Source: Spiroplasma chrysopicola DF-1
GTDB taxonomy: Bacteria; Bacillota_I; Bacilli_A; Mycoplasmatales; Mycoplasmataceae
Direction: 5' to 3'
NCBI RefSeq assembly: GCF_000400935.1
Contig: NC_021280.1
Coordinates: forward strand, 62,001-126,000
DNA: 64,000 nucleotides
Each line of letters starts with the position of its first letter. Within the stretch, counting starts at the first letter, position 1. Shown here piece by piece: positions 1 through 64,000 of this stretch. The notes beneath the pieces are model-generated. The model was not told the origin of the DNA and did no database searches. It saw only the letters and a list, made by a program, of their open reading frames with translations. The position numbers and the translations under genes are program-made.

Positions 1-410
1 CCCATACCTTACGGGAAATCTTAACAATTAAATCCGATGATATTAAAGGACGAACAAGAGCTTATGAAGCAATTGTGAAAGATAAAAAAATTCCAGAACC
101 TGGAATTCCAGAATCATTTAATGTTTTAACACGTGAAATTCAAGGATTAGGATTTAATATCCATATGATTGATGAAGAAGGAAATGCTAAAAACATTAAT
201 AGTTATGATGAAACTGATTATGTTGATGAAGATTTATTAACAAATACTGTTGATGAATTAGAAGATGAATTTGATATTGATAGTTTTATCTTAAATCCAA
301 ATAAAAATAATTTTAATGAAGATGATTATAGTAATGGTGATATTGACGAAGCAGACTTGCTTGGCGATAATGACGCAAGTGATGATGAGCTAGAAAACGA
401 AAGTAATTAG
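1..410 (+). CDS. rpoB: RNA polymerase beta subunit, C-terminal end (partial)
   Basis: This is the 3' end of the gene for the catalytic beta subunit of RNA polymerase; the start lies before the window. The frame opens at base 3 with the conserved segment [15 protein letters not shown] and continues through [15 protein letters not shown], the clamp-contacting C-terminal motif of bacterial beta subunits. After that comes an unusually long tail of about 80 residues that is very rich in Asp, Glu and Asn and ends at a TAG. rpoC follows after a 13-base gap, so the two are co-transcribed as usual. The family call is secure; the acidic tail is seen directly and its role is unknown. Confidence 0.97.
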
Positions 411-423
411 GGGGAAATAAATT

Positions 424-4176
<3,753 letters not shown>

Positions 4177-4180
4177 AAAT

Positions 4181-4212
4181 AAAAAAGATTATCCACTGGA
4201 TATTCTTTTTTT
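4181..4212 (+). terminator. Rho-independent terminator after rpoC
   Basis: A hairpin of AAAAAAGA..TATCC and GGATA..TCTTTTTT with a 3-base loop follows the rpoC stop codon by a few bases. It has A-runs on one side and T-runs on the other, so it could end both rpoBC and the convergent gene at 4237-5007. Confidence 0.8.
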
Positions 4213-4236
4213 ATTTATATAATATATTGATTAGTA

Positions 4237-5007
4237 TTAATTAGACTTAATATTATTTTTATTTGAAACCATTTTAAAAAGTGCTGAAAATGATTGTATT
4301 ATTTCATATAAATAATATCCATTTTTATAAGTTTTTTCCATTAAGTTATTTAAACATTTTTTTTCTATAATTTTAATAGTAGCTAATAAGGCATAAAGGA
4401 AAGCATTTTCACTAACTGTATCTATTTCTAAAAAATTAATTTCTATTGTATTTTTATCAAATCATGTCTTAGAAAAAGCTTCGTAGGCTTTTAAGAATAA
4501 ATTAAAATTACTTTTTATTCCAGCTTTTTTACCAAGGTTTTTACTTTTTTTAATGATATATTTTTTATTATTTTTTAGTAATAAAATTATTTGATTATTA
4601 AAGTTTCATTTATTTAAAAATTCATTATCATTAATTTGCATAATTATATTATTAGTTGGTATATCAAAATTAATTATTTCATTAAATCATTTTAAATTAG
4701 AATCATTTTTATGATTTTCATAGTCAAAAAAATTTTTATATGGTTTAGGATTTTTATTTTGACTATATTTTTCGGTAAAAAAATATGAATATTTCTCAAT
4801 TTCTTTATAAAGCCAATAAATATGATTAATTATAATTTTAATTTCTTTATCTTTTTTATTTATGTATCATATATTTCATAATTTAATGTATTTAATCAAT
4901 AATGGGATTAAACATATTAAAAGTGTAATTATAACTGCTGATAATGTCCCAATGGCTGTTAACATTTCTCAGTCTATTTTATTTGTATTTTTTATATAAA
5001 ATTTCAT
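4237..5007 (-). CDS. Membrane-anchored protein of unknown function
   Basis: An open frame of 256 codons on the minus strand, visible only when TGA is read as Trp (at least five in-frame TGA). I do not recognise the family. The N-terminus has one clear hydrophobic helix (about residues 14-35, MLTAIGTLSAVIITLLICLI), followed by a hydrophilic Lys/Asn/Glu-rich body with several aromatic residues, which suggests a single-pass protein with a cytosolic domain. It lies tail-to-tail with rpoC and close to the restriction-modification pair, in DNA clearly richer in AT than rpoBC. The frame is long and undisturbed over 771 bases, which argues that it is real. A role in defence is only a guess from location. 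Confidence 0.7.
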
Positions 5008-5246
5008 GACTAATGCACCTTCCTACACAATTTATTATACTTATCAAAATGTAAAAAAAACAAATTATTTCTTAAAATTTTGTGCAAAATATATTTGTAA
5101 TATAATATGCTAAATTTAAAATAAAAATAAATTTTAAGTAAACTTTTAAGTTTTTCTAATAATTTTTAAAAATATAAACTTATATAAAATAAATTTAAAA
5201 TTTTGCAATAGGAAAAAGTAAGAAAATTCATAGATTGGAAATAATT

Positions 5247-5876
5247 ATGAGAATTAATTTGTATCAGCATACTCGTGCTATAAAAAATGGAGAACATATA
5301 ACTCGTAATTTAGACATTATGGATAAAACAAAAGTTGATTTATTTATATCTAATCTAGAAAATTGAGATGTTGGAATAGTATTTATAACTAATCATAATT
5401 TGTTTGATTTAAATCAATTTAATTTTTTTGAAGATCAATTGAATGAAAAAAATATTTTATTATTACCAGGTATTGAAATTAATATTAAAGATAATGAAAA
5501 TAATATTCATAATATGAATATTCTAGAATTAATGAAATATCAAAAACTGGAAAAATGGTTATAATTTTTACTACAATGCAAATCTTGGAGTTAGAACTTG
5601 GTCATATTTAGTAATTTATAGAGAATTGGCAAAAAATGGGGCAGAAAATAATACATATTTAGGCAGTGCATTTTAAAAAATTTTGAGAATATGGATAACC
5701 CTATACATGAGAAGAAATATCAGAAGATATTCTTGAAGGTGGAAAAGAAGCATTTGATTAAAAGTCTTAAGTTTATTGAAATTATAGTTTTGAATAATTT
5801 TAGTAATATAATTGGCTTATTAAAATTAATAATTTTTTTAGATAATGTAAAATATGATTTTAAATTTAAGTTTTAA
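5247..5876 (+). pseudogene. Decayed gene, N-terminal part resembling a PHP-type metal-dependent domain
   Basis: An ATG at 5247 opens a 105-residue frame that ends in TAA at 5562-5564. It starts MRINLYQHTR and contains FITNHNLFDL and LLLPGIEINI, which resemble the early metal-binding strands of PHP-domain proteins (TDHN and G-E-I/V motifs). Beyond the stop, coding-like segments continue in shifted frames: NLGVRTWSYLVIYRELAKNG to about 5674, then ISEDILEGGKEAF near 5720, then a frame to 5876. This pattern of several short in-series frames is typical of a gene broken by frameshifts and small deletions. The PHP resemblance is tentative; the decay is clear from the broken frames. Confidence 0.55.
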
Positions 5877-6036
5877 TATATAAATAAATTAATTCCAAAA
5901 AATAGAATTTGTAAAATTAAATAGAGATAAATATCCAAATTAAGGAACATAATTAAAATATAGTAAAATTTTAAAATTAATTATTTTAGTTAATGTTTAA
6001 TATGCATTTTTCGCTATTATAATTTTTAGAAGATTT

Positions 6037-6085
6037 ATTATTTTATTAGTTAGCAAATTTAATTTTTGCTAACTAATAAAATAAT
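6037..6085. repeat. Perfect 21-bp inverted repeat with a 7-base loop
   Basis: The arms 6037-6057 and 6065-6085 are exact reverse complements over 21 bases, separated by TTTAATT. The core is TTAGTTAGCAAA and its complement. It lies 24 bases before the start of the broken gene at 6110. As RNA it would form a long hairpin. There is no strong U-run after it in the forward direction, so a terminator role is doubtful. It could be a regulatory hairpin, a protein-binding palindrome, or a mobile-element or integration scar. The 160 bases between the pseudogene and this repeat show nothing else I recognise. Confidence 0.85.
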
Positions 6086-6109
6086 ATTTGAAATTTGTAA
6101 AGGAGATTT

Positions 6110-7070
6110 ATGAGAAAAAAAATTAAAATTAGAATTATTTTCTACTTATTTTTAGTATTAATTTTACTTTTATTAAATTTTATAAATTTAAATAATAGAT
6201 ATAATAATACAGAAGATAAAAAAATAAGTTTAAATTCAAAAAATTTAAATTTGTTTTTTAAAAATAATATATTTAATTACAAAAATGGCTTTTTTTTAAA
6301 AATTTATTAGATAATGAGGATTTAAATAATTTAGAAATAAAAAATAATTTTTTATATAATTCTCATTATTTAATTGATATATTAATTTATAAATTAATTA
6401 TAAAAAAAATACAAAGCAATTTTTATTTTAATTTAGATGATTATTTTATTAAAATAAAGTCTCACAATTTGTTTGGGGGAGTTGGGAGTCCCATTTTTAA
6501 TAAATATTATAGAATAAAATTTAGTTTTTCTATTTTTAAAAAACAAAATAATAATTTAGTATATAAAAACAAAAATCTAATACTAAATTTTATGGAAACT
6601 TATTTATTTAATAAAAATGATTGGATTAATTATTTTATTGATTATCAAATTAATTTTAATTTAAGTAAAAATAATAAATTTAATTATTTTAGAGAAATAT
6701 TAGAAGATGATTTAACGCAGGAAAATAAGCAAGACTATATTTTGGATAATTTAGAAAATATTAAAGAAAATTTATCTAATTATTTAACAAATCTATATTC
6801 AAATAATATGTTAAATAATAAAAAATATTGATTATATAATGATTATAAAATTAAAGTAAGAGTTGAATACTATAAATACTTAGGAGTAGAAACATGTAAA
6901 AAAAATTTAATAAATTTCTTTAAAGAATTTTTATCTTTAACTTTTTCTTTTACTGATAATCTAAATATAAATGTTAAAATAGATTTAATTTTTTTAATAA
7001 AACTAATTTAATTTATAGTTTATTTTTAGATGTCTCTATTATAAATAATATTAATTATTTAGACAAATAA
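6110..7070 (+). pseudogene. Membrane-anchored protein gene split by two shifts in T runs
   Basis: An ATG at 6110 with a good AAGGAG ribosome-binding site opens a frame starting MRKKIKIRIIF, with one transmembrane helix (about residues 8-26). It stops at 6308-6310, right after a run of eight T (6290-6297). Shifting by one base at that run gives an uninterrupted frame to 7009-7011 (TAA). A second run of seven T (6989-6995) again allows a one-base shift that extends coding to a TAA at 7068-7070. Without the two shifts this would be one protein of about 320 residues, Asn/Lys/Phe-rich, of no family I recognise. It may be a pseudogene or a phase-variable gene; sequencing error in homopolymers is also possible. 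Confidence 0.6.
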
Positions 7071-7196
7071 TACAAGGAAAAATATCAACTTAAAAAATAG
7101 AATATATTTTTTGGAATTATGGCAAAGATATAAAAAATAATATATACTTAATAAAAATACTAAAAATAAATTGTAAAATAATGGTAAGGAGAAGGT

Positions 7197-8213
7197 ATGA
7201 GTAATAAATATACAGTTTTGGAATTATTTGCTGGAGCTGGTGGATTAGCACTTGGTTTAGAAAAAGCTGGTTTTAATACATTGGGTTTAATAGAAGTTGA
7301 TAAGTGAGCAGTTGAAACTCTTAAAAATAATAGACCAGAGTGAAATATTATTCATGATGATATTATAAATATAGTTAATCAAGGTATTAAAAATTTTGTA
7401 AATACTAATGTAGATGTTGTATCAGGAGGTTTTCCTTGTCAATCTTTTAGTTATGCTGGGAAAAGGCTAGGTTTAGAAGACACTAGAGGTACTATGTTTT
7501 ATTATTATGCAGAAATTGTTAAAGAATTACAACCTAAGATTTTTTTAGTAGAAAATGTAAAAGGATTAGTTAATCATGATTTTGGAAAAACATTTAAAAC
7601 AATTTTAAATGTTTTTGAAGATTTAAATTACAAATTATATTGAAAAGTATTAAATGCATGAGATTATAATGTAGCACAAAAAAGAGAACGTTTGGTTTTG
7701 ATAGGAATTCGAAAAGACTTTTCGAATAAAGAATTTCTTTTTCCGAATCCAATAGCTCCAAAATTAGTTCTTAAGGATGTTCTAAAAAAAGTTCCTAATT
7801 CAGTTGGTGCTGAATACCCAAAAAGAAAAAAAGAAATTTTAAGTTTAGTTCCACCTGGTGGTTGTTGACGTGATCTTCCAGATGATTTAGCTCAAGAATA
7901 TATGGGAAAAAGTTATTTTTTGGGTGGTGGCAGAACAGGAATGGCAAGAAGAATCTCCTGAAATGAACCGTCTTTGACATTAACTTGTTCTCCTGCACAA
8001 AAGCAAACAGAAAGATGCCATCCTGATGAAACTAGGCCATTTACAACAAGAGAATATGCAAGAATTCAGTCATTTCCAGATAATTGAATATTTGCAGGAA
8101 GTATTAATAATATATATAAGCAAATTGGCAATGCTGTGCCTGTTGAACTTGCAAAAAATATAGGAATTTCTATAATTAATTATATCAACAATGTTAATAA
8201 GGAGAAAAAATAA
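7197..8213 (+). CDS. DNA cytosine-5 methyltransferase, type II restriction-modification
   Basis: Transfers a methyl group from SAM to C5 of cytosine in a specific DNA site and protects the host from the partner endonuclease. The 338-residue frame has the m5C methyltransferase motifs in order: SAM-binding [10 protein letters not shown] near the N-terminus, catalytic PCQSF with C81, ENVKGL, the AQKRER motif, and the C-terminal QIGNAVP. Between these lies the target-recognition region with [10 protein letters not shown]. In-frame TGA codons encode Trp. The ribosome-binding site is AAGGAGAAGGT. The stop codon overlaps the start of the endonuclease gene by one base (TAATG), so the pair is translationally coupled. 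Specificity is inferred from the partner: probably GGNCC. Confidence 0.93.
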
Positions 8214-9001
8214 TGGAAAGATACGAATTAAATTTTATTTCACAAAGTAATTTAGAAAAACATATAAGGAATACTATTTTAAAATATAGTGAATCTATTA
8301 ATGGTATAAATTTGAAACAATTTAATTCTAATATTGTTGATCCAATTAAAATGTTATTTGATTCTTTAGTTTTTAAAAAAGATATTGAGGATATTATTGA
8401 AAGTGAAATAATTCGTCAAAAAGATAAAAGTAATAATAATATTATAGGTTATTTTCATCAAAATCTATTTAAATATATAAATAATTCTGATTGAATAGTT
8501 CCAAAAACAGGATTTGATATTGAAAATATTAATAATAAAATTTTTGTTGAAATGAAAAATAAACATAATACGATGAATGCGTCGTCATCTCAAAAAACAT
8601 ATATTAATATGTTAAACAAAATTGCCAATGACTCGGAAGCAAAGTGTTTTTTAGTTGAAATTATTGCCAAAAAAAGTCAAAACATTATATGAGAATTAAG
8701 TTTAGATGGAAAGAAAAATTGTAATGAAAGAATAAAAAGAATTTCAATAGATAAATTTTATGAAATAGTTACAGGTGATAAATTAGCATTTTATAAATTA
8801 TGTAATACACTAAAATGGTTAATAAAAAAGGTTATTGATGAAATGCCTGAATTTAATAAAACAAAAGAAGATACAGTTATTATTGAATTAAAAAATATGG
8901 CACAAAATAATTTAATGAACTCTTTATTTTTTCTTGCATTTAATACTTATTATGGATGAAAAGAGGAAGACTATTTAACAGATAATTATAAGATAAGTTA
9001 A
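8213..9001 (+). CDS. Type II restriction endonuclease, Eco47II/Sau96I-like
   Basis: Predicted to cut DNA not methylated by the upstream enzyme. The 262-residue frame, read through TGA Trp codons, contains a PD-(D/E)XK-type core: GFDIENINNKIFVEMKNKH gives D102, E113 and K115. It is followed by the family segment NTMNASSSQKTY and by SIDKFYEIVTG. From memory these match the Eco47II family (Pfam RE_Eco47II), whose founding members cleave GGNCC. The length is near the family norm, so the gene looks intact. It begins inside the methyltransferase stop codon and no other gene intervenes. The nuclease role is well supported; the exact recognition site is not proven by the sequence. Confidence 0.82.
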
Positions 9002-9120
9002 AAATTATATAAATTTTTTTCAAGAAATATATAGTATTATTTTAAAACTAATTAAAAAATAATGAAAAAGTAAATCAAAGTTACTTCCTTAATATTATGT
9101 AAGAGTACAAATCTATTTTT

Positions 9121-9475
9121 TTAATCCTATTAAATTTACTCCAAATAATTTAGGGCAACTTTTTTGATTGGAATTTTATGAGGAAAAATGAAATTAAAGA
9201 AATTGAACTATTAGAAGCATATATGTTAAATGATAAACAATTTATTAAATATTAGTTTTAGTGAACATTTAATAATTTTGAAATTATTAAATATATTGAA
9301 ATTAATTTTGAAAAAATTAGTAAAAATTTAATAACTTTTAAAATAATTAGAACGGAGGAAGACATAATTTTGAAGATTTTAATGAATTATTTTTATATTT
9401 TAAAATTTGAATCAGCATTGAAAAGATAAAAAAACATAACATAGAATTGAAAGAAATATCAGATTATATTAAATA
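9121..9475 (+). pseudogene. Gene remnant downstream of the R-M pair
   Basis: The 575 bases between the endonuclease and rpsL hold no intact gene. Short coding-like segments occur in series in different frames: FTPNNLGQLFW..EFYEEKW near 9135-9190, IELLEAYMLNDKQFIKY at 9198-9255, then NNFEIIKYIEINFEKISKNL around 9270-9335 and a last segment to about 9475. The order and spacing fit one gene broken by frameshifts and stops. I do not recognise the parent protein. The base composition is the same AT-rich type as the rest of the island. Confidence 0.4.
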
Positions 9476-9494
9476 ATTTAAATCATAAAATTAA

Positions 9495-9523
9495 TTGACT
9501 AAATCTCTATTTTTCTGTATTAT
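9495..9523 (+). promoter_or_regulatory. Sigma-70-type promoter for rpsL-rpsG-fusA
   Basis: TTGACT at 9495-9500, a 17-base spacer and TATTAT at 9518-9523 form a near-consensus promoter. Transcription would start about 9530, leaving a leader of about 48 bases before rpsL. It marks the right-hand edge of the accessory island. Confidence 0.75.
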
Positions 9524-9577
9524 TATATACGGATTGTATTGTTTGATACACTCGGATATGTGAAAGGAGACAAGAAG

Positions 9578-10000
9578 ATGCCAACAATTAACCAATTAGT
9601 TAGAAAACCTCGTAAAGATAAAGTTTGAAAAACAAAAGCACCAGCTTTAAATCGTGGTTTAAACTCTTTACAGAAAAAAGTAACAAATGTAACATCACCA
9701 CAAAAACGTGGGGTATGTACTCGTGTTGCCACAATGACACCGAAAAAACCTAACTCAGCGTTACGTAAATATGCCCGTGTTCGTTTAACAAACGGAATGG
9801 AAGTTACTGCGTATATTCCTGGTGAAGGACATAACTTACAAGAACATAGTGTGGTTTTAATTCGTGGAGGAAGGGTTAAAGACTTACCAGGGGTACGTTA
9901 CCACATTATTCGTGGGACATTAGATACGGCTGGAGTTAATAACCGTAAACAAAGCCGTTCATTATATGGAACTAAAAAACCAAAAGCTGCTAAAGCTTAA
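9578..10000 (+). CDS. rpsL: 30S ribosomal protein S12
   Basis: Decoding-centre protein of the small ribosomal subunit, 140 residues. The frame starts [13 protein letters not shown] and carries the conserved [14 protein letters not shown] and [13 protein letters not shown] segments, whose lysines are the classic streptomycin-resistance positions; both are wild-type here. The start is behind GAAAGGAGACAAG. A TGA at codon 18 of the conserved VWKTKAP segment must be Trp. It is the first gene of the rpsL-rpsG-fusA-tuf cluster. Confidence 0.98.
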
Positions 10001-10050
10001 TTAAAATAAATAAAAACAATAGAAGATTATTACGAAAGGAGGCAAAATAA

Positions 10051-10518
<468 letters not shown>

Positions 10519-10545
10519 GAATTAATAGAAAGGAAAAACAGAAAA

Positions 10546-12621
10546 ATGGCAAGAGAATATTCTCTAGAGAATACAAGAAACTTTGGAATTATGGCCCATA
10601 TTGATGCTGGTAAAACAACAACAACTGAGCGTATTTTATTCCATACAGGGAAAATTCATAAACTTGGTGAAACTCATGATGGGGCGAGCCAAATGGACTG
10701 AATGGCCCAAGAACAAGAAAGAGGGATTACAATTACCTCTGCGGCAACAACTGCCTTCTGGCATAATGTTCGTTTAAATATTATTGATACTCCAGGTCAC
10801 GTTGATTTTACAGTTGAAGTAGAACGTTCATTACGTGTTTTAGATGGGGCGGTGGCTGTATTAGATGGTCAATCAGGGGTTGAACCACAAACTGAAACAG
10901 TTTGACGTCAAGCATCAACTTACCATGTTCCAAGAATTGTTTTTGTTAACAAAATGGACAAAATTGGTGCTGACTTCTTATACTCAGTAAAAACAATTCA
11001 TGAACGTTTACAAGGAAACGCCCACCCAGTACAAATTCCAATTGGAGCAGAAGATCAATTTTCAGGAATTATTGATATTATTGAACGTAAAGCTTACCAC
11101 TATGATGGATCAGCCAACGAAGAAGCCCAAGAAATCGAAATTCCAGCAGACTTAAAAGATTTAGTTGAAGAATACCGTGTTAAATTAATTGAAGCGGCAA
11201 TGAACTTTGACGAAGAATTAATGATTAAATACTTAGACGGACAAGAAATTAGTGTTCCCGAAATTAAAGCGGCAATTAGAACAGCAACAATTTCCGGGCA
11301 ATTCTTCCCAGTCTTTTGTGGAAGCGCTTTTAAAAACAAAGGGGTTAAATTAATGTTAGATGGCGTGATTGATTACTTACCTTCACCCGTTGATATTCCA
11401 GCGATTAAAGGAACTTTAGAAGACGGAACCGAAGTAGAACGTCATTCAGACGATTCAGAACCATTCTCAGCATTAGCATTTAAAATTATGACCGATCCAT
11501 TTGTTGGAAAATTAACATTCTTCCGTGTTTATTCAGGAATCTTGAAAAAAGGAAGTGCTGTTTTAAACTCAACAAAAGGAAAAACTGAAAGAATTGGTCG
11601 TTTATTAAAAATGCATGCTAATAACCGTGAGGAAATTGAAGAAGTTTACGCGGGAGATATTGCTGCTGCTGTTGGGTTAAAATTAACAACAACAGGAGAT
11701 ACTTTATGTGATGAAAAAAATGAAGTTATCTTAGAATCAATGGTCTTCCCAGAACCAGTTATTAGTTTAGCGTTAGAACCAAAAACAAAAGCTGACCAAG
11801 AAAAAATGAGTTTAGCGTTATCAAAATTAGCGGAAGAAGACCCAACTTTTAGAACATGAACAGACGAAGAAACGGGACAAACAATCATTGCCGGAATGGG
11901 TGAGTTACACTTAGATATTCTAGTTGATCGGATGAAACGTGAATTTAAAGTTGAAACTAATGTTGGAGCACCACAAGTTTCATACCGTGAAACATTCAAA
12001 GATAGTGCTGATGTTGAAGGTAAATACATTAAACAATCAGGGGGACGTGGACAATACGGACACGTTTGAATTAAATTTGAACCAAACCATGATAAAGGGT
12101 TTGAGTTTGTTGACGGAATTGTTGGAGGGAAAATCCCTCGTGAATTTATTGGATCAGTTAAAAAAGGAATCGAAGATTCAATGCTGACTGGTAAATTAGC
12201 CGGGTATCCAATGATTGATATTAAAGCAACATTATATGATGGGTCATACCATGATGTCGATTCATCACAAATGGCCTATGAATTTGCGGCTAGTTTAGCG
12301 TTAAAAGAAGCGGCTAAAAAAGCAAAAGCAGTTATTTTAGAGCCAATTATGGCTGTTGAAGTAATTGTTCCGGAAGAATATTATGGGGATGTAATGGGGA
12401 ACTTATCATCACGTCGTGGTCAAATCGAAGGAAATGACCAACGGGGAAATGCTCAAGTTGTTAAAGCCAAAGTACCATTATCAGAAATGTTTGGATACGC
12501 AACTGACTTACGAAGCTTTACTCAAGGTCGTGGAACATATACAATGATTTTCTCACATTACCAAGATGCGCCAAAATCAATTACTGAAGAAATTATTAAA
12601 AAAGCCGGAAAATCAGAATAA
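10546..12621 (+). CDS. fusA: Elongation factor G
   Basis: GTPase that drives translocation on the ribosome and, with ribosome recycling factor, subunit splitting. The 691-residue frame has all G-domain motifs: [14 protein letters not shown] (P-loop), RGITITSA (switch I), DTPGHVDF (switch II) and NKMDKIGAD. The C-terminal domains IV and V are complete ([14 protein letters not shown] and RRGQIEGN). Both TGG and TGA are used for Trp, TGG for example near 10759. It starts at ATG 10546 behind AGAAAGGAAAAACAG, so it continues the rpsL-rpsG operon. There is no sign of the split EF-G paralogue. Confidence 0.98.
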
Positions 12622-12673
12622 TTTGATTTTCTGTTGCTGATAATGGTTTAATCTACCATTTTTACAAAAAAGA

Positions 12674-12702
12674 TTGCAAAGTAAAACAAATTAATTTAAA
12701 AT
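12674..12702 (+). promoter_or_regulatory. Promoter in front of tuf
   Basis: TTGCAA at 12674-12679 and TAAAAT at 12697-12702 with a 17-base spacer lie in the 121-base gap between fusA and tuf. They would allow tuf to be expressed above the level of the upstream operon. Confidence 0.6.
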
Positions 12703-12742
12703 AACTATGACATTTGTCTATAACTATAGGAGGAAAAATTAA

Positions 12743-13930
12743 ATGGCAAAGCAAAAATTTGATAGAAGTTTACCACACGTAAACATCGGAACAATTGGTC
12801 ACGTTGACCACGGTAAAACAACTTTAACTGCTGCTATTACAACAGTATTAGCTAAAAAAGGTTTCGCTGAAGCAACAGGATATGACAATATTGATAAAGC
12901 ACCTGAAGAAAGAGAACGTGGAATTACAATTAATACATCACACGTTGAATACCGTACAGAAAACCGTCACTATGCACATGTTGACTGTCCAGGTCACGCC
13001 GATTATGTTAAAAACATGATTACAGGAGCAGCCCAAATGGATGGAGCAATTTTAGTTGTTGCTGCAACAGATGGACCAATGCCACAAACAAGAGAACACA
13101 TTTTATTATCAAGACAAGTCGGAGTACCAAAAATGGTAGTTTTCTTAAACAAATGTGACATGGTTGATGATGAAGAAATGATTGACTTAGTTGAAATGGA
13201 AGTTAGAGACTTATTAAGTGAATATGGCTTTGATGGAGAAAACACACCAGTTATTAGAGGATCAGCTTTAAAAGCTCTTGAAGGGGATCCAAAATGAGAA
13301 GAAAAAATCATTGAATTAATGGCAGCAGTTGACTCATGAATTCCAGAACCAGTAAGAGATACAGAAAAACCATTCATGATGCCAGTTGAAGACGTTTTCA
13401 CAATTACAGGACGTGGAACAGTTGCAACAGGGCGTGTTGAACGTGGAATTGTAAAAATTAACGAAGAAGTTGAAATTATTGGATTCACAGAAGAAACTAG
13501 AAAAGTTGTTGCAACAGGTTTAGAAATGTTTAGAAAATTATTAGACGAAGCTAAAGCTGGAGATAACGTTGGAGTCTTATTACGTGGAGTTGACCGTGAG
13601 CAAATTCAACGTGGACAAGTATTGGCAAAGCCAGGAACTGTTAAACCACATACAGAATTTAAAACACAAGTTTATGTTTTAAGTAAAGAAGAAGGAGGAC
13701 GTCATACACCATTCTTTGGAAACTATCGTCCACAATTCTACTTCCGTACAACTGACGTTACTGGATCAATTACATTACCTACTGGAGTAGAAATGGTTAT
13801 GCCAGCTGATAATGTTGAAATGACTGTTAACTTAATTGCCCCAGTTGCGATTGAAGAAGGAACAAAATTCTCAATTCGTGAAGGTGGACGTACAATCGGA
13901 GCCGGAACAGTTACATCAATTATTAAATAA
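12743..13930 (+). CDS. tuf: Elongation factor Tu
   Basis: GTPase that carries aminoacyl-tRNA to the ribosome; 395 residues, full length. G-domain motifs are clear: [31 protein letters not shown] and NKCD. Domains II and III follow with the conserved [13 protein letters not shown] and [13 protein letters not shown]. Trp residues are encoded by TGA at about 13295 and 13338. The start lies behind AGGAGGAAAAATTAA. It has its own promoter and terminator. It is a single copy within this window. Confidence 0.99.
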
Positions 13931-13950
13931 TTATTATCAAACAAACAATA

Positions 13951-13978
13951 AAACAACCTTCATGGTTGTTTTTCTTTT
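13951..13978 (+). terminator. Terminator after tuf
   Basis: AAACAACC, a 5-base loop TTCAT, GGTTGTTT and then a T-rich tract form a typical rho-independent terminator 20 bases after the tuf stop. Confidence 0.85.
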
Positions 13979-13987
13979 GTTTTTCTC

Positions 13988-14015
13988 TTGCTTATTTGGA
14001 AATTATTTATATAAT
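13988..14015 (+). promoter_or_regulatory. Promoter of lemA
   Basis: TTGCTT at 13988-13993 and TATAAT at 14010-14015 are separated by 16 bases and lie 40 bases before the lemA start. Confidence 0.6.
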
Positions 14016-14054
14016 TATTTATGTAGTGAAAAATCACAATGAGGAGGAACAACA

Positions 14055-14663
14055 ATGGCATATAATCCAACCCCAAAAAATGAAGAAGTTGTGGCAAAAG
14101 CATCAGGCTTAGGAAAGTTTTTTGTTTATATTTGGTTTATTTTAATTTTTCCAATTTTCTTTTATATTGGGACAAGAAATAATTTAATTCGTCAAAAAGA
14201 ACGAATTGAAGAAACAGCATCAGGGATTGATGTGCAATTAAAACGTCGTGTTGATATGTTAACAAAATTAATTGATTCAACAAAACAATATATGAAATAT
14301 GAAAAAGATACTTTAGAAGGGGTAATTGCCTTACGAACACAAGCAAACAATCTAAAAGTGCAAGACTTTGAAAAAGTTAACAGTAAAGTAAATGAACAAT
14401 TAGGGAAAATTAATGTGACTTTAGAAAACTACCCAGATTTAAAAGCAAGTAACAATGTGATTGAATTGCAAAAAGGGATTCGTGATTGTGAAGACAACAT
14501 TGCCGCTGCTCGTCGTTTTTATAATTCAGCTGCTCGTGAATTTAATGGAAAAATTAAAACATGACCATCAAATGTTGCGGCAAGTGCTTTAAAGTTACAT
14601 TCATTTTTATATTTTGAAGCAACTATTGAAGAACGCCAAGATGTTAAAGTTAATTTATTTTAA
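14055..14663 (+). CDS. lemA: LemA family protein
   Basis: Membrane-anchored coiled-coil protein of the LemA family, 202 residues; its precise role is not established in bacteria. One transmembrane helix (about residues 20-38) is followed by the family core: NLIRQKERIEETASGIDVQLKRR, the helical bundle, and the conserved end RRFYNSAAREFNGKIKTWPSN. The Trp in that end is a TGA. It begins behind GAGGAGGAACAACA. A hairpin terminator follows, then two DUF3137-like genes. LemA and DUF3137 proteins are commonly neighbours, which suggests a shared membrane function. Confidence 0.93.
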
Positions 14664-14691
14664 AAAATAGGAAGACAAGCTCCTATTTTTT
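14662..14691 (+). terminator. Terminator after lemA
   Basis: AAAAAATAGGA and TCCTATTTTTT form a perfect 11-base stem around an 8-base loop, overlapping the lemA stop codon. Confidence 0.85.
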
Positions 14692-14714
14692 CTTGAGAGA
14701 AAGGTTTTAGTAAC

Positions 14715-15737
14715 ATGGTAGAAAATATTACTTGAAACTGAGAACAAACGGTTTATGAAGACTTATCAAACACAATGGGGGATAATGCCAACCAAGATTT
14801 AAAGGAACTAAATAGTAAAGTTAATAAGTTGAGAATTAAAAATAGAACATTTTCTCTTGTCATTGTCGCATTAGGAATGCAAGTTGTAATTACTGGTTTT
14901 GTATTGTACTTTTTGGTACCTAATATTTTAAAAAATGAATGGTGAGTCTGACCTATTATTGGATATTTTGTATTAGTTACCGTACCATTTATATATTTGA
15001 TAGTACAAAATTTTATAATAAACAAACAAATTCGTAAACTGGATTTTATTTTAGGACCAGCCATGAAACAAACAAAAGAAATAGATTATGAAAAATTATA
15101 TCGTAAAGCATTGGAAGAAATGACTAATAATAAATATCATTTAATTGGTCTTTCCCAAAAGTTTCATATTCAATCAACTATTGATTTACCAAAAAATAGT
15201 TATGCAAGTAATCATAATGTTTTAAACATATATGAAAAAGACACAGATTTTATTTATTCTTTAGGTACTATTAGTCTTGGTCAGACCGTTAAAAACATTG
15301 TTGAATATTCCCCGGTAACTTATTTTAATGTTAAGGTAAAAAAATCTTATGATTATTATGGTTCAATTATTTTAAAAAATACAGAATATAAAAATTTAAT
15401 AAATGATAACACAGTGTTAGAATCAAATAAATTTGAAGAATTATTTATAGTTAATTCAAGTAATCAAATTGGGGTTCGAAAACTATTAACGCCAAAAGTA
15501 ATTAGTAATTTAGTTAAACAAATTAATCGCAAAAACTTACCAGTAATTGGGGTAAAAGATGATGTTATTACGTTTGCTTTTGACCAAAAGGATTCGGAAT
15601 ATAACCAAAATAAAATTTTAGATGACAGTGAAATTGAGAAAGACAATTTTTATAAATCATTATGTCAAAAAATTACTAAAGATATTAATTCATTCCTTGA
15701 AGCCCTTTATTGAGTTGATGTATTAGGGTTAAAATAA
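14715..15737 (+). CDS. DUF3137-like membrane protein, first copy
   Basis: A 340-residue protein of unknown function, visible as one frame only with TGA as Trp. Two transmembrane helices (about residues 41-65 and 77-100) form a hairpin near the N-terminus. A large soluble domain follows with segments such as LYRKALEEM, LESNKFEELFIV and NQIGVRKLLTPKVISNL. The motif ..LxPxxxxxL.. after a 'FE.LF.V' strand is characteristic of DUF3137 proteins, as I recall them. The start ATG 14715 is behind GAGAGAAAGG. The next gene encodes a clear paralogue in the same operon; the two share KLLTPKV, the FEKL/FEEL segment and the overall layout. Confidence 0.75.
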
Positions 15738-15763
15738 GAAAAAAATAAAATATAGGAGGAAAC

Positions 15764-16768
15764 ATGAGTTTAAATAATAATAACTGACAAGAACAAGTCC
15801 AAACTGATATTAAAAAAATCATCAACCAGTATGATCCAGCGAAACTTGCGAATATCCAAAAAATTGCGAAAAAGAAAAAAATGGGAACCTTAATGTTTAT
15901 TTTTTCCTTGTTGGCAACAATTGGGTTTGGGATTGGAATTTATATGACATTGGAAAGCTCAATAGTATTAATAGTCATGATTATTTGCTTTTTAATTTGT
16001 GCAGGTTTTTTAATATGAGCGCTAACAATTTTTGGGCAGTATCGAAAAGTTGTTAGATGAATTAGCGAAGTAATGGGACAAGTTAACTATAAAGAATATT
16101 ATCATGCTGCGTTACAAGAAAATAGTAATCAAGATTTGCAATTAATTGATTTAACCCAAAGTTTTAAAACATCACCTTTTAAATTTTTACCTAGTGGTAA
16201 AACAAAAGTTGATAATGTTTTAATCATTTTTTCTGAACAGCAACAAAATTATTATTGCTATGGGACAATTACTCAACAAATTAAACAAACAACTCGTGAT
16301 TCAAAAGGGCGAACAACGACACATTACTATTATTATCGTTTCCCTTTTTTAACAGCGCAATTAAATCGTGATTTAGAAGTTAATGCAGTAATTCAACGCT
16401 CAAAAGGGATTTTAAAAATCTTTCAAGGGGATAATACAACATTAGAATCAGATCAATTTGAAAAACTTTATGCTGTAAATGCTAATAATCAAATTACAAT
16501 TCGGAAATTATTAACCCCAAAAGTAATGGTTAATTTAATTGATAATGCTGATCGAGGTGTTCCAAAAGTAGCAATTAACAATAATTTACTAACTTTGAGT
16601 TTTAGTTCTTTTTCGGTTAGCGGTTGATCAGATCCAAAAGGAATGATTTGAGGGGATATTTTTAATGCCCCAAATACAATTACTGAAGATATTTGCAAAG
16701 AAATTACAACAAATTTAAATGAGTTTTTTCCACGCTTAGATTGATTAAAAGTCTATGATTTAATTTAA
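15764..16768 (+). CDS. DUF3137-like membrane protein, second copy
   Basis: Paralogue of the preceding gene, 334 residues, starting behind AGGAGGAAAC. It has the same plan: a short cytosolic N-terminus, two transmembrane helices (about residues 45-63 and 67-88), then a soluble domain with VNYKEYYHAALQEN, LESDQFEKLYAVNANNQI and RKLLTPKVMVNL. Unlike the first copy it has a Tyr-rich loop (TTHYYYYRF). Function is unknown; the tandem duplication next to lemA suggests that both act with LemA at the membrane. It ends 2 bases before the end of the convergent gene at 16770-17252. Confidence 0.75.
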
Positions 16769-16769
16769 G

Positions 16770-17252
16770 TTATTTTTGTCAATATTTTTTATTAATTGCA
16801 AATAATGTTAACAAAGTAAAACCACTATTAACAACTAATATTCAAGTCATAATACTAAAACCTAAGTATCATTGTTTTTTTAAAACAAGATTATAATCAA
16901 CATTTGTAATTAGTTGGACAGCTCAAATTGTTACAAAGAAAAACACAAGAGCAAAAATTAGATTAAGAAAATAAAAATAATAACCAAGAGTAACCTTTTG
17001 GTTTTCTTTTGGAAAAATAAAAACTTTTGTTAAGACAAAGGGATTTTTAAAAATTAAGTAATTAATAAAAATTAAAATTAGATTAGTTGTAATAAATAGC
17101 AAGCAGTAAATTAATTTATCTTTTGTTGAAATTGCTTGAACAAAAAGCAAACTAAGAATAACAATTAAACTACTAATAGCTAAAAAAATGAATAGTCATA
17201 AAAGGTTTCGCTTATTTTTTTTAATTATTTGTTTAATATCTTCAACTGTCAT
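16770..17252 (-). CDS. Small multi-pass membrane protein, unknown
   Basis: A 160-residue minus-strand frame, open across four TGA Trp codons, starting MTVEDIKQIIKKNKRN. It has four hydrophobic stretches (about residues 19-39, 45-65, 87-105 and 122-145), so it is a four-helix membrane protein with a positively charged N-terminus. I do not recognise the family. It is convergent with the DUF3137 pair, with a 1-base gap, and divergent from manA. The conserved layout of the frame and the composition suggest a real gene. Confidence 0.65.
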
Positions 17253-17364
17253 AACTGCCCCCTGTGATAAAATTCGATTTTTTCTTTACTTAAAGTATAT
17301 AATATTAATAGAAATAATTAAAATTATTATTTTATAAATCAAATAAAGAAAGAGGAAATGTAAT

Positions 17365-18273
17365 ATGACAAAAATTCTTACCTTAAAGCCATTTTTTTCA
17401 GAACGCCTATGGGGAGGACGTAAGTTAGAAAAATTTGGTTTTGAACTGCCAACTTCAGAAAAATATGGGGAAGCTTGAGTTATTAGTAGTTTAGATAATG
17501 GGATGACCTATTTAGATAATAATCAGGGATCATCAATATCTTTAAAACAGTATTTTTTAGATAACAGAACAACTATTTTTGATAATGCCGAAGAATTCCC
17601 GTTATTATCAAAGATAATTACTGCAAATGATTATTTATCAGTGCAAGTTCACCCTGATGATGCCTACAGTTTAAAGCATAATCAGATGTTAGGAAAACCA
17701 GAATGTTGATATATTATGGATTGTCCCGATAATGCCAAAATTATTTATGGTCATAATGCTAAAACCAAGGATGAACTAGTTGAAATGATTGCCAACAAAA
17801 AATGAAAAGAATTATTTTGTGAAGTACCAATTAAAAAAGGGGATTTTGTTTATGTCCCCCCTGGCAAAGTTCATGCCATTACCCCTGGGGTAACTGTTTT
17901 TGAATTGCAGCGTTCATCTGATATTACTTATCGTTTTTATGATTTTGATCGTGCTGATAAAGACGGAAATCTTCGTCCCTTACATATTCAAGAATGTATT
18001 GATGTAACAACTGTTCCTGATAGTAATGAACAAGTAATTAGGATAAATGAAGGGAAATTAATTGATAATGAATATTTTACCTTATATTTACTTAAATCAA
18101 ATCAAACAATTAAGTTAACAGGGATTAAATGAGCACAAATTACGCTTATTAAGGGTAGTGTAGTAATTGATAATCAAAAACTAACTGCGGGACAATCAGC
18201 TTTATTAGTTGACTTACCAGAAAACCTTGATTTTATTGTTGATGGTGAAGCTCTATTTAGTTATAAAAAATAA
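17365..18273 (+). CDS. manA: Mannose-6-phosphate isomerase, class I
   Basis: Interconverts mannose 6-phosphate and fructose 6-phosphate, feeding mannose into glycolysis. The 302-residue frame has the short class I form typical of Firmicutes-related bacteria. It opens with TLKPFFSERLWGGRKL and has the zinc-binding set QVHPDD, the Glu of GKPECWY, and the His of PPGKVHAI, followed by ELQRSSDITYR. The start lies behind AGAGGAAATG, with a TATAAT at 17298-17303. A strong terminator follows, then a fructose-family PTS permease that may supply its substrate. Confidence 0.93.
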
Positions 18274-18303
18274 GATAGAAAATTATTCTATCTTATTTTT
18301 TAT
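18266..18303 (+). terminator. Terminator after manA
   Basis: A perfect 15-base stem AAAAATAAGATAGAA / TTCTATCTTATTTTT with loop AATTA ends the manA transcript; it overlaps the stop codon. Confidence 0.9.
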
Positions 18304-18319
18304 TTTCTTTAAATATTTC

Positions 18320-18347
18320 TTGTAATATTTTCGTTGAAATATATAAT
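18320..18347 (+). promoter_or_regulatory. Promoter of the PTS IIBC gene
   Basis: TTGTAA at 18320-18325, a 16-base spacer and TATAAT at 18342-18347, 25 bases before the start codon. Confidence 0.55.
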
Positions 18348-18372
18348 AGTAATCATGGAGGAAATATAACAT

Positions 18373-20010
18373 ATGAGTAGTACAGATAAAAAATTAGTTT
18401 TAGCTATTACAGCATGTCCCACTGGTGTGGCTCATACTTTTCTAGCAGCCGAAAAACTAACACAAACTGGGCCAAAATTAGGTTATGACATTAAAGTTGA
18501 AACTCATGGTTCAGAAGGAATTCGTAATGATTTTACTGCCGAAGAAATTGCTCGTGCCGAAGTAATTATTTTAGCAGTCGATGTTACAGTTGATACTAGT
18601 CGTTTTAATGGTAAGAAAGTTTACCAATGCCGTGTTGCCAAAGCAATCAAAGACCCAGAAGGGGTAATAGAAGCTGCCTTAAAAGAAGGAAAGCAACAAG
18701 CTGGTGAATTTAATACTAAAACAGACAAAAATTCAGGACAAAAAATGGGAGTAATGAAGCACTTAATGGCTGGGGTTTCATATATGGTCCCTATCATTAT
18801 TTTAGGAGGAATTTTCCTAGCGGTTGCTTTAGGGCTTTCAAAAGCAATTTATGGACCAAGTTATGATCCTGGATCAGATAATAAAAATTTCTTTTATTAT
18901 CTATTAAAAATTGGTGAAGCATCATTTACTTTAATGATTCCAATTTTAGGAGCATTCATTGCTAATTCAATTGCCGGGAGAGCTGCAATTGCACCAGCAT
19001 TGGTTGTTTCATATTTAGGAAACTCACCGCAAGCATTTTTCCCACTACCAGGGATTAATGAAGTAACTACTCCAACAGGATTTGTTGGAGCGATTGCCGC
19101 AGGGTTAGCAATTGGATACACGGTTAAATGAATTAATACATGAAATGTGCCAAAATCATTACGACCAGTAATGCCAATCTTCTTTATTCCACTAGTTGTT
19201 GGATTTGTTTATTCAATGATTATGATGTTTGTAATTGGTTCAACAATTGGTTGAGTAATGGGAAAATTCCAAGGATGAATTGAATCAACATGAGGAAACA
19301 CTGATAATGCCGGAAATATTGCAATTGGATTGGGATTTGGAATCTTAATTGGTGCGATGGCTGGATTTGACATGGGGGGGCCTATCAACAAAATTGCCTT
19401 TTTAGCATGTACAGGTTTAATTGGTTCAAAAATTTATACACCGATGGGAGCAATGGCAACAGCAATTCCAGTTGCCCCTTTAGGAATGGGAATTGCAACT
19501 TGAGTCTTTAGACCATTCTATAATGAAGAACAAAAAACAATGGGAACAACAGCATTCTTTATGGGATGTATTGGAATTTCAGAAGGTGCTATTCCGTTTG
19601 CGGTTAATGACCCAAAACGTGTTGTAGCATCAAACGTTGTTGGTTCAGCAATTGCGGGAGGATTAGCTGGAGTAACAGGAATCGCTGACTTAGCTGGTCA
19701 TGGAGGACCAATTGTTGGATTATTGGGAGCATTAGGTCGTGGAAACGGTGATGCTGGTCAATATGGATGAGGACAAGGATGACAATGAACATTGTTAGCA
19801 TTCTTATTCATGGCCGTGGGAGCTTTAATTACAGCCTTTATGTATGGATTCTGACAAGTAATTGATAAAAAACGTAAGGGAGAAACAATCTCAATGAAAC
19901 AGTTTATTATCAAAACTCGTGATGAAAAAGTTAAAGCTGATAAAGCAGCCAAAGCAGACAAAGTTAACAAAGACGCGAAAAAAGTTAAACTTAATAAAAA
20001 AGAAAAATAA
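18373..20010 (+). CDS. PTS fructose-family permease IIBC
   Basis: Imports and phosphorylates a hexose, 545 residues. Domain IIB spans about residues 1-105: LAITACPTGVAHTFLAAEKL has the phosphorylated C15. Domain IIC follows with many transmembrane helices and the family signatures GFDMGGP and GISEGAIPFAV. No IIA domain is present at the N-terminus, so the phosphate must come from a IIA encoded elsewhere. The C-terminal 40 residues are a Lys/Ala-rich charged tail. Being just after manA, it may transport mannose rather than fructose; that is inference. The start lies behind GGAGGAAATATAAC. Confidence 0.9.
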
Positions 20011-20017
20011 AATTTAG

Positions 20018-20060
20018 AAAAGTTTTAATAACAAAAAAGTTATTAAAACTTTTTTATTTT
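20018..20060 (+). terminator. Terminator after the PTS IIBC gene
   Basis: AAAGTTTTAATAAC and GTTATTAAAACTTT form a 14-base stem around a short A-rich loop, followed by a T-run. Confidence 0.85.
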
Positions 20061-20226
20061 AATATATAATTATTAAGTCATAATTTTAAATAGCCTTAAA
20101 AGAATGAGATAGTAATTTTAAAAACTGTTACTTAAAACGGATCAAAAGTATTTTTACGAGTTGTTGCACCAATTATCAATAATATAGTGGCAAGAAATCA
20201 GTAAAGATAAAATTAAGGAGGGCCAA

Positions 20227-21900
20227 ATGTCACAATTACAGAGCGACAAAAAAAATAAACTATTTGCCAGTCGAAAATGATATGCGACAGCATTAGTTTT
20301 AATTTTGTTAGCAACAATGCAAGAAATTATTATGGAATCAACTGACTTAGTTGATAACTTTTTTGTTAATGCAATTAAATTTAATGTTCCTGGATTTCAG
20401 GATTTAATGGACCAAATTAAAACCGTTTTTGGATCAGATGAAATTTATCATAATCAAGAAGTCTGAAATAGTTGAGGATTAGGACACTATGTTGGCTATC
20501 ATTACACGGCTGGGCAATTAGCAATGAATGGGGTTGCTGCATCAAATCAACTTTATTTTATTATGTTCGCAATTTTAAGTGGAATTTGTTATGGTTTTGG
20601 GGTTTTTAATGCCCAATACTTTGGAGCTAAAAAATATAAAGAATTACAACAAGTAACATTGTTAAAAGTTTATGTTTGTATTTTAGTTTGTGCTGTTGTT
20701 TTACTTCTTTCCCAAGTAGCGGGACGACCATTAATTGAATTTACCACCTCACCAAAATATGCAGAAAAACCAAATGATTTTTTACCAGTGACAGCTGATC
20801 AAAAAGATTTAGCGATTCAGTGATTTAAGTATTTTGAATATCAAGCAGCATCAATTTCAACAGATTTAGGAATGCATTATTTTCAAACAATTGCCTTATC
20901 ATATCCAATTTTAGCAATTAATATTGCATTTATTACAACATTACGTGAAACTGGAAGAGCAGGATTAGCCGTATGAGTTTCATTAATTGCCTTAAGTACA
21001 AACTGTTTAATGAACCCCTTCTTAGTTGAACCAATTTTTTTAGGAGAATTTAATGGGTTAGGGGTACAAGGGGCAGCTATTGCAACAACTGTTTCACGGG
21101 TGTTACAATTGGCCTTTATTGTCACCTTATTCTCTTTTAAACGGTATGAATTTATTCCCCGGAATTTATATTCATTTGATGGTTTTGTTACACGGCGGGC
21201 ATTTCAAAAAGCAACCCCAATTGTTTTTAACGAAATCTTTTGAGCGGTCGGAATGGTTGTCCAAGTAAAACTACGAGCAATTTATAGTATTGATGCTTTA
21301 ACAGCAAACGCAATTTTCTCAACGATTATTACTGCCTTATATACACCGCTATATCATGGTTTTTCAGCAGGAACATCAATTCTGGTCGGCAGTCGATTGG
21401 GAGCCAACAATTTGGCCGAAGCAGAATACAATGGAAAACATTTGGTAATCTTATCGTTTATGATCGGAACAGTTGCCGGATTGTTGTTAGTTGTTGGGGG
21501 ATGATTTTTCCCAGAAGTATTATTTGTTAATAATACAAAAGAAACATTCCGAATTGCACACTGGATGTTGTTTGTTTATGGGTTGATGTATCCATTTGTG
21601 ATGGTCAGTGCTACCTCATATGCAATTATCAGAACAGGGGGAGCCGTTTTCAACGCCTTCGTCTTGGATGCTTTATACACATGAATTATTCCAGTCCCAT
21701 TATTAGCAATTTTAGTATTAACATCAAGTTTAGATATTGTTTATATTATTATTATTTTACAAGTTTCTGACAGTTTAAAAACAATTTGGGCGGTTATCTT
21801 ATTACATCGTAAAAAATGAGTCAAAAATATTACTGAAACAAAACATACAACAGAATTAGATAATAAAGTTAAAGAAATTAAACAACAAGTTGAAGCGTAA
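20227..21900 (+). CDS. MATE-family exporter
   Basis: Probable cation-coupled drug or metabolite exporter, 557 residues. About twelve transmembrane segments are arranged as two halves. Recognisable MATE-like segments are GFGVFNAQYFGAKKYKELQQ in the first half and GFSAGTSILVGSRLGANNLAEAE in the second, the latter the repeat-2 equivalent of the classical G-A-x-D/N loop. A roughly 60-residue insertion sits between helices 1 and 2. The frame needs several TGA Trp codons. The start is behind AAGGAGGGCCAA. The 166-base leader has no gene and no riboswitch I recognise. Confidence 0.82.
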
Positions 21901-21932
21901 AAAATAATGCAATTATGCATTATTTTTTATTT
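21901..21932 (+). terminator. Terminator after the MATE gene
   Basis: AAAATAATGCA, loop ATTA, TGCATTATTTT plus further T residues, directly after the stop codon. Confidence 0.88.
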
Positions 21933-22026
21933 TTCTGAAATTTTGGGTCAAAAAAGCGTTATGATATAATTTGAAAGTCATTTTTACAAAAGACAACCGA
22001 TCAAGTATTTATTAAGGAGAAAAACA

Positions 22027-22851
22027 ATGTATAAATTAAGTAAATATCGTAAACCTCTTAAAATTACAATTATTGTTTTAATGAGTTTACTTATTGCGAT
22101 TCCGTTAACAGGAATTATTGTTGATTTGTGTGACCGAATGTTACATTATAACTATTTTAAATCTGGGCCAAATGGTGAGCCAAGTAAATTTACAATTGAT
22201 CAGTTATTATCTTGATTATTTGTTGCTTTTACAAATTGATATGCTTTATTTGCGATTTTGTATGGAACAGTATTTTTAGCCCGTTTAGGATATCGAAATG
22301 AAAAATCAGAATTTAAGAAATTTTTCTTTAACAATATTTTTTTATTATTATATTCAATTGTTATTATTTTAGTATTTTGACCAGATGTTATTAAGCAAAT
22401 TTTTGTGGGATCAGGATTTATTTATACAAATTTGGCAATGAGAAATGTTATTACTATTAATATTCATTTTCTAACTCCAGCAATTGCTTTAGCATTATAT
22501 TTTATTTTTTTGAAATATGAAGAACATGATTTTATTTACTTTTTAAAACGAATTAGTTATTTTGGGTTAATTATCCCAGTTTGTTATGTTTTATTTGCTT
22601 ATGTGCGTTTATTTATTTATGTTGGTTATCATGGTTTTGATCCGAACAATCAAACGATTGTTTGGTGAAATGCTTATAATATCTTGAATCCATATAAGAA
22701 TCCTGTTACTGCGCCAATTATTTTATTTTTTGCTGCCATTGGAATTTATGGCATCATGGTGTTAATTTCATATACGTCAGTTTTGATGTTAAAGCTAATG
22801 AATAAAAAACAGCCTGAAAAAGTAGCAAAAACAACAAAAAGAACAAAATAA
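22027..22851 (+). CDS. Six-helix membrane protein, possibly DUF1600/Pr6Pr-like
   Basis: A 274-residue integral membrane protein starting behind TAAGGAGAAAAACA. Six hydrophobic helices are visible. Between them lie a conserved-looking FTNWYALF segment, NIHFLTPAIAL with a His before a Pro-containing helix, and NILNPYKNP. This order (FT-N, N-x-H-x-x-x-P, then P-Y) resembles the Pr6Pr/FAR-17a type and the mollicute DUF1600 family; I recall these only in outline, so the call is tentative. The tail is Lys-rich. It is expressed from its own leader, after the MATE terminator. Confidence 0.6.
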
Positions 22852-22861
22852 TAGCTAAAAC

Positions 22862-22905
22862 AAAAAAAGGAAAATGGCTGAATACCAAATTCCTTTTTTT
22901 ATTTG
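22862..22905. terminator. Bidirectional terminator between convergent genes
   Basis: AAAAAAAGGAA and TTCCTTTTTTT flank a 17-base loop. The A- and T-runs let it work for both the plus-strand membrane protein gene and the minus-strand nitroreductase gene. Confidence 0.7.
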
Positions 22906-22923
22906 TCATCATGATTAAAATTT

Positions 22924-23577
22924 TTAATATATTTTGTAAGTTTCTTCAAATGGCAAGCGAATGCGATTTGCTTGCGCTTTGTTGCGAGCATCATTTGGGG
23001 TTGGAACACCAATTGTTAAGGCTAAAATTACTTCTTGACCTTGCTTCATCATTCCTTTATTAATTAATGTCTTTTTCAATTTGCATTTTTGCATTCCTAA
23101 CATTGGTGTTGAACCATAACCAAGTTCTGTTGCCGCTAACATTGTAAAACTAAATTTAATTGTGGTATTAATGATATGAACTAAATCAGTTGATTCAGAT
23201 ATAGTACCATAGTATTGTAAAACTCCTTCTTTCATTTTTTGACGGTCTGCTTCCGGAATATCCAAAAATTTCATTGTTGCATTATAAATGCTTTGGCCAT
23301 TATTTAACATTTGCATTTTAAAAGGGGTTCCAACAAATAGGAATAGGGCACTAGCATCTTTAACATTTTGGGTGTTAAAACTTTCAAAATCGTTGGCAAT
23401 TTCTTCTTTTAATTTTTGATCTCTAATTACCAAGATATTTGTATCTTGTAAGTTATTAGAGCTTGGGGCTAAATAAACTGCCTCAAGAATTTTTTGTAAT
23501 TCTTCATCAGTTATTCCGTTATTTGGCAAATATGATTTAATTGTATGGCGTTTTTCGCTTAATTCTTTAAAATTCAT
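22924..23577 (-). CDS. Nitroreductase-family flavoprotein
   Basis: Predicted FMN-dependent NAD(P)H oxidoreductase, 217 residues. It opens MNFKELSEKRHTIKSYLPNN, the usual nitroreductase start with an R-x-S/T-x-R-like FMN phosphate site weakened here to KRHTIKSY. Next is APSSNNLQ, the conserved flavin-contact motif, and later LGYGSTPMLGM and a C-terminal R-x-P-F-E-E segment. The start at 23577 is preferred because an ATG 4 bases upstream runs into TAA at once; the ribosome-binding site is GAGGAAA. The substrate cannot be told. It is convergent with the preceding membrane protein gene and divergent from the E2-like gene. Confidence 0.8.
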   Translation of the reverse strand: MNFKELSEKRHTIKSYLPNNGITDEELQKILEAVYLAPSSNNLQDTNILVIRDQKLKEEIANDFESFNTQNVKDASALFLFVGTPFKMQMLNNGQSIYNATMKFLDIPEADRQKMKEGVLQYYGTISESTDLVHIINTTIKFSFTMLAATELGYGSTPMLGMQKCKLKKTLINKGMMKQGQEVILALTIGVPTPNDARNKAQANRIRLPFEETYKIY

Positions 23578-23842
23578 TCATTGTTTCCTCGTCTCTTTCA
23601 TTTTTATAAAGTTTTATATCTAATAAAAAGGTCTATTAATAATTGGATAGTAAAAAAATTAAAAAAGTTTTAAAATCTTTACTTAATAATTCCAAAAATC
23701 TACTTTTTCCCTAGATTTGTTGGAATAATATAATAACCTTTTTTGAAAAAAAAGTCAATTTTTATGGTATAATTTAAATGTGTAAATAGAGGCTAAACTA
23801 ATTATATAAACTTATTGATTATTTTGTTGTGGGGTAAGGAAA

Positions 23843-26581
23843 ATGAAAAAAATAAGAATAGAAAATCTCCGTCAAAAAGGGGTTTTAGAACGATTTTTAT
23901 ATATTAACGATGTTGTACAAGCGGGAGAACCGATTGCCTTAATTTTAGTTAATAACAAGGAAGAAATTATTGTCAATGCACCAGATGATGGTCTTGTTAT
24001 TAAACCAATTAAAATTGGTAGCAAAGTTAAAAATAACAGTGTTATTGCCCACCTCTTAACAAATGAAAAAGAAATTACAAAATATCATAATAAACTTAAT
24101 AAAAAAACTGATCTTGAAGTTGACTTTTCGCCTTCTGATAAAGGCGAATTTGGAACAAAATGAGCTGATGTTGAAGAAGATAATTATTCAGGGACAAGTT
24201 TTGTTTCAACAACAGTAGCCCCAGCCCAAACTTTACCATTAACAAGCTTATTACAAACACCTAACCTTAGCCAACACCAATCTCCAAACTACCAGTCATT
24301 ATTAGGCAAAGTGCAAGAATCACGCCCCGAAGCTCAATTAGAACAAAAGAGTGAAGAAACCAAATCAATTTTTAATGCGTCTTTTGCGCCATTAAAAACA
24401 AGCATAGTTGAAAAAGGTCGTTGAGATGAAAAACCATTATCATTTAATAAACCAAGCGAAAAACCCTTGTCATTTAAAGAAGCAAAACTTAGTGGGTCTT
24501 TTTTAAATGAGAAAAATAATAGTGAGGAGTCTACCCAGGTGGAAGATTTAAAAGCAAAAATTAGTCAAGCTTTAGCAGAAAGTAAAAATACTTTACAACA
24601 AGAATTAGCAGAGAAAGAATATGCCAAATATTTAGTTCAAACAACAAAAACTCATGATGAAAAACCAACTAGTGTAATTTTAGCAAGTGGTCAAACGGAA
24701 AATGCCCCAACAAATAATTTCCGGGAATTAGTTAATAAACGTCGTGAGCAATTACATAGTAATAATAATTTTCAGAAATTAAATCTTGAGGCGGATAATA
24801 ATAAAAATGCGATGGACTTTTTAGATGATGAAGGTAAACCAATTATTTTACGTAATATTGTTCAAAATCGTATGAATAATTTAATTAGTGAAAATACTTC
24901 AGGATTACGGGCAGCAAGTGAAGTTAGTGGAACTAGTTTTAGTGACACAAGCGATAGTTATCGAGGAACACGTTCTGAATATGGCATGGCTCCAAGCAAA
25001 AAAGCAAATGATAATGCTGAAAAATATTCATATATTAATGCTGATGGAATTCTTGTTGATGGGGATGAGCCACAACATACTCCACATAAGCAATATAAAA
25101 CATACCGTGATCGCTTATTTGAAAAATTACATAATGATGCTGAACGACAAAAAATTTTAAAAACAAGAAACCAACGCGAATTAATTAAACAAAGAATGGA
25201 AGCAATTGCAGCTGGGGATGTTGAAGTTGATAATGTTTTAGGAGCAACCCATAATTTTAAACGCCCATCATATGAAGAAATGGAAAAACAGTATAAGGTG
25301 TTAGATGATAAATATAATGCTGAACATCGTGGTGTTGACCAAGCAGAAAGTGATAATTATGGGTGAGGAGAACAGATTACTCATAATGAACCAATTAAAC
25401 AATTAGAAAAACCACAAAATAATCCAAAAACAGCGCCAGTAACAGCCCAAAAAGAACCACAACCAGTTTTTCAACAATTCTTGCCTTCCCAAGCAACTGG
25501 GGGCGATAGTAGTATTTTAGCCGAGCTAGCTGTCTTAAAAGAAAAATTAGCGCAACAAGAACAAAATAATCGTCAAAATGAATTATTAAATGAAATTCGT
25601 CATTTAAAAGAAAATAATCAAAATAACAGTAACAATACTTTTGATAAATTAATGCAATATATGATGTTACAACAAATGTTTAAAACAACCCCTAATAGTA
25701 GTGCCGACCCTATTTTAACTGATTTATTAAAAGAAAGTTTCTTAGGAAATAAAACAAACAATAGTCAAGATTTACAAATTAAAAAATTCGATAATATGGC
25801 CCCACAAGGAAACTTATTACACCCAATAAATAATAGTTTAAATATTGTTAATACAAGTAACAATATTATTGAACCGCAAGGACCAGAAAGCCGCGAGGAA
25901 ATTAAAGCCGCAAAATATCCAGCAATTAAATCAATGATTATGACCCAGGCTAGTGTTCCACCATTAACAATTAATACGGAAATTGATATGTCAGCGGTAA
26001 TTGAACAACAACGAAAATTAAAAAATGCTAATGCTAACTCTGGTGTTCGCTTTTCAACAATGAGTTTTATTGTTAAATCAGTATCATTAGCACTAACAGA
26101 ATATCCAAAATTAAATTCCTATTATGATGCTAGAACAAATCAAATTGTTATTAAAAATTCCCATCATATTGGAATTGCAACTGAAACAAGTGAGGGATTA
26201 GTTATTCCTGTCATTAAATTTGCTGAAAAATTAAGTTTAAAACAAATTGCTGTAACATCACAAGAAATTATTGACCGCTTGCGCGAAGGTGAATTATACG
26301 ATTATGAATTACAAGGAAGTACAATTACTGTCGCCAACTATGGAACAGTTGGGGCAGTTACTGCTACGCCAACGATTTTTTATCCTAATTCAGCTGTGGT
26401 CGGAATCGGGCGAGTTGTTCGTAAACCAGTTGTTATTAAAGGTGATAAATTAGTAATTCGCTCAATGATGAATATTTCGTTAACAATTGATCAAAGAATT
26501 ATTGATGCTGCCGAAGCAGGAATATTCTTAACACGATTAAAAGAAATTTTAGAGTCACCAGAATTAATTACTTTATCATAA
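23843..26581 (+). CDS. 912-residue E2 acyltransferase-like fusion protein, catalytic His missing
   Basis: Three parts are seen. Residues 1-75 resemble a biotinyl/lipoyl fold (DVVQAGEPIALILVNNKEEI, then NAPDDGLV), but the usual modified Lys position is Glu41, with a Lys at 39. Residues about 80-690 are hydrophilic, rich in Asn, Gln, Glu and Ser, with coiled-coil-like and poly-Asn stretches; no peripheral-subunit-binding motif is visible. Residues about 690-912 match the catalytic domain of 2-oxo acid dehydrogenase E2 (TEIDMSAVIEQ, GIATETSEGLVIPVI, AVVGIGR). The active-site motif DHRxxDG is DQRIIDA here, with Q884 replacing His. It is therefore probably not a working acyltransferase and may be structural or regulatory. 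No E1 or E3 genes are adjacent. Confidence 0.78.
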
Positions 26582-26606
26582 AAAAACCTCATCCGAGGTT
26601 TTTTTA
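26581..26606. terminator. Terminator between the E2-like gene and the IMPACT-family gene
   Basis: AAAAAACCTC, loop ATCC, GAGGTTTTTT. It directly follows the E2-like stop codon and overlaps the end of the minus-strand gene, so it serves both directions. Confidence 0.88.
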
Positions 26607-27203
26607 TGTTTTAATAATTTTATAACTATAAATTATTCTATCAATAATGAATTGATCTAATGCCCCTATGATAGGATGATTATTTTCAACTATAATAGTA
26701 ATAATTAATTCCCGACGATAGAATGTTCGTTTAAAAATATTAATGTTATGTTGTTGTAATAGGTTTCGTAAAAAATTTTCATAAAGTGGTCGTAATAAAA
26801 TTCCGATTTTTAACTGAACGGCAATTTTTTTCATGTTAGCTGTTTCAAGGGTTAAGCGTGTAATTGTTCCATAAGCTGATTTAGGATTCTCCAGAATTGT
26901 ATTACTATTACAGTAACGAATAACAAGAACAATAATGTTTGTTAAGTCACGTTCAATGATGGCATCCAAAATTGGGCGACCTGCTTCATGACGGATTTCG
27001 CCATTATCAGTTTTAAAAATATTTTCACGGCGTAAACCAATAACATACGCATAGGCATTAAAACTAGCTTTGCGATCTTTAAATGTTTTTAAAAATTCAA
27101 TAACATCATTTTCAGATTCAACATATTTTGCGAAACACAAAAATTTATTATACTGAATAATAATTTCTTTTTTTAATATTTGATTTTTTTTAATAATATA
27201 CAT
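26604..27203 (-). CDS. IMPACT/YigZ family protein
   Basis: A 199-residue minus-strand protein of the UPF0029 (IMPACT, YigZ) family, linked in other bacteria and eukaryotes to translation control; its bacterial role is not settled. The N-terminal domain has ENDVIEFLKTFKDRKASFNAYAYVIG, then DNGEIRHEAGRPILDAI, matching the family's D-G-E-x..x-A-G-x-P-I/M-L motif, then NIIVLVIRYCNS. The C-terminal ferredoxin-like half is weaker. The gene lies alone between the E2-like gene and tRNA-His and is divergent from the tRNA. Confidence 0.88.
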   Translation of the reverse strand: MYIIKKNQILKKEIIIQYNKFLCFAKYVESENDVIEFLKTFKDRKASFNAYAYVIGLRRENIFKTDNGEIRHEAGRPILDAIIERDLTNIIVLVIRYCNSNTILENPKSAYGTITRLTLETANMKKIAVQLKIGILLRPLYENFLRNLLQQHNINIFKRTFYRRELIITIIVENNHPIIGALDQFIIDRIIYSYKIIKT

Positions 27204-27325
27204 TGCTTTCTTCTCTTTTGGGTTGATAATATTTAATACATAACTATTATTACAACTTAATTATAATACAAAAAAAATAGTAATTTTTCAATTTAAAATA
27301 TTTTTTTATTACCAAGAACGATATC

Positions 27326-27353
27326 TTTACAATTTCTAAAATTTAGATATAAT
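27326..27353 (+). promoter_or_regulatory. Promoter of tRNA-His
   Basis: TTTACA at 27326-27331 and TATAAT at 27348-27353 with a 16-base spacer, about 38 bases before the tRNA. Confidence 0.55.
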
Positions 27354-27391
27354 AAAATAGGTAAAAATATTTACCTAATTAAATTAGATAT

Positions 27392-27468
27392 GGCGGTTGT
27401 GGCGAAGTGGTTAACGCACCGGATTGTGGCTCCGGCACTCGTGGGTTCAAGCCCCATCAGCCGCCCCA
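27392..27468 (+). tRNA. tRNA-His (anticodon GTG), CCA encoded
   Basis: The cloverleaf folds fully. The acceptor strands GGCGGTTG and CAGCCGCC give eight pairs, including the extra G-1:C73 pair that is the identity element of tRNA-His. The anticodon stem CCGGA/TCCGG carries the loop TTGTGGC, anticodon GTG. The T-arm is GTGGGTTCAAGCCCCAT. CCA is encoded in the DNA. It has its own promoter and terminator and no tRNA neighbours. Confidence 0.96.
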
Positions 27469-27486
27469 TTTATTGAAAATTAAGTT

Positions 27487-27513
27487 GTACTTTTTGGAAA
27501 AAGTACTTTTTTT
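27487..27513 (+). terminator. Terminator after tRNA-His
   Basis: GTACTTTTT, a 2-base turn, AAAAAGTAC and a T-run, 18 bases after the tRNA. Confidence 0.8.
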
Positions 27514-27518
27514 ATTTT

Positions 27519-27533
27519 TAAATTAGGGGTTTG
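27519..27533 (+). repeat. Left target-site duplication of the IS element
   Basis: TAAATTAGGGGTTTG directly abuts the left IS terminus and is repeated exactly at 28693-28707. Confidence 0.9.
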
Positions 27534-28692
27534 TGTAAGGTACCATAGACATTTAAGACCAGTTAGTCTTTTAAAAATTTTAACACAGCTTCAGCAGGTG
27601 TTAAAAGATTTATGCTCTTATGTCGTCGAATATTGTTATAATAATTTAGAAAGATTTTAATTTGTTTTTCAATATCATCAATTTCCTTAAGATATCTTGG
27701 TAAATATTCAAAAAACTTATTTCAGTTACGATGAAATCTTTCAATTTTCCCATTTGACTGTGGGGAACGCACTGGAGTTGTCTGATGAGCAACTCCTTTT
27801 TTATTTACTGCTTTTGTAAATTCACTTTTTCGATGAGCATAATTTGAACGATGATTATATACATATTCAGTTCCATTGTCTGTTCGAATTCTCTTAATGT
27901 TAATGCCAATATTTTTAAATTCAAAATAAGCTTTTTCAAATAGTTTAGCAGCAATATCTTGTGTTTTATGCGCAGAAACATAAGCCACTGCATAACGTGA
28001 TTTTTCATCAATGTAATCAAAAATATACAAATCTTTTTTGTAACCTGTCATATTTTTAGTTAATATTTTAACATCATGTTGAACATGTCCTAATTCGGGC
28101 ATTTCATAACGTTGATATATTTTCTTTATATTTTTACGCTTAGAATAATTATTAAATGTTTTATCTCATTTTATTAATGTTTTAATGTTATGTTTAATTG
28201 GCATATTTTGGTAGGTAAAATAATTTGCTAATGTTAAATTATAAAACTCATATATCCCTGTGCCATATTTTTCTCGGTATGTTTTAATCATCTTAGCAAT
28301 TTTTCTTTTATATATTTTACTATAATGATAATGAATAGTTTTTGGTCGTGTTGAAGTCTTTTTAAATCATTCAAAATCATAAGAATTTAATAAAAATTCT
28401 TTAATTTTATTTGATCATGTATAAAATGTTTGTTTGCCTTTATAAAATAATTTAATTAACTGGTTTAATGAGTGACTTTTTAAATAGTATTTATGGCATA
28501 AATTAAAATAATTTGACAAATGATGATAGATATAATTTGTTTCTTTAGTTGGTTCAACACGCCCATACCACTTTTTAAAACCACGATGTAATTTATATAA
28601 TTCATTTTCAGTAATAATACTTGTTATCATTTTTAATCCTCCTAAATTTATTCTAAAGAATTTAGTGGTCTTAAATGTGTGTGGTTTTTACA
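27534..28692 (-). mobile_element. IS481-like insertion sequence, 1159 bp
   Basis: The element is bounded by imperfect terminal inverted repeats, 27534-27561 and 28666-28692. Both share TGGTCTTAAATGT at the inner side and TACA/TGTA at the outer ends, with a few mismatches and one indel. It starts TGT and ends ACA, as in the IS481 group, and encodes a single transposase on the minus strand. Exact 15-base direct repeats lie immediately outside both ends. The intact frame, intact ends and perfect duplications suggest a recent insertion. Confidence 0.92.
27563..28630 (-). CDS. DDE transposase of the IS481-like element
   Basis: Catalyses transposition of the surrounding element. The 355-residue frame (TGA read as Trp) opens MITSIITENELYKLHRGF, with a helix-turn-helix N-terminal half. 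The integrase-core catalytic triad is visible: Asp in ELGHVQHDVKILTK, Asp in IRTDNGTEYVYN, and Glu in SNGKIERFHRN. The C-terminus LNYYNNIRRHKSINLLTPAE is typical of IS481/IS3-type enzymes. A GGAGGATTAAAA ribosome-binding site precedes the start. The gene spans nearly the whole element, has no premature stop, and should be active. Confidence 0.92.
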
Positions 28693-28707
28693 TAAATTAG
28701 GGGTTTG
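28693..28707 (+). repeat. Right target-site duplication of the IS element
   Basis: Exact copy of TAAATTAGGGGTTTG found at 27519-27533. An extended -10 (TGATATAAT, 28731-28739) for the next gene lies 24 bases further on. Confidence 0.9.
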
Positions 28708-28882
28708 ACTATTTACTTACAGAATTTGCTTGATATAATTATAATGATAGTGTAATAAAAATATCATTTTAATTAAAACTATATTTAGAATTAAGAATTA
28801 CTATTTGTTTTAAACTAATTTTGTTTCGTGGATTTTATATTGGAAAAGAGAATAAAATATTAAATAATAAAGGAGGATTTTT

Positions 28883-29428
28883 ATGATGGAGACATTAAAA
28901 ATCGGTGATGTAGTATTAGTACATGCATATAAACATAATGGGGCAATTTATCGTAGCTGAGATGCAGCTATTGTCTTAGAATTAAATTCAGATTATTTAG
29001 TTTTGGTTAATGAAGATGTAACAGTAACGGAATTAAATGGTCGAAAATGAAAAACAAACGAACCAGCAATTTGAATTTTTAATCGAAAAAATTGAAGTAA
29101 CATTATTTGCATGTTTAAAGAAACAGGACTAAATTATTATTGCAATATTGCTTCCCCATTTATTATGGAAGGCAAAACAATTAAATACATTGATTATGAC
29201 TTAGATATTAAGGTGTTTTCGGATGGGGCCTATAAAATCCTTGATTTAAAAGAATTCAACCGCAATCGTATTATGTGGAAATATGGTCAAGATATTATAA
29301 ACATGATTTGATCAGAGGTTGATAATTTGAAAAATCAAATTAAAAATCAAACCTTTATTTTTTCGCATGCCCGTGCCCAAGCTTTTTGAGACCAATATTT
29401 ACAATGAAAAGAAAATAATCAAAAATAG
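28883..29428 (+). CDS. DUF402-family protein, probable nucleoside di/triphosphatase
   Basis: A 181-residue protein of the DUF402 family. Characterised relatives from Staphylococcus and Bacillus (Ntdp/YgaC) hydrolyse nucleoside tri- and diphosphates; the same activity is inferred here. Seen in the sequence: KIGDVVLVHAYKHNG, a central strand segment WSNIICMFKETGLNYYCNIASP, then YIDYDLDIKVFSDG with the metal-binding Asp cluster, and LDLKEFNRN. Trp is TGA at several sites and TGG at one. The start follows AAAGGAGGATTTTT; the second ATG at 28886 is an alternative. The promoter lies next to the IS insertion. Confidence 0.83.
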
Positions 29429-29491
29429 GTTTTATTAATTGGCATTTTATCGGTATAATATTATTAATTGTATGAAAAGAGGAAAAATATT

Positions 29492-30898
29492 ATGCTTAAA
29501 TTTGATTTTAAAAAAAATTTTTTATGGGGTAGTGCTTTTTCAGGACCCCAAACAGAAGGTGCTTTTTTTGAAGACGGTAAATCATCATCAAACTGAGATT
29601 ATTGATTTAAAAAAGAAAAATACCGCTTCTTTAATGAGCAGCCATGTCGTAATGATTTTTATCATCGCTATGAAGAAGATATTTTGATTGCGAAAAAACT
29701 AAACTTTAATTCGCTACGCACATCAATTCAATGAAGTCGCTTAATTCCTGATGGGAAAACAATTAACCCCAAAGGGATAGAATTTTACAATAATGTTATT
29801 AATACAATGCTTGCAAACAACATTAAACCAATTATTAATTTATTTCATTTTGATATGCCAACATGAGCACAAGAAGTTGGAGGTTGGTTATCATTAGCGG
29901 TTGTTGATGCTTTTACATTTTTTGCCAAAACATGTTTTGAATTATTTGGTGATCGCGTTGAAATGTTTACAACTTTTAATGAACCAATTGTTGTTGTGGA
30001 AGGAAGTTATTGATATGACTGACATATTCCAAATGAAATTAGTATGCAAGATGGGATGCAAGCGCAATGAAATCTTTTAATTGCCCACTTACGAGCAGTA
30101 AAAGCTTATCGTGAACTAAAATTAGGGGGACAAATTGGGTGTTTGTTAAATATTTCTCCATCAATTCCTCGTAGTAAAAATCCAGCTGACCAAGAAGCAG
30201 CTTATTATCATGATTTATTTACGTTAAATTGTTTTTTAGACCCTATGGTTAAGAATACTTATCCTGAAGATTTAATTAAGTTAGCAAAAAAACATAATTT
30301 TATGTGAACAATCAATTCGGGTGATGAAGATTTAATTGCTAATGAAACTTTACGGGTTGATTTTCTAGGATTAAATTATTATCAACCTGCCCGAGTTAAA
30401 TGTTTAGACTATCTTCCTAATTTTGCAAATGGGGCAATTACCCCACATTACTTTTATCAACCATATGATATGCCAGGGCGAAAAATTAATCCTTACCGGG
30501 GATGAGAAATTTTTCCAAAAGGAATTTATTTAGCCCTAATGAATTTAAAAAATAATTACAATAATATTCCTGTTTACATTTCCGAAAATGGGATGGGAGT
30601 TGAAAATGAAGAACGCTTTATTAAAGATGGTGTTATTGATGATCAATACCGAATTAATTTTGTTAAAGAACACTTAGCTTGAATGCAAAAAGCAATTAGT
30701 GAAGGGGCAAATTGTTTTGGCTATCATACCTGAGCTTATATTGATAATTGATCATGAATGAATGCCTATAAAAATCGTTATGGATTTGTCCAATTAGATT
30801 TAAATAATAATGGCCAACGGGTATTAAAAAAATCAGCTGAGTTTATCCAGACAACAATTGTTAATCAAGCAATTGATTATGATGAAGAATTAATTTAG
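29492..30898 (+). CDS. Family 1 glycosidase, probable 6-phospho-beta-glucosidase
   Basis: Splits PTS-imported, 6-phosphorylated beta-glucosides into glucose 6-phosphate and an aglycone or sugar. The 468-residue frame has GH1 features: FLWGSAFSGPQTEGAF at the N-terminus, LRTSIQWSRLIPDG, the acid/base Glu164 in TFNEP, the nucleophile Glu365 in YISENGMG, and the substrate-binding WAYIDNWSWMNAYKNRYG. Many Trp are TGA. The start follows AAGAGGAAAAATAT. It precedes a small unknown gene and is in the same region as the PTS IIB, IIC and IIA genes and a second GH1 gene. Confidence 0.9.
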
Positions 30899-30905
30899 TA
30901 AGCAT

Positions 30906-31520
30906 ATGAAAATAACTGATCCTACACAAATTGCTAACTTACAACAAGAATATCAGGAAAAATATCAGCAGTTTAATGCCCCAAAATATAATTCCAAGTT
31001 AAGTGAATCATCGCGGATTTTAAAGATTATTCGGGTTAAAAAATTTAAAACACCTTTAGAACAAACATTCGAAACTTTATTAACGATGTTAGCAACAGAT
31101 ATGCACGCTAATTTAAAGTATCAAGATTTGTCAGATGATTCTTTTTATCGCGCGGGGGGAAAAGACCAAAAAAGAATTATGCATTTAGGGCATTTTCGCG
31201 AAAATAATGAAGTTATGTTAGAATGATTTACATCAGAGGCCTGAATTACTAAAACATTTAAATTTCAGGGGAAAAGTAAGAGTCGAAAAACAAAACTAGT
31301 TTATTTTGTTATTATAAAAAGCCTAAAAGCAAAAGCCGGTTATTTAGAACAAATTATGCGTAATAATTATATCAAAGCCGAAAATATCCGCTTTGATATT
31401 CAAATGTGAGAATTAATGCGTAAACTAGGGCTATTAGATTGTATTACTGAAGAAAAATATCATTATCAGTTAAGCAAAATGCAATTACGGTTATCAAAGG
31501 TTAGAACTTTTAGTAAATAA
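30906..31520 (+). CDS. Hypothetical protein downstream of the first GH1 gene
   Basis: A 204-residue hydrophilic protein of no family I recognise, starting 7 bases after the GH1 stop, so co-transcribed with it. It is Lys/Gln-rich, with a helical look (LQQEYQEKYQQFN, then LIKSLKAKAGYLEQIMRNN) and no transmembrane segment. Four in-frame TGA would be Trp. Its last bases form the left arm of the terminator that follows. A role in glycoside use is only suggested by position. Confidence 0.65.
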
Positions 31521-31532
31521 AAGTTCTTTTTT
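31503..31532 (+). terminator. Terminator overlapping the end of the hypothetical gene
   Basis: AGAACTTTTA, loop GTAAA, TAAAAGTTCT and a T-run. The stem begins inside the coding sequence. Confidence 0.8.
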
Positions 31533-31728
31533 ATTGAAAAAGATAAAACGATAAAATAATAATAATTATCACAATGACCGTACAAATAATCGCGCTAATT
31601 AAAAGAATTAGTTTTTTTGAATTTAAATAACGGTGAAAGTTTTTTTCAATTGTTCGAATTGTAATTCAAATTAAACAAAAAATTACAACCGGAATTAAGG
31701 CAAAATAGATAAAAAATGATGGCATCAT
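31531..31728 (-). CDS. Small membrane protein, 65 residues, first of a divergent pair
   Basis: A minus-strand frame of 65 codons with an AAAGGATTA ribosome-binding site, too short for most gene finders. It starts MMPSFFIYFALIPVVIF and has two hydrophobic helices (about residues 5-22 and 41-62) separated by a basic hinge (RTIEKNFHRYLNSKK). It lies divergently just before the PTS IIB gene. A protein of exactly the same length and plan is encoded divergently before the second GH1 gene (34390-34587). Function unknown. Confidence 0.6.
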
Positions 31729-31799
31729 ATTAATCCTTTCTGCAGAGTAATAATAGTTATTTTAAGTATATCATTATTCCCAAAAGACTAGGAAAATTC

Positions 31800-31834
31800 T
31801 TACCAAAAAAAGATATTTTTCCATTTTTTGGTAA
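31800..31834. promoter_or_regulatory. Candidate operator: 11-bp inverted repeat before the PTS operon
   Basis: TTACCAAAAAA at 31800-31810 and TTTTTTGGTAA at 31824-31834 are exact reverse complements 13 bases apart, ending 15 bases before the -35 of the PTS promoter. It could bind a regulator or act as a terminator for leftward transcription. Confidence 0.4.
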
Positions 31835-31849
31835 ATATTAGAATATTAA

Positions 31850-31878
31850 TTGAAATTAGCTTAATTATCTTGTAGAAT
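31850..31878 (+). promoter_or_regulatory. Promoter of the PTS IIB-IIC operon
   Basis: TTGAAA at 31850-31855, a 17-base spacer and TAGAAT at 31873-31878, about 60 bases before the IIB start. Confidence 0.6.
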
Positions 31879-31937
31879 ATTTCTATAAAATAGCATTTTT
31901 TTGGCAATTTTATATAAATTTTAAAGTGAGGAATATT

Positions 31938-32237
31938 ATGAAAAAGAAAATATTATTAGTTTGTTCAGCAGGTATGAGTACATCAATTTTAGTTAAAAAG
32001 ATGACTGATGCTGCGCAGTTGATGAATATTAATGTTGAAATTGAAGCCAAAGCAATGGCTGAAGCTCAACAAGTTTTAAAAGACTGAGATGTTATTTTAT
32101 TAGGACCACAAGTGAAGTTTCTTGAAGCAAATCTAAAAACAATGACTGACAAACCAGTTGCAGTCATTGCTGCTAATATTTATGCTCTAGGGAAAGGAAA
32201 AGAAGCCTTAGAGTTAGCCTTGAGTTTAATTAAATAA
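31938..32237 (+). CDS. PTS lactose/cellobiose-family IIB
   Basis: Accepts phosphate from IIA and passes it to the sugar carried by IIC. The 99-residue frame begins MKKKILLVCSAGMSTSILVKKM, the classic P-loop-like phosphorylation site with C9. It continues with AEAQQVLKDWDVILLGPQVKFLEAN and ends ALELALSLIK. The length is that of a free-standing IIB. The start follows GTGAGGAATATT. The membrane component follows 26 bases downstream; the matching IIA is the fifth gene further on. Confidence 0.93.
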
Positions 32238-32263
32238 ATTACAGGAAGGAATAAGTTATAGAC

Positions 32264-34315
32264 ATGGATAATGAAAAAGGAAAGTTTAAAGCCCAAAAAG
32301 AACATAAACTGTCAAAAGGCTTTAAAACATGGTGAGATAATAAAGCACTACCAGTAATGTCAAAACTTGGTAATCAACGCCATTTATCAGCAATTCGTGA
32401 TTCATTTGGAACAATGATTCCGTTAATTATCGCTGGGGGATTAGGATTATTAATAGATGCCATTATTTTTGGTGGGGCTGGATCAGGAAAAATCTCATTG
32501 TTAGGTTTATTTGCTCGTGCTGCTGGATATGCATGAGATGATATTGGACCTTTATTTAATAATTTAGAAACTAGTTGAGGGAAAGCGTCGCAAATTGGGG
32601 CATTAGCTTTTGGCCAAATCCAAATTGCCACAATTGGGGCGATGTCATTGTATTTTGCCTTTTTACTAGGGTATTTTCTAGCTTTATCACGTAATTATAA
32701 AAATCCAACAATTGCTGGATTAGCATCATTTGCTGGTTTTATTATTGCAAGTATGGGCCAAGTTTCATTCTTTATGGATGCAAAAGGTTTATTTGCTGCT
32801 TTAGTGATTGGAATCGTTACAACGGAGTTATTTGTTTGATTTGGTAATATGAAAAAACTAGAAATTAAATTACCAGATGGTGTCCCCCCCGCAGTTGGGA
32901 AATCATTTGCCGTCTTTTTACCAATGACATTTACATTAGGGATTGTGGCTGTGTTAAACATTATTGTTTTAGCCCCAGCAATCGCTCGCCCTGATTGAGG
33001 ATGAGAGATCGAATCTTGAAACACCTTAGTTTCAAATAAAAACTTATGATCATCAGCAATTGGTGATAATGTTAAATTAAAAACATTTGCCGACTTTTTA
33101 TACCAAACATATCATCTAGAGTTATTTGCTCGTGATATAACTGGTGCTTGAGACTTTAGTCAAACCGGAGCAGATTGAGCTGGAATTTTTGGAACAGCAA
33201 CAATTAGTCAAATTGAAAGTTTGATGAATACTGGTTTTGGATTAGGTAATGAAGCAGTAATGAAAGAATGATTTAATAACTTAACAACAGCAATGAGTGG
33301 GAAAGGAACTAATGCTTTTGGGCAATTTTTATTATCATTAAATGGCCAAACAATTGCTGGTAATAAAGGAATTGATTCAATTGTTGCTAATTTCTTCTTC
33401 TCAACAAATGCAAATGGGGAAGCCTTCCTAACTGTTGCTGAACGATATGCTACAGTTCCAATTGGTAGTTCATCCTTTGGAATTGGAGCCGCAATTTATC
33501 GATTCTTTACTTCATGATTTATTGGTTTTGCAACTGGGAATGGGGGATTAGGATTAGCTGTTGCTTATGCCTTCTTTATCTCATTCTTCTGATTCTTTGG
33601 AATCCATGGTTCAAATATTATGGGAGCCATTTTTGAACCAATTTGATGAATGATTATGGGAGTTAATACAGCCTTGATTTCATCAGGATTACCAGCAAGA
33701 ACTAATTTAAATGATCAATTAGGAATCTTTGGGAAACCATTCTTTGATATTTATATGAATATTGGTGGTTCAGGAGCAACATTAGGATTATTAATTATGG
33801 TGTTAGTATTATCAAAACGCCGTGAATTAAAAGAAGTTTCAAAATATGCCCTTCCCGCGGGATGTTTTAATATTAATGAACCAGTTATCTTTGGTTTCCC
33901 AATCGTTTTAAACCCAACTTATTTTGCACCATTTATTTTATCACCATTATTAGCAATGTTAATTGGGTGATTAGCAACAGGACCAATGCATATTGTTAAT
34001 GTTGTTTATGTCACTGTTCCATGGACAACACCTTGAATTATTGGAGCGGTTTTAGCAACCGTTGATCCAATGGCCATTCTCGTCGCCTTAATTTGTTTTG
34101 TGGTTGCCACAGCAGTTTGAATTCCATTTATTCTTTTGGATAATTCGCTTTACTTCCGTAAATTACAAAAAACAAATCCTGCCGAATATGAAGAAGAAAT
34201 GCGTTATTTAAAAGATAAAGCATATCGTAATTCTGTTAAAGAAAAAGCAAAAGCTGAAAAGGCCGCTGCGAAAGCTGAATTAAAAACTCTTCATGAGGCA
34301 AAAAAACAAAAATAA
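32264..34315 (+). CDS. PTS lactose/cellobiose-family IIC with a large extra loop
   Basis: Membrane channel of the PTS, 683 residues, against about 430-460 for most relatives. The core is clear: SAIRDSFGTMIPLIIAGG near the N-terminus, PPAVGKSFAVFLPM, the FFGIHGSNIMGAIFEP substrate-site segment, and FNINEPVIFGFPIVLNP. The extra length comes from a hydrophilic insertion at about residues 250-415 and a Lys/Ala-rich tail of about 50 residues after the last helix. Reading needs about twenty TGA Trp codons and one frame holds throughout, so it is one gene. The insertion could be an external domain. Confidence 0.9.
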
Positions 34316-34325
34316 GGATCAATAA

Positions 34326-34370
34326 AAAAATTACCTTATGTTAAGTTAATGTTAACGTAAGGTAATTTTT
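34326..34370 (+). terminator. Terminator after PTS IIC
   Basis: A long stem of ATTACCTTA and TAAGGTAAT, extended inwards by GTTAA/TTAAC and outwards by A/T runs, ends the IIB-IIC transcript. Confidence 0.85.
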
Positions 34371-34389
34371 AATAATATATTAAGTGGGG

Positions 34390-34587
34390 CTAAAAAACGG
34401 TTAAAGCAACAATGATTAGAACTGTAAAAGTGGTAAAACCAACTGCTGAACTAACGATTAATGCTAAACGATGCCAGGGTGCAAAACGTTGTAAAACCTT
34501 GTCACGGAAACGGACAATTGTTCATACAACAAAAGGAATTAAGAAAAAAATAACGGCAATTGTTATAATTATTGTTTGTGTTGTCAT
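34390..34587 (-). CDS. Small membrane protein, 65 residues, second of a divergent pair
   Basis: A minus-strand 65-codon frame with an AGGTGAAG ribosome-binding site, starting MTTQTIIITIAVIFFLIPFV. It has two hydrophobic helices (about residues 4-24 and 42-63) around a basic hinge (VRFRDKVLQRFAPWHR). Length, helix spacing and hinge match the protein at 31531-31728, though identity is low. It lies head-to-head with the second GH1 gene. Function unknown. Confidence 0.6.
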
Positions 34588-34645
34588 TTCTTCACCTACC
34601 ATTTTTATAATTATAGCAAAATAGATAACAAAGGGAGGAATTTCG

Positions 34646-36136
34646 ATGAAATTAGATAAAGATTTTATTTTTGGTGCTTCAACAAATGCCTTTCAAATTG
34701 AAGGAGCTCGAAATCTAGGGGGGCGAACAGATTCAATTTGAGATGAATTTACAAAACGATGTTTTCATATTCCCCCAGCTGGGAAAAATGACCGCGAAAT
34801 TAACTCAATTGCTATTAGTGCTGATTTTTATCACAAATATCAAACTGATATTCGGATTATGAAACGGTTGGGATTAAATGGATTAGTTTATAATATTGAC
34901 TGAACAAGAATCTTTTCAAAAAATAGTCAAGAAGTTAATTGAGAAGGAATTAAGTTTTATGATAATGTTTTTGCAACATTACGAGCAAATAATATTAAGC
35001 CAATCCCAATTTTATTTCACTGGGATACGCCAATGTGAGCTGAACTACAAGGGGGATTTGAAAACCGCGCAATTTTGGAATGATTTCAAGGCTATGTTGC
35101 AACTGTCTTTAAATACTTAGGAAAATATACAGATGTTTGATTTGTTAATGATGAAAATTCAACTTTTACCCTTGATGGCTATTTGAGCGATTATTTACCG
35201 CCAGGTAAAAATAGTAAAGAAGGTTTTGCCCGCGCAATTCACCATTTGAATCTTTGCACAGCTTTGACAAAAATCGAATTTGAAAAAGCAAAAGTAGCGG
35301 GAAATGTTAGCGCTCAAGCCTTATTAGGAATTGACCATGATTGATCACCAGGAATTCCATATCGTATCGAAGATGAAAAGGCCTGCCAAGAATATAACCT
35401 TTGGTTTAAGAATTTTTTTCTTGATCCAAATTTAAAGGGAACTTATCCTCCAGTATTTCAGCAGTGATTAGCAATGCAAGGATTAAGCGATATTATTCAA
35501 TCAGGGGACATGGAGCTATTAAAAAATAATTGTGTAGATTTAATCGGTTGAAATTATTATCGTCCAGCTTATATTTCTCGTGATGATTATCAAGAAAAAC
35601 AAGGGGAAATGCAAATTACCAGTAAAACATTTTTTGTTAAAGGTTTTAAACAAGTCTTTCCAAAAGAAAATGTCCGCTATACAAGTTGAAATTGAATTAT
35701 TGATCCGACAATGTTAGGACCAGGAGCACAAGCGTTATGAGCGGAATATCAAAAGCCGTTGATGATTGTGGAAAATGGTTTAGGAGCCTTTGATGATAAA
35801 AGTGGGGAATTAATCTTAGATTATAACCGGGCCGAATATCTAAGTTTACATTTTGCGGAAGTAAAAAAAGCAATTGCCCAAGGAGTTAAATTCATTGGCT
35901 ATTCATTATGAACCTACTGTGATATTTTTTCCCCAAGTGGAGGTTATCGCAAAGATTATGGTTTAGTAGCAGTTGATTTTAATAGCCCGAATAAAACCAG
36001 AATGCCAAAGTTATCTTATGTGTGATATCAAAGGTTAATTAATAGTGGAGGTGAAAATCTCGCCCACGATGATCATGATACATTACAACAATTATTAAAA
36101 GATGAGTTATCAACATGAGACTTTTGGTATCAGTAA
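34646..36136 (+). CDS. Family 1 glycosidase, second phospho-glycosidase, altered acid/base motif
   Basis: Predicted phospho-beta-glycosidase, 496 residues. It shares the GH1 layout: FIFGASTNAFQIEGA, FHWDTPMWAELQGGF, the nucleophile Glu376 in MIVENGLG, and SLWTYCDIFSPSGGYRKDYG. The acid/base motif is VNDENS rather than TFNEP. Aligned on the upstream Trp, the catalytic Glu is kept (E170), but the preceding Asn, nearly invariant in this clan, is Asp169. This may change substrate preference. The start follows AAGGGAGGAATTTCG. It begins the run to oxidoreductase, ROK kinase, IIA and MupG-like genes, with short gaps throughout. Confidence 0.87.
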
Positions 36137-36149
36137 GGAGTCAAAGAAA

Positions 36150-37202
36150 ATGCGAATAGTATGTATTGGCGCTGGGCGAATTGTCAAATGATTTTGTGAA
36201 GATTTAGCCTTTAGTAAATATCGTGATAAAATTAAATTGTATGGAATTTACAATCGAACGAAGCAGAAAGCAGAAATTTATCAAGAAAATTATCAGTTTG
36301 AAATTGTTTATGAAGATTTAACAGCAGTAATTGCTGATAAAAATAATTATGATTTAGTATATGTTGGAACTAGTGATGAGACGCATTATCAAATCGCGAA
36401 ATTATTACTGTCCGCTCAAATTCCAGTTTTTTGTGAAAAACCCTTAGCCTTAAGTTATCATGAAGCCCAAGAGTTATATCAAATTGCCCAAGACCAGCAA
36501 GTACTGTTATTTGATGGAATAAAAACTGGGTTTTCCCCAGCTTATCAAGCAATGAAAGCTGATATTCAGGCGGGGTTAATTGGCAAAGTACAATATTTGC
36601 GGGCTAGTCATGCCAAAATTTCAACAAGTGGACAGATCCCTAATCCTCAAAGCAATGATCAAAACTTTGCTGGCTTACATCTTGCTGGGGGAGTTTATGC
36701 TTTATTTATTGGCCTTGATATTTTAGGCCCAATTAAAACAACGATGCACCTAAATAATTCTTATCCAAATCACCCAGCAATTTCAACTTCTGTTTTAACA
36801 AACCGACATCAAAATAATGGTATTTCAACAATTATTGCGAGTGATAGTTTAACAAGTGATTTATCAGCAGAAATTCTCGGAACAAAGGGTTACATTAAAT
36901 TGGGTGGTAATTTAGCAAAATATAATCAAGATTATCGGAAAGATTCTTGCCATATGGCTTATACTTACCAAGTATATGATACTAATGGCAACATTCTAAA
37001 AAATGTAGATCTACCTTTAACAACAAAAGGGGAAGGGCTTTTTTTAGAAATTGATCATCTATATGAATTATGAATAAACAAGCAATTAGCATCCCCAATT
37101 GTACCCCCAACAATTTCGCTAGCGATAATAGAGATTTTAGCAAAAACAAATAATACAAATGATTATGAAGTAGTTGCTATTAAAGGAGGAAAAAGTGAAT
37201 AA
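36150..37202 (+). CDS. Gfo/Idh/MocA-family oxidoreductase
   Basis: Predicted NAD(P)-dependent sugar or sugar-derivative dehydrogenase, 350 residues. The N-terminal Rossmann part starts MRIVCIGAGRIVKWFCEDL; its glycine motif GAGRI lacks the second usual Gly. It continues with VYVGTSDETHYQIAKLLL and the diagnostic CEKPLAL, with the conserved Lys. The C-terminal half has GGVYALFIGLDILG in place of the usual G-G-x-L-x-D. The start follows AAGGAGTCAAAGAAA, 13 bases after the GH1 stop. The stop overlaps the GTG start of the kinase gene, so the two are coupled. The substrate is unknown. Confidence 0.88.
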
Positions 37203-38148
37203 AATTTTAGTAATTGATTTAGGAGGAACATCTGCGAAATGTGCTGTTTTTGCTGATAATAAAGCAATGTTGTTAGAATTTAAAGTTAAGACCGAAATTA
37301 CAAATATTTTACCTAATTTAAAAGCAGTAATTAGTGAACAATTAACTGGGAATGGGATGCTTTGAACTGAAATTAGCGCGATTGGTTTTGCCTTACCAGG
37401 TTTTTTAGATGATAAAACTGGTGTTGTAACATTAGCTAGCAATTTGGGGTGAAAAGACTTTCCGATTCGCCAAGAAGCGGAGGCTCTTTTCCAAAAACAA
37501 ATTTTTATTATTAACGATGCTAATGCCGCAGCGTTAGGAGAATTTTGAAATAAAACAGATCAAACAATTCATTCTTTAGCATTATATACGTTAGGGACAG
37601 GAATTGGTGGGGGCTTGATTCTAAATGACCAACTCTGAACAGGAGCAACTGGTTATGCAGGAGAATTTGGTCATGGGGGCAATTTCCAAAATGAATTTCC
37701 GTGTAGTTGTGGCTTAGAACATTGCATTGAACCACTTTCTTCGGCAACAGGATTAACAAAGTTAATTAATCGTAAAGCAAGGACTGAACCAAATAGTTCG
37801 TTGGGAAAATTAGCCCACCGTCTCCGTCATTCATTAGGATTAGGGAATATTAAATCCTTGTTAGAAAACCATGACCAAGAAACTATTGCTGTCCTGGAAA
37901 AAGGTCTGGAACCATTGGCCCAGCATATTGCTACTTTGATTTATGTTATTAACCCCGCTTTAATTATTCTAGCAGGTGGGGTGACAAATTTAGGGCCAGA
38001 ATTGTTAACAATTATTACTAATTTGGTCCATCGTGTAACAGGAAAATTTTTATGAAAAACCTTTGATCTTAAAATCTCAGCTTTACAAGATAAAGCGGGA
38101 ATGTATGGGGCAGCATATTTTGCCTTTAAAAATTTAAATTTATTGTAA
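37195..38148 (+). CDS. ROK-family sugar kinase
   Basis: Predicted ATP-dependent kinase of glucose, N-acetylmannosamine or a related sugar, 317 residues. It has ILVIDLGGTSAKCAVF (phosphate 1), the substrate-site segment NDANAAALGEFWNK with the catalytic Asp, the Gly-rich GTGIGGGLI, a GHGG segment and the zinc site CSCGLEHCIE, typical of ROK proteins. GTG at 37195 is chosen as start because AAAGGAGG lies 6 bases before it; upstream frame extension has no such signal. It overlaps the oxidoreductase gene by 8 bases. A transcription-factor role is unlikely because there is no helix-turn-helix domain. Confidence 0.9.
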
Positions 38149-38170
38149 AATGATATTAAGGAGTAAGAAA

Positions 38171-38503
38171 ATGGAAAAATTAAATTTTGAAGAAATCTCA
38201 TTTGGGATTATTACATATGCAGGAATGGCAAAATCAAATGCCTTAATTGCCATTACAAAAGCAAAAACAGGAGGTATTATTGAAGCTGAAAAACTAATTA
38301 CTGAAGCAGAACAGCATATTATTGAAGCCGAAAAAACACATATGAATGTTATTCAACAAGAGGCCCAAGGAGTCAAACATCAAATCCCGGTCTTATTTAT
38401 GCACGCAGAAGATCAAATGATGAGTGCCCAAATGGTAATTGAATTGGCAAAAGAATTTATTAGTTTATACCAAATTTTAAAAACAAAAAATTTACTTGAT
38501 TAA
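38171..38503 (+). CDS. PTS lactose/cellobiose-family IIA
   Basis: Carries phosphate from HPr to the IIB encoded at 31938. The 110-residue all-helical protein has the family pattern FGIITYAGMAKSNALIAITKAKTGG and the active-site segment VLFMHAEDQMMSA with H78. ATG 38171 is preferred over an in-frame ATG at 38150 because AAGGAG lies just before 38171 and the shorter form matches family length. It follows the kinase by 22 bases and precedes the MupG-like gene by 12, so it is within the same operon. Confidence 0.92.
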   Translation: MEKLNFEEISFGIITYAGMAKSNALIAITKAKTGGIIEAEKLITEAEQHIIEAEKTHMNVIQQEAQGVKHQIPVLFMHAEDQMMSAQMVIELAKEFISLYQILKTKNLLD

Positions 38504-38515
38504 GGAGGAAGCAAA

Positions 38516-39634
38516 ATGGCAATTGGAGTTAGTATCTATCCCCATTTATTAATAGGGAAAGAAAAAGAATTAGAACAATATTTAGTAAAATGTGCCAACG
38601 GAGGGATCCAAATTATTTTTACAACAATGATTAACTTTAAAAAAGATAATTTAGAGTTAATTACGTTGTTTAAAAAAATGACCAACAGGGCCAAAAAATT
38701 AGGGATAATGGTTTATGGCGATATTAATGGCGAAGTTTATCAAGAATTTGGATTGGATAAAAATAATCGTGAGCAATTAATGCGTTTTTTCAAAGATGAA
38801 CTAGGTTTAACTGGTTTGCGTTTTGATGATGGAATTGATGGGGTTGGAATTGCTAAACTATCAAATAATCCCGATCAGTTTAAAATTATTTTAAATGCTG
38901 CGTCCCCTTCACTTGAATTAGAGTATTTAATTTCATTAGGAGCAAATAAAGATAATCTGCTTTCTTGTTGAAACTTTTACCCGCAACGCTATACAGGGGC
39001 TGGGGTGGATTACTTTTTAGACAACCTTGATTATATTAAAAATAATGGGGTTAAAGTCCAAGCGTTTGTTGCTTTACAACGCGATGATGCCCAAGGGCCA
39101 TGAATTCACAATGATAAATTGCCAACGTTGGAACTTCATCGCGATGAAAGTTTAAACTTCCAAATTCGTCATTTAAATGCGCTTGGTGTTGACGATATTA
39201 TTGTTTCAACCCAATTTTTAAATGACGAAGAATTTAAAGAACTTAAAAATCTCAATTTAACAAAAGTATACTTTAATTTACTGCCTAATCAGAATTTGAC
39301 TTTAGCAGAGTTAGAAATTTTAAATGACCATACAGTCCACTTTGTTCGCCCCGATTTAGCCGAATTTGTGATTCGTAGTACTTTTTCACGATTAAAATAC
39401 CAAGGGGTTAATATTATTGCTCAGAACGAACAACCGCAGTATTTTGAACCAGGAGATGTTTTAATTTTAAACGATAAAGCCCAAAATTATACGGGGGAAT
39501 TACAAATTGTTTTAAAACAAATTAAGAATGATGGAATCCGTAATTTAGTTGGGAAACTATCACCAGTGGAAGGATATCTAATTGAAACACTAGAACCAAA
39601 TCAAGAGTTTGCGTTTAACCTTTTAGATAATTAA
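38516..39634 (+). CDS. MupG/DUF871-family protein (GH170), probable phospho-muramidase-like hydrolase
   Basis: A 372-residue protein of the DUF871 family. Characterised relatives in wall-bearing Firmicutes (MupG) split MurNAc 6-phosphate from GlcNAc during wall recycling. Seen here: an N-terminal TIM-barrel-like part with MAIGVSIYPHLLIGKEKE, GIMVYGDINGEVYQEF and RFDDGIDG, then CWNFYPQRYTGAGVDYF, and a C-terminal beta-rich domain with SPVEGYLIETLEPN. The start follows AAGGAGGAAGCAAA. The lineage has no wall, so the substrate must come from outside or be something else. It closes the glycoside operon. Confidence 0.88.
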
Positions 39635-39652
39635 GTTAATTTTAAAAAAGAT

Positions 39653-39682
39653 TTGATATTGCTAGGGCAAATGTGTTAAAAT
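39653..39682 (+). promoter_or_regulatory. Promoter of upp with extended -10
   Basis: TTGATA at 39653-39658, an 18-base spacer, and TGTTAAAAT at 39674-39682 (TG plus -10). Confidence 0.55.
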
Positions 39683-39710
39683 CTAATAAATTTGAAGGAG
39701 TTAGAAGATA

Positions 39711-40334
<624 letters not shown>

Positions 40335-40377
40335 AATTTCTAATTGAAAAAATCGCTTTAAAGGTGTAGAATGTAAA

Positions 40378-40758
40378 ATGTCATTGATAAGTATCATAAT
40401 GCTCTTCGGGGCATTAATTGTTTTGACAATTTTATATTTTAGCGTTGATATCAGTTGAAATATTTATACTGGCTTAGGGTTAGGATATTTGTTTTCTCTT
40501 ATAGGTTTCTTAATCATTTTATGATCATGATGATTGTTAAGTATAAGTTTAAATAAGTTCCTCTTTGTCTTGCTATATTTTTTTCGAATCTTTATCTATT
40601 TAATTCCAATTGTTATTTTTGTAAAAGCGCCAAATTCTTTTAGCATTATTACCTTAGCAATTGGTTTAGTAATTTATCCACTATCAGCGTTATTGGTAAA
40701 TATTAAATTGCCTCTAAAACGTCGTAAAGTAAGAAAGGAAGTGGCAAATTGTGAATAA
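40378..40758 (+). CDS. AtpI-like membrane protein of the ATP synthase operon
   Basis: A 126-residue protein with four hydrophobic segments, in the position of atpI at the head of the atp operon. Sequence similarity to AtpI is weak, so the call rests on place, length and helix pattern. The frame reads through five TGA Trp codons, three of them in the segment ILWSWWLLS. ATG 40378 is chosen because the ATG at 40371 is followed at once by TAA. Its last 8 bases overlap atpB, so they are coupled. In other bacteria AtpI helps assemble the c-ring. Confidence 0.7.
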
Positions 40759-41569
40759 TAAGAGTTTTATACTTGCCAACTTAATTCCCGATGAAACGCA
40801 AAGCGGGATGGGGGCATGAAGTTATACTATTTTATTACCACAATTAATTACAATTGTTATTACAACTTTTATTATCATGATGCTTTCAATTGGTTACTAT
40901 AAGCGCTTAAAAAGACTAGGTCCAACCGATGTACCTGGGGGTCTAGTTTTGTTTGCCGAAATATCAATCAAATGAGTTGAACAACAAGTTGTTGAATTAA
41001 TGGGGCCAAAATATAAATCATTAACAATTTATGTAATGTACTTATTGTTATATATTGGAATTGGAAACTTAATGTCAGTTGTAGGCTTTGAGTCAATTGC
41101 AACAGCCTATACCGTACCATTATCAATGGGGTTAGTTACTTTTATTGGGATTTATTACTTTGGGATTAAATACCATAAAATTGTTTTCTTTAAAAAATAT
41201 ATTGTTAATCCCCTTGAATTATTAACGCAGTTTGTGCCATTGATCTCAATTTCATTCCGTTTATTTGGGAATCTTTTAGGAGGATCAATCATTATGGCCT
41301 TATTTTCTTCGTTAATGGGCTTTATTTGAGGACAAATTCCTTATATTGGTCCAGTTGATTTATTATCAGGAGTTACCTTACCATTTTTAAGTTTGTATTT
41401 TGATATTTTTGATGGAATTATTCAAGCCTATATTTTTGCCATCTTAACAATTTCCTACTGAGCGTTAGAGATCAAAGAAGAAGGCAATAAAAGTAGTGAG
41501 GAGCGGGTGGTTGCCGTCAAGCGCAAGCCACTTAGTAAAAAAGAATTAAAAATTGCTCAAAAAGCATAA
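40751..41569 (+). CDS. atpB: ATP synthase subunit a
   Basis: Forms the proton half-channels of Fo. The 272-residue membrane protein starts at GTG 40751, inside the end of the preceding gene and behind AAAGGAAG. It has the essential Arg in SISFRLFGNLLGGSI and the conserved helix SYWALEIKEE at the end, followed by a Lys-rich tail. Several Trp are TGA. Subunit c follows after 49 bases. Confidence 0.93.
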
Positions 41570-41618
41570 AAAAGTATTAAAATATTTTTATAGATTAAAA
41601 GAAAAAGGAGAAAGAAAA

Positions 41619-41906
41619 ATGTTTGAATTAATGTCAAATTTTGTAGGAATGTTAATGTTTGCTGAAATGACAGGAGATATTACCAAAGGACTAGCATACT
41701 TAGGATCAGGAATTGCAGCGATTGGTTGTTTAGGGGCCGGAATTGGGCAAGGATATACTGGGGGAAAAGCAGTTGAAGCTGTTTCACGTAACCCAGAAGT
41801 TGAAGGGAAAGTTCGTACCTTATTTATTGTTGCTGCGGCGATTTCAGAATCAGGAGCAATTTATGCGTTAGTTATTTCAATTATTTTAGCTTTCGTTGTT
41901 GCTTAA
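41619..41906 (+). CDS. atpE: ATP synthase subunit c
   Basis: Rotor-ring subunit of Fo, 95 residues and two helices. Helix 1 is GLAYLGSGIAAIGCLGAGIGQGYTGGKA, the polar loop is SRNPEVEGK, and helix 2 holds the proton-binding E77 in AAISESGAIYALV. ATG 41619 is preferred to an in-frame start further upstream because AAAGGAGAAAG lies just before it. It carries a short N-terminal extension of about 20 residues, as in other mollicutes. Confidence 0.96.
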   Translation: MFELMSNFVGMLMFAEMTGDITKGLAYLGSGIAAIGCLGAGIGQGYTGGKAVEAVSRNPEVEGKVRTLFIVAAAISESGAIYALVISIILAFVVA

Positions 41907-41964
41907 GCACACCTTGTAACAAAAGAGATTATTTATTAATTTAGAAGAAAGAGGTTGAGGGGAT

Positions 41965-42492
41965 ATGTTAATGTTATTGTCAAGTACAGTTAATCCAGCG
42001 GAAATTATTAATCAGTTATTTCCTAATTTATGGGTTTTTATTGCCCATATTATTGCGACAATAATTTTATTAATTTTATTGTCAAAATGAGTTTACAACC
42101 CATTTCGTAAAGCAATGCGTGCTCGTCGTCAAAAAATTCAAGAAATGATTACGGATGCTGCTGATAAACAAACAAAGGCAACAATTAAAGAAAAAACAGC
42201 CCTTGAAATGTTAACAACAGCAAAAGTTGACGCTTCTTCAATTATTTCAGAAGCTCGTGCTGAAGCGGAAGCCAAAAAACATAATCTCTTAGATGAAACA
42301 AAAAAAGAAATTGTGCATTTGAATGAACAAGCACGAAAAGAATTAGCAAAAGAAAAAGAGCAATATCAAGATGATATTCGTAAAGCAATTATTAATACAG
42401 CGTTTGATGCGGCGCAGCATCTGTTAGAAAAAGAAATTAACAAGGAAAAACATCAAAAAATTATTGAAGATTTTATTGATAATTTAAACTAA
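41965..42492 (+). CDS. atpF: ATP synthase subunit b
   Basis: Peripheral stalk of the ATP synthase, 175 residues. One transmembrane helix (about residues 22-40, WVFIAHIIATIILLILL) is followed by a long charged coiled coil. The segment KWVYNPFRKAMRARRQKI is typical of the b-subunit neck. There is no lipoprotein signal peptide, unlike in some mycoplasmas. The second ATG at 41971 is a possible alternative start. It lies 4 bases before atpH. Confidence 0.94.
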
Positions 42493-42496
42493 GATT

Positions 42497-43042
42497 ATGA
42501 AAATTAGTGAACGATTTATTTATAATTATGCCGCCGCCTTGATGAATATTGCTAGTGAAGATGATAAAGTAAAACACTATTTAGCAGTATCAAATTTAAT
42601 AGTTGAAATATTAAAAAAATATCCAATTTATATCAAAATTATCAGTAACGTTGATATTCCAAAGCAAGAACGCAAAGATGTTTTGAAAGAAGCATTTGGG
42701 AAAGTAATTGACGTTAAGATTTTGCATGCCCTTTATTTACTAATTGATCGCGAAGCTTTTAGCGTGGTTCGACCAATTTTTAAACAATTAAGAAAATTAA
42801 TTAATTTAAAAAATGATGTTCGCTATGGAAAGGTTTTCTCAGCATTACCATTATCGGATGAACAAATTGAAATAATTGAGGCAAAAATTAGTCAAAAGTT
42901 TGGTTATCATATTGAATTAGTTAATAAGATTGATAAAAAAATTATTGCGGGAATTAAAATTAAGGTTAAAGATGAAATTATTGATGGTTCAATTGCTGGG
43001 CAATTAGAAGCAATGCGCGCTAAAACTTTGAATAATAAATAG
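42497..43042 (+). CDS. atpH: ATP synthase subunit delta
   Basis: Links the peripheral stalk to the F1 head. The 181-residue protein starts RFIYNYAAALMNIASEDDK and has the C-terminal family motif IIAGIKIKVKDEIIDGSIAGQLEAMR. No strong ribosome-binding site is seen, so translation probably couples to atpF, 4 bases upstream. Confidence 0.94.
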   Translation: MKISERFIYNYAAALMNIASEDDKVKHYLAVSNLIVEILKKYPIYIKIISNVDIPKQERKDVLKEAFGKVIDVKILHALYLLIDREAFSVVRPIFKQLRKLINLKNDVRYGKVFSALPLSDEQIEIIEAKISQKFGYHIELVNKIDKKIIAGIKIKVKDEIIDGSIAGQLEAMRAKTLNNK

Positions 43043-43055
43043 AAATTGGGGGAAC

Positions 43056-44633
43056 ATGATGAGTTTAAAAATAAATGAAATTTCCGAAATTATTAAAAAA
43101 CAAATTGAGGAATATGGTAAAAAAATTGAAATTCATGAAGAAGGATCTGTTGTTTCAATTGGGGACGGAATTGCCTTACTAGAAGGTTTAGATAACGCAA
43201 TGATGGGAGAATTACTAATTTTTCCGCATAATGTCTATGGAATGGTCTTAAATTTAGAAGACGGCGCTGTTGGTGCTGTTTTAATGGGAGATGATTGAAA
43301 AGTAAAAGAAGGGGATCGTGTTCGTCGTTCACAAAAAGTTGTTGAAACACCAGTTGGGGATGCTTTATTAGGGCGAGTTGTTAATGCCTTAGGACAACCA
43401 ATTGATGGGAAAGGACCATTAAAAGCAACAAAAACTCGTCCAGTTGAACGAATTGCCCCAGGGGTTATGACTCGTCAATCAGTTACAGAACCAATGGAAA
43501 CAGGAATTATTGTGATTGATGCGATGATTCCAATTGGAAAAGGACAACGGGAATTAATTATTGGAGACCGCCAAACCGGAAAAACAGCCATTGCAATTGA
43601 TACAATTTTGAACCAAAAAGGGAAAAATGTTAAATGTATTTATGTTGCAATTGGACAAAAAGCTTCAACAATTGTTCAGTTAGTTGAAAAATTACGAGCT
43701 GCCGGCGCAATGGATTATACAACAATTGTTTCCGCGACAGCAAGTGAACTATCACCATTACAATATTTAGCTCCTTATACGGGAGTTACAATTGGAGAAG
43801 AATGAATGGAAGCTGGGGAAGATGTTTTGATTATTTATGATGATTTATCAAAACATGCCGTAGCTTACCGAACAATGGCCTTATTATTGCACCGTCCACC
43901 AGGACGTGAAGCTTATCCTGGGGATGTTTTCTATTTACATAGTCGTTTATTGGAACGTGCAGCGCGGTTAAATAAAGACCATGGTGGGGGAAGTATTACA
44001 GCCTTACCAATTGTTGAAACACAAGCGGGTGATATTTCAGCATATATTCCGACAAATGTTATTTCAATTACCGATGGTCAAATCTTCTTAAATTCTGATC
44101 AATTTAATATGGGGAATCGTCCAGCTGTTGATGCGGGGTTATCAGTGTCACGGGTTGGTTCATCAGCACAAATTAAAGCAATGAAGCAAGTTTCGGGGTC
44201 ATTAAAATTGGAATTAGCACAATATCGTGAGCTACAAGCTTTTGCGCAATTTTCTTCTGATTTAGATGAAGGAACAAAAGCAATTTTGGAACATGGAAAA
44301 CGGGTAATTGAGATTTTAAAACAAAAACAATATAGTCCATTATCACAAATTGATCAAATTATTATTTTATTAGCTGTTAATAAAAAGCGAATTGACTGAA
44401 TCCCAGTTAATAGTATTGCCGAGTTTAAGGATAGCTTAATTGAACATTTTCAAGGACCAGCAAAAAAATATTATGAGCAATTAGCAACAGTAAAAACTTT
44501 TGATGATAAATTAATGGATGAAGTTGACCATGAAATTATTAAAGTTGTTAAAAAAATTACAAGTAAAATCCCAGATTATAATCCAGAACATTATGGTAGT
44601 TTGGGTGAATGAAAAAAATTAATTAGTAAATAA
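43056..44633 (+). CDS. atpA: ATP synthase subunit alpha
   Basis: Non-catalytic nucleotide-binding subunit of F1, 525 residues, full length. It has the P-loop GDRQTGKTA, the arginine-finger region [17 protein letters not shown], and [38 protein letters not shown] split over visible segments. In-frame TGA codons are Trp (for example at 43803). Two adjacent ATG codons (43056, 43059) lie behind TTGGGGGAAC. Confidence 0.98.
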
Positions 44634-44656
44634 ATCGTTAGCAAGGAGGCAACAGG

Positions 44657-45511
44657 ATGGCTGTCGGAAGTAGTTTAAAAAAAGAAATTGTTTCAATTAA
44701 GCAAATTGCCAAGATTACTAAAGCAATGAAATTAGTGGCAACAGCAAAATTAAAAAAAGCCGGAAAAAGAATTTCGACATCAAAACCCTATTTTGCTGAA
44801 TTGTATACAATTTTTCATGACATTATTAGTCAAACAGATAGTTCAATTTACCAAGAAAAGAGTGGGGAATTAAAAGGCCAACGAATTTGTTGAGTTATTG
44901 TTAATTCAAACTTAGGATTATGTGGGGGTTATAATGTTAATATTAATAAATTGGTGTTAAAGGAACTTAAGCAAGGAGATTATATTATTGCAATTGGAAC
45001 GAAAGCGGTTTCGTTTTATGAGAATCATAATTTCAAAGTTGAAAAAATTTATGATGATATTGATATTAATTTCACCTATGATGAAGCGCGTAATTTTGCA
45101 ATGGAAATCTTATCACAATTTAATCAAGGAACCTTTAATTGTATTAAAATAGCTTATACAAAATTTATTAATAATGTTACTTTTGAACCAACAATTCTGC
45201 AATTATTACCAATTGTCAAAAAACCGCTTGGGGAAAATACAAAAGAACGGGTATTAACCGAATTTGAACCAGATCCCGAAACAATTTTAGATAATGCTGT
45301 GCCGATGTATTTAAATGCAATCTTTTTTTCAACAATTGTTGAATCACAAGTTTCAGAACAAGCCTCACGGCGCATGGCAATGGAAAATGCAACCAATAAT
45401 GCTCATGATATGTTAGATAATTTATCATTAGAATATAATCGAAAACGCCAAGCAGCAATTACTCAAGAAATTTCGGAAATTATTGCCGGAGCTAATGCAC
45501 AAGAAAGTTAA
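44657..45511 (+). CDS. atpG: ATP synthase subunit gamma
   Basis: Central rotor shaft of F1, 284 residues. The N-terminal helix KEIVSIKQIAKITKAMKLVATAKLKKA and the C-terminal helix ASRRMAMENATNNAHDMLDNL with NRKRQAAITQEISEI are clear, as is the GLCGGYN motif in between. The start follows AAGGAGGCAACAGG. Confidence 0.97.
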
Positions 45512-46924
<1,413 letters not shown>

Positions 46925-46930
46925 TTTGTA

Positions 46931-47194
46931 ATGAATAAAAAAATAACTTTGAAAATTACAACCCCACAAGGAATTATTGTCGATGAACCAGTTGATATTG
47001 TTACAGTTCGTATCTTAACAGGTTATATTGGGATTTTATATGGTCATATTCCTTTGGTTTCAACAATTGTCCCATCAGAAATGCATTATAAAATTGATAA
47101 TAAAGAATTTCGCTTAAATATTTCGGGAGGAATTTTACAAGTTGAAAAAGAACAAGTAAAAATCCTTGCCGATGAAGTTAGTTTGATTAAATAG
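46931..47194 (+). CDS. atpC: ATP synthase subunit epsilon, lacking the C-terminal helical domain
   Basis: Only 87 residues instead of about 130-140. The N-terminal beta-sandwich is complete (LKITTPQGIIVDEPVDIVTVR, GYIGILYGHIPLVSTI, LNISGGILQVEKEQVKILAD) and the frame ends at TAG right after it. The two C-terminal helices, which inhibit ATP hydrolysis in many bacteria, are absent, and the DNA that follows is a terminator, so they are not merely frameshifted. It lies 6 bases after atpD and has a weak ribosome-binding site; coupling is likely. Confidence 0.93.
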   Translation: MNKKITLKITTPQGIIVDEPVDIVTVRILTGYIGILYGHIPLVSTIVPSEMHYKIDNKEFRLNISGGILQVEKEQVKILADEVSLIK

Positions 47195-47218
47195 AGTCTT
47201 GCAAAAAGACTTTTTTTA
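47195..47218 (+). terminator. Terminator of the ATP synthase operon
   Basis: AGTCTT, loop GCAAA, AAGACT and a T-run follow the atpC stop directly. Confidence 0.85.
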
Positions 47219-47291
47219 TTGGAAAAAAGATGTTAAGTTTGGTTAAAACAAGTTAAAATAAAAGAAAAGAAATAGAAATGAGGATTATAAA

Positions 47292-48131
47292 ATGATAAAA
47301 ATGGTAATTTGTGATATTGATGGAACCTTAATTCGCAACACAGATAAAGAAATTCCGGGGGCTAATATTACGGCGTTAAAAAAACTACAAGAAAAAGGAA
47401 TTTTAGTAACTTTAGCAACCGGAAGAGTTCCAGGAGCATTACGAAAATATGCACAAGAATTAAGTATTACAAAAAATATTAATTATGTGATTGGTGCTAA
47501 CGGGGGTGCAGTTTATAATATTGCTAATAATACTTTTGCCTATGATGAAAAAGCAAGCATGGAAGATACCAAATGAGCAATGGAACTGGTGAAAAAATTA
47601 GGAACTGATTTTTACTTAGCTCCAATTGCTGAAAATTTAGCCTTTGTTTCTAGCCAATATGTTTTAGACAATAATTTATTTTATTTTGATTATAAATTTT
47701 TAACAGCAAAAATTCTTGATTGAAATAATATTCCCCAAATGCGCAAAGTTGTTGTGGCAACAAGTGATCAAGCAAAGCAAAATTGATTACGCCAGCAAGT
47801 GGGAGTTAGTGAAACATTACGAACTGAAAAAACAGGATATGGTTATATTGAAATAATTCCAAAAAATGTTAATAAGTGAGAAGGGATTGTGCGCCTACTA
47901 GAAATTTTGCGGGAAGAAGAAGGGATTGATATTGAAACAGATGAAATTCTTTGTTTTGGCGATCAAATGAATGATTATGAAATGATTAAAAATGCAAAAT
48001 ATGGTGTGGCATTAAGCAATGCGACTCCTGAATTAAAAGAAGTGGCTTGAAAAGTGACAGCTTTAGATAATAATAATGCTGGAATTGCGGATTTCTTAGA
48101 AAAAGAAATTTTTCCACACTTAGGGGAATAA
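47292..48131 (+). CDS. Cof-type HAD phosphatase, first copy
   Basis: Predicted magnesium-dependent phosphatase of small sugar phosphates or nucleotides, 279 residues. HAD motifs: DIDGTL (D8 and D10, nucleophile and acid), the Cof-type cap, TGRVPGALRKYA, and CFGDQMNDYEMIKNA near the C-terminus. It is read through several TGA Trp codons. The stop codon overlaps the start of the next HAD gene (TAATG), so they are coupled paralogues with low mutual identity. The substrate is not predictable from sequence. Confidence 0.88.
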
Positions 48132-48979
48132 TGCAATTAAAGATTAACGAACATTCAATTAAGGTTATTGTGACAGATATTGATGGAACGCTGTTAACAG
48201 ATCAGCGAACAGTTCTACCAGCAACAAGCACAATCCTGAAAGACCTTCAAGCCAAAGGTTATTTTGTCTCAATTGCCTCAGGAAGAATGCCAATGGGATT
48301 TAATGAATATAGTGAATTAATTGAAATTAAAAAATATGGGGGCTATGTGATTGGTGCTAATGGGGCAATTATTTATAATTTAAAAAAAGACAAAACTATT
48401 AAAAGTATTTTAATCCCAAAAAAAGCCATCAAAGTTGTTACCAATATTTTATTAGCTAATAATTGTAATTTCAATTTGCTTTATCATCGATCAAAAGCAA
48501 TTTATTTTAGTGACAAAGATTACTTTAATAGTAAATTAACTCCGGGGGCTTTTTTAGATGGCGCCAAACGTGCGGTATTATTTAAACCGCGGCGCTATCG
48601 TGTTGGTTATAAGATTGTAATGTATGCACCAAGTCAAAAGGTTTTTGATAAAGTGCTAGTATTACTTGGTCAAATTGAGGCAATTAAAGTTGAAAAATTA
48701 TCAGCAACTAGTTGTGATATTGTAAGTTGTCATGTTAGTAAAAGTGAAGGAATTGTTAATTTATTAACAGTTTTAAATAAAAAATATCGTTTAAAATTAA
48801 CAAAAAATAATGTTCTTTATTTTGGTGATAATTATAATGATTTATCAGTTTTTAAAACCTTCCCTTATGCGATTGCGATGGAAAATTCTCCTCCAGAAGT
48901 CATAAAATTAGCATATGCTGTAACAAGTAGTAATAATGATGGGGGCATTAGTGACTATTTAACGAAAATGATAAAATAA
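48131..48979 (+). CDS. Cof-type HAD phosphatase, second copy
   Basis: A 282-residue paralogue of the gene before it, sharing one base with its stop codon. It has VTDIDGTLLTDQRTVLP (nucleophile Asp motif), SIASGRMPMG, and FGDNYNDLSVFKTFPYAIAMENSP. Unlike the first copy it has no TGA codon. It carries a short N-terminal extension (MQLKINEHSIKV) before the first motif. Probably a sugar-phosphate phosphatase; a precise role is not assignable. Confidence 0.88.
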   Translation: MQLKINEHSIKVIVTDIDGTLLTDQRTVLPATSTILKDLQAKGYFVSIASGRMPMGFNEYSELIEIKKYGGYVIGANGAIIYNLKKDKTIKSILIPKKAIKVVTNILLANNCNFNLLYHRSKAIYFSDKDYFNSKLTPGAFLDGAKRAVLFKPRRYRVGYKIVMYAPSQKVFDKVLVLLGQIEAIKVEKLSATSCDIVSCHVSKSEGIVNLLTVLNKKYRLKLTKNNVLYFGDNYNDLSVFKTFPYAIAMENSPPEVIKLAYAVTSSNNDGGISDYLTKMIK

Positions 48980-49058
48980 TTTTTAAATTTAATTTATTGT
49001 ATAATTAGAAAAATATCACTTTAGATTAAAATAGTAATGTTGAGAGAGGGAAAAAAGA

Positions 49059-50126
49059 ATGTATCCAAAAATAACTGTTAATCAAAAAAATATTGTTAGT
49101 AATTTAAAAAAATTACAGTATGAGTGTCAAAGTCGTAATCTTGATTTAGTTGGGGTTGTAAAGTTAGTGGCAGGTAATTTAGATGTTATTAATTTTTTAG
49201 TTAATAATGATTTGAATTATTTAGGCGATTCGCGAATTGTTAATTTAAAGAAAATGGTAAATATTAATGCCAAAAAAATGTTGCTAAGGATTCCAATGCA
49301 TAGTGAAGTTGATGATGTTATTCAATATTCAAATATTTGTTTAATTTCTGAATTATCAACATTAGAATTATTAGAACAAGCAGCAAAACAGCAGAATAAA
49401 AATTATGAGGTAATTTTAATGATTGAATTGGGTGATATTCGCGAAGGAATTTGAGATTTAGCGGTTATTAATCAAACAGTAGCAAGAGTAAGCCAATTTG
49501 AAAAAGTTAAATTAGTTGGATTAGGAACTAATTTTGCTTGCTTTGGAGCAACAGTCCCAGAATTAAGTAAACTGCAAAAATTAGATGAACTACGAAAAAC
49601 ATTAGAAGAACAATTTAAAATTAAATTGCCAATTATTAGTTGTGGGAATTCTTCGCATATTTCAATTTGAGATGATTTAAAAATGCCAAAAGGGATTAAC
49701 CAAATTCGTATTGGCTCAGCATTATTATGTGGTATAGGATTAAATGATGAACCATTGCCATTTTTACAACAAAATAATTTTAAATTACAAGCTGAAATTA
49801 TTGAATTACAACAAAAACCAAGTGCTAGCTGAGGGAAAAAAGGTTTGAATGCTTTTGGGGAAGAAATTCAGTTTGAAGATATAGGGATTCGTAAAAAGGC
49901 TATTATTGCTTTAGGGCGTCAGGATGTTGGTTTTGAACACTTAGTGCCGATTGATAAAAGCATTCAAGTTATTGGTCAATCAAGTGATCATACTATTCTT
50001 GATTTAACAAATTGTAATAGTGACTTAAAAGTTGGTGATATTGTTGAATTTGATTTAGATTATTTAGCAATTTTGAGTTGCTTTACAAGTGATTATGTCA
50101 CAAAAGAAATTATTAATCAAGATTAA
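49059..50126 (+). CDS. Fold-type III PLP-dependent racemase (alanine/ornithine racemase family)
   Basis: A 355-residue enzyme of the alanine-racemase-like fold III group. The cofactor Lys is K35 in VGVVKLVAGN. Barrel strands follow with LMIELGDIREGIW, GLGTNFACFG, SCGNSSHI and IRIGSALLCG, then a beta domain. This pattern fits the 'alanine/ornithine racemase' type (YhfX/Orr) rather than true Alr. The start follows AGAGAGGGAAAAAAG. There is no cell wall to supply with D-alanine, so the true substrate is open. Confidence 0.83.
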
Positions 50127-50227
50127 AGGATTCTTAATAGTTTCGGAAAAGTTTCGTGATTTAGTATTTTTTATTTAAAATTTATAGTAATATTATTATA
50201 GTATTTGATAAAGAAAGGATAATTACA

Positions 50228-50530
50228 ATGAATTTTAGTACTCAAATGTTCCTAGCCGTTGCTGATCGTGAAGTTGCCAATATTACAATCTATGTCTTTG
50301 AAATTATTGCTTTAATTATTTCAATTATAATGATTGTAATTGGATTATTGCAAAATAAAAAAGCCCAAACAGGTCTTAGCGCCTTAAATGGGGGTAATGA
50401 TGAATTATTTGCTAACACAAAAGAAAGAGGGCTAGATCGAACACTGTCAATTTTTATGTTAAGCTTTGGAATTTCTTTATTTGTAGTTACCTTAATTATT
50501 GCGCTACTAACGCATATTTTATTAAAATAA
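50228..50530 (+). CDS. secG: Protein-export membrane protein SecG
   Basis: Accessory subunit of the SecYEG translocon. The 100-residue protein has two transmembrane helices (about residues 20-42 and 76-98) joined by LLQNKKAQTGLSALNGGNDELF, the typical SecG loop. A GAAAGGATAATTACA ribosome-binding site precedes it. The gene order secG-rnr-smpB is the standard one in Firmicutes relatives and supports the call. A hairpin follows, so rnr may be partly uncoupled. Confidence 0.9.
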   Translation: MNFSTQMFLAVADREVANITIYVFEIIALIISIIMIVIGLLQNKKAQTGLSALNGGNDELFANTKERGLDRTLSIFMLSFGISLFVVTLIIALLTHILLK

Positions 50531-50547
50531 GTTGAAAGAATATTTGC

Positions 50548-50575
50548 AAAGAGATTACCTAGTCTCTTTTTTACT
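50548..50575 (+). terminator. Hairpin between secG and rnr
   Basis: AAAGAGA and TCTCTTT with an 8-base loop and a T-run; a terminator or attenuator before rnr. Confidence 0.65.
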
Positions 50576-50598
50576 TTGCGGGAGGGCGCTGGCTAAAA

Positions 50599-52716
50599 AT
50601 GAAAGAAAAAATTATTACCGTTTTAAAAGAACAAAAGAAAGCTTTAAGTTCAATTGAGATTGCACAGATTTTACAATTAAATAATATTGATGATACAAAA
50701 ATGTTATTAAAAACATTAGTTGAGATGGAGAATGAACATCTTATTTTAGTTAATAATAATAACAGTTTTTCTTATTTAGACCCGCAAATATATTTGACAG
50801 GTGTTGTTTTAATTAATAAAAAAGGTTTTGGTTTTGTACGGATTAATAATCAACAAGAAGAATATTATGTTGGCCAAAAAGATTTAAAAGATGCTTTAGA
50901 TAATGATGAAGTTATTTTTCGTTTAAAAAAGAATAATAACCTTGATAAAAGTAAAAAAATTGAGGCAGAAATTGTTAAAGTAATTAAGCGAAAAACAGAA
51001 TATGTTGTTGGGGTGATTCGTAAAAATAAAGAAAACCATCAGACCTTAGAAATTTTAAATGTTAAATTACAACAATATTGTGGTCTAATTACTAATCCTG
51101 AACAATATTCGGAAAATGAAATTGTCAAAGGGTTTATTACTAATTTTAATCCAAAAAAAAATATTATTGAGGTTAAAGTAACAGAAATTATTGGAAATTT
51201 AAATCAGCCAGGAGTTGATATTTTAGCTGTTCTTTATGAATTTAATATTAAAACGCATTTTGAACCACAAGTATTAGAAGAAGCTAATCATGTTGCAAGT
51301 TTTCTAGCTGCTCCAGAAGAATTAACTCGTCGTCGTGATTTAACCAAAGATATTATTGTTACAATTGATGGTGATGATGCGAAAGACCTAGATGATGCTA
51401 TTAGCGTTATTAAAACCGCAAATAATACTTATGTCTTAAAAGTAGCAATTGCTGATGTTGCCCATTATGTTAAAGAAAATAAAATGCTGGACCAAGAGGC
51501 TTTAAGCCGTGGTTGCTCAGTTTATTTAATTGATCGAGTTGTCCCAATGCTGCCAGAAAAATTAAGTAACGGGGTTTGTTCATTAAATCCTAATGAAATT
51601 AGATTAGTAATGTGTTGCGAAATGGAAATTTCACGAGAAGGGAAAGTTTTAAATTCGGAAATTTATGAAGGGTATATTAAAACAAAAGCTCGTTTAACTT
51701 ATAATAATGTTAATAAGTTTTTTAATGATCAACCAGGAGAAATTAGTTCGGAAGTGCAAGAGATGCTAAAAATGGCACGCGAATTATACCAAGTTTTAGC
51801 CCGTCGAAAACATAGCGATGGAGCGCTTGATTTTGATTTAGATGAACCAAAATTTATTACAAATCAAAGTGGTAAAATTGAGGCGATTGTTCCCCGTGAA
51901 CGTGGTGAGGCTGAAAAGTTAATTGAAAGTTTTATGATTCGGGCAAATGAAACAGTAGCGGAAACAATTTTTTGAATGGATTTACCATTTATTTATCGTG
52001 TCCATCAACAGCCAAAAGAAAAAAAACTACGGGACTTATATGAACAATTATCATTATTAGGTTTAAATATTAAAGGAAAATTGGAAAATATTCATGCAAA
52101 GGATATTCAGACAATTCTCGAAAAATTAAAGAACTATGATAATTTTAAAGTTTTATCTGCCCTATTTTTAAGAAGTATGGAGAAGGCACGTTATAGTCCA
52201 GTTAACGATGGCCACTTTGGACTAGCCTCAACTTGTTATACTCATTTTACCTCTCCAATTCGCCGTTATCCCGATTTACTAGTTCACCGCTTATTAAAAC
52301 AATATTTATTACACAATCAAGTTGGGGTAAAGATTCTTGAAGATACACGTAAAACTGTTAGTTTTGCAAGTGAACAATCAACAATTTGTGAGCAAAAAGC
52401 GATGGATTGTGAACGCGAAGTGAATAAGATGAAAGAAGCTGAATATATGGAGGATAAAATTGGTAATCATTATTGGGGGATTATTTCGGGGGTTACCGGG
52501 TTTGGAATCTTTGTTGAATTGGAAAATACAATTGAAGGGTTAGTTCATATTCGTGATTTAAAAGGAGATTATTATCATTTTGATGAAAGAACTTTAAAGT
52601 TAATTGGTGAACATACTCGGAAAGAATATTTTTTGGGGCAAAAATTAAAGATTAAAGTTAAAAATGCTAATAAAAAATTACGCCAAATTGATTTTGAACT
52701 AGTACGTGGAAAATAA
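50599..52716 (+). CDS. rnr: Ribonuclease R
   Basis: 3'-5' exoribonuclease that degrades structured RNA and works with SmpB and tmRNA. The 705-residue frame starts with a winged-helix region (KALSSIEIAQIL), then cold-shock domains, then the RNB catalytic core with DLTKDIIVTIDGDDAKDLDDAI, whose Asp cluster binds magnesium, and YTHFTSPIRRYPDLLVHR. An S1 domain closes the protein (GIISGVTGFGIFVELE). One TGA (51973-51975) lies inside the core and must be Trp. It starts behind GCGGGAGGGCG. No separate rnb is seen. Confidence 0.97.
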
Positions 52717-52731
52717 AAGGAGGGAATTAAG

Positions 52732-53181
52732 ATGCATATTATTACTATCAATAAAAAAGCTCGTTTTAATTATGAAATCTTTGAAACATTTGAAGCTGGT
52801 ATTGTTTTAACAGGTAGTGAAATTAAATCAATTCGTAATAATGAAGTATCAATTAATGAAGCCTTTGTTATTCTTAAAAAAAATGAAGCATATATCATTA
52901 ATATGATTATTGCAAAATATAAATTCACTACTGCTTATGTCCCTGATACTGATCGCACCCGTAAATTATTATTGCATCGTCGTGAAATTAAAAAGATTAT
53001 GCAAAAAGTAAAATTAGAAAAACTAACTATTATCCCATTGAAATTATATTTTAAACATAATTATGTCAAAGTTGAAATTGGTTTAGCTCGTGGGAAAAAA
53101 TTATATGATAAACGCGAAGCAATTAAAGAACGTGATAATGAACGCTATCGTTTACAACAAAATAAAACGCGGGCACGATAA
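52732..53181 (+). CDS. smpB: SsrA-binding protein
   Basis: Binds tmRNA and delivers it to stalled ribosomes. The 149-residue protein has the conserved [39 protein letters not shown] and the C-terminal [18 protein letters not shown], all close to the family consensus. The start follows AAAGGAGGGAATTAAG. The order rnr-smpB supports functional coupling in trans-translation. The tmRNA gene itself is not in this window. Confidence 0.98.
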
Positions 53182-53265
53182 TTCTTTAATAATTATAAAT
53201 AAAGGATTTATTTAACCTTCGTAATATAGTATAATATATAAGAGAAGTTTTAGGAGATAGTCTTA

Positions 53266-54021
53266 ATGCATTGGAATCCAGATCAAACAATAGAAATTTT
53301 AAAAGAATATGTTTATAGTAAAGATAAATTAGATGAGTATCGCAACCGGGTAGCATTATCTAATATTGAATTACCATCTTTTTATGTTCGTGAAAATCCA
53401 GAGCAATCATTTTCTTCAATTGTTGTTCGTTTAATTAATTGCAAAGAGTTAAAAAAGTTTTATAATCAGCCAGAAGATGCGTGAATTTTTGAAAGTATCG
53501 ATGAAATTATTACTAATGCTTTGCAAGAATCAGATAAATTAGTTGGGTTTAAACGTCATCAAGATATTTATTTAGCTTTATATAGTGATGAAGGACAATT
53601 AGATTATTTAATTGATATGATCAGTTACATTAATACAACGATTAAAATTATTAACTACAGTTTATATGAAAAGTATAATGCCGCAAAGGAAATTAAAATT
53701 GCAATAGGGGCAGCAAATGATCCTTCAATTGAAATGATTGAAGAATTAGAAGAAGAATTTTTAGTACCCTTTGACCAAACCAATAAAACTGATTGTGTTT
53801 TAGTGGCTGAAAACTATGCCGCCGAAGTTGTGATGTTTAATAATTTAGCATTTTGTACTGATGCCTGAGTATTTAAAAATATTTCTTTTGAAAAGCAAGA
53901 ACAAATTCGCAAAAATGCTCGCCAGTATTTTAGTATTAAAATGCCCCGCCAAAAATTATTTTCTGATTTAATTGATTTAGAAATAAAAGAAAAAATTGAG
54001 AAAGGAACATTAACTTTTTAA
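53266..54021 (+). CDS. Conserved-looking protein of unknown function, possible degenerate cyclase fold
   Basis: A 251-residue hydrophilic protein with two in-frame TGA Trp codons, preceded by TTTAGGAGATAGTC. I do not recognise the family. Its middle (KLVGFKRHQDIYLALYS, then IKIAIGAANDPSIEMI, then CVLVAENYAAEVVMFNN) follows a strand-helix pattern recalling nucleotide-cyclase-type domains, but the catalytic Asp residues are not evident. It has no membrane segment. It is transcribed alone between smpB and an alcohol dehydrogenase-like gene. Confidence 0.6.
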
Positions 54022-54106
54022 CAAATGTTAATTTCCTTTTTTTCTTTTGCTAATTTATGCTATGATAAAAGCACAAATTATTAAATGAAAGGAAAGTTTT
54101 AAAAAA

Positions 54107-55108
54107 ATGAAAGCATTAGTTTATCGCAAAAAAGGGGAAATTGAATGAGCAGAATTTGCTAACCCAGAGATTATTAATCCGACCGATATTATTGTTAAAG
54201 TAGAAGGATTTACTTTTTCACATGCTGATTATCGTCCATATCTTGGTGAAGATGATAGTGTTAAAGCAAATACAATTATGGGTCACGAAGCAGTTGGTGT
54301 TATTAGTGCCGTTGGAACAGCTGTTACAACATTAAAAATTGGTGATCGTGTTGCTGTTGGATGTATTATTCATTGTAATAATTGTTCTGACTGTGCTAAC
54401 CAAAATTATGCTAATTGTCAAAACGGGGGTTTTATTTTAGGAACATCAGAAAATGGAACACATGCTGAATATGTTCGCGTCCCATATGGGGAAAATAGTG
54501 TTATTAAAATCCCAACTAATTTGGCATTAGAAGATGTTGTAATGCTAAGTGATGTTTTACCAACCGCGTATGAAAATGTTATTAAAAAAGTTGATTTTGC
54601 AAAAATTAAAACAGCAGCAATAATTGGAGATGGTCCAATTGGACTATCAACATTCTTATTTTTGATAAATAACAGAGTTAAAGTTGATATTTATGGCCAC
54701 CACCAAGTAAAATTAGATTTTTTTAAAGCAAATGGGGCTTATGAAACTTTTACAACAATAGACAAAACTAATCAGAAAAAATATGATTTAGTTGTTGAAT
54801 GTGTTGGCAATGATCGGGGAACATTTGAAGCAGCGCAACAACTATTAGGATTTAATGGGACATTAGTTACAATTGGTGTTTTTAAAAACCCAGTTACATT
54901 TTTCCTTAATGAATTATGATATCAAAATATTACAATTCATACGGGAATTTTAAATGTCTATACTTTACCAGAGTTATTAGCTAAAATTGAAAACCAAGAA
55001 ATTGCCCCCCACAAAATTGTGAGTCAGATTTATGATAAGGATGAGGTTCTAACTGCCTACCATGCTTTTAAAAATAAAGATTTATTTAAAATAGTTGTTA
55101 AATTATAA
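54107..55108 (+). CDS. Zinc-type alcohol dehydrogenase-like protein
   Basis: Medium-chain dehydrogenase, 333 residues, similar in layout to the Thermoanaerobacter-type NADP alcohol dehydrogenases. GHEAVG provides the zinc-binding His60 and a Glu, and CIIHCNNCSDCANQNYANC is the structural zinc loop. The cofactor motif is GDGPIGLSTF. The catalytic-zinc Cys of relatives (in the G-x-C-x-S-D segment) is Ser38 here (TFSHADY), so the zinc site is unusual. The substrate is unknown. The start follows GAAAGGAAAGTTTTAAAAAA. Confidence 0.83.
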
Positions 55109-55124
55109 TTTAACAACTATTTTA
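55091..55124 (+). terminator. Terminator after the dehydrogenase gene
   Basis: ATAGTTGTTAAA and TTTAACAACTAT form a perfect 12-base stem with a 6-base loop, then T-rich DNA. The left arm lies in the coding end. Confidence 0.8.
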
Positions 55125-55175
55125 TTGTTATAATTTAATTACAATAATTTTATTAAATAGAATAGGATGATAATT

Positions 55176-56159
55176 ATGGCTTTTTTTCAAAAACTAAAAG
55201 AACGTCGCGAAGAAAAAAAACAACAAAAACTAGAAAAGGCCTTACAAAAAACAAGGCTATCTTTTTCATCTAATATTAAGAAATTAGCTAGTAAATATAA
55301 AACTTATGATGATGAGTATTTAGCAGAGTTAGAAGAAATTTTAATTACAAGTGATATGGGAATTAATATGACCTTGCAAATTACCGATGCAATTCGGAAA
55401 AAGGTTCAAAAAGGTTGAAGCATTGATGAAACAAATGATTATTTAGTGAAAGTAATTATGGATTTGTATGATGATCCAAAAAGTAAACAAAATAAATTGA
55501 ATATCAAAGATAATCGGCTAAATGTTATTTTAATGGTTGGAGTTAATGGGGCTGGTAAAACAACAACAATTTCAAAATTAACACAACAATTTATGAAAGA
55601 AGATAAAAAAGTTTTATTGGTGGCAGGTGATACGTTCCGGGCTGGGGCTGTTGAGCAATTAAATCAATGAGCACAACGATTAAAGACGGAGATTGTTGTT
55701 CCCAATAAAGTAGGACAAGATCCAGCTAGTGTAATTTTTGATGGAATTTCAAAGGCAAAAGCAGAGAATTATGATATTGTAATTATTGATACAGCAGGAA
55801 GATTACAAAATAAAGTTAATTTAATGAATGAATTAGAAAAAATTAACAGAATTATTAAAAGAGCGATTCCTGATGCACCACATGAAACATTATTAGTAAT
55901 TGATGCTGTTACTGGTCAAAATGGTGTTTCACAAGCAAAAACTTTTTCAGAGGTAACTGACATAACTGGGATTGTTTTAACTAAGATGGATGGGACAGCT
56001 AAAGGTGGAGTTGTTTTGGCCATTAAAGATCAATTAAATATTCCAGTAAAATTAATTGGGTTAGGTGAACAACCAGATGATTTACAAGAGTTTGATATTG
56101 AACAATATATTTATAATTTAACAAAAGACTTATTTTTAGATGAAGATGAAGAGGGTTAA
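55176..56159 (+). CDS. ftsY: Signal recognition particle receptor FtsY
   Basis: SRP GTPase that docks ribosome-nascent chain complexes at the membrane, 327 residues. It has a short charged N-terminus ([18 protein letters not shown]) instead of the long acidic A-domain of E. coli. The NG domain is complete: [48 protein letters not shown] and the C-terminal [15 protein letters not shown] 55176 is preferred over 55167 because AGGATGA is properly spaced before it. It precedes ylxM by one base. Confidence 0.97.
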
Positions 56160-56160
56160 G

Positions 56161-56481
56161 ATGAAAGATTTAGAAAAATCAAATCACCTAGTGATGTTGT
56201 ATGAGTTATACCATCAATTATTAACCGAAAAACAACAAAATTATTTTGAGCAATATTTCTTTGATGATTATTCTTTAAGTGAAATTGCAGATGAAAAAGG
56301 TGTGAGTCGTAATGCCGTTTATGATTCATTACTAAAAATTACAGTTGCGTTAGATAAATTTGAAAAGCGCTTACATTTATTAAAAAAACAGCAACAACGT
56401 GATGAAATATATCAGAAATTTAAAAATATATCAGAATATGAAAAAATAATTTTAGAATTACAAGCAATTGATAGTGAATAG
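56161..56481 (+). CDS. ylxM: YlxM/UPF0122 family protein
   Basis: A 106-residue helix-turn-helix protein that in relatives binds or regulates SRP components. The segment MLYELYHQLLTEKQQNYFEQYFFDDYSLSEIADEKGVSRNAVYDSL is highly typical. ATG 56161 is chosen for family length; an in-frame ATG at 56140 overlaps the end of ftsY. It lies one base after the ftsY stop and 12 before ymdB, so co-expression is likely. Confidence 0.92.
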   Translation: MKDLEKSNHLVMLYELYHQLLTEKQQNYFEQYFFDDYSLSEIADEKGVSRNAVYDSLLKITVALDKFEKRLHLLKKQQQRDEIYQKFKNISEYEKIILELQAIDSE

Positions 56482-56493
56482 GAGAAAACAGGA

Positions 56494-57291
56494 ATGAAAG
56501 TTTTAATGATTGGTGATATTTTTGCCCGTGCGGGAAGAATAGTTGTCTCAAAAGTTTTACCGCAGTTAATTCAAGAATATCAAATTGATTTAGTTGTTGC
56601 AAATGCGGAAAATGTAACGCATGGTAAATCAATTTTACGTCAACATTACGATGAACTAAAAGATATCGGAGTTAGTATTTTTACTTCAGGTAATCATATT
56701 TTTAAGAATAGTGAAGTTAGTAAATATATTGATGAAGTTGGGGATTTGTTAAAACCCGCGAACATGAGTCTATATACTCCTGGTCCAGGGACAACTGTTG
56801 TATCAGTTAAAAATAAAACAGTGCGGATAACTAATTTAATGGGTCGTAGTTTTATGGACCATGTTGATAATCCTTATCCAATTTTTGAGGAAATTATTGC
56901 TAATGATAATTCAGATATTCACTTAGTTGATTTTCATGCCGAAGCTAGTGCAGAAAAATTAGCTTTTGCTTGAAGTTTTGATGGTAAAATTACCGCTTTA
57001 GTTGGAACCCATACTCATGTCCAAACAACCGATAATCGCATTTTGCCAAAAGGAACAGCCTATATTACTGATTTGGGAATGTGTGGTAGTTTTAATTCAA
57101 TCATTGGGGCAAAACCAGAAGAAGTTATCACTAAGGAAAAAACTGGGTTGCCAGCACGTTTTACGCCTTCCGAAGATTTATCTGATTTAATTTTTTCGGG
57201 GGTTGTAATTTCAATTAATGAGGATAATAATAAAGCTGAAAAAATTGAGCGAATTTTAATTCATTTGCATAATGATGAGGATTATCACTAA
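56494..57291 (+). CDS. ymdB: YmdB-family metallophosphoesterase
   Basis: Predicted metal-dependent cyclic-nucleotide phosphodiesterase of the TIGR00282 family, 265 residues. Motifs are GDIFARAGR, NAENVTHG, GNHIF, DFHAEASAEK and GTHTHVQTTD, which supply the two-metal site. The start follows AGGAGAAAACAGG. In B. subtilis YmdB affects biofilm and motility decisions; no such role can be inferred here. The stop codon shares a base with the next start. Confidence 0.95.
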
Positions 57292-58238
57292 TGGGAAACT
57301 TATTAATTAATGGCTATCTGTGAAAAATCATTTTAGCAGTTGTAATTTTCCTAATATTAATTTATTTAATTTGACGATTCCGTTTGTTTTTTGGCAAAAA
57401 ACGTAAAGAACAAGATTTACAATTGCCAGAATATATTAATGATAAATGATTTATTGCCAGTGATCATTATCAGTTAGCAACACTAGGAACAATTACACCA
57501 GAAACAAAAACAATCCTTTTAGCAGTTCATGATATTTATGGAAAAAAAGAAAACTTTCAAGCGCTTGTTAATAATAAGCAGTTAAAGCCAGGCACGGTGG
57601 TTATTACATTTGATCAGAGAATAATCCAAGCAAAAGATGGAACAAAGATTCAAGATTTGGGAATGTTAATTAATGATATTAATGATGTGTTATTAGCCTT
57701 AAGCAATAAATATGAAAATAAAAAAATTGTTTTATTGTTAGAAGGTTATTGTTGTTTTTTAGGACAAACAATTATTAAAAAGAATAATTTTATAAAGTCA
57801 CTAATCTTATTAAATCCAGTTACTAATAAAAAAGTAATTAAATTTTCAATTGCAAGTAAAATTGCTTTAGTCTGAGGTTTTTTCTTTAATAGTCGTTTAA
57901 CAATTAATGTTAAAATTGATTATAAAGTGTTCACAAACAACGAAGAATATTTAACTGCAATGACAAAATCGCCAAAACGCTATTATTTAAATCAAATCTT
58001 ACGGTTTCATCGCAGAAATGCCTATTTAGCAAAAGAATTTAATGCTTTGCAAATCCCAACATTATTAATTACAAATACAAATAATCGATTTTATCAGGAA
58101 AAAGAACTAGCAAAAATTAAAAATCCTAAGGTTGAAGTTTTACTTGTAAAAGAAGAATATCAATATTTATTTGCAAATAATTTAGGGAAAGAAGATAAAC
58201 AGGCAATTATGATAAAAATGGAGCAATATCTTAAATAA
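57291..58238 (+). CDS. Membrane-anchored alpha/beta-hydrolase-like protein, degenerate
   Basis: A 315-residue protein overlapping the ymdB stop by one base. An N-terminal transmembrane helix (about residues 10-30) precedes a soluble domain. Segments such as TKTILLAVHDIYGKKENF, IVLLLEGYCCFLGQ and IPTLLITNTNNRFYQE follow the strand order of alpha/beta hydrolases, with EGYCCF where the G-x-S-x-G elbow would be. The nucleophile would be Cys, or be lost. No catalytic His is certain. The fold call is tentative; a membrane-linked lipase-type ancestor is possible. Confidence 0.6.
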
Positions 58239-58241
58239 CAA

Positions 58242-58265
58242 ATCAGGATTTCCTGATTCTTTTTA
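58242..58265 (+). terminator. Terminator after the hydrolase-like gene
   Basis: AATCAGGA, a 2-base turn, TCCTGATT and T-rich DNA, immediately after the stop codon. Confidence 0.82.
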
Positions 58266-58351
58266 TTTAAATTATTAAAATATTTTAAAGTTACTTTTAT
58301 ATTTTTATAAATTTTACGATATAATTAATTTGTTGTTTTATGACAACTAAA

Positions 58352-58448
58352 CTTATTTTGAAGTGGTTAGTATGCTAAACGATGATCCACTAGCAACCCT
58401 ATATTTAGAAGGTGCTTTTAGCAGGGCGATATGATTGCTATCAATAAG
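58352..58448 (+). ncRNA. Probable S-box (SAM-I type) riboswitch of metK
   Basis: The metK leader has the S-box hallmarks in order. P1 is formed by CTTATTTTGA (58352-58361) and TCAATAAG (58441-58448). GTGG (58363-58366) pairs with CCAC (58387-58390) to close P2 over a short hairpin. Then come GCAACC (58393-58398) and AAGGTGC (58409-58415), as in the conserved P3 core, and a P4 stem AGCA..TTGCT. A TATAAT lies at 58320-58325. A terminator follows at 58515. The P2 arm is shorter than in Bacillus S-boxes, so this is either a variant or a relative. Confidence 0.72.
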
Positions 58449-58514
58449 ACTTATTAGTTGGATTCTACGAAAAAGAAAAACCCCTAATTATAATGCTTAA
58501 GAATCATATTTAGT

Positions 58515-58545
58515 CCACATTATTATTTAATGTGGTTTTTATTTT
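58515..58545 (+). terminator. Regulated terminator of the metK leader
   Basis: CCACATTA and TAATGTGG form a stem around TTATT, followed by TTTTTATTTT. TAATTATAATG (58486-58496) could pair with the left arm region CATTATTATTTA as an antiterminator when SAM is low; this pairing is inferred. Confidence 0.7.
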
Positions 58546-58560
58546 GGAAAGGAAAATGAT

Positions 58561-59709
58561 ATGAAAAATAAAATTTTGTTTACTTCAGAATCTGTTTCAG
58601 CTGGTCATCCTGATAAAATTTGTGACCAAATTTCAGATGCAATTTTAGATGAATGTTTACGTCAAGACCCAAATGCTCGTGTAGCATGTGAATGTTTTAT
58701 TACCTCTAATTTTTTACTAATTGGGGGAGAAATTACAACAACAGCAACAGTTAATTATGCCCAAGTAGCTCGGAAAGTATTAACCGAAATAGGTTATGAT
58801 AATGATGAATGAGGAATTGATGGAAATACTTGTGAAATTAAAGTTTTAGTTAACACCCAATCCCCCGATATTTCCCTTGGCGTTGATCGTTTTGGGGCCG
58901 GAGACCAAGGAATTATGTTTGGTTATGCCACAAATGAATCAGTTAATTATATGCCTTTAGCAATTTCAATTGCTCATGATTTAGTTCGTCATGCTAGTCA
59001 ATTACGTCTAAAGAAAGAATTTATTGGTGCTCGTCCCGATATGAAATCACAAGTAACATTAGATTTAACAGACCCCCAACACCCTGTGATTGATACTATA
59101 TTAATGTCAATTCAGCATGATGATGATATTGATGAAACAGCTTTTAAAAAGTATATTCAAAAAAATATTATGAATCCAGTAGTTAGTGATTATCATTTAA
59201 ATTTAGATTTCCGGGTATTAATTAATCCAACTGGCCGTTTTGTGATTGGTGGGCCAAAAGGTGATACAGGTTTAACTGGTCGCAAAATTATTGTTGATAC
59301 TTATGGAGGTAGTGCTCGTCATGGTGGGGGAGCCTTTTCAGGAAAAGATGCAACAAAAGTTGATCGTAGTGGAGCATATATGGCCCGCTATGTCGCCAAA
59401 AATATAGTTGCCGCCGGGTTAGCTGATCGTTGTGAAATTCAGTTATCATATGCAATTGGAATTTCAGAACCAATCTCAATTTTTGTTGAGACATTTGGCA
59501 CTAATCGGATTCCCAATGACACAATTCTTTTAGCAATTAAGGAAAATTTTGATTTTCGTCCCCAACAAATGGTTATGAAATTACACTTAAACAAACCAAT
59601 TTATCGTCAAACAGCGGTATATGGTCATTTTGGCCGTGGTCATCAAGAATTACCGTGAGAACAATTAGATAAAATTCATGATTTAGCAAAATACCTATCA
59701 TTTGAATAA
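58561..59709 (+). CDS. metK: S-adenosylmethionine synthetase
   Basis: Makes SAM from methionine and ATP; 382 residues, near the usual length. Signatures are all present: [24 protein letters not shown], the [12 protein letters not shown] loop, [40 protein letters not shown] and the C-terminal YGHFGR. TGA Trp codons are at 58810 and 59659. The start follows GGAAAGGAAAATGAT. The riboswitch-like leader and its own promoter suggest feedback control by SAM. The product would supply the window's DNA methyltransferase. Confidence 0.98.
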
Positions 59710-59750
59710 TTTTTTCGTTATACTGATAGAAAGAAACAAGGAGTAAAGTC

Positions 59751-60581
59751 ATGCAAAAATACAAGTTAATTGCCCTAGATTTAGACGGAACAACAGTTAA
59801 AAGCCGAAATAAAATTTCGAAAAAAAACCAACGCACAATTAAATGAGCGTTAGAAAATGACATTAAAGTTGTCATTGCAACAGGACGTAGTTTAGGAGCA
59901 ATGCGTAAAGTTATTGAAAAATTAAAACTAGCGGAATATAATATGCCAGTTGTTAGTTTTAATGGCTCAGTTATTTATGATGTTAAAAATGATAAAATTA
60001 TTAAGCATAATTATTTTGAAACAAAAGAAGCTATTACTTTTTTTGAACAAGCAAAAAAAGATAAAGTGTCATTATGAGCATATTCTGTTTCAAATGATAA
60101 GTTAGCATATATCAATAATAAAAATAGTTTAATGGTTAAATGAATGAGTTTTCATACCCATCGTAAAACAAGAGTTTTTTCACAAGTTAAAAATTTTAAT
60201 GATCAAATTTATAAATTTGTTATTAGTGGAAAAAAAGCGAATGTTTTCTCATTTCGTAAAACAATTGAAAATAATTTTGAATGTAATATTTTTGATTGGT
60301 CGTATGTTTCAAAAAGTAATTTAAATTTGGAAATTTGTCCTGTGACAAGTGATAAAAAGCATGCTTTAGAATTTATTGCCAAGAAATATAATATTGCCCC
60401 AGAAGAAATAATTGCAATGGGAGATGGCTCAAATGATATTGAAATGTTAAAATGAGCTGGGTTAGGCATTGCAATGGGAAATGCAAAGAAACAAGTAAAA
60501 GCAATTGCGAATGATGTGACAGCTCATCATAAAAAATCAGGGGTTGCCAAAGCAATTGAAAAACATGTTAAAATACAATAA
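59751..60581 (+). CDS. Cof-type HAD phosphatase, third copy
   Basis: A 276-residue member of the same family as the two genes at 47292-48979. Motifs are IALDLDGTTVKS, ATGRSLGAMRKV and MGDGSNDIEMLKWAGLGIAMGN, with the catalytic Asp pair D10/D12. The start follows AAGGAGTAAAGTC. It lies 41 bases after metK. The last codon is close to the next gene, whose start is 15 bases on, so both may be co-transcribed. The substrate is unknown. Confidence 0.9.
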
Positions 60582-60596
60582 TGGTTATTAATAAAA

Positions 60597-62057
60597 ATGA
60601 GTAATTGAGATAGTTTAATTTTATTTCCTCTTGTTTCGCTTTTTTTAGTTGTAGGATATTTTATTGTTTTAGGAAAAAGAAAGGTTAATCAATTCCAACA
60701 ATGAATTTTTATTTTGCAACATTTTTCTTTTTGATTAGCTTTATCAATAGTTTTAAACTTAAATTATAATTTTATTAGTTTTGATATTTTAAAAGATATT
60801 ACTAATCTTGGTTTAATTTTATTAATTAGCAGTTTATTTTATGCCGCAATCTTTTTTATTCCGGCCTCTTGAATCACGGGGTTACTAAAATCGCGGAAAA
60901 TTTGGTTCTATTGCTCATATTTTTTGATAGCTGTTGCAATTATTATTTTATTAATTTTTCCAAAAAATTTGGGAGCCCTAATTTTTGCTGCCCTGGCTTT
61001 TGGTTTTGGAATTTCTACAAATTCATTATGGTTTTTATTTTTTAATGAACAGTTTTTGGAACAAAGTAATCCGTTTTTAACATCAGCTAGCGTATTACCA
61101 GCAGTTGGTTTAGCAGGTGTTACGGGCAATAGTATTTTTTTAGGATTAAAAGTAGTTATTACAAACGATGCATTTTTTCATTTAATAATTTTCTCTGTAA
61201 TGCTAGTTGTTTTATTAATTTCATTTGGTTGTAGTTTTTTTATTAAAGAAAAAAAAGAAAATCTTGGGGTTTTTGATACAAAGATTTTAACTGTTATTAG
61301 CCCTTTTAAATGAAATAAGGTTTCGATCATTTTGTTATTAATTTTTAGTGTCGCAATTTTACGCGAACTGAGCCAGGGTGATTTACTAAACCTAATAATT
61401 GCTCAGAATTTAAACAAGCGTGGATTTGGATTAGAAGCTATTCAACGTTTTCTACATTTTTCCCAACAAATCTGATGAATTGCTCAGGGTTTAGGGGCAA
61501 TTCTTATTTACCCATTAGTAGTCAAAAAAGTTGGGATTAAAAATAGTTTAATTGGAGCTTTTGCAATTTGAGCAGGTTATTTTCTTTTAATTGGGACAAT
61601 CCAAATACCAGAATTATATTTAGTATTACAAATCTTAAATGGTTTTATTTTGGGAGCATTATTAGGGATTTTATTTAGTTTAATTATTATGTGAAACTCA
61701 CGTGTTAAAAATCGACCAATTACTGGATTTTTCTCAGCAATTAACGCTTTTAGTGGTTTTATTGTTCAATTTGGGATTCATAGTGCCGCTTTAAAACAAA
61801 TTGGGATTTTTAATGGTGTTATTATTGACTGAAATATGCCGATTGCTAACTTTAATCTTGAAATATTAAAAACAACAGTTATTATTTTATTTGTTAGTTT
61901 AACAGTTATTACTGTTTTACTAGTAATTTTGGTTTATTTTACCGGAAATTATATAAGTGGTGAATTTGCCAACCAAAAAAAATTTGATCATAATGTTAGC
62001 ATATTAATGAAACAGTTTAATAATCTTCCACATAGTAATAAAAATCACCATAATTAG
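60597..62057 (+). CDS. Multi-pass transporter-like membrane protein, possibly MFS
   Basis: A 486-residue membrane protein with about twelve hydrophobic helices and a C-terminal polar tail (KQFNNLPHSNKNHHN). A segment LREL..GDLLNLIIAQNLNKRGFG links the halves, and helix pairing resembles the major facilitator superfamily, but no signature motif is clear. Frame continuity depends on about ten TGA Trp codons. ATG 60597 is chosen because the ATG at 60581 reaches a stop after seven codons; no strong ribosome-binding site precedes it. The substrate is unknown. Confidence 0.68.
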
Positions 62058-62081
62058 TTGTTATCTTGAATATTATAAAAA

Positions 62082-62130
62082 ACAAAAAAATCTTTTGAAA
62101 AGTATTGATATTTTTTTGTTTTTTTTTATA
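62082..62130 (+). terminator. Probable terminator before the regulator gene
   Basis: ACAAAAAAAT and ATTTTTTTGT are exact complements around a loop of 18 bases, followed by a run of eight T. All-A/T stem, so only moderate confidence. Confidence 0.5.
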
Positions 62131-62191
62131 ATTAACAAGTAAGTTTATTACAAACAAAAAGTTTAGTATTAGTAAACAAAGGAGTAAAAAG

Positions 62192-62725
62192 ATGGGGTTA
62201 GGAGAAAAATTAAAATTATTGCGTCAAAAAAATAATTTAACAATTGAAGAACTAGCGAATCGCTGTGAATTAACAAAAGGTTATATTAGTCAATTAGAAC
62301 GCGATATTTCTTCCCCAAGTATTGAGACACTGCAAAATATTTTAGAAGTGCTGGGAACAACTTTAGGGGACTTTTTTAAGCAAGAGAAAAATCGCCAGTT
62401 TGTTTACAAACCAGAAGATCGTTATGTTGTGGAACAAGAACAATATAGTATTGAATGACTTGTTCCAAATGCCCATGTTAATGAGTTAGAACCAATTTTA
62501 TTATCATTAAAACCATATGGGGAATCACAACGGTTATTACCATTTGAAGGAGAAATTTTTGGTTATGTTTTAAAGGGAAACATTGAAGTTATCTCTGGCT
62601 CAAGGACACAACGGGCCAATCCACAGGATAGTTTTTATTTATATGGCAATAATCAACATTATTTAAAGAATGTTACGAATGATGTGGCAGAGATTCTATG
62701 AATTTCGACACCACCAATTTTTTAA
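62192..62725 (+). CDS. XRE-family regulator with cupin domain
   Basis: A 177-residue transcription regulator. The N-terminal helix-turn-helix (about residues 5-60) has LKLLRQKNNLTIEELANRCELTKGYISQLERDISSPSIETL. The C-terminal half is a cupin-like barrel for a small ligand, with the segment EGEIFGYVLKGNIEVI. It is placed directly before the potA gene, 25 bases away, as in PuuR-like regulators of polyamine uptake, so control of the pot operon is likely. The start follows AAAGGAGTAAAAAG. Confidence 0.88.
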
Positions 62726-62750
62726 AGGATTAATTTAAGGGGGAAAAAAG

Positions 62751-63803
62751 ATGGAAAAAAATATTTTAGAACTACGTAATGTTTCAAAACAGTATGAAGG
62801 GAAAGTAGTTTTAAAAGGGATTAATTTAAATATTAAAGAAGGAGAATTTGTAACGTTATTAGGGCCATCAGGATGCGGCAAAACAACAACGTTAAGAATT
62901 ATTGGTGGGTTAGAACAACCTGATAGTGGGGAATTACTATTTTTAGGAAAAGATTTGTTAAAAACTCCAATTCATAAGCGTGAGATTAACACTGTTTTTC
63001 AAAACTATGCGCTTTTTCCACATTTAAATGTTTTTAATAATATTGCATATGGGTTACAAATTAAACGGAAAAAATATGATTATATTGAAAGCGAAGTTAA
63101 AAAGTTTTTAAATCTAGTTGGATTAGCTGGGTTTGAAGATAAGAATGTTGAACAGTTATCAGGGGGACAACGTCAGCGGGTTGCCTTAGCTCGAGCTTTA
63201 ATTAATCGTCCAAAAGTATTATTGTTAGATGAACCAATGGCAGCTTTAGATGTTAAATTACGTAAAAAAATGCAAGGGGAATTAAAAGCCTTACAAGAAG
63301 AAATTGGAATTACTTTTATATTGGTTACCCATGATCAAGAAGAAGCGTTAAGTATGTCAGACCGTATTATTGTAATGAACGGAGGAGCAATCCAACAAGT
63401 TGGTACGCCAACAGAAATTTATAATGAGCCAGAAAATATTTGAACCGCCCAATTTATTGGTGAATCAAATATTATTGCTAATGCTGTTTTTGTTCGGGAT
63501 AATTTAGTGGCTTTTGATGATAAAGAATTTGTTTGTTCGGATCGCGGATTTGGTGAAGATAGTAATCAAATTGATATAATTATTCGTCCAGAAGATATTG
63601 ATATTGTTTCACCAACAAAAGGATTTTTTACTGGTGTTGTTGAAGAAATAATTTTTAAAGGGGTCCATTGAGAAATCATTGTTCAATGCCCAAAACGTAA
63701 ATTTTTAATCCATTCAACAGATATAGTTGAAGAGGGGACAAAAGTTGGATTACACTGAAATGTTGAAGATATTCATGTTATGTGAAAAGAAATTGATGAT
63801 TAA
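62751..63803 (+). CDS. potA: Spermidine/putrescine ABC transporter, ATP-binding protein
   Basis: Energises polyamine import, 350 residues. Walker A is GPSGCGKTTTLRI, the signature is QLSGGQRQRVALARAL, Walker B is VLLLDEPMAALD and the switch His is in VTHDQEEALSMSDR. The C-terminal TOBE domain has IIRPEDIDIV. TGA Trp codons appear in the last third. The start follows TTAAGGGGGAAAAAAG. A permease gene follows, and a regulator precedes. Confidence 0.94.
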
Positions 63804-63821
63804 ATTGAAAGGAGGATTGTG

Positions 63822-64000
63822 ATGGAAAATAAAAAAGGAAATAATTTTGTAACAAAAATAAAAAAGACAACAAAAAAAGTTAATCGCAGTATTAAAAATG
63901 GATTCCATAAAACAACCGCTTGATTTCGCGGTAAAAGTTTAGCAGTTTCTTATCAAGTTAAAAAGAGTCAGTGGTTTAAAAAAGGACTTAACCCATTGTT
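63822..64000 (+). CDS. potB: Polyamine ABC transporter permease, N-terminal part (partial)
   Basis: The gene runs off the window. ATG 63822 lies behind AAAGGAGGATTGTG, 18 bases after potA. The visible 59 residues are a Lys/Asn-rich cytosolic extension (MENKKGNNFVTKIKKTTKKVNR), longer than in other PotB proteins, with no transmembrane helix reached yet. The call rests on position after potA; PotC is an alternative. Confidence 0.6.

Follow-up and report, generated by a model that had tools for sequence, protein, structure and literature searches.

E2 subunits such as PdhC/AceF (E2p; PF00198; PDB entry 1b5s) consist of a lipoyl domain, a linker and an acyltransferase core. They carry a catalytic His and Ser, a lipoyl Lys and an E1/E3-binding domain. 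The core is normally trimeric, and larger particles are possible. A non-catalytic homologue with a core domain, E3BP (PDHX; 6h60), belongs to the pyruvate dehydrogenase complex (PDC) and binds E3. Some bacterial E2 cores, for example that of actinobacterial E2p, do not assemble (PMC9681731).

Here we analyze an E2-like protein (E2L) encoded in a 64,000-nucleotide stretch of the Spiroplasma chrysopicola DF-1 genome, referred to as the window. The gene is located at about 85.8-88.6 kb of the complete 1,123,322-bp genome, and its features are listed in Table 1. E2L shares with PdhC/AceF the E2 core fold and the order of lipoyl-like domain, linker and core. Unlike PdhC/AceF, it lacks the catalytic His and Ser, a conserved lipoyl Lys and the E1/E3-binding domain. 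Its linker is much longer, about 600 residues, and contains conserved helices, and the protein occurs independently of PDC. E2L shares with E3BP the homology to E2, the core domain and the lack of catalysis; unlike E3BP, it exists without PDC and has no E3-binding domain. Searches of papers, which do not reach supplementary proteome tables, found no report on E2L.

Table 1. Features of E2L and their coordinates in the window
Feature	Coordinates	Strand	Basis
E2-like protein (E2L), 912 aa ORF, table 4	23843..26581	+	orthologues in 42/42 MreB-positive family genomes
Lipoyl-like (barrel-sandwich) domain without conserved lipoyl Lys, residues 1-74	23843..24064	+	AlphaFold, PF00364 in relatives
Long, largely disordered middle with conserved helices, residues 88-680	24104..25882	+	pLDDT, dN/dS 0.176
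Most conserved middle block, two R-x-[LIV][LIV]-x-x-R-x-x-x-[LIV] helix copies, residues 290-350	24710..24892	+	alignment, dN/dS 0.039, motif test
Third motif copy (RNQRELIKQRMEAIAAG), residues 442-458	25166..25216	+	motif test
Long conserved helix, residues 556-591	25508..25615	+	genus alignment, AlphaFold
E2-type acyltransferase-like core, residues 681-910	25883..26572	+	PF00198, Foldseek, dN/dS
DQR replacing catalytic DHR, residues 883-885	26489..26497	+	orthologue alignment

Domain architecture and catalytic residues

The first-pass annotation assigned the C-terminal domain to the E2 type. Pfam and PDB searches agree: residues 681-910 match 2-oxoacid_dh (PF00198) at 7.9e-64, and the top PDB sequence match is 1b5s. 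The core of the AlphaFold model, which was predicted as a monomer, also matches E2 cores in the PDB by Foldseek, with 1b5s at 1.1e-22 and a best target TM-score of 0.90. E3BP (6h60) is matched as well, at 2.6e-18. The E1/E3-binding motif had been reported missing, and a Pfam search that included the middle indeed found no peripheral-subunit-binding domain.

Re-reading the sequence returned the same ORF, the same coordinates and the same Q884, the residue that places DQRIIDA where DHRxxDG is expected. Among 43 E2L orthologues the catalytic His column contains Q in 42 and R in one, whereas all 34 PdhC sequences have H. His is thus replaced in every orthologue, which answers the suggestion that homologues might retain DHR. 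A sequencing error at Q884 is ruled out by its near invariance. The Ser column, equivalent to Ser558 of A. vinelandii, is occupied by N (22), T (9), M (9), S (1), G (1) or H (1) in E2L; it is S in 32 of 34 PdhC sequences.

The N-terminal domain had been described as a lipoyl-like fold with Glu in place of the modified Lys. The fold is upheld: AlphaFold predicts strands for residues 1-74 with pLDDT about 80, and PF00364 is matched significantly by an E2L orthologue from the Ixodetis-like clade (1.1e-7) and by a third E2-like paralogue (2.8e-7). The Glu is not, since Lys39 of this E2L is located at the lipoyl-Lys offset, 8 residues before Pro47 and near the hairpin tip. What stands is the absence of a conserved Lys. 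Of the 43 orthologues, 35 have Gly in column 39 and only 3 have Lys; judging from the alignment, therefore, the lipoylation site is not conserved.

The middle had been described as about 600 disordered, Asn/Gln/Glu-rich residues. Both properties are confirmed, with pLDDT below 50 for 385 residues and with 9.9% N, 9.3% E and 7.4% Q in residues 89-682. The middle is not featureless, however. The genus alignment shows conserved blocks, and AlphaFold predicts helices at residues 229-267, 291-308, 336-356, 421-456, 477-496 and 556-591. F293, P333, R337 and R343, located in the most conserved block, are invariant across 43 E2L sequences. The motif of this block has 98 matches in 43 E2L middles compared to 0.2 expected from shuffles; these are not independent events, each copy being inherited among orthologues. 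Two or three copies recur inside most E2L proteins. In two genomes of genus g10, E2L has a divergent core and has lost the N-terminal domain, and the helix block is kept. The repeated motif is new relative to the first-pass annotation, as are the link to MreB and the second degenerate paralogue described below.

Distribution, selection and ancestry

E2L is intact and full-length in 14 of 14 genomes of the genus. Five of them lack PDC: four (G003, G006, G007 and G011) have no PdhC, G012 has a broken one, and full-length pdhA is missing in all five. E2L is intact in each of these, which speaks against its being a PDC subunit.

In the family, E2L follows MreB. MreB is present in 42 of 60 genomes, in several copies with E about 1e-120 or better. 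In the other 18, MreB queries find matches of 1e-40 to 1e-61 at best, which probably reflect DnaK-level similarity. E2L was found in exactly the 42 MreB-positive genomes and in none of the 18 MreB-negative ones, 16 of which carry a PdhC sequence (a fragment in one). The MreB-negative genera appear to belong to the Mycoides-Entomoplasmataceae clade, which has lost helical morphology (PMC8025503).

The Ixodetis-like clade, a separate family (f9), shows a similar relationship. Four MreB genes accompany an intact E2L in G307. In G308 only a fragment of MreB is left, along with a stop-containing remnant of E2L, and both genes are missing from G306 and G309. G305, with damaged MreB copies yet an intact E2L, is the sole mismatch of the pattern. 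MreB decay in this clade is step-wise, from the damaged copies of G305 through the fragment of G308 to complete absence in G306 and G309. Fib is found in all tested MreB-positive genomes of the 60-genome family and is absent from G307, which has E2L and MreB; Fib was thus rejected as the correlate of E2L.

Across the order, E2L-level scores are confined to these two Spiroplasma-like families. Elsewhere, MreB-like genes occur in family f11, where they are divergent, and in two fragmented MAGs, in each case without E2L. The f11 genes (G311-G319) encode about 380-397 aa and score about 1e-58 to 1e-61; these genomes are without E2L. Among the named genomes scanned, orthologues were found in S. phoeniceum (two) and S. 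poulsonii only. E2L therefore tracks MreB and is independent of PDC, with the co-loss of E2L and MreB representing perhaps two or three events amid general genome reduction.

The E2L core is under strong purifying selection. Between G000 and G013 its dN/dS is 0.021, compared to 0.022 for the PdhC core, 0.039 for block 290-350 and 0.176 for the E2L middle. For the PDC-less pair G011 and G012 the core value is 0.060. Very close pairs such as G003 and G006 were set aside because they contain too few changes. Core identity between genera (G000 and G027) is 57.5%, not lower than the 50.6% of PdhC.

E2L forms a single clade, with support of 98 in the full tree and 98/96 in the thinned one. The third E2-like paralogue forms its own clade, and one shared duplication for the two has support of only 56/93. 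The genome contains three E2-type genes. Its pdhA, pdhB, pdhC and pdhD genes are located at about 296-301 kb, and its own PdhC has DHRLIDG and ETDKVN. With these about 208 kb away, the first-pass statement that no PDH genes adjoin E2L is correct, and E2L is ruled out as the sole E2 gene of the genome.

The third gene is located outside the window at 290,683-292,431 (L004:5684-7432), between phosphoglucomutase-like and yhaM-like genes and upstream of the PDH operon, and has NEMIIDI in place of the DHR motif. Like E2L, its product has a lipoyl-like domain (without the Lys), a disordered middle and a degenerate E2 core. Unlike E2L, it evolves much faster, has lost the whole DHR motif and has no alignable repeated helix block. 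Full-length profile matches to it are found in nearly all MreB-positive genomes of the family; g10 is an exception. It is decayed in G011 and absent from the Ixodetis-like clade.

A possible scaffold and its alternatives

Both catalytic residues are gone, E2L is under purifying selection where PDC has been lost, and genomes that retain only PDC do not have it. These observations bear out the earlier suggestion that the protein is repurposed. Given the lost catalysis and the lengthened arm with its conserved helices, the protein is most simply read as a multivalent scaffold. Its tie to MreB suggests a role in cell shape, polarity or swimming. We give about an even chance to E2L being a non-catalytic, PDC-independent relative of E2 that acts as a structural scaffold for MreB-based architecture (helix, polarity or swimming).

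In such a scaffold the E2-type core would assemble at least into trimers and possibly into larger particles. The 24- or 60-meric shell raised in the first-pass annotation may be formed, although some bacterial E2 cores stay unassembled. Each subunit would project an arm of about 600 residues, several Arg-containing helices of which could dock clients, and a lipoyl-fold cap would be located at the tip. The assembly would serve cell shape, polarity or swimming. Oligomerization, client binding, the scaffold role and a cytoskeletal or polar location are what we infer for E2L, and an oligomerizing E2 fold with a long arm and repeated short helices would fit such a function.

Two reconstitution studies leave room for an additional component. 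MreB alone confers helicity in a heterologous host (PMC9663586), and the helix itself can therefore form without E2L. MreB together with Fib failed to yield efficient swimming in the same work, indicating that unknown Spiroplasma components are required (PMC9663586), and the tapered pole of spiroplasma is made by unknown proteins (PMC9710875). E2L is a conserved and testable candidate for such components. If it is one of them, it would be the second metabolic enzyme, after the nucleosidase-derived Fib, at the origin of spiroplasma motility. In the Triton-insoluble structure of S. eriocheiris, 16 proteins were identified, the largest of 85.8 kDa (PMC5289999). E2L, which would exceed 100 kDa, is not among them.

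The polar dumbbell at the tapered cell tip is thought to set the swimming direction. It is conceivable, and in our judgment unlikely, that E2L builds or organizes this structure, possibly together with the third paralogue. If so, a metabolic multi-enzyme core would have become a cytoskeletal organizer, comparable to Fib, which is derived from a nucleosidase.

Alternatively, E2L could have no connection with the cytoskeleton and act as a regulator, a scaffold or a hub that binds nucleic acid, its co-loss with MreB reflecting general genome reduction in non-helical lineages. Such lineages, with genomes of 0.8-1.1 Mb, shed many genes together, the Arg-rich conserved helices could bind nucleic acid or membrane, and the genes next to E2L in other genera are not cytoskeletal but encode a TM protein and two families that match nothing in Pfam. 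Coincidental loss would have to account for MreB and E2L also being lost together in the separate Ixodetis-like clade, and for the presence of E2L in every MreB-positive genome of the 60-genome family. We consider this alternative a minor but serious possibility.

An enzyme or CoA-ligand sensor, in which the E2 pocket binds CoA or transfers a different acyl group, Gln standing in for His, seems quite unlikely to us. The pocket is constrained, D883, R885, N832 and glycines being nearly invariant and the Gln almost so. The missing His alone does not prove inactivity, because His375 variants of E. coli E2o stay partly active (Ala 2.1%, Cys 1.0%, Asn 0.5% and Trp 60% activity; PMC5986005). The Ser/Thr position varies freely, however, there is no conserved lipoyl Lys, the E1 partner is missing in five genomes, and the same genomes contain a degenerate paralogue without the whole DHR motif. 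With His, Ser, the lipoyl Lys and an E1 partner all missing together, the classical acyltransferase reaction is improbable.

Very little weight can be given to E2L being a non-catalytic core subunit of PDC like eukaryotic E3BP, which the phyletic pattern contradicts. E3BP does replace E2 core subunits without being catalytic (PMC9681731), and E2L resembles 6h60 structurally. Yet E2L is under purifying selection in PDC-less genomes, is absent from 16 genomes that carry PdhC, and has no E3-binding domain detectable by Pfam. E2L-type genes are not to be read as a sign of PDC in a genome. Finally, loss of the catalytic motif could mark a decaying pdhC duplicate, which the full-length ORF throughout the genus, the low dN/dS of the core and the ancient separate clade refute.

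Gene neighbors

No gene-neighbor link of E2L to mreB or fib was seen in the loci compared. At most loci in genera g4, g8, g9 and g10, a gene downstream of E2L and in the same orientation encodes a protein of about 420 aa from a family that has no Pfam match. Often a co-oriented gene for a 140-aa single-TM protein, likewise without a Pfam match, also lies 3' of E2L in these genera, and a multi-TM protein is located upstream at many of the loci. Examples of the downstream families are L072:4142-5404 and L072:3742-4164. The two downstream families are possible partners of E2L. The neighbors of E2L in the window's genus differ from these. Positions 14715-15737 and 15764-16768 of the window encode tandem membrane-protein paralogues with a common C-terminal stretch, DNT.LES..FE.L..VN..NQI..RKLLTPK. 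A transposase- or integrase-like ORF (27563-28630, 355 aa) is located close downstream of E2L, beside tRNA-His (27393-27468).
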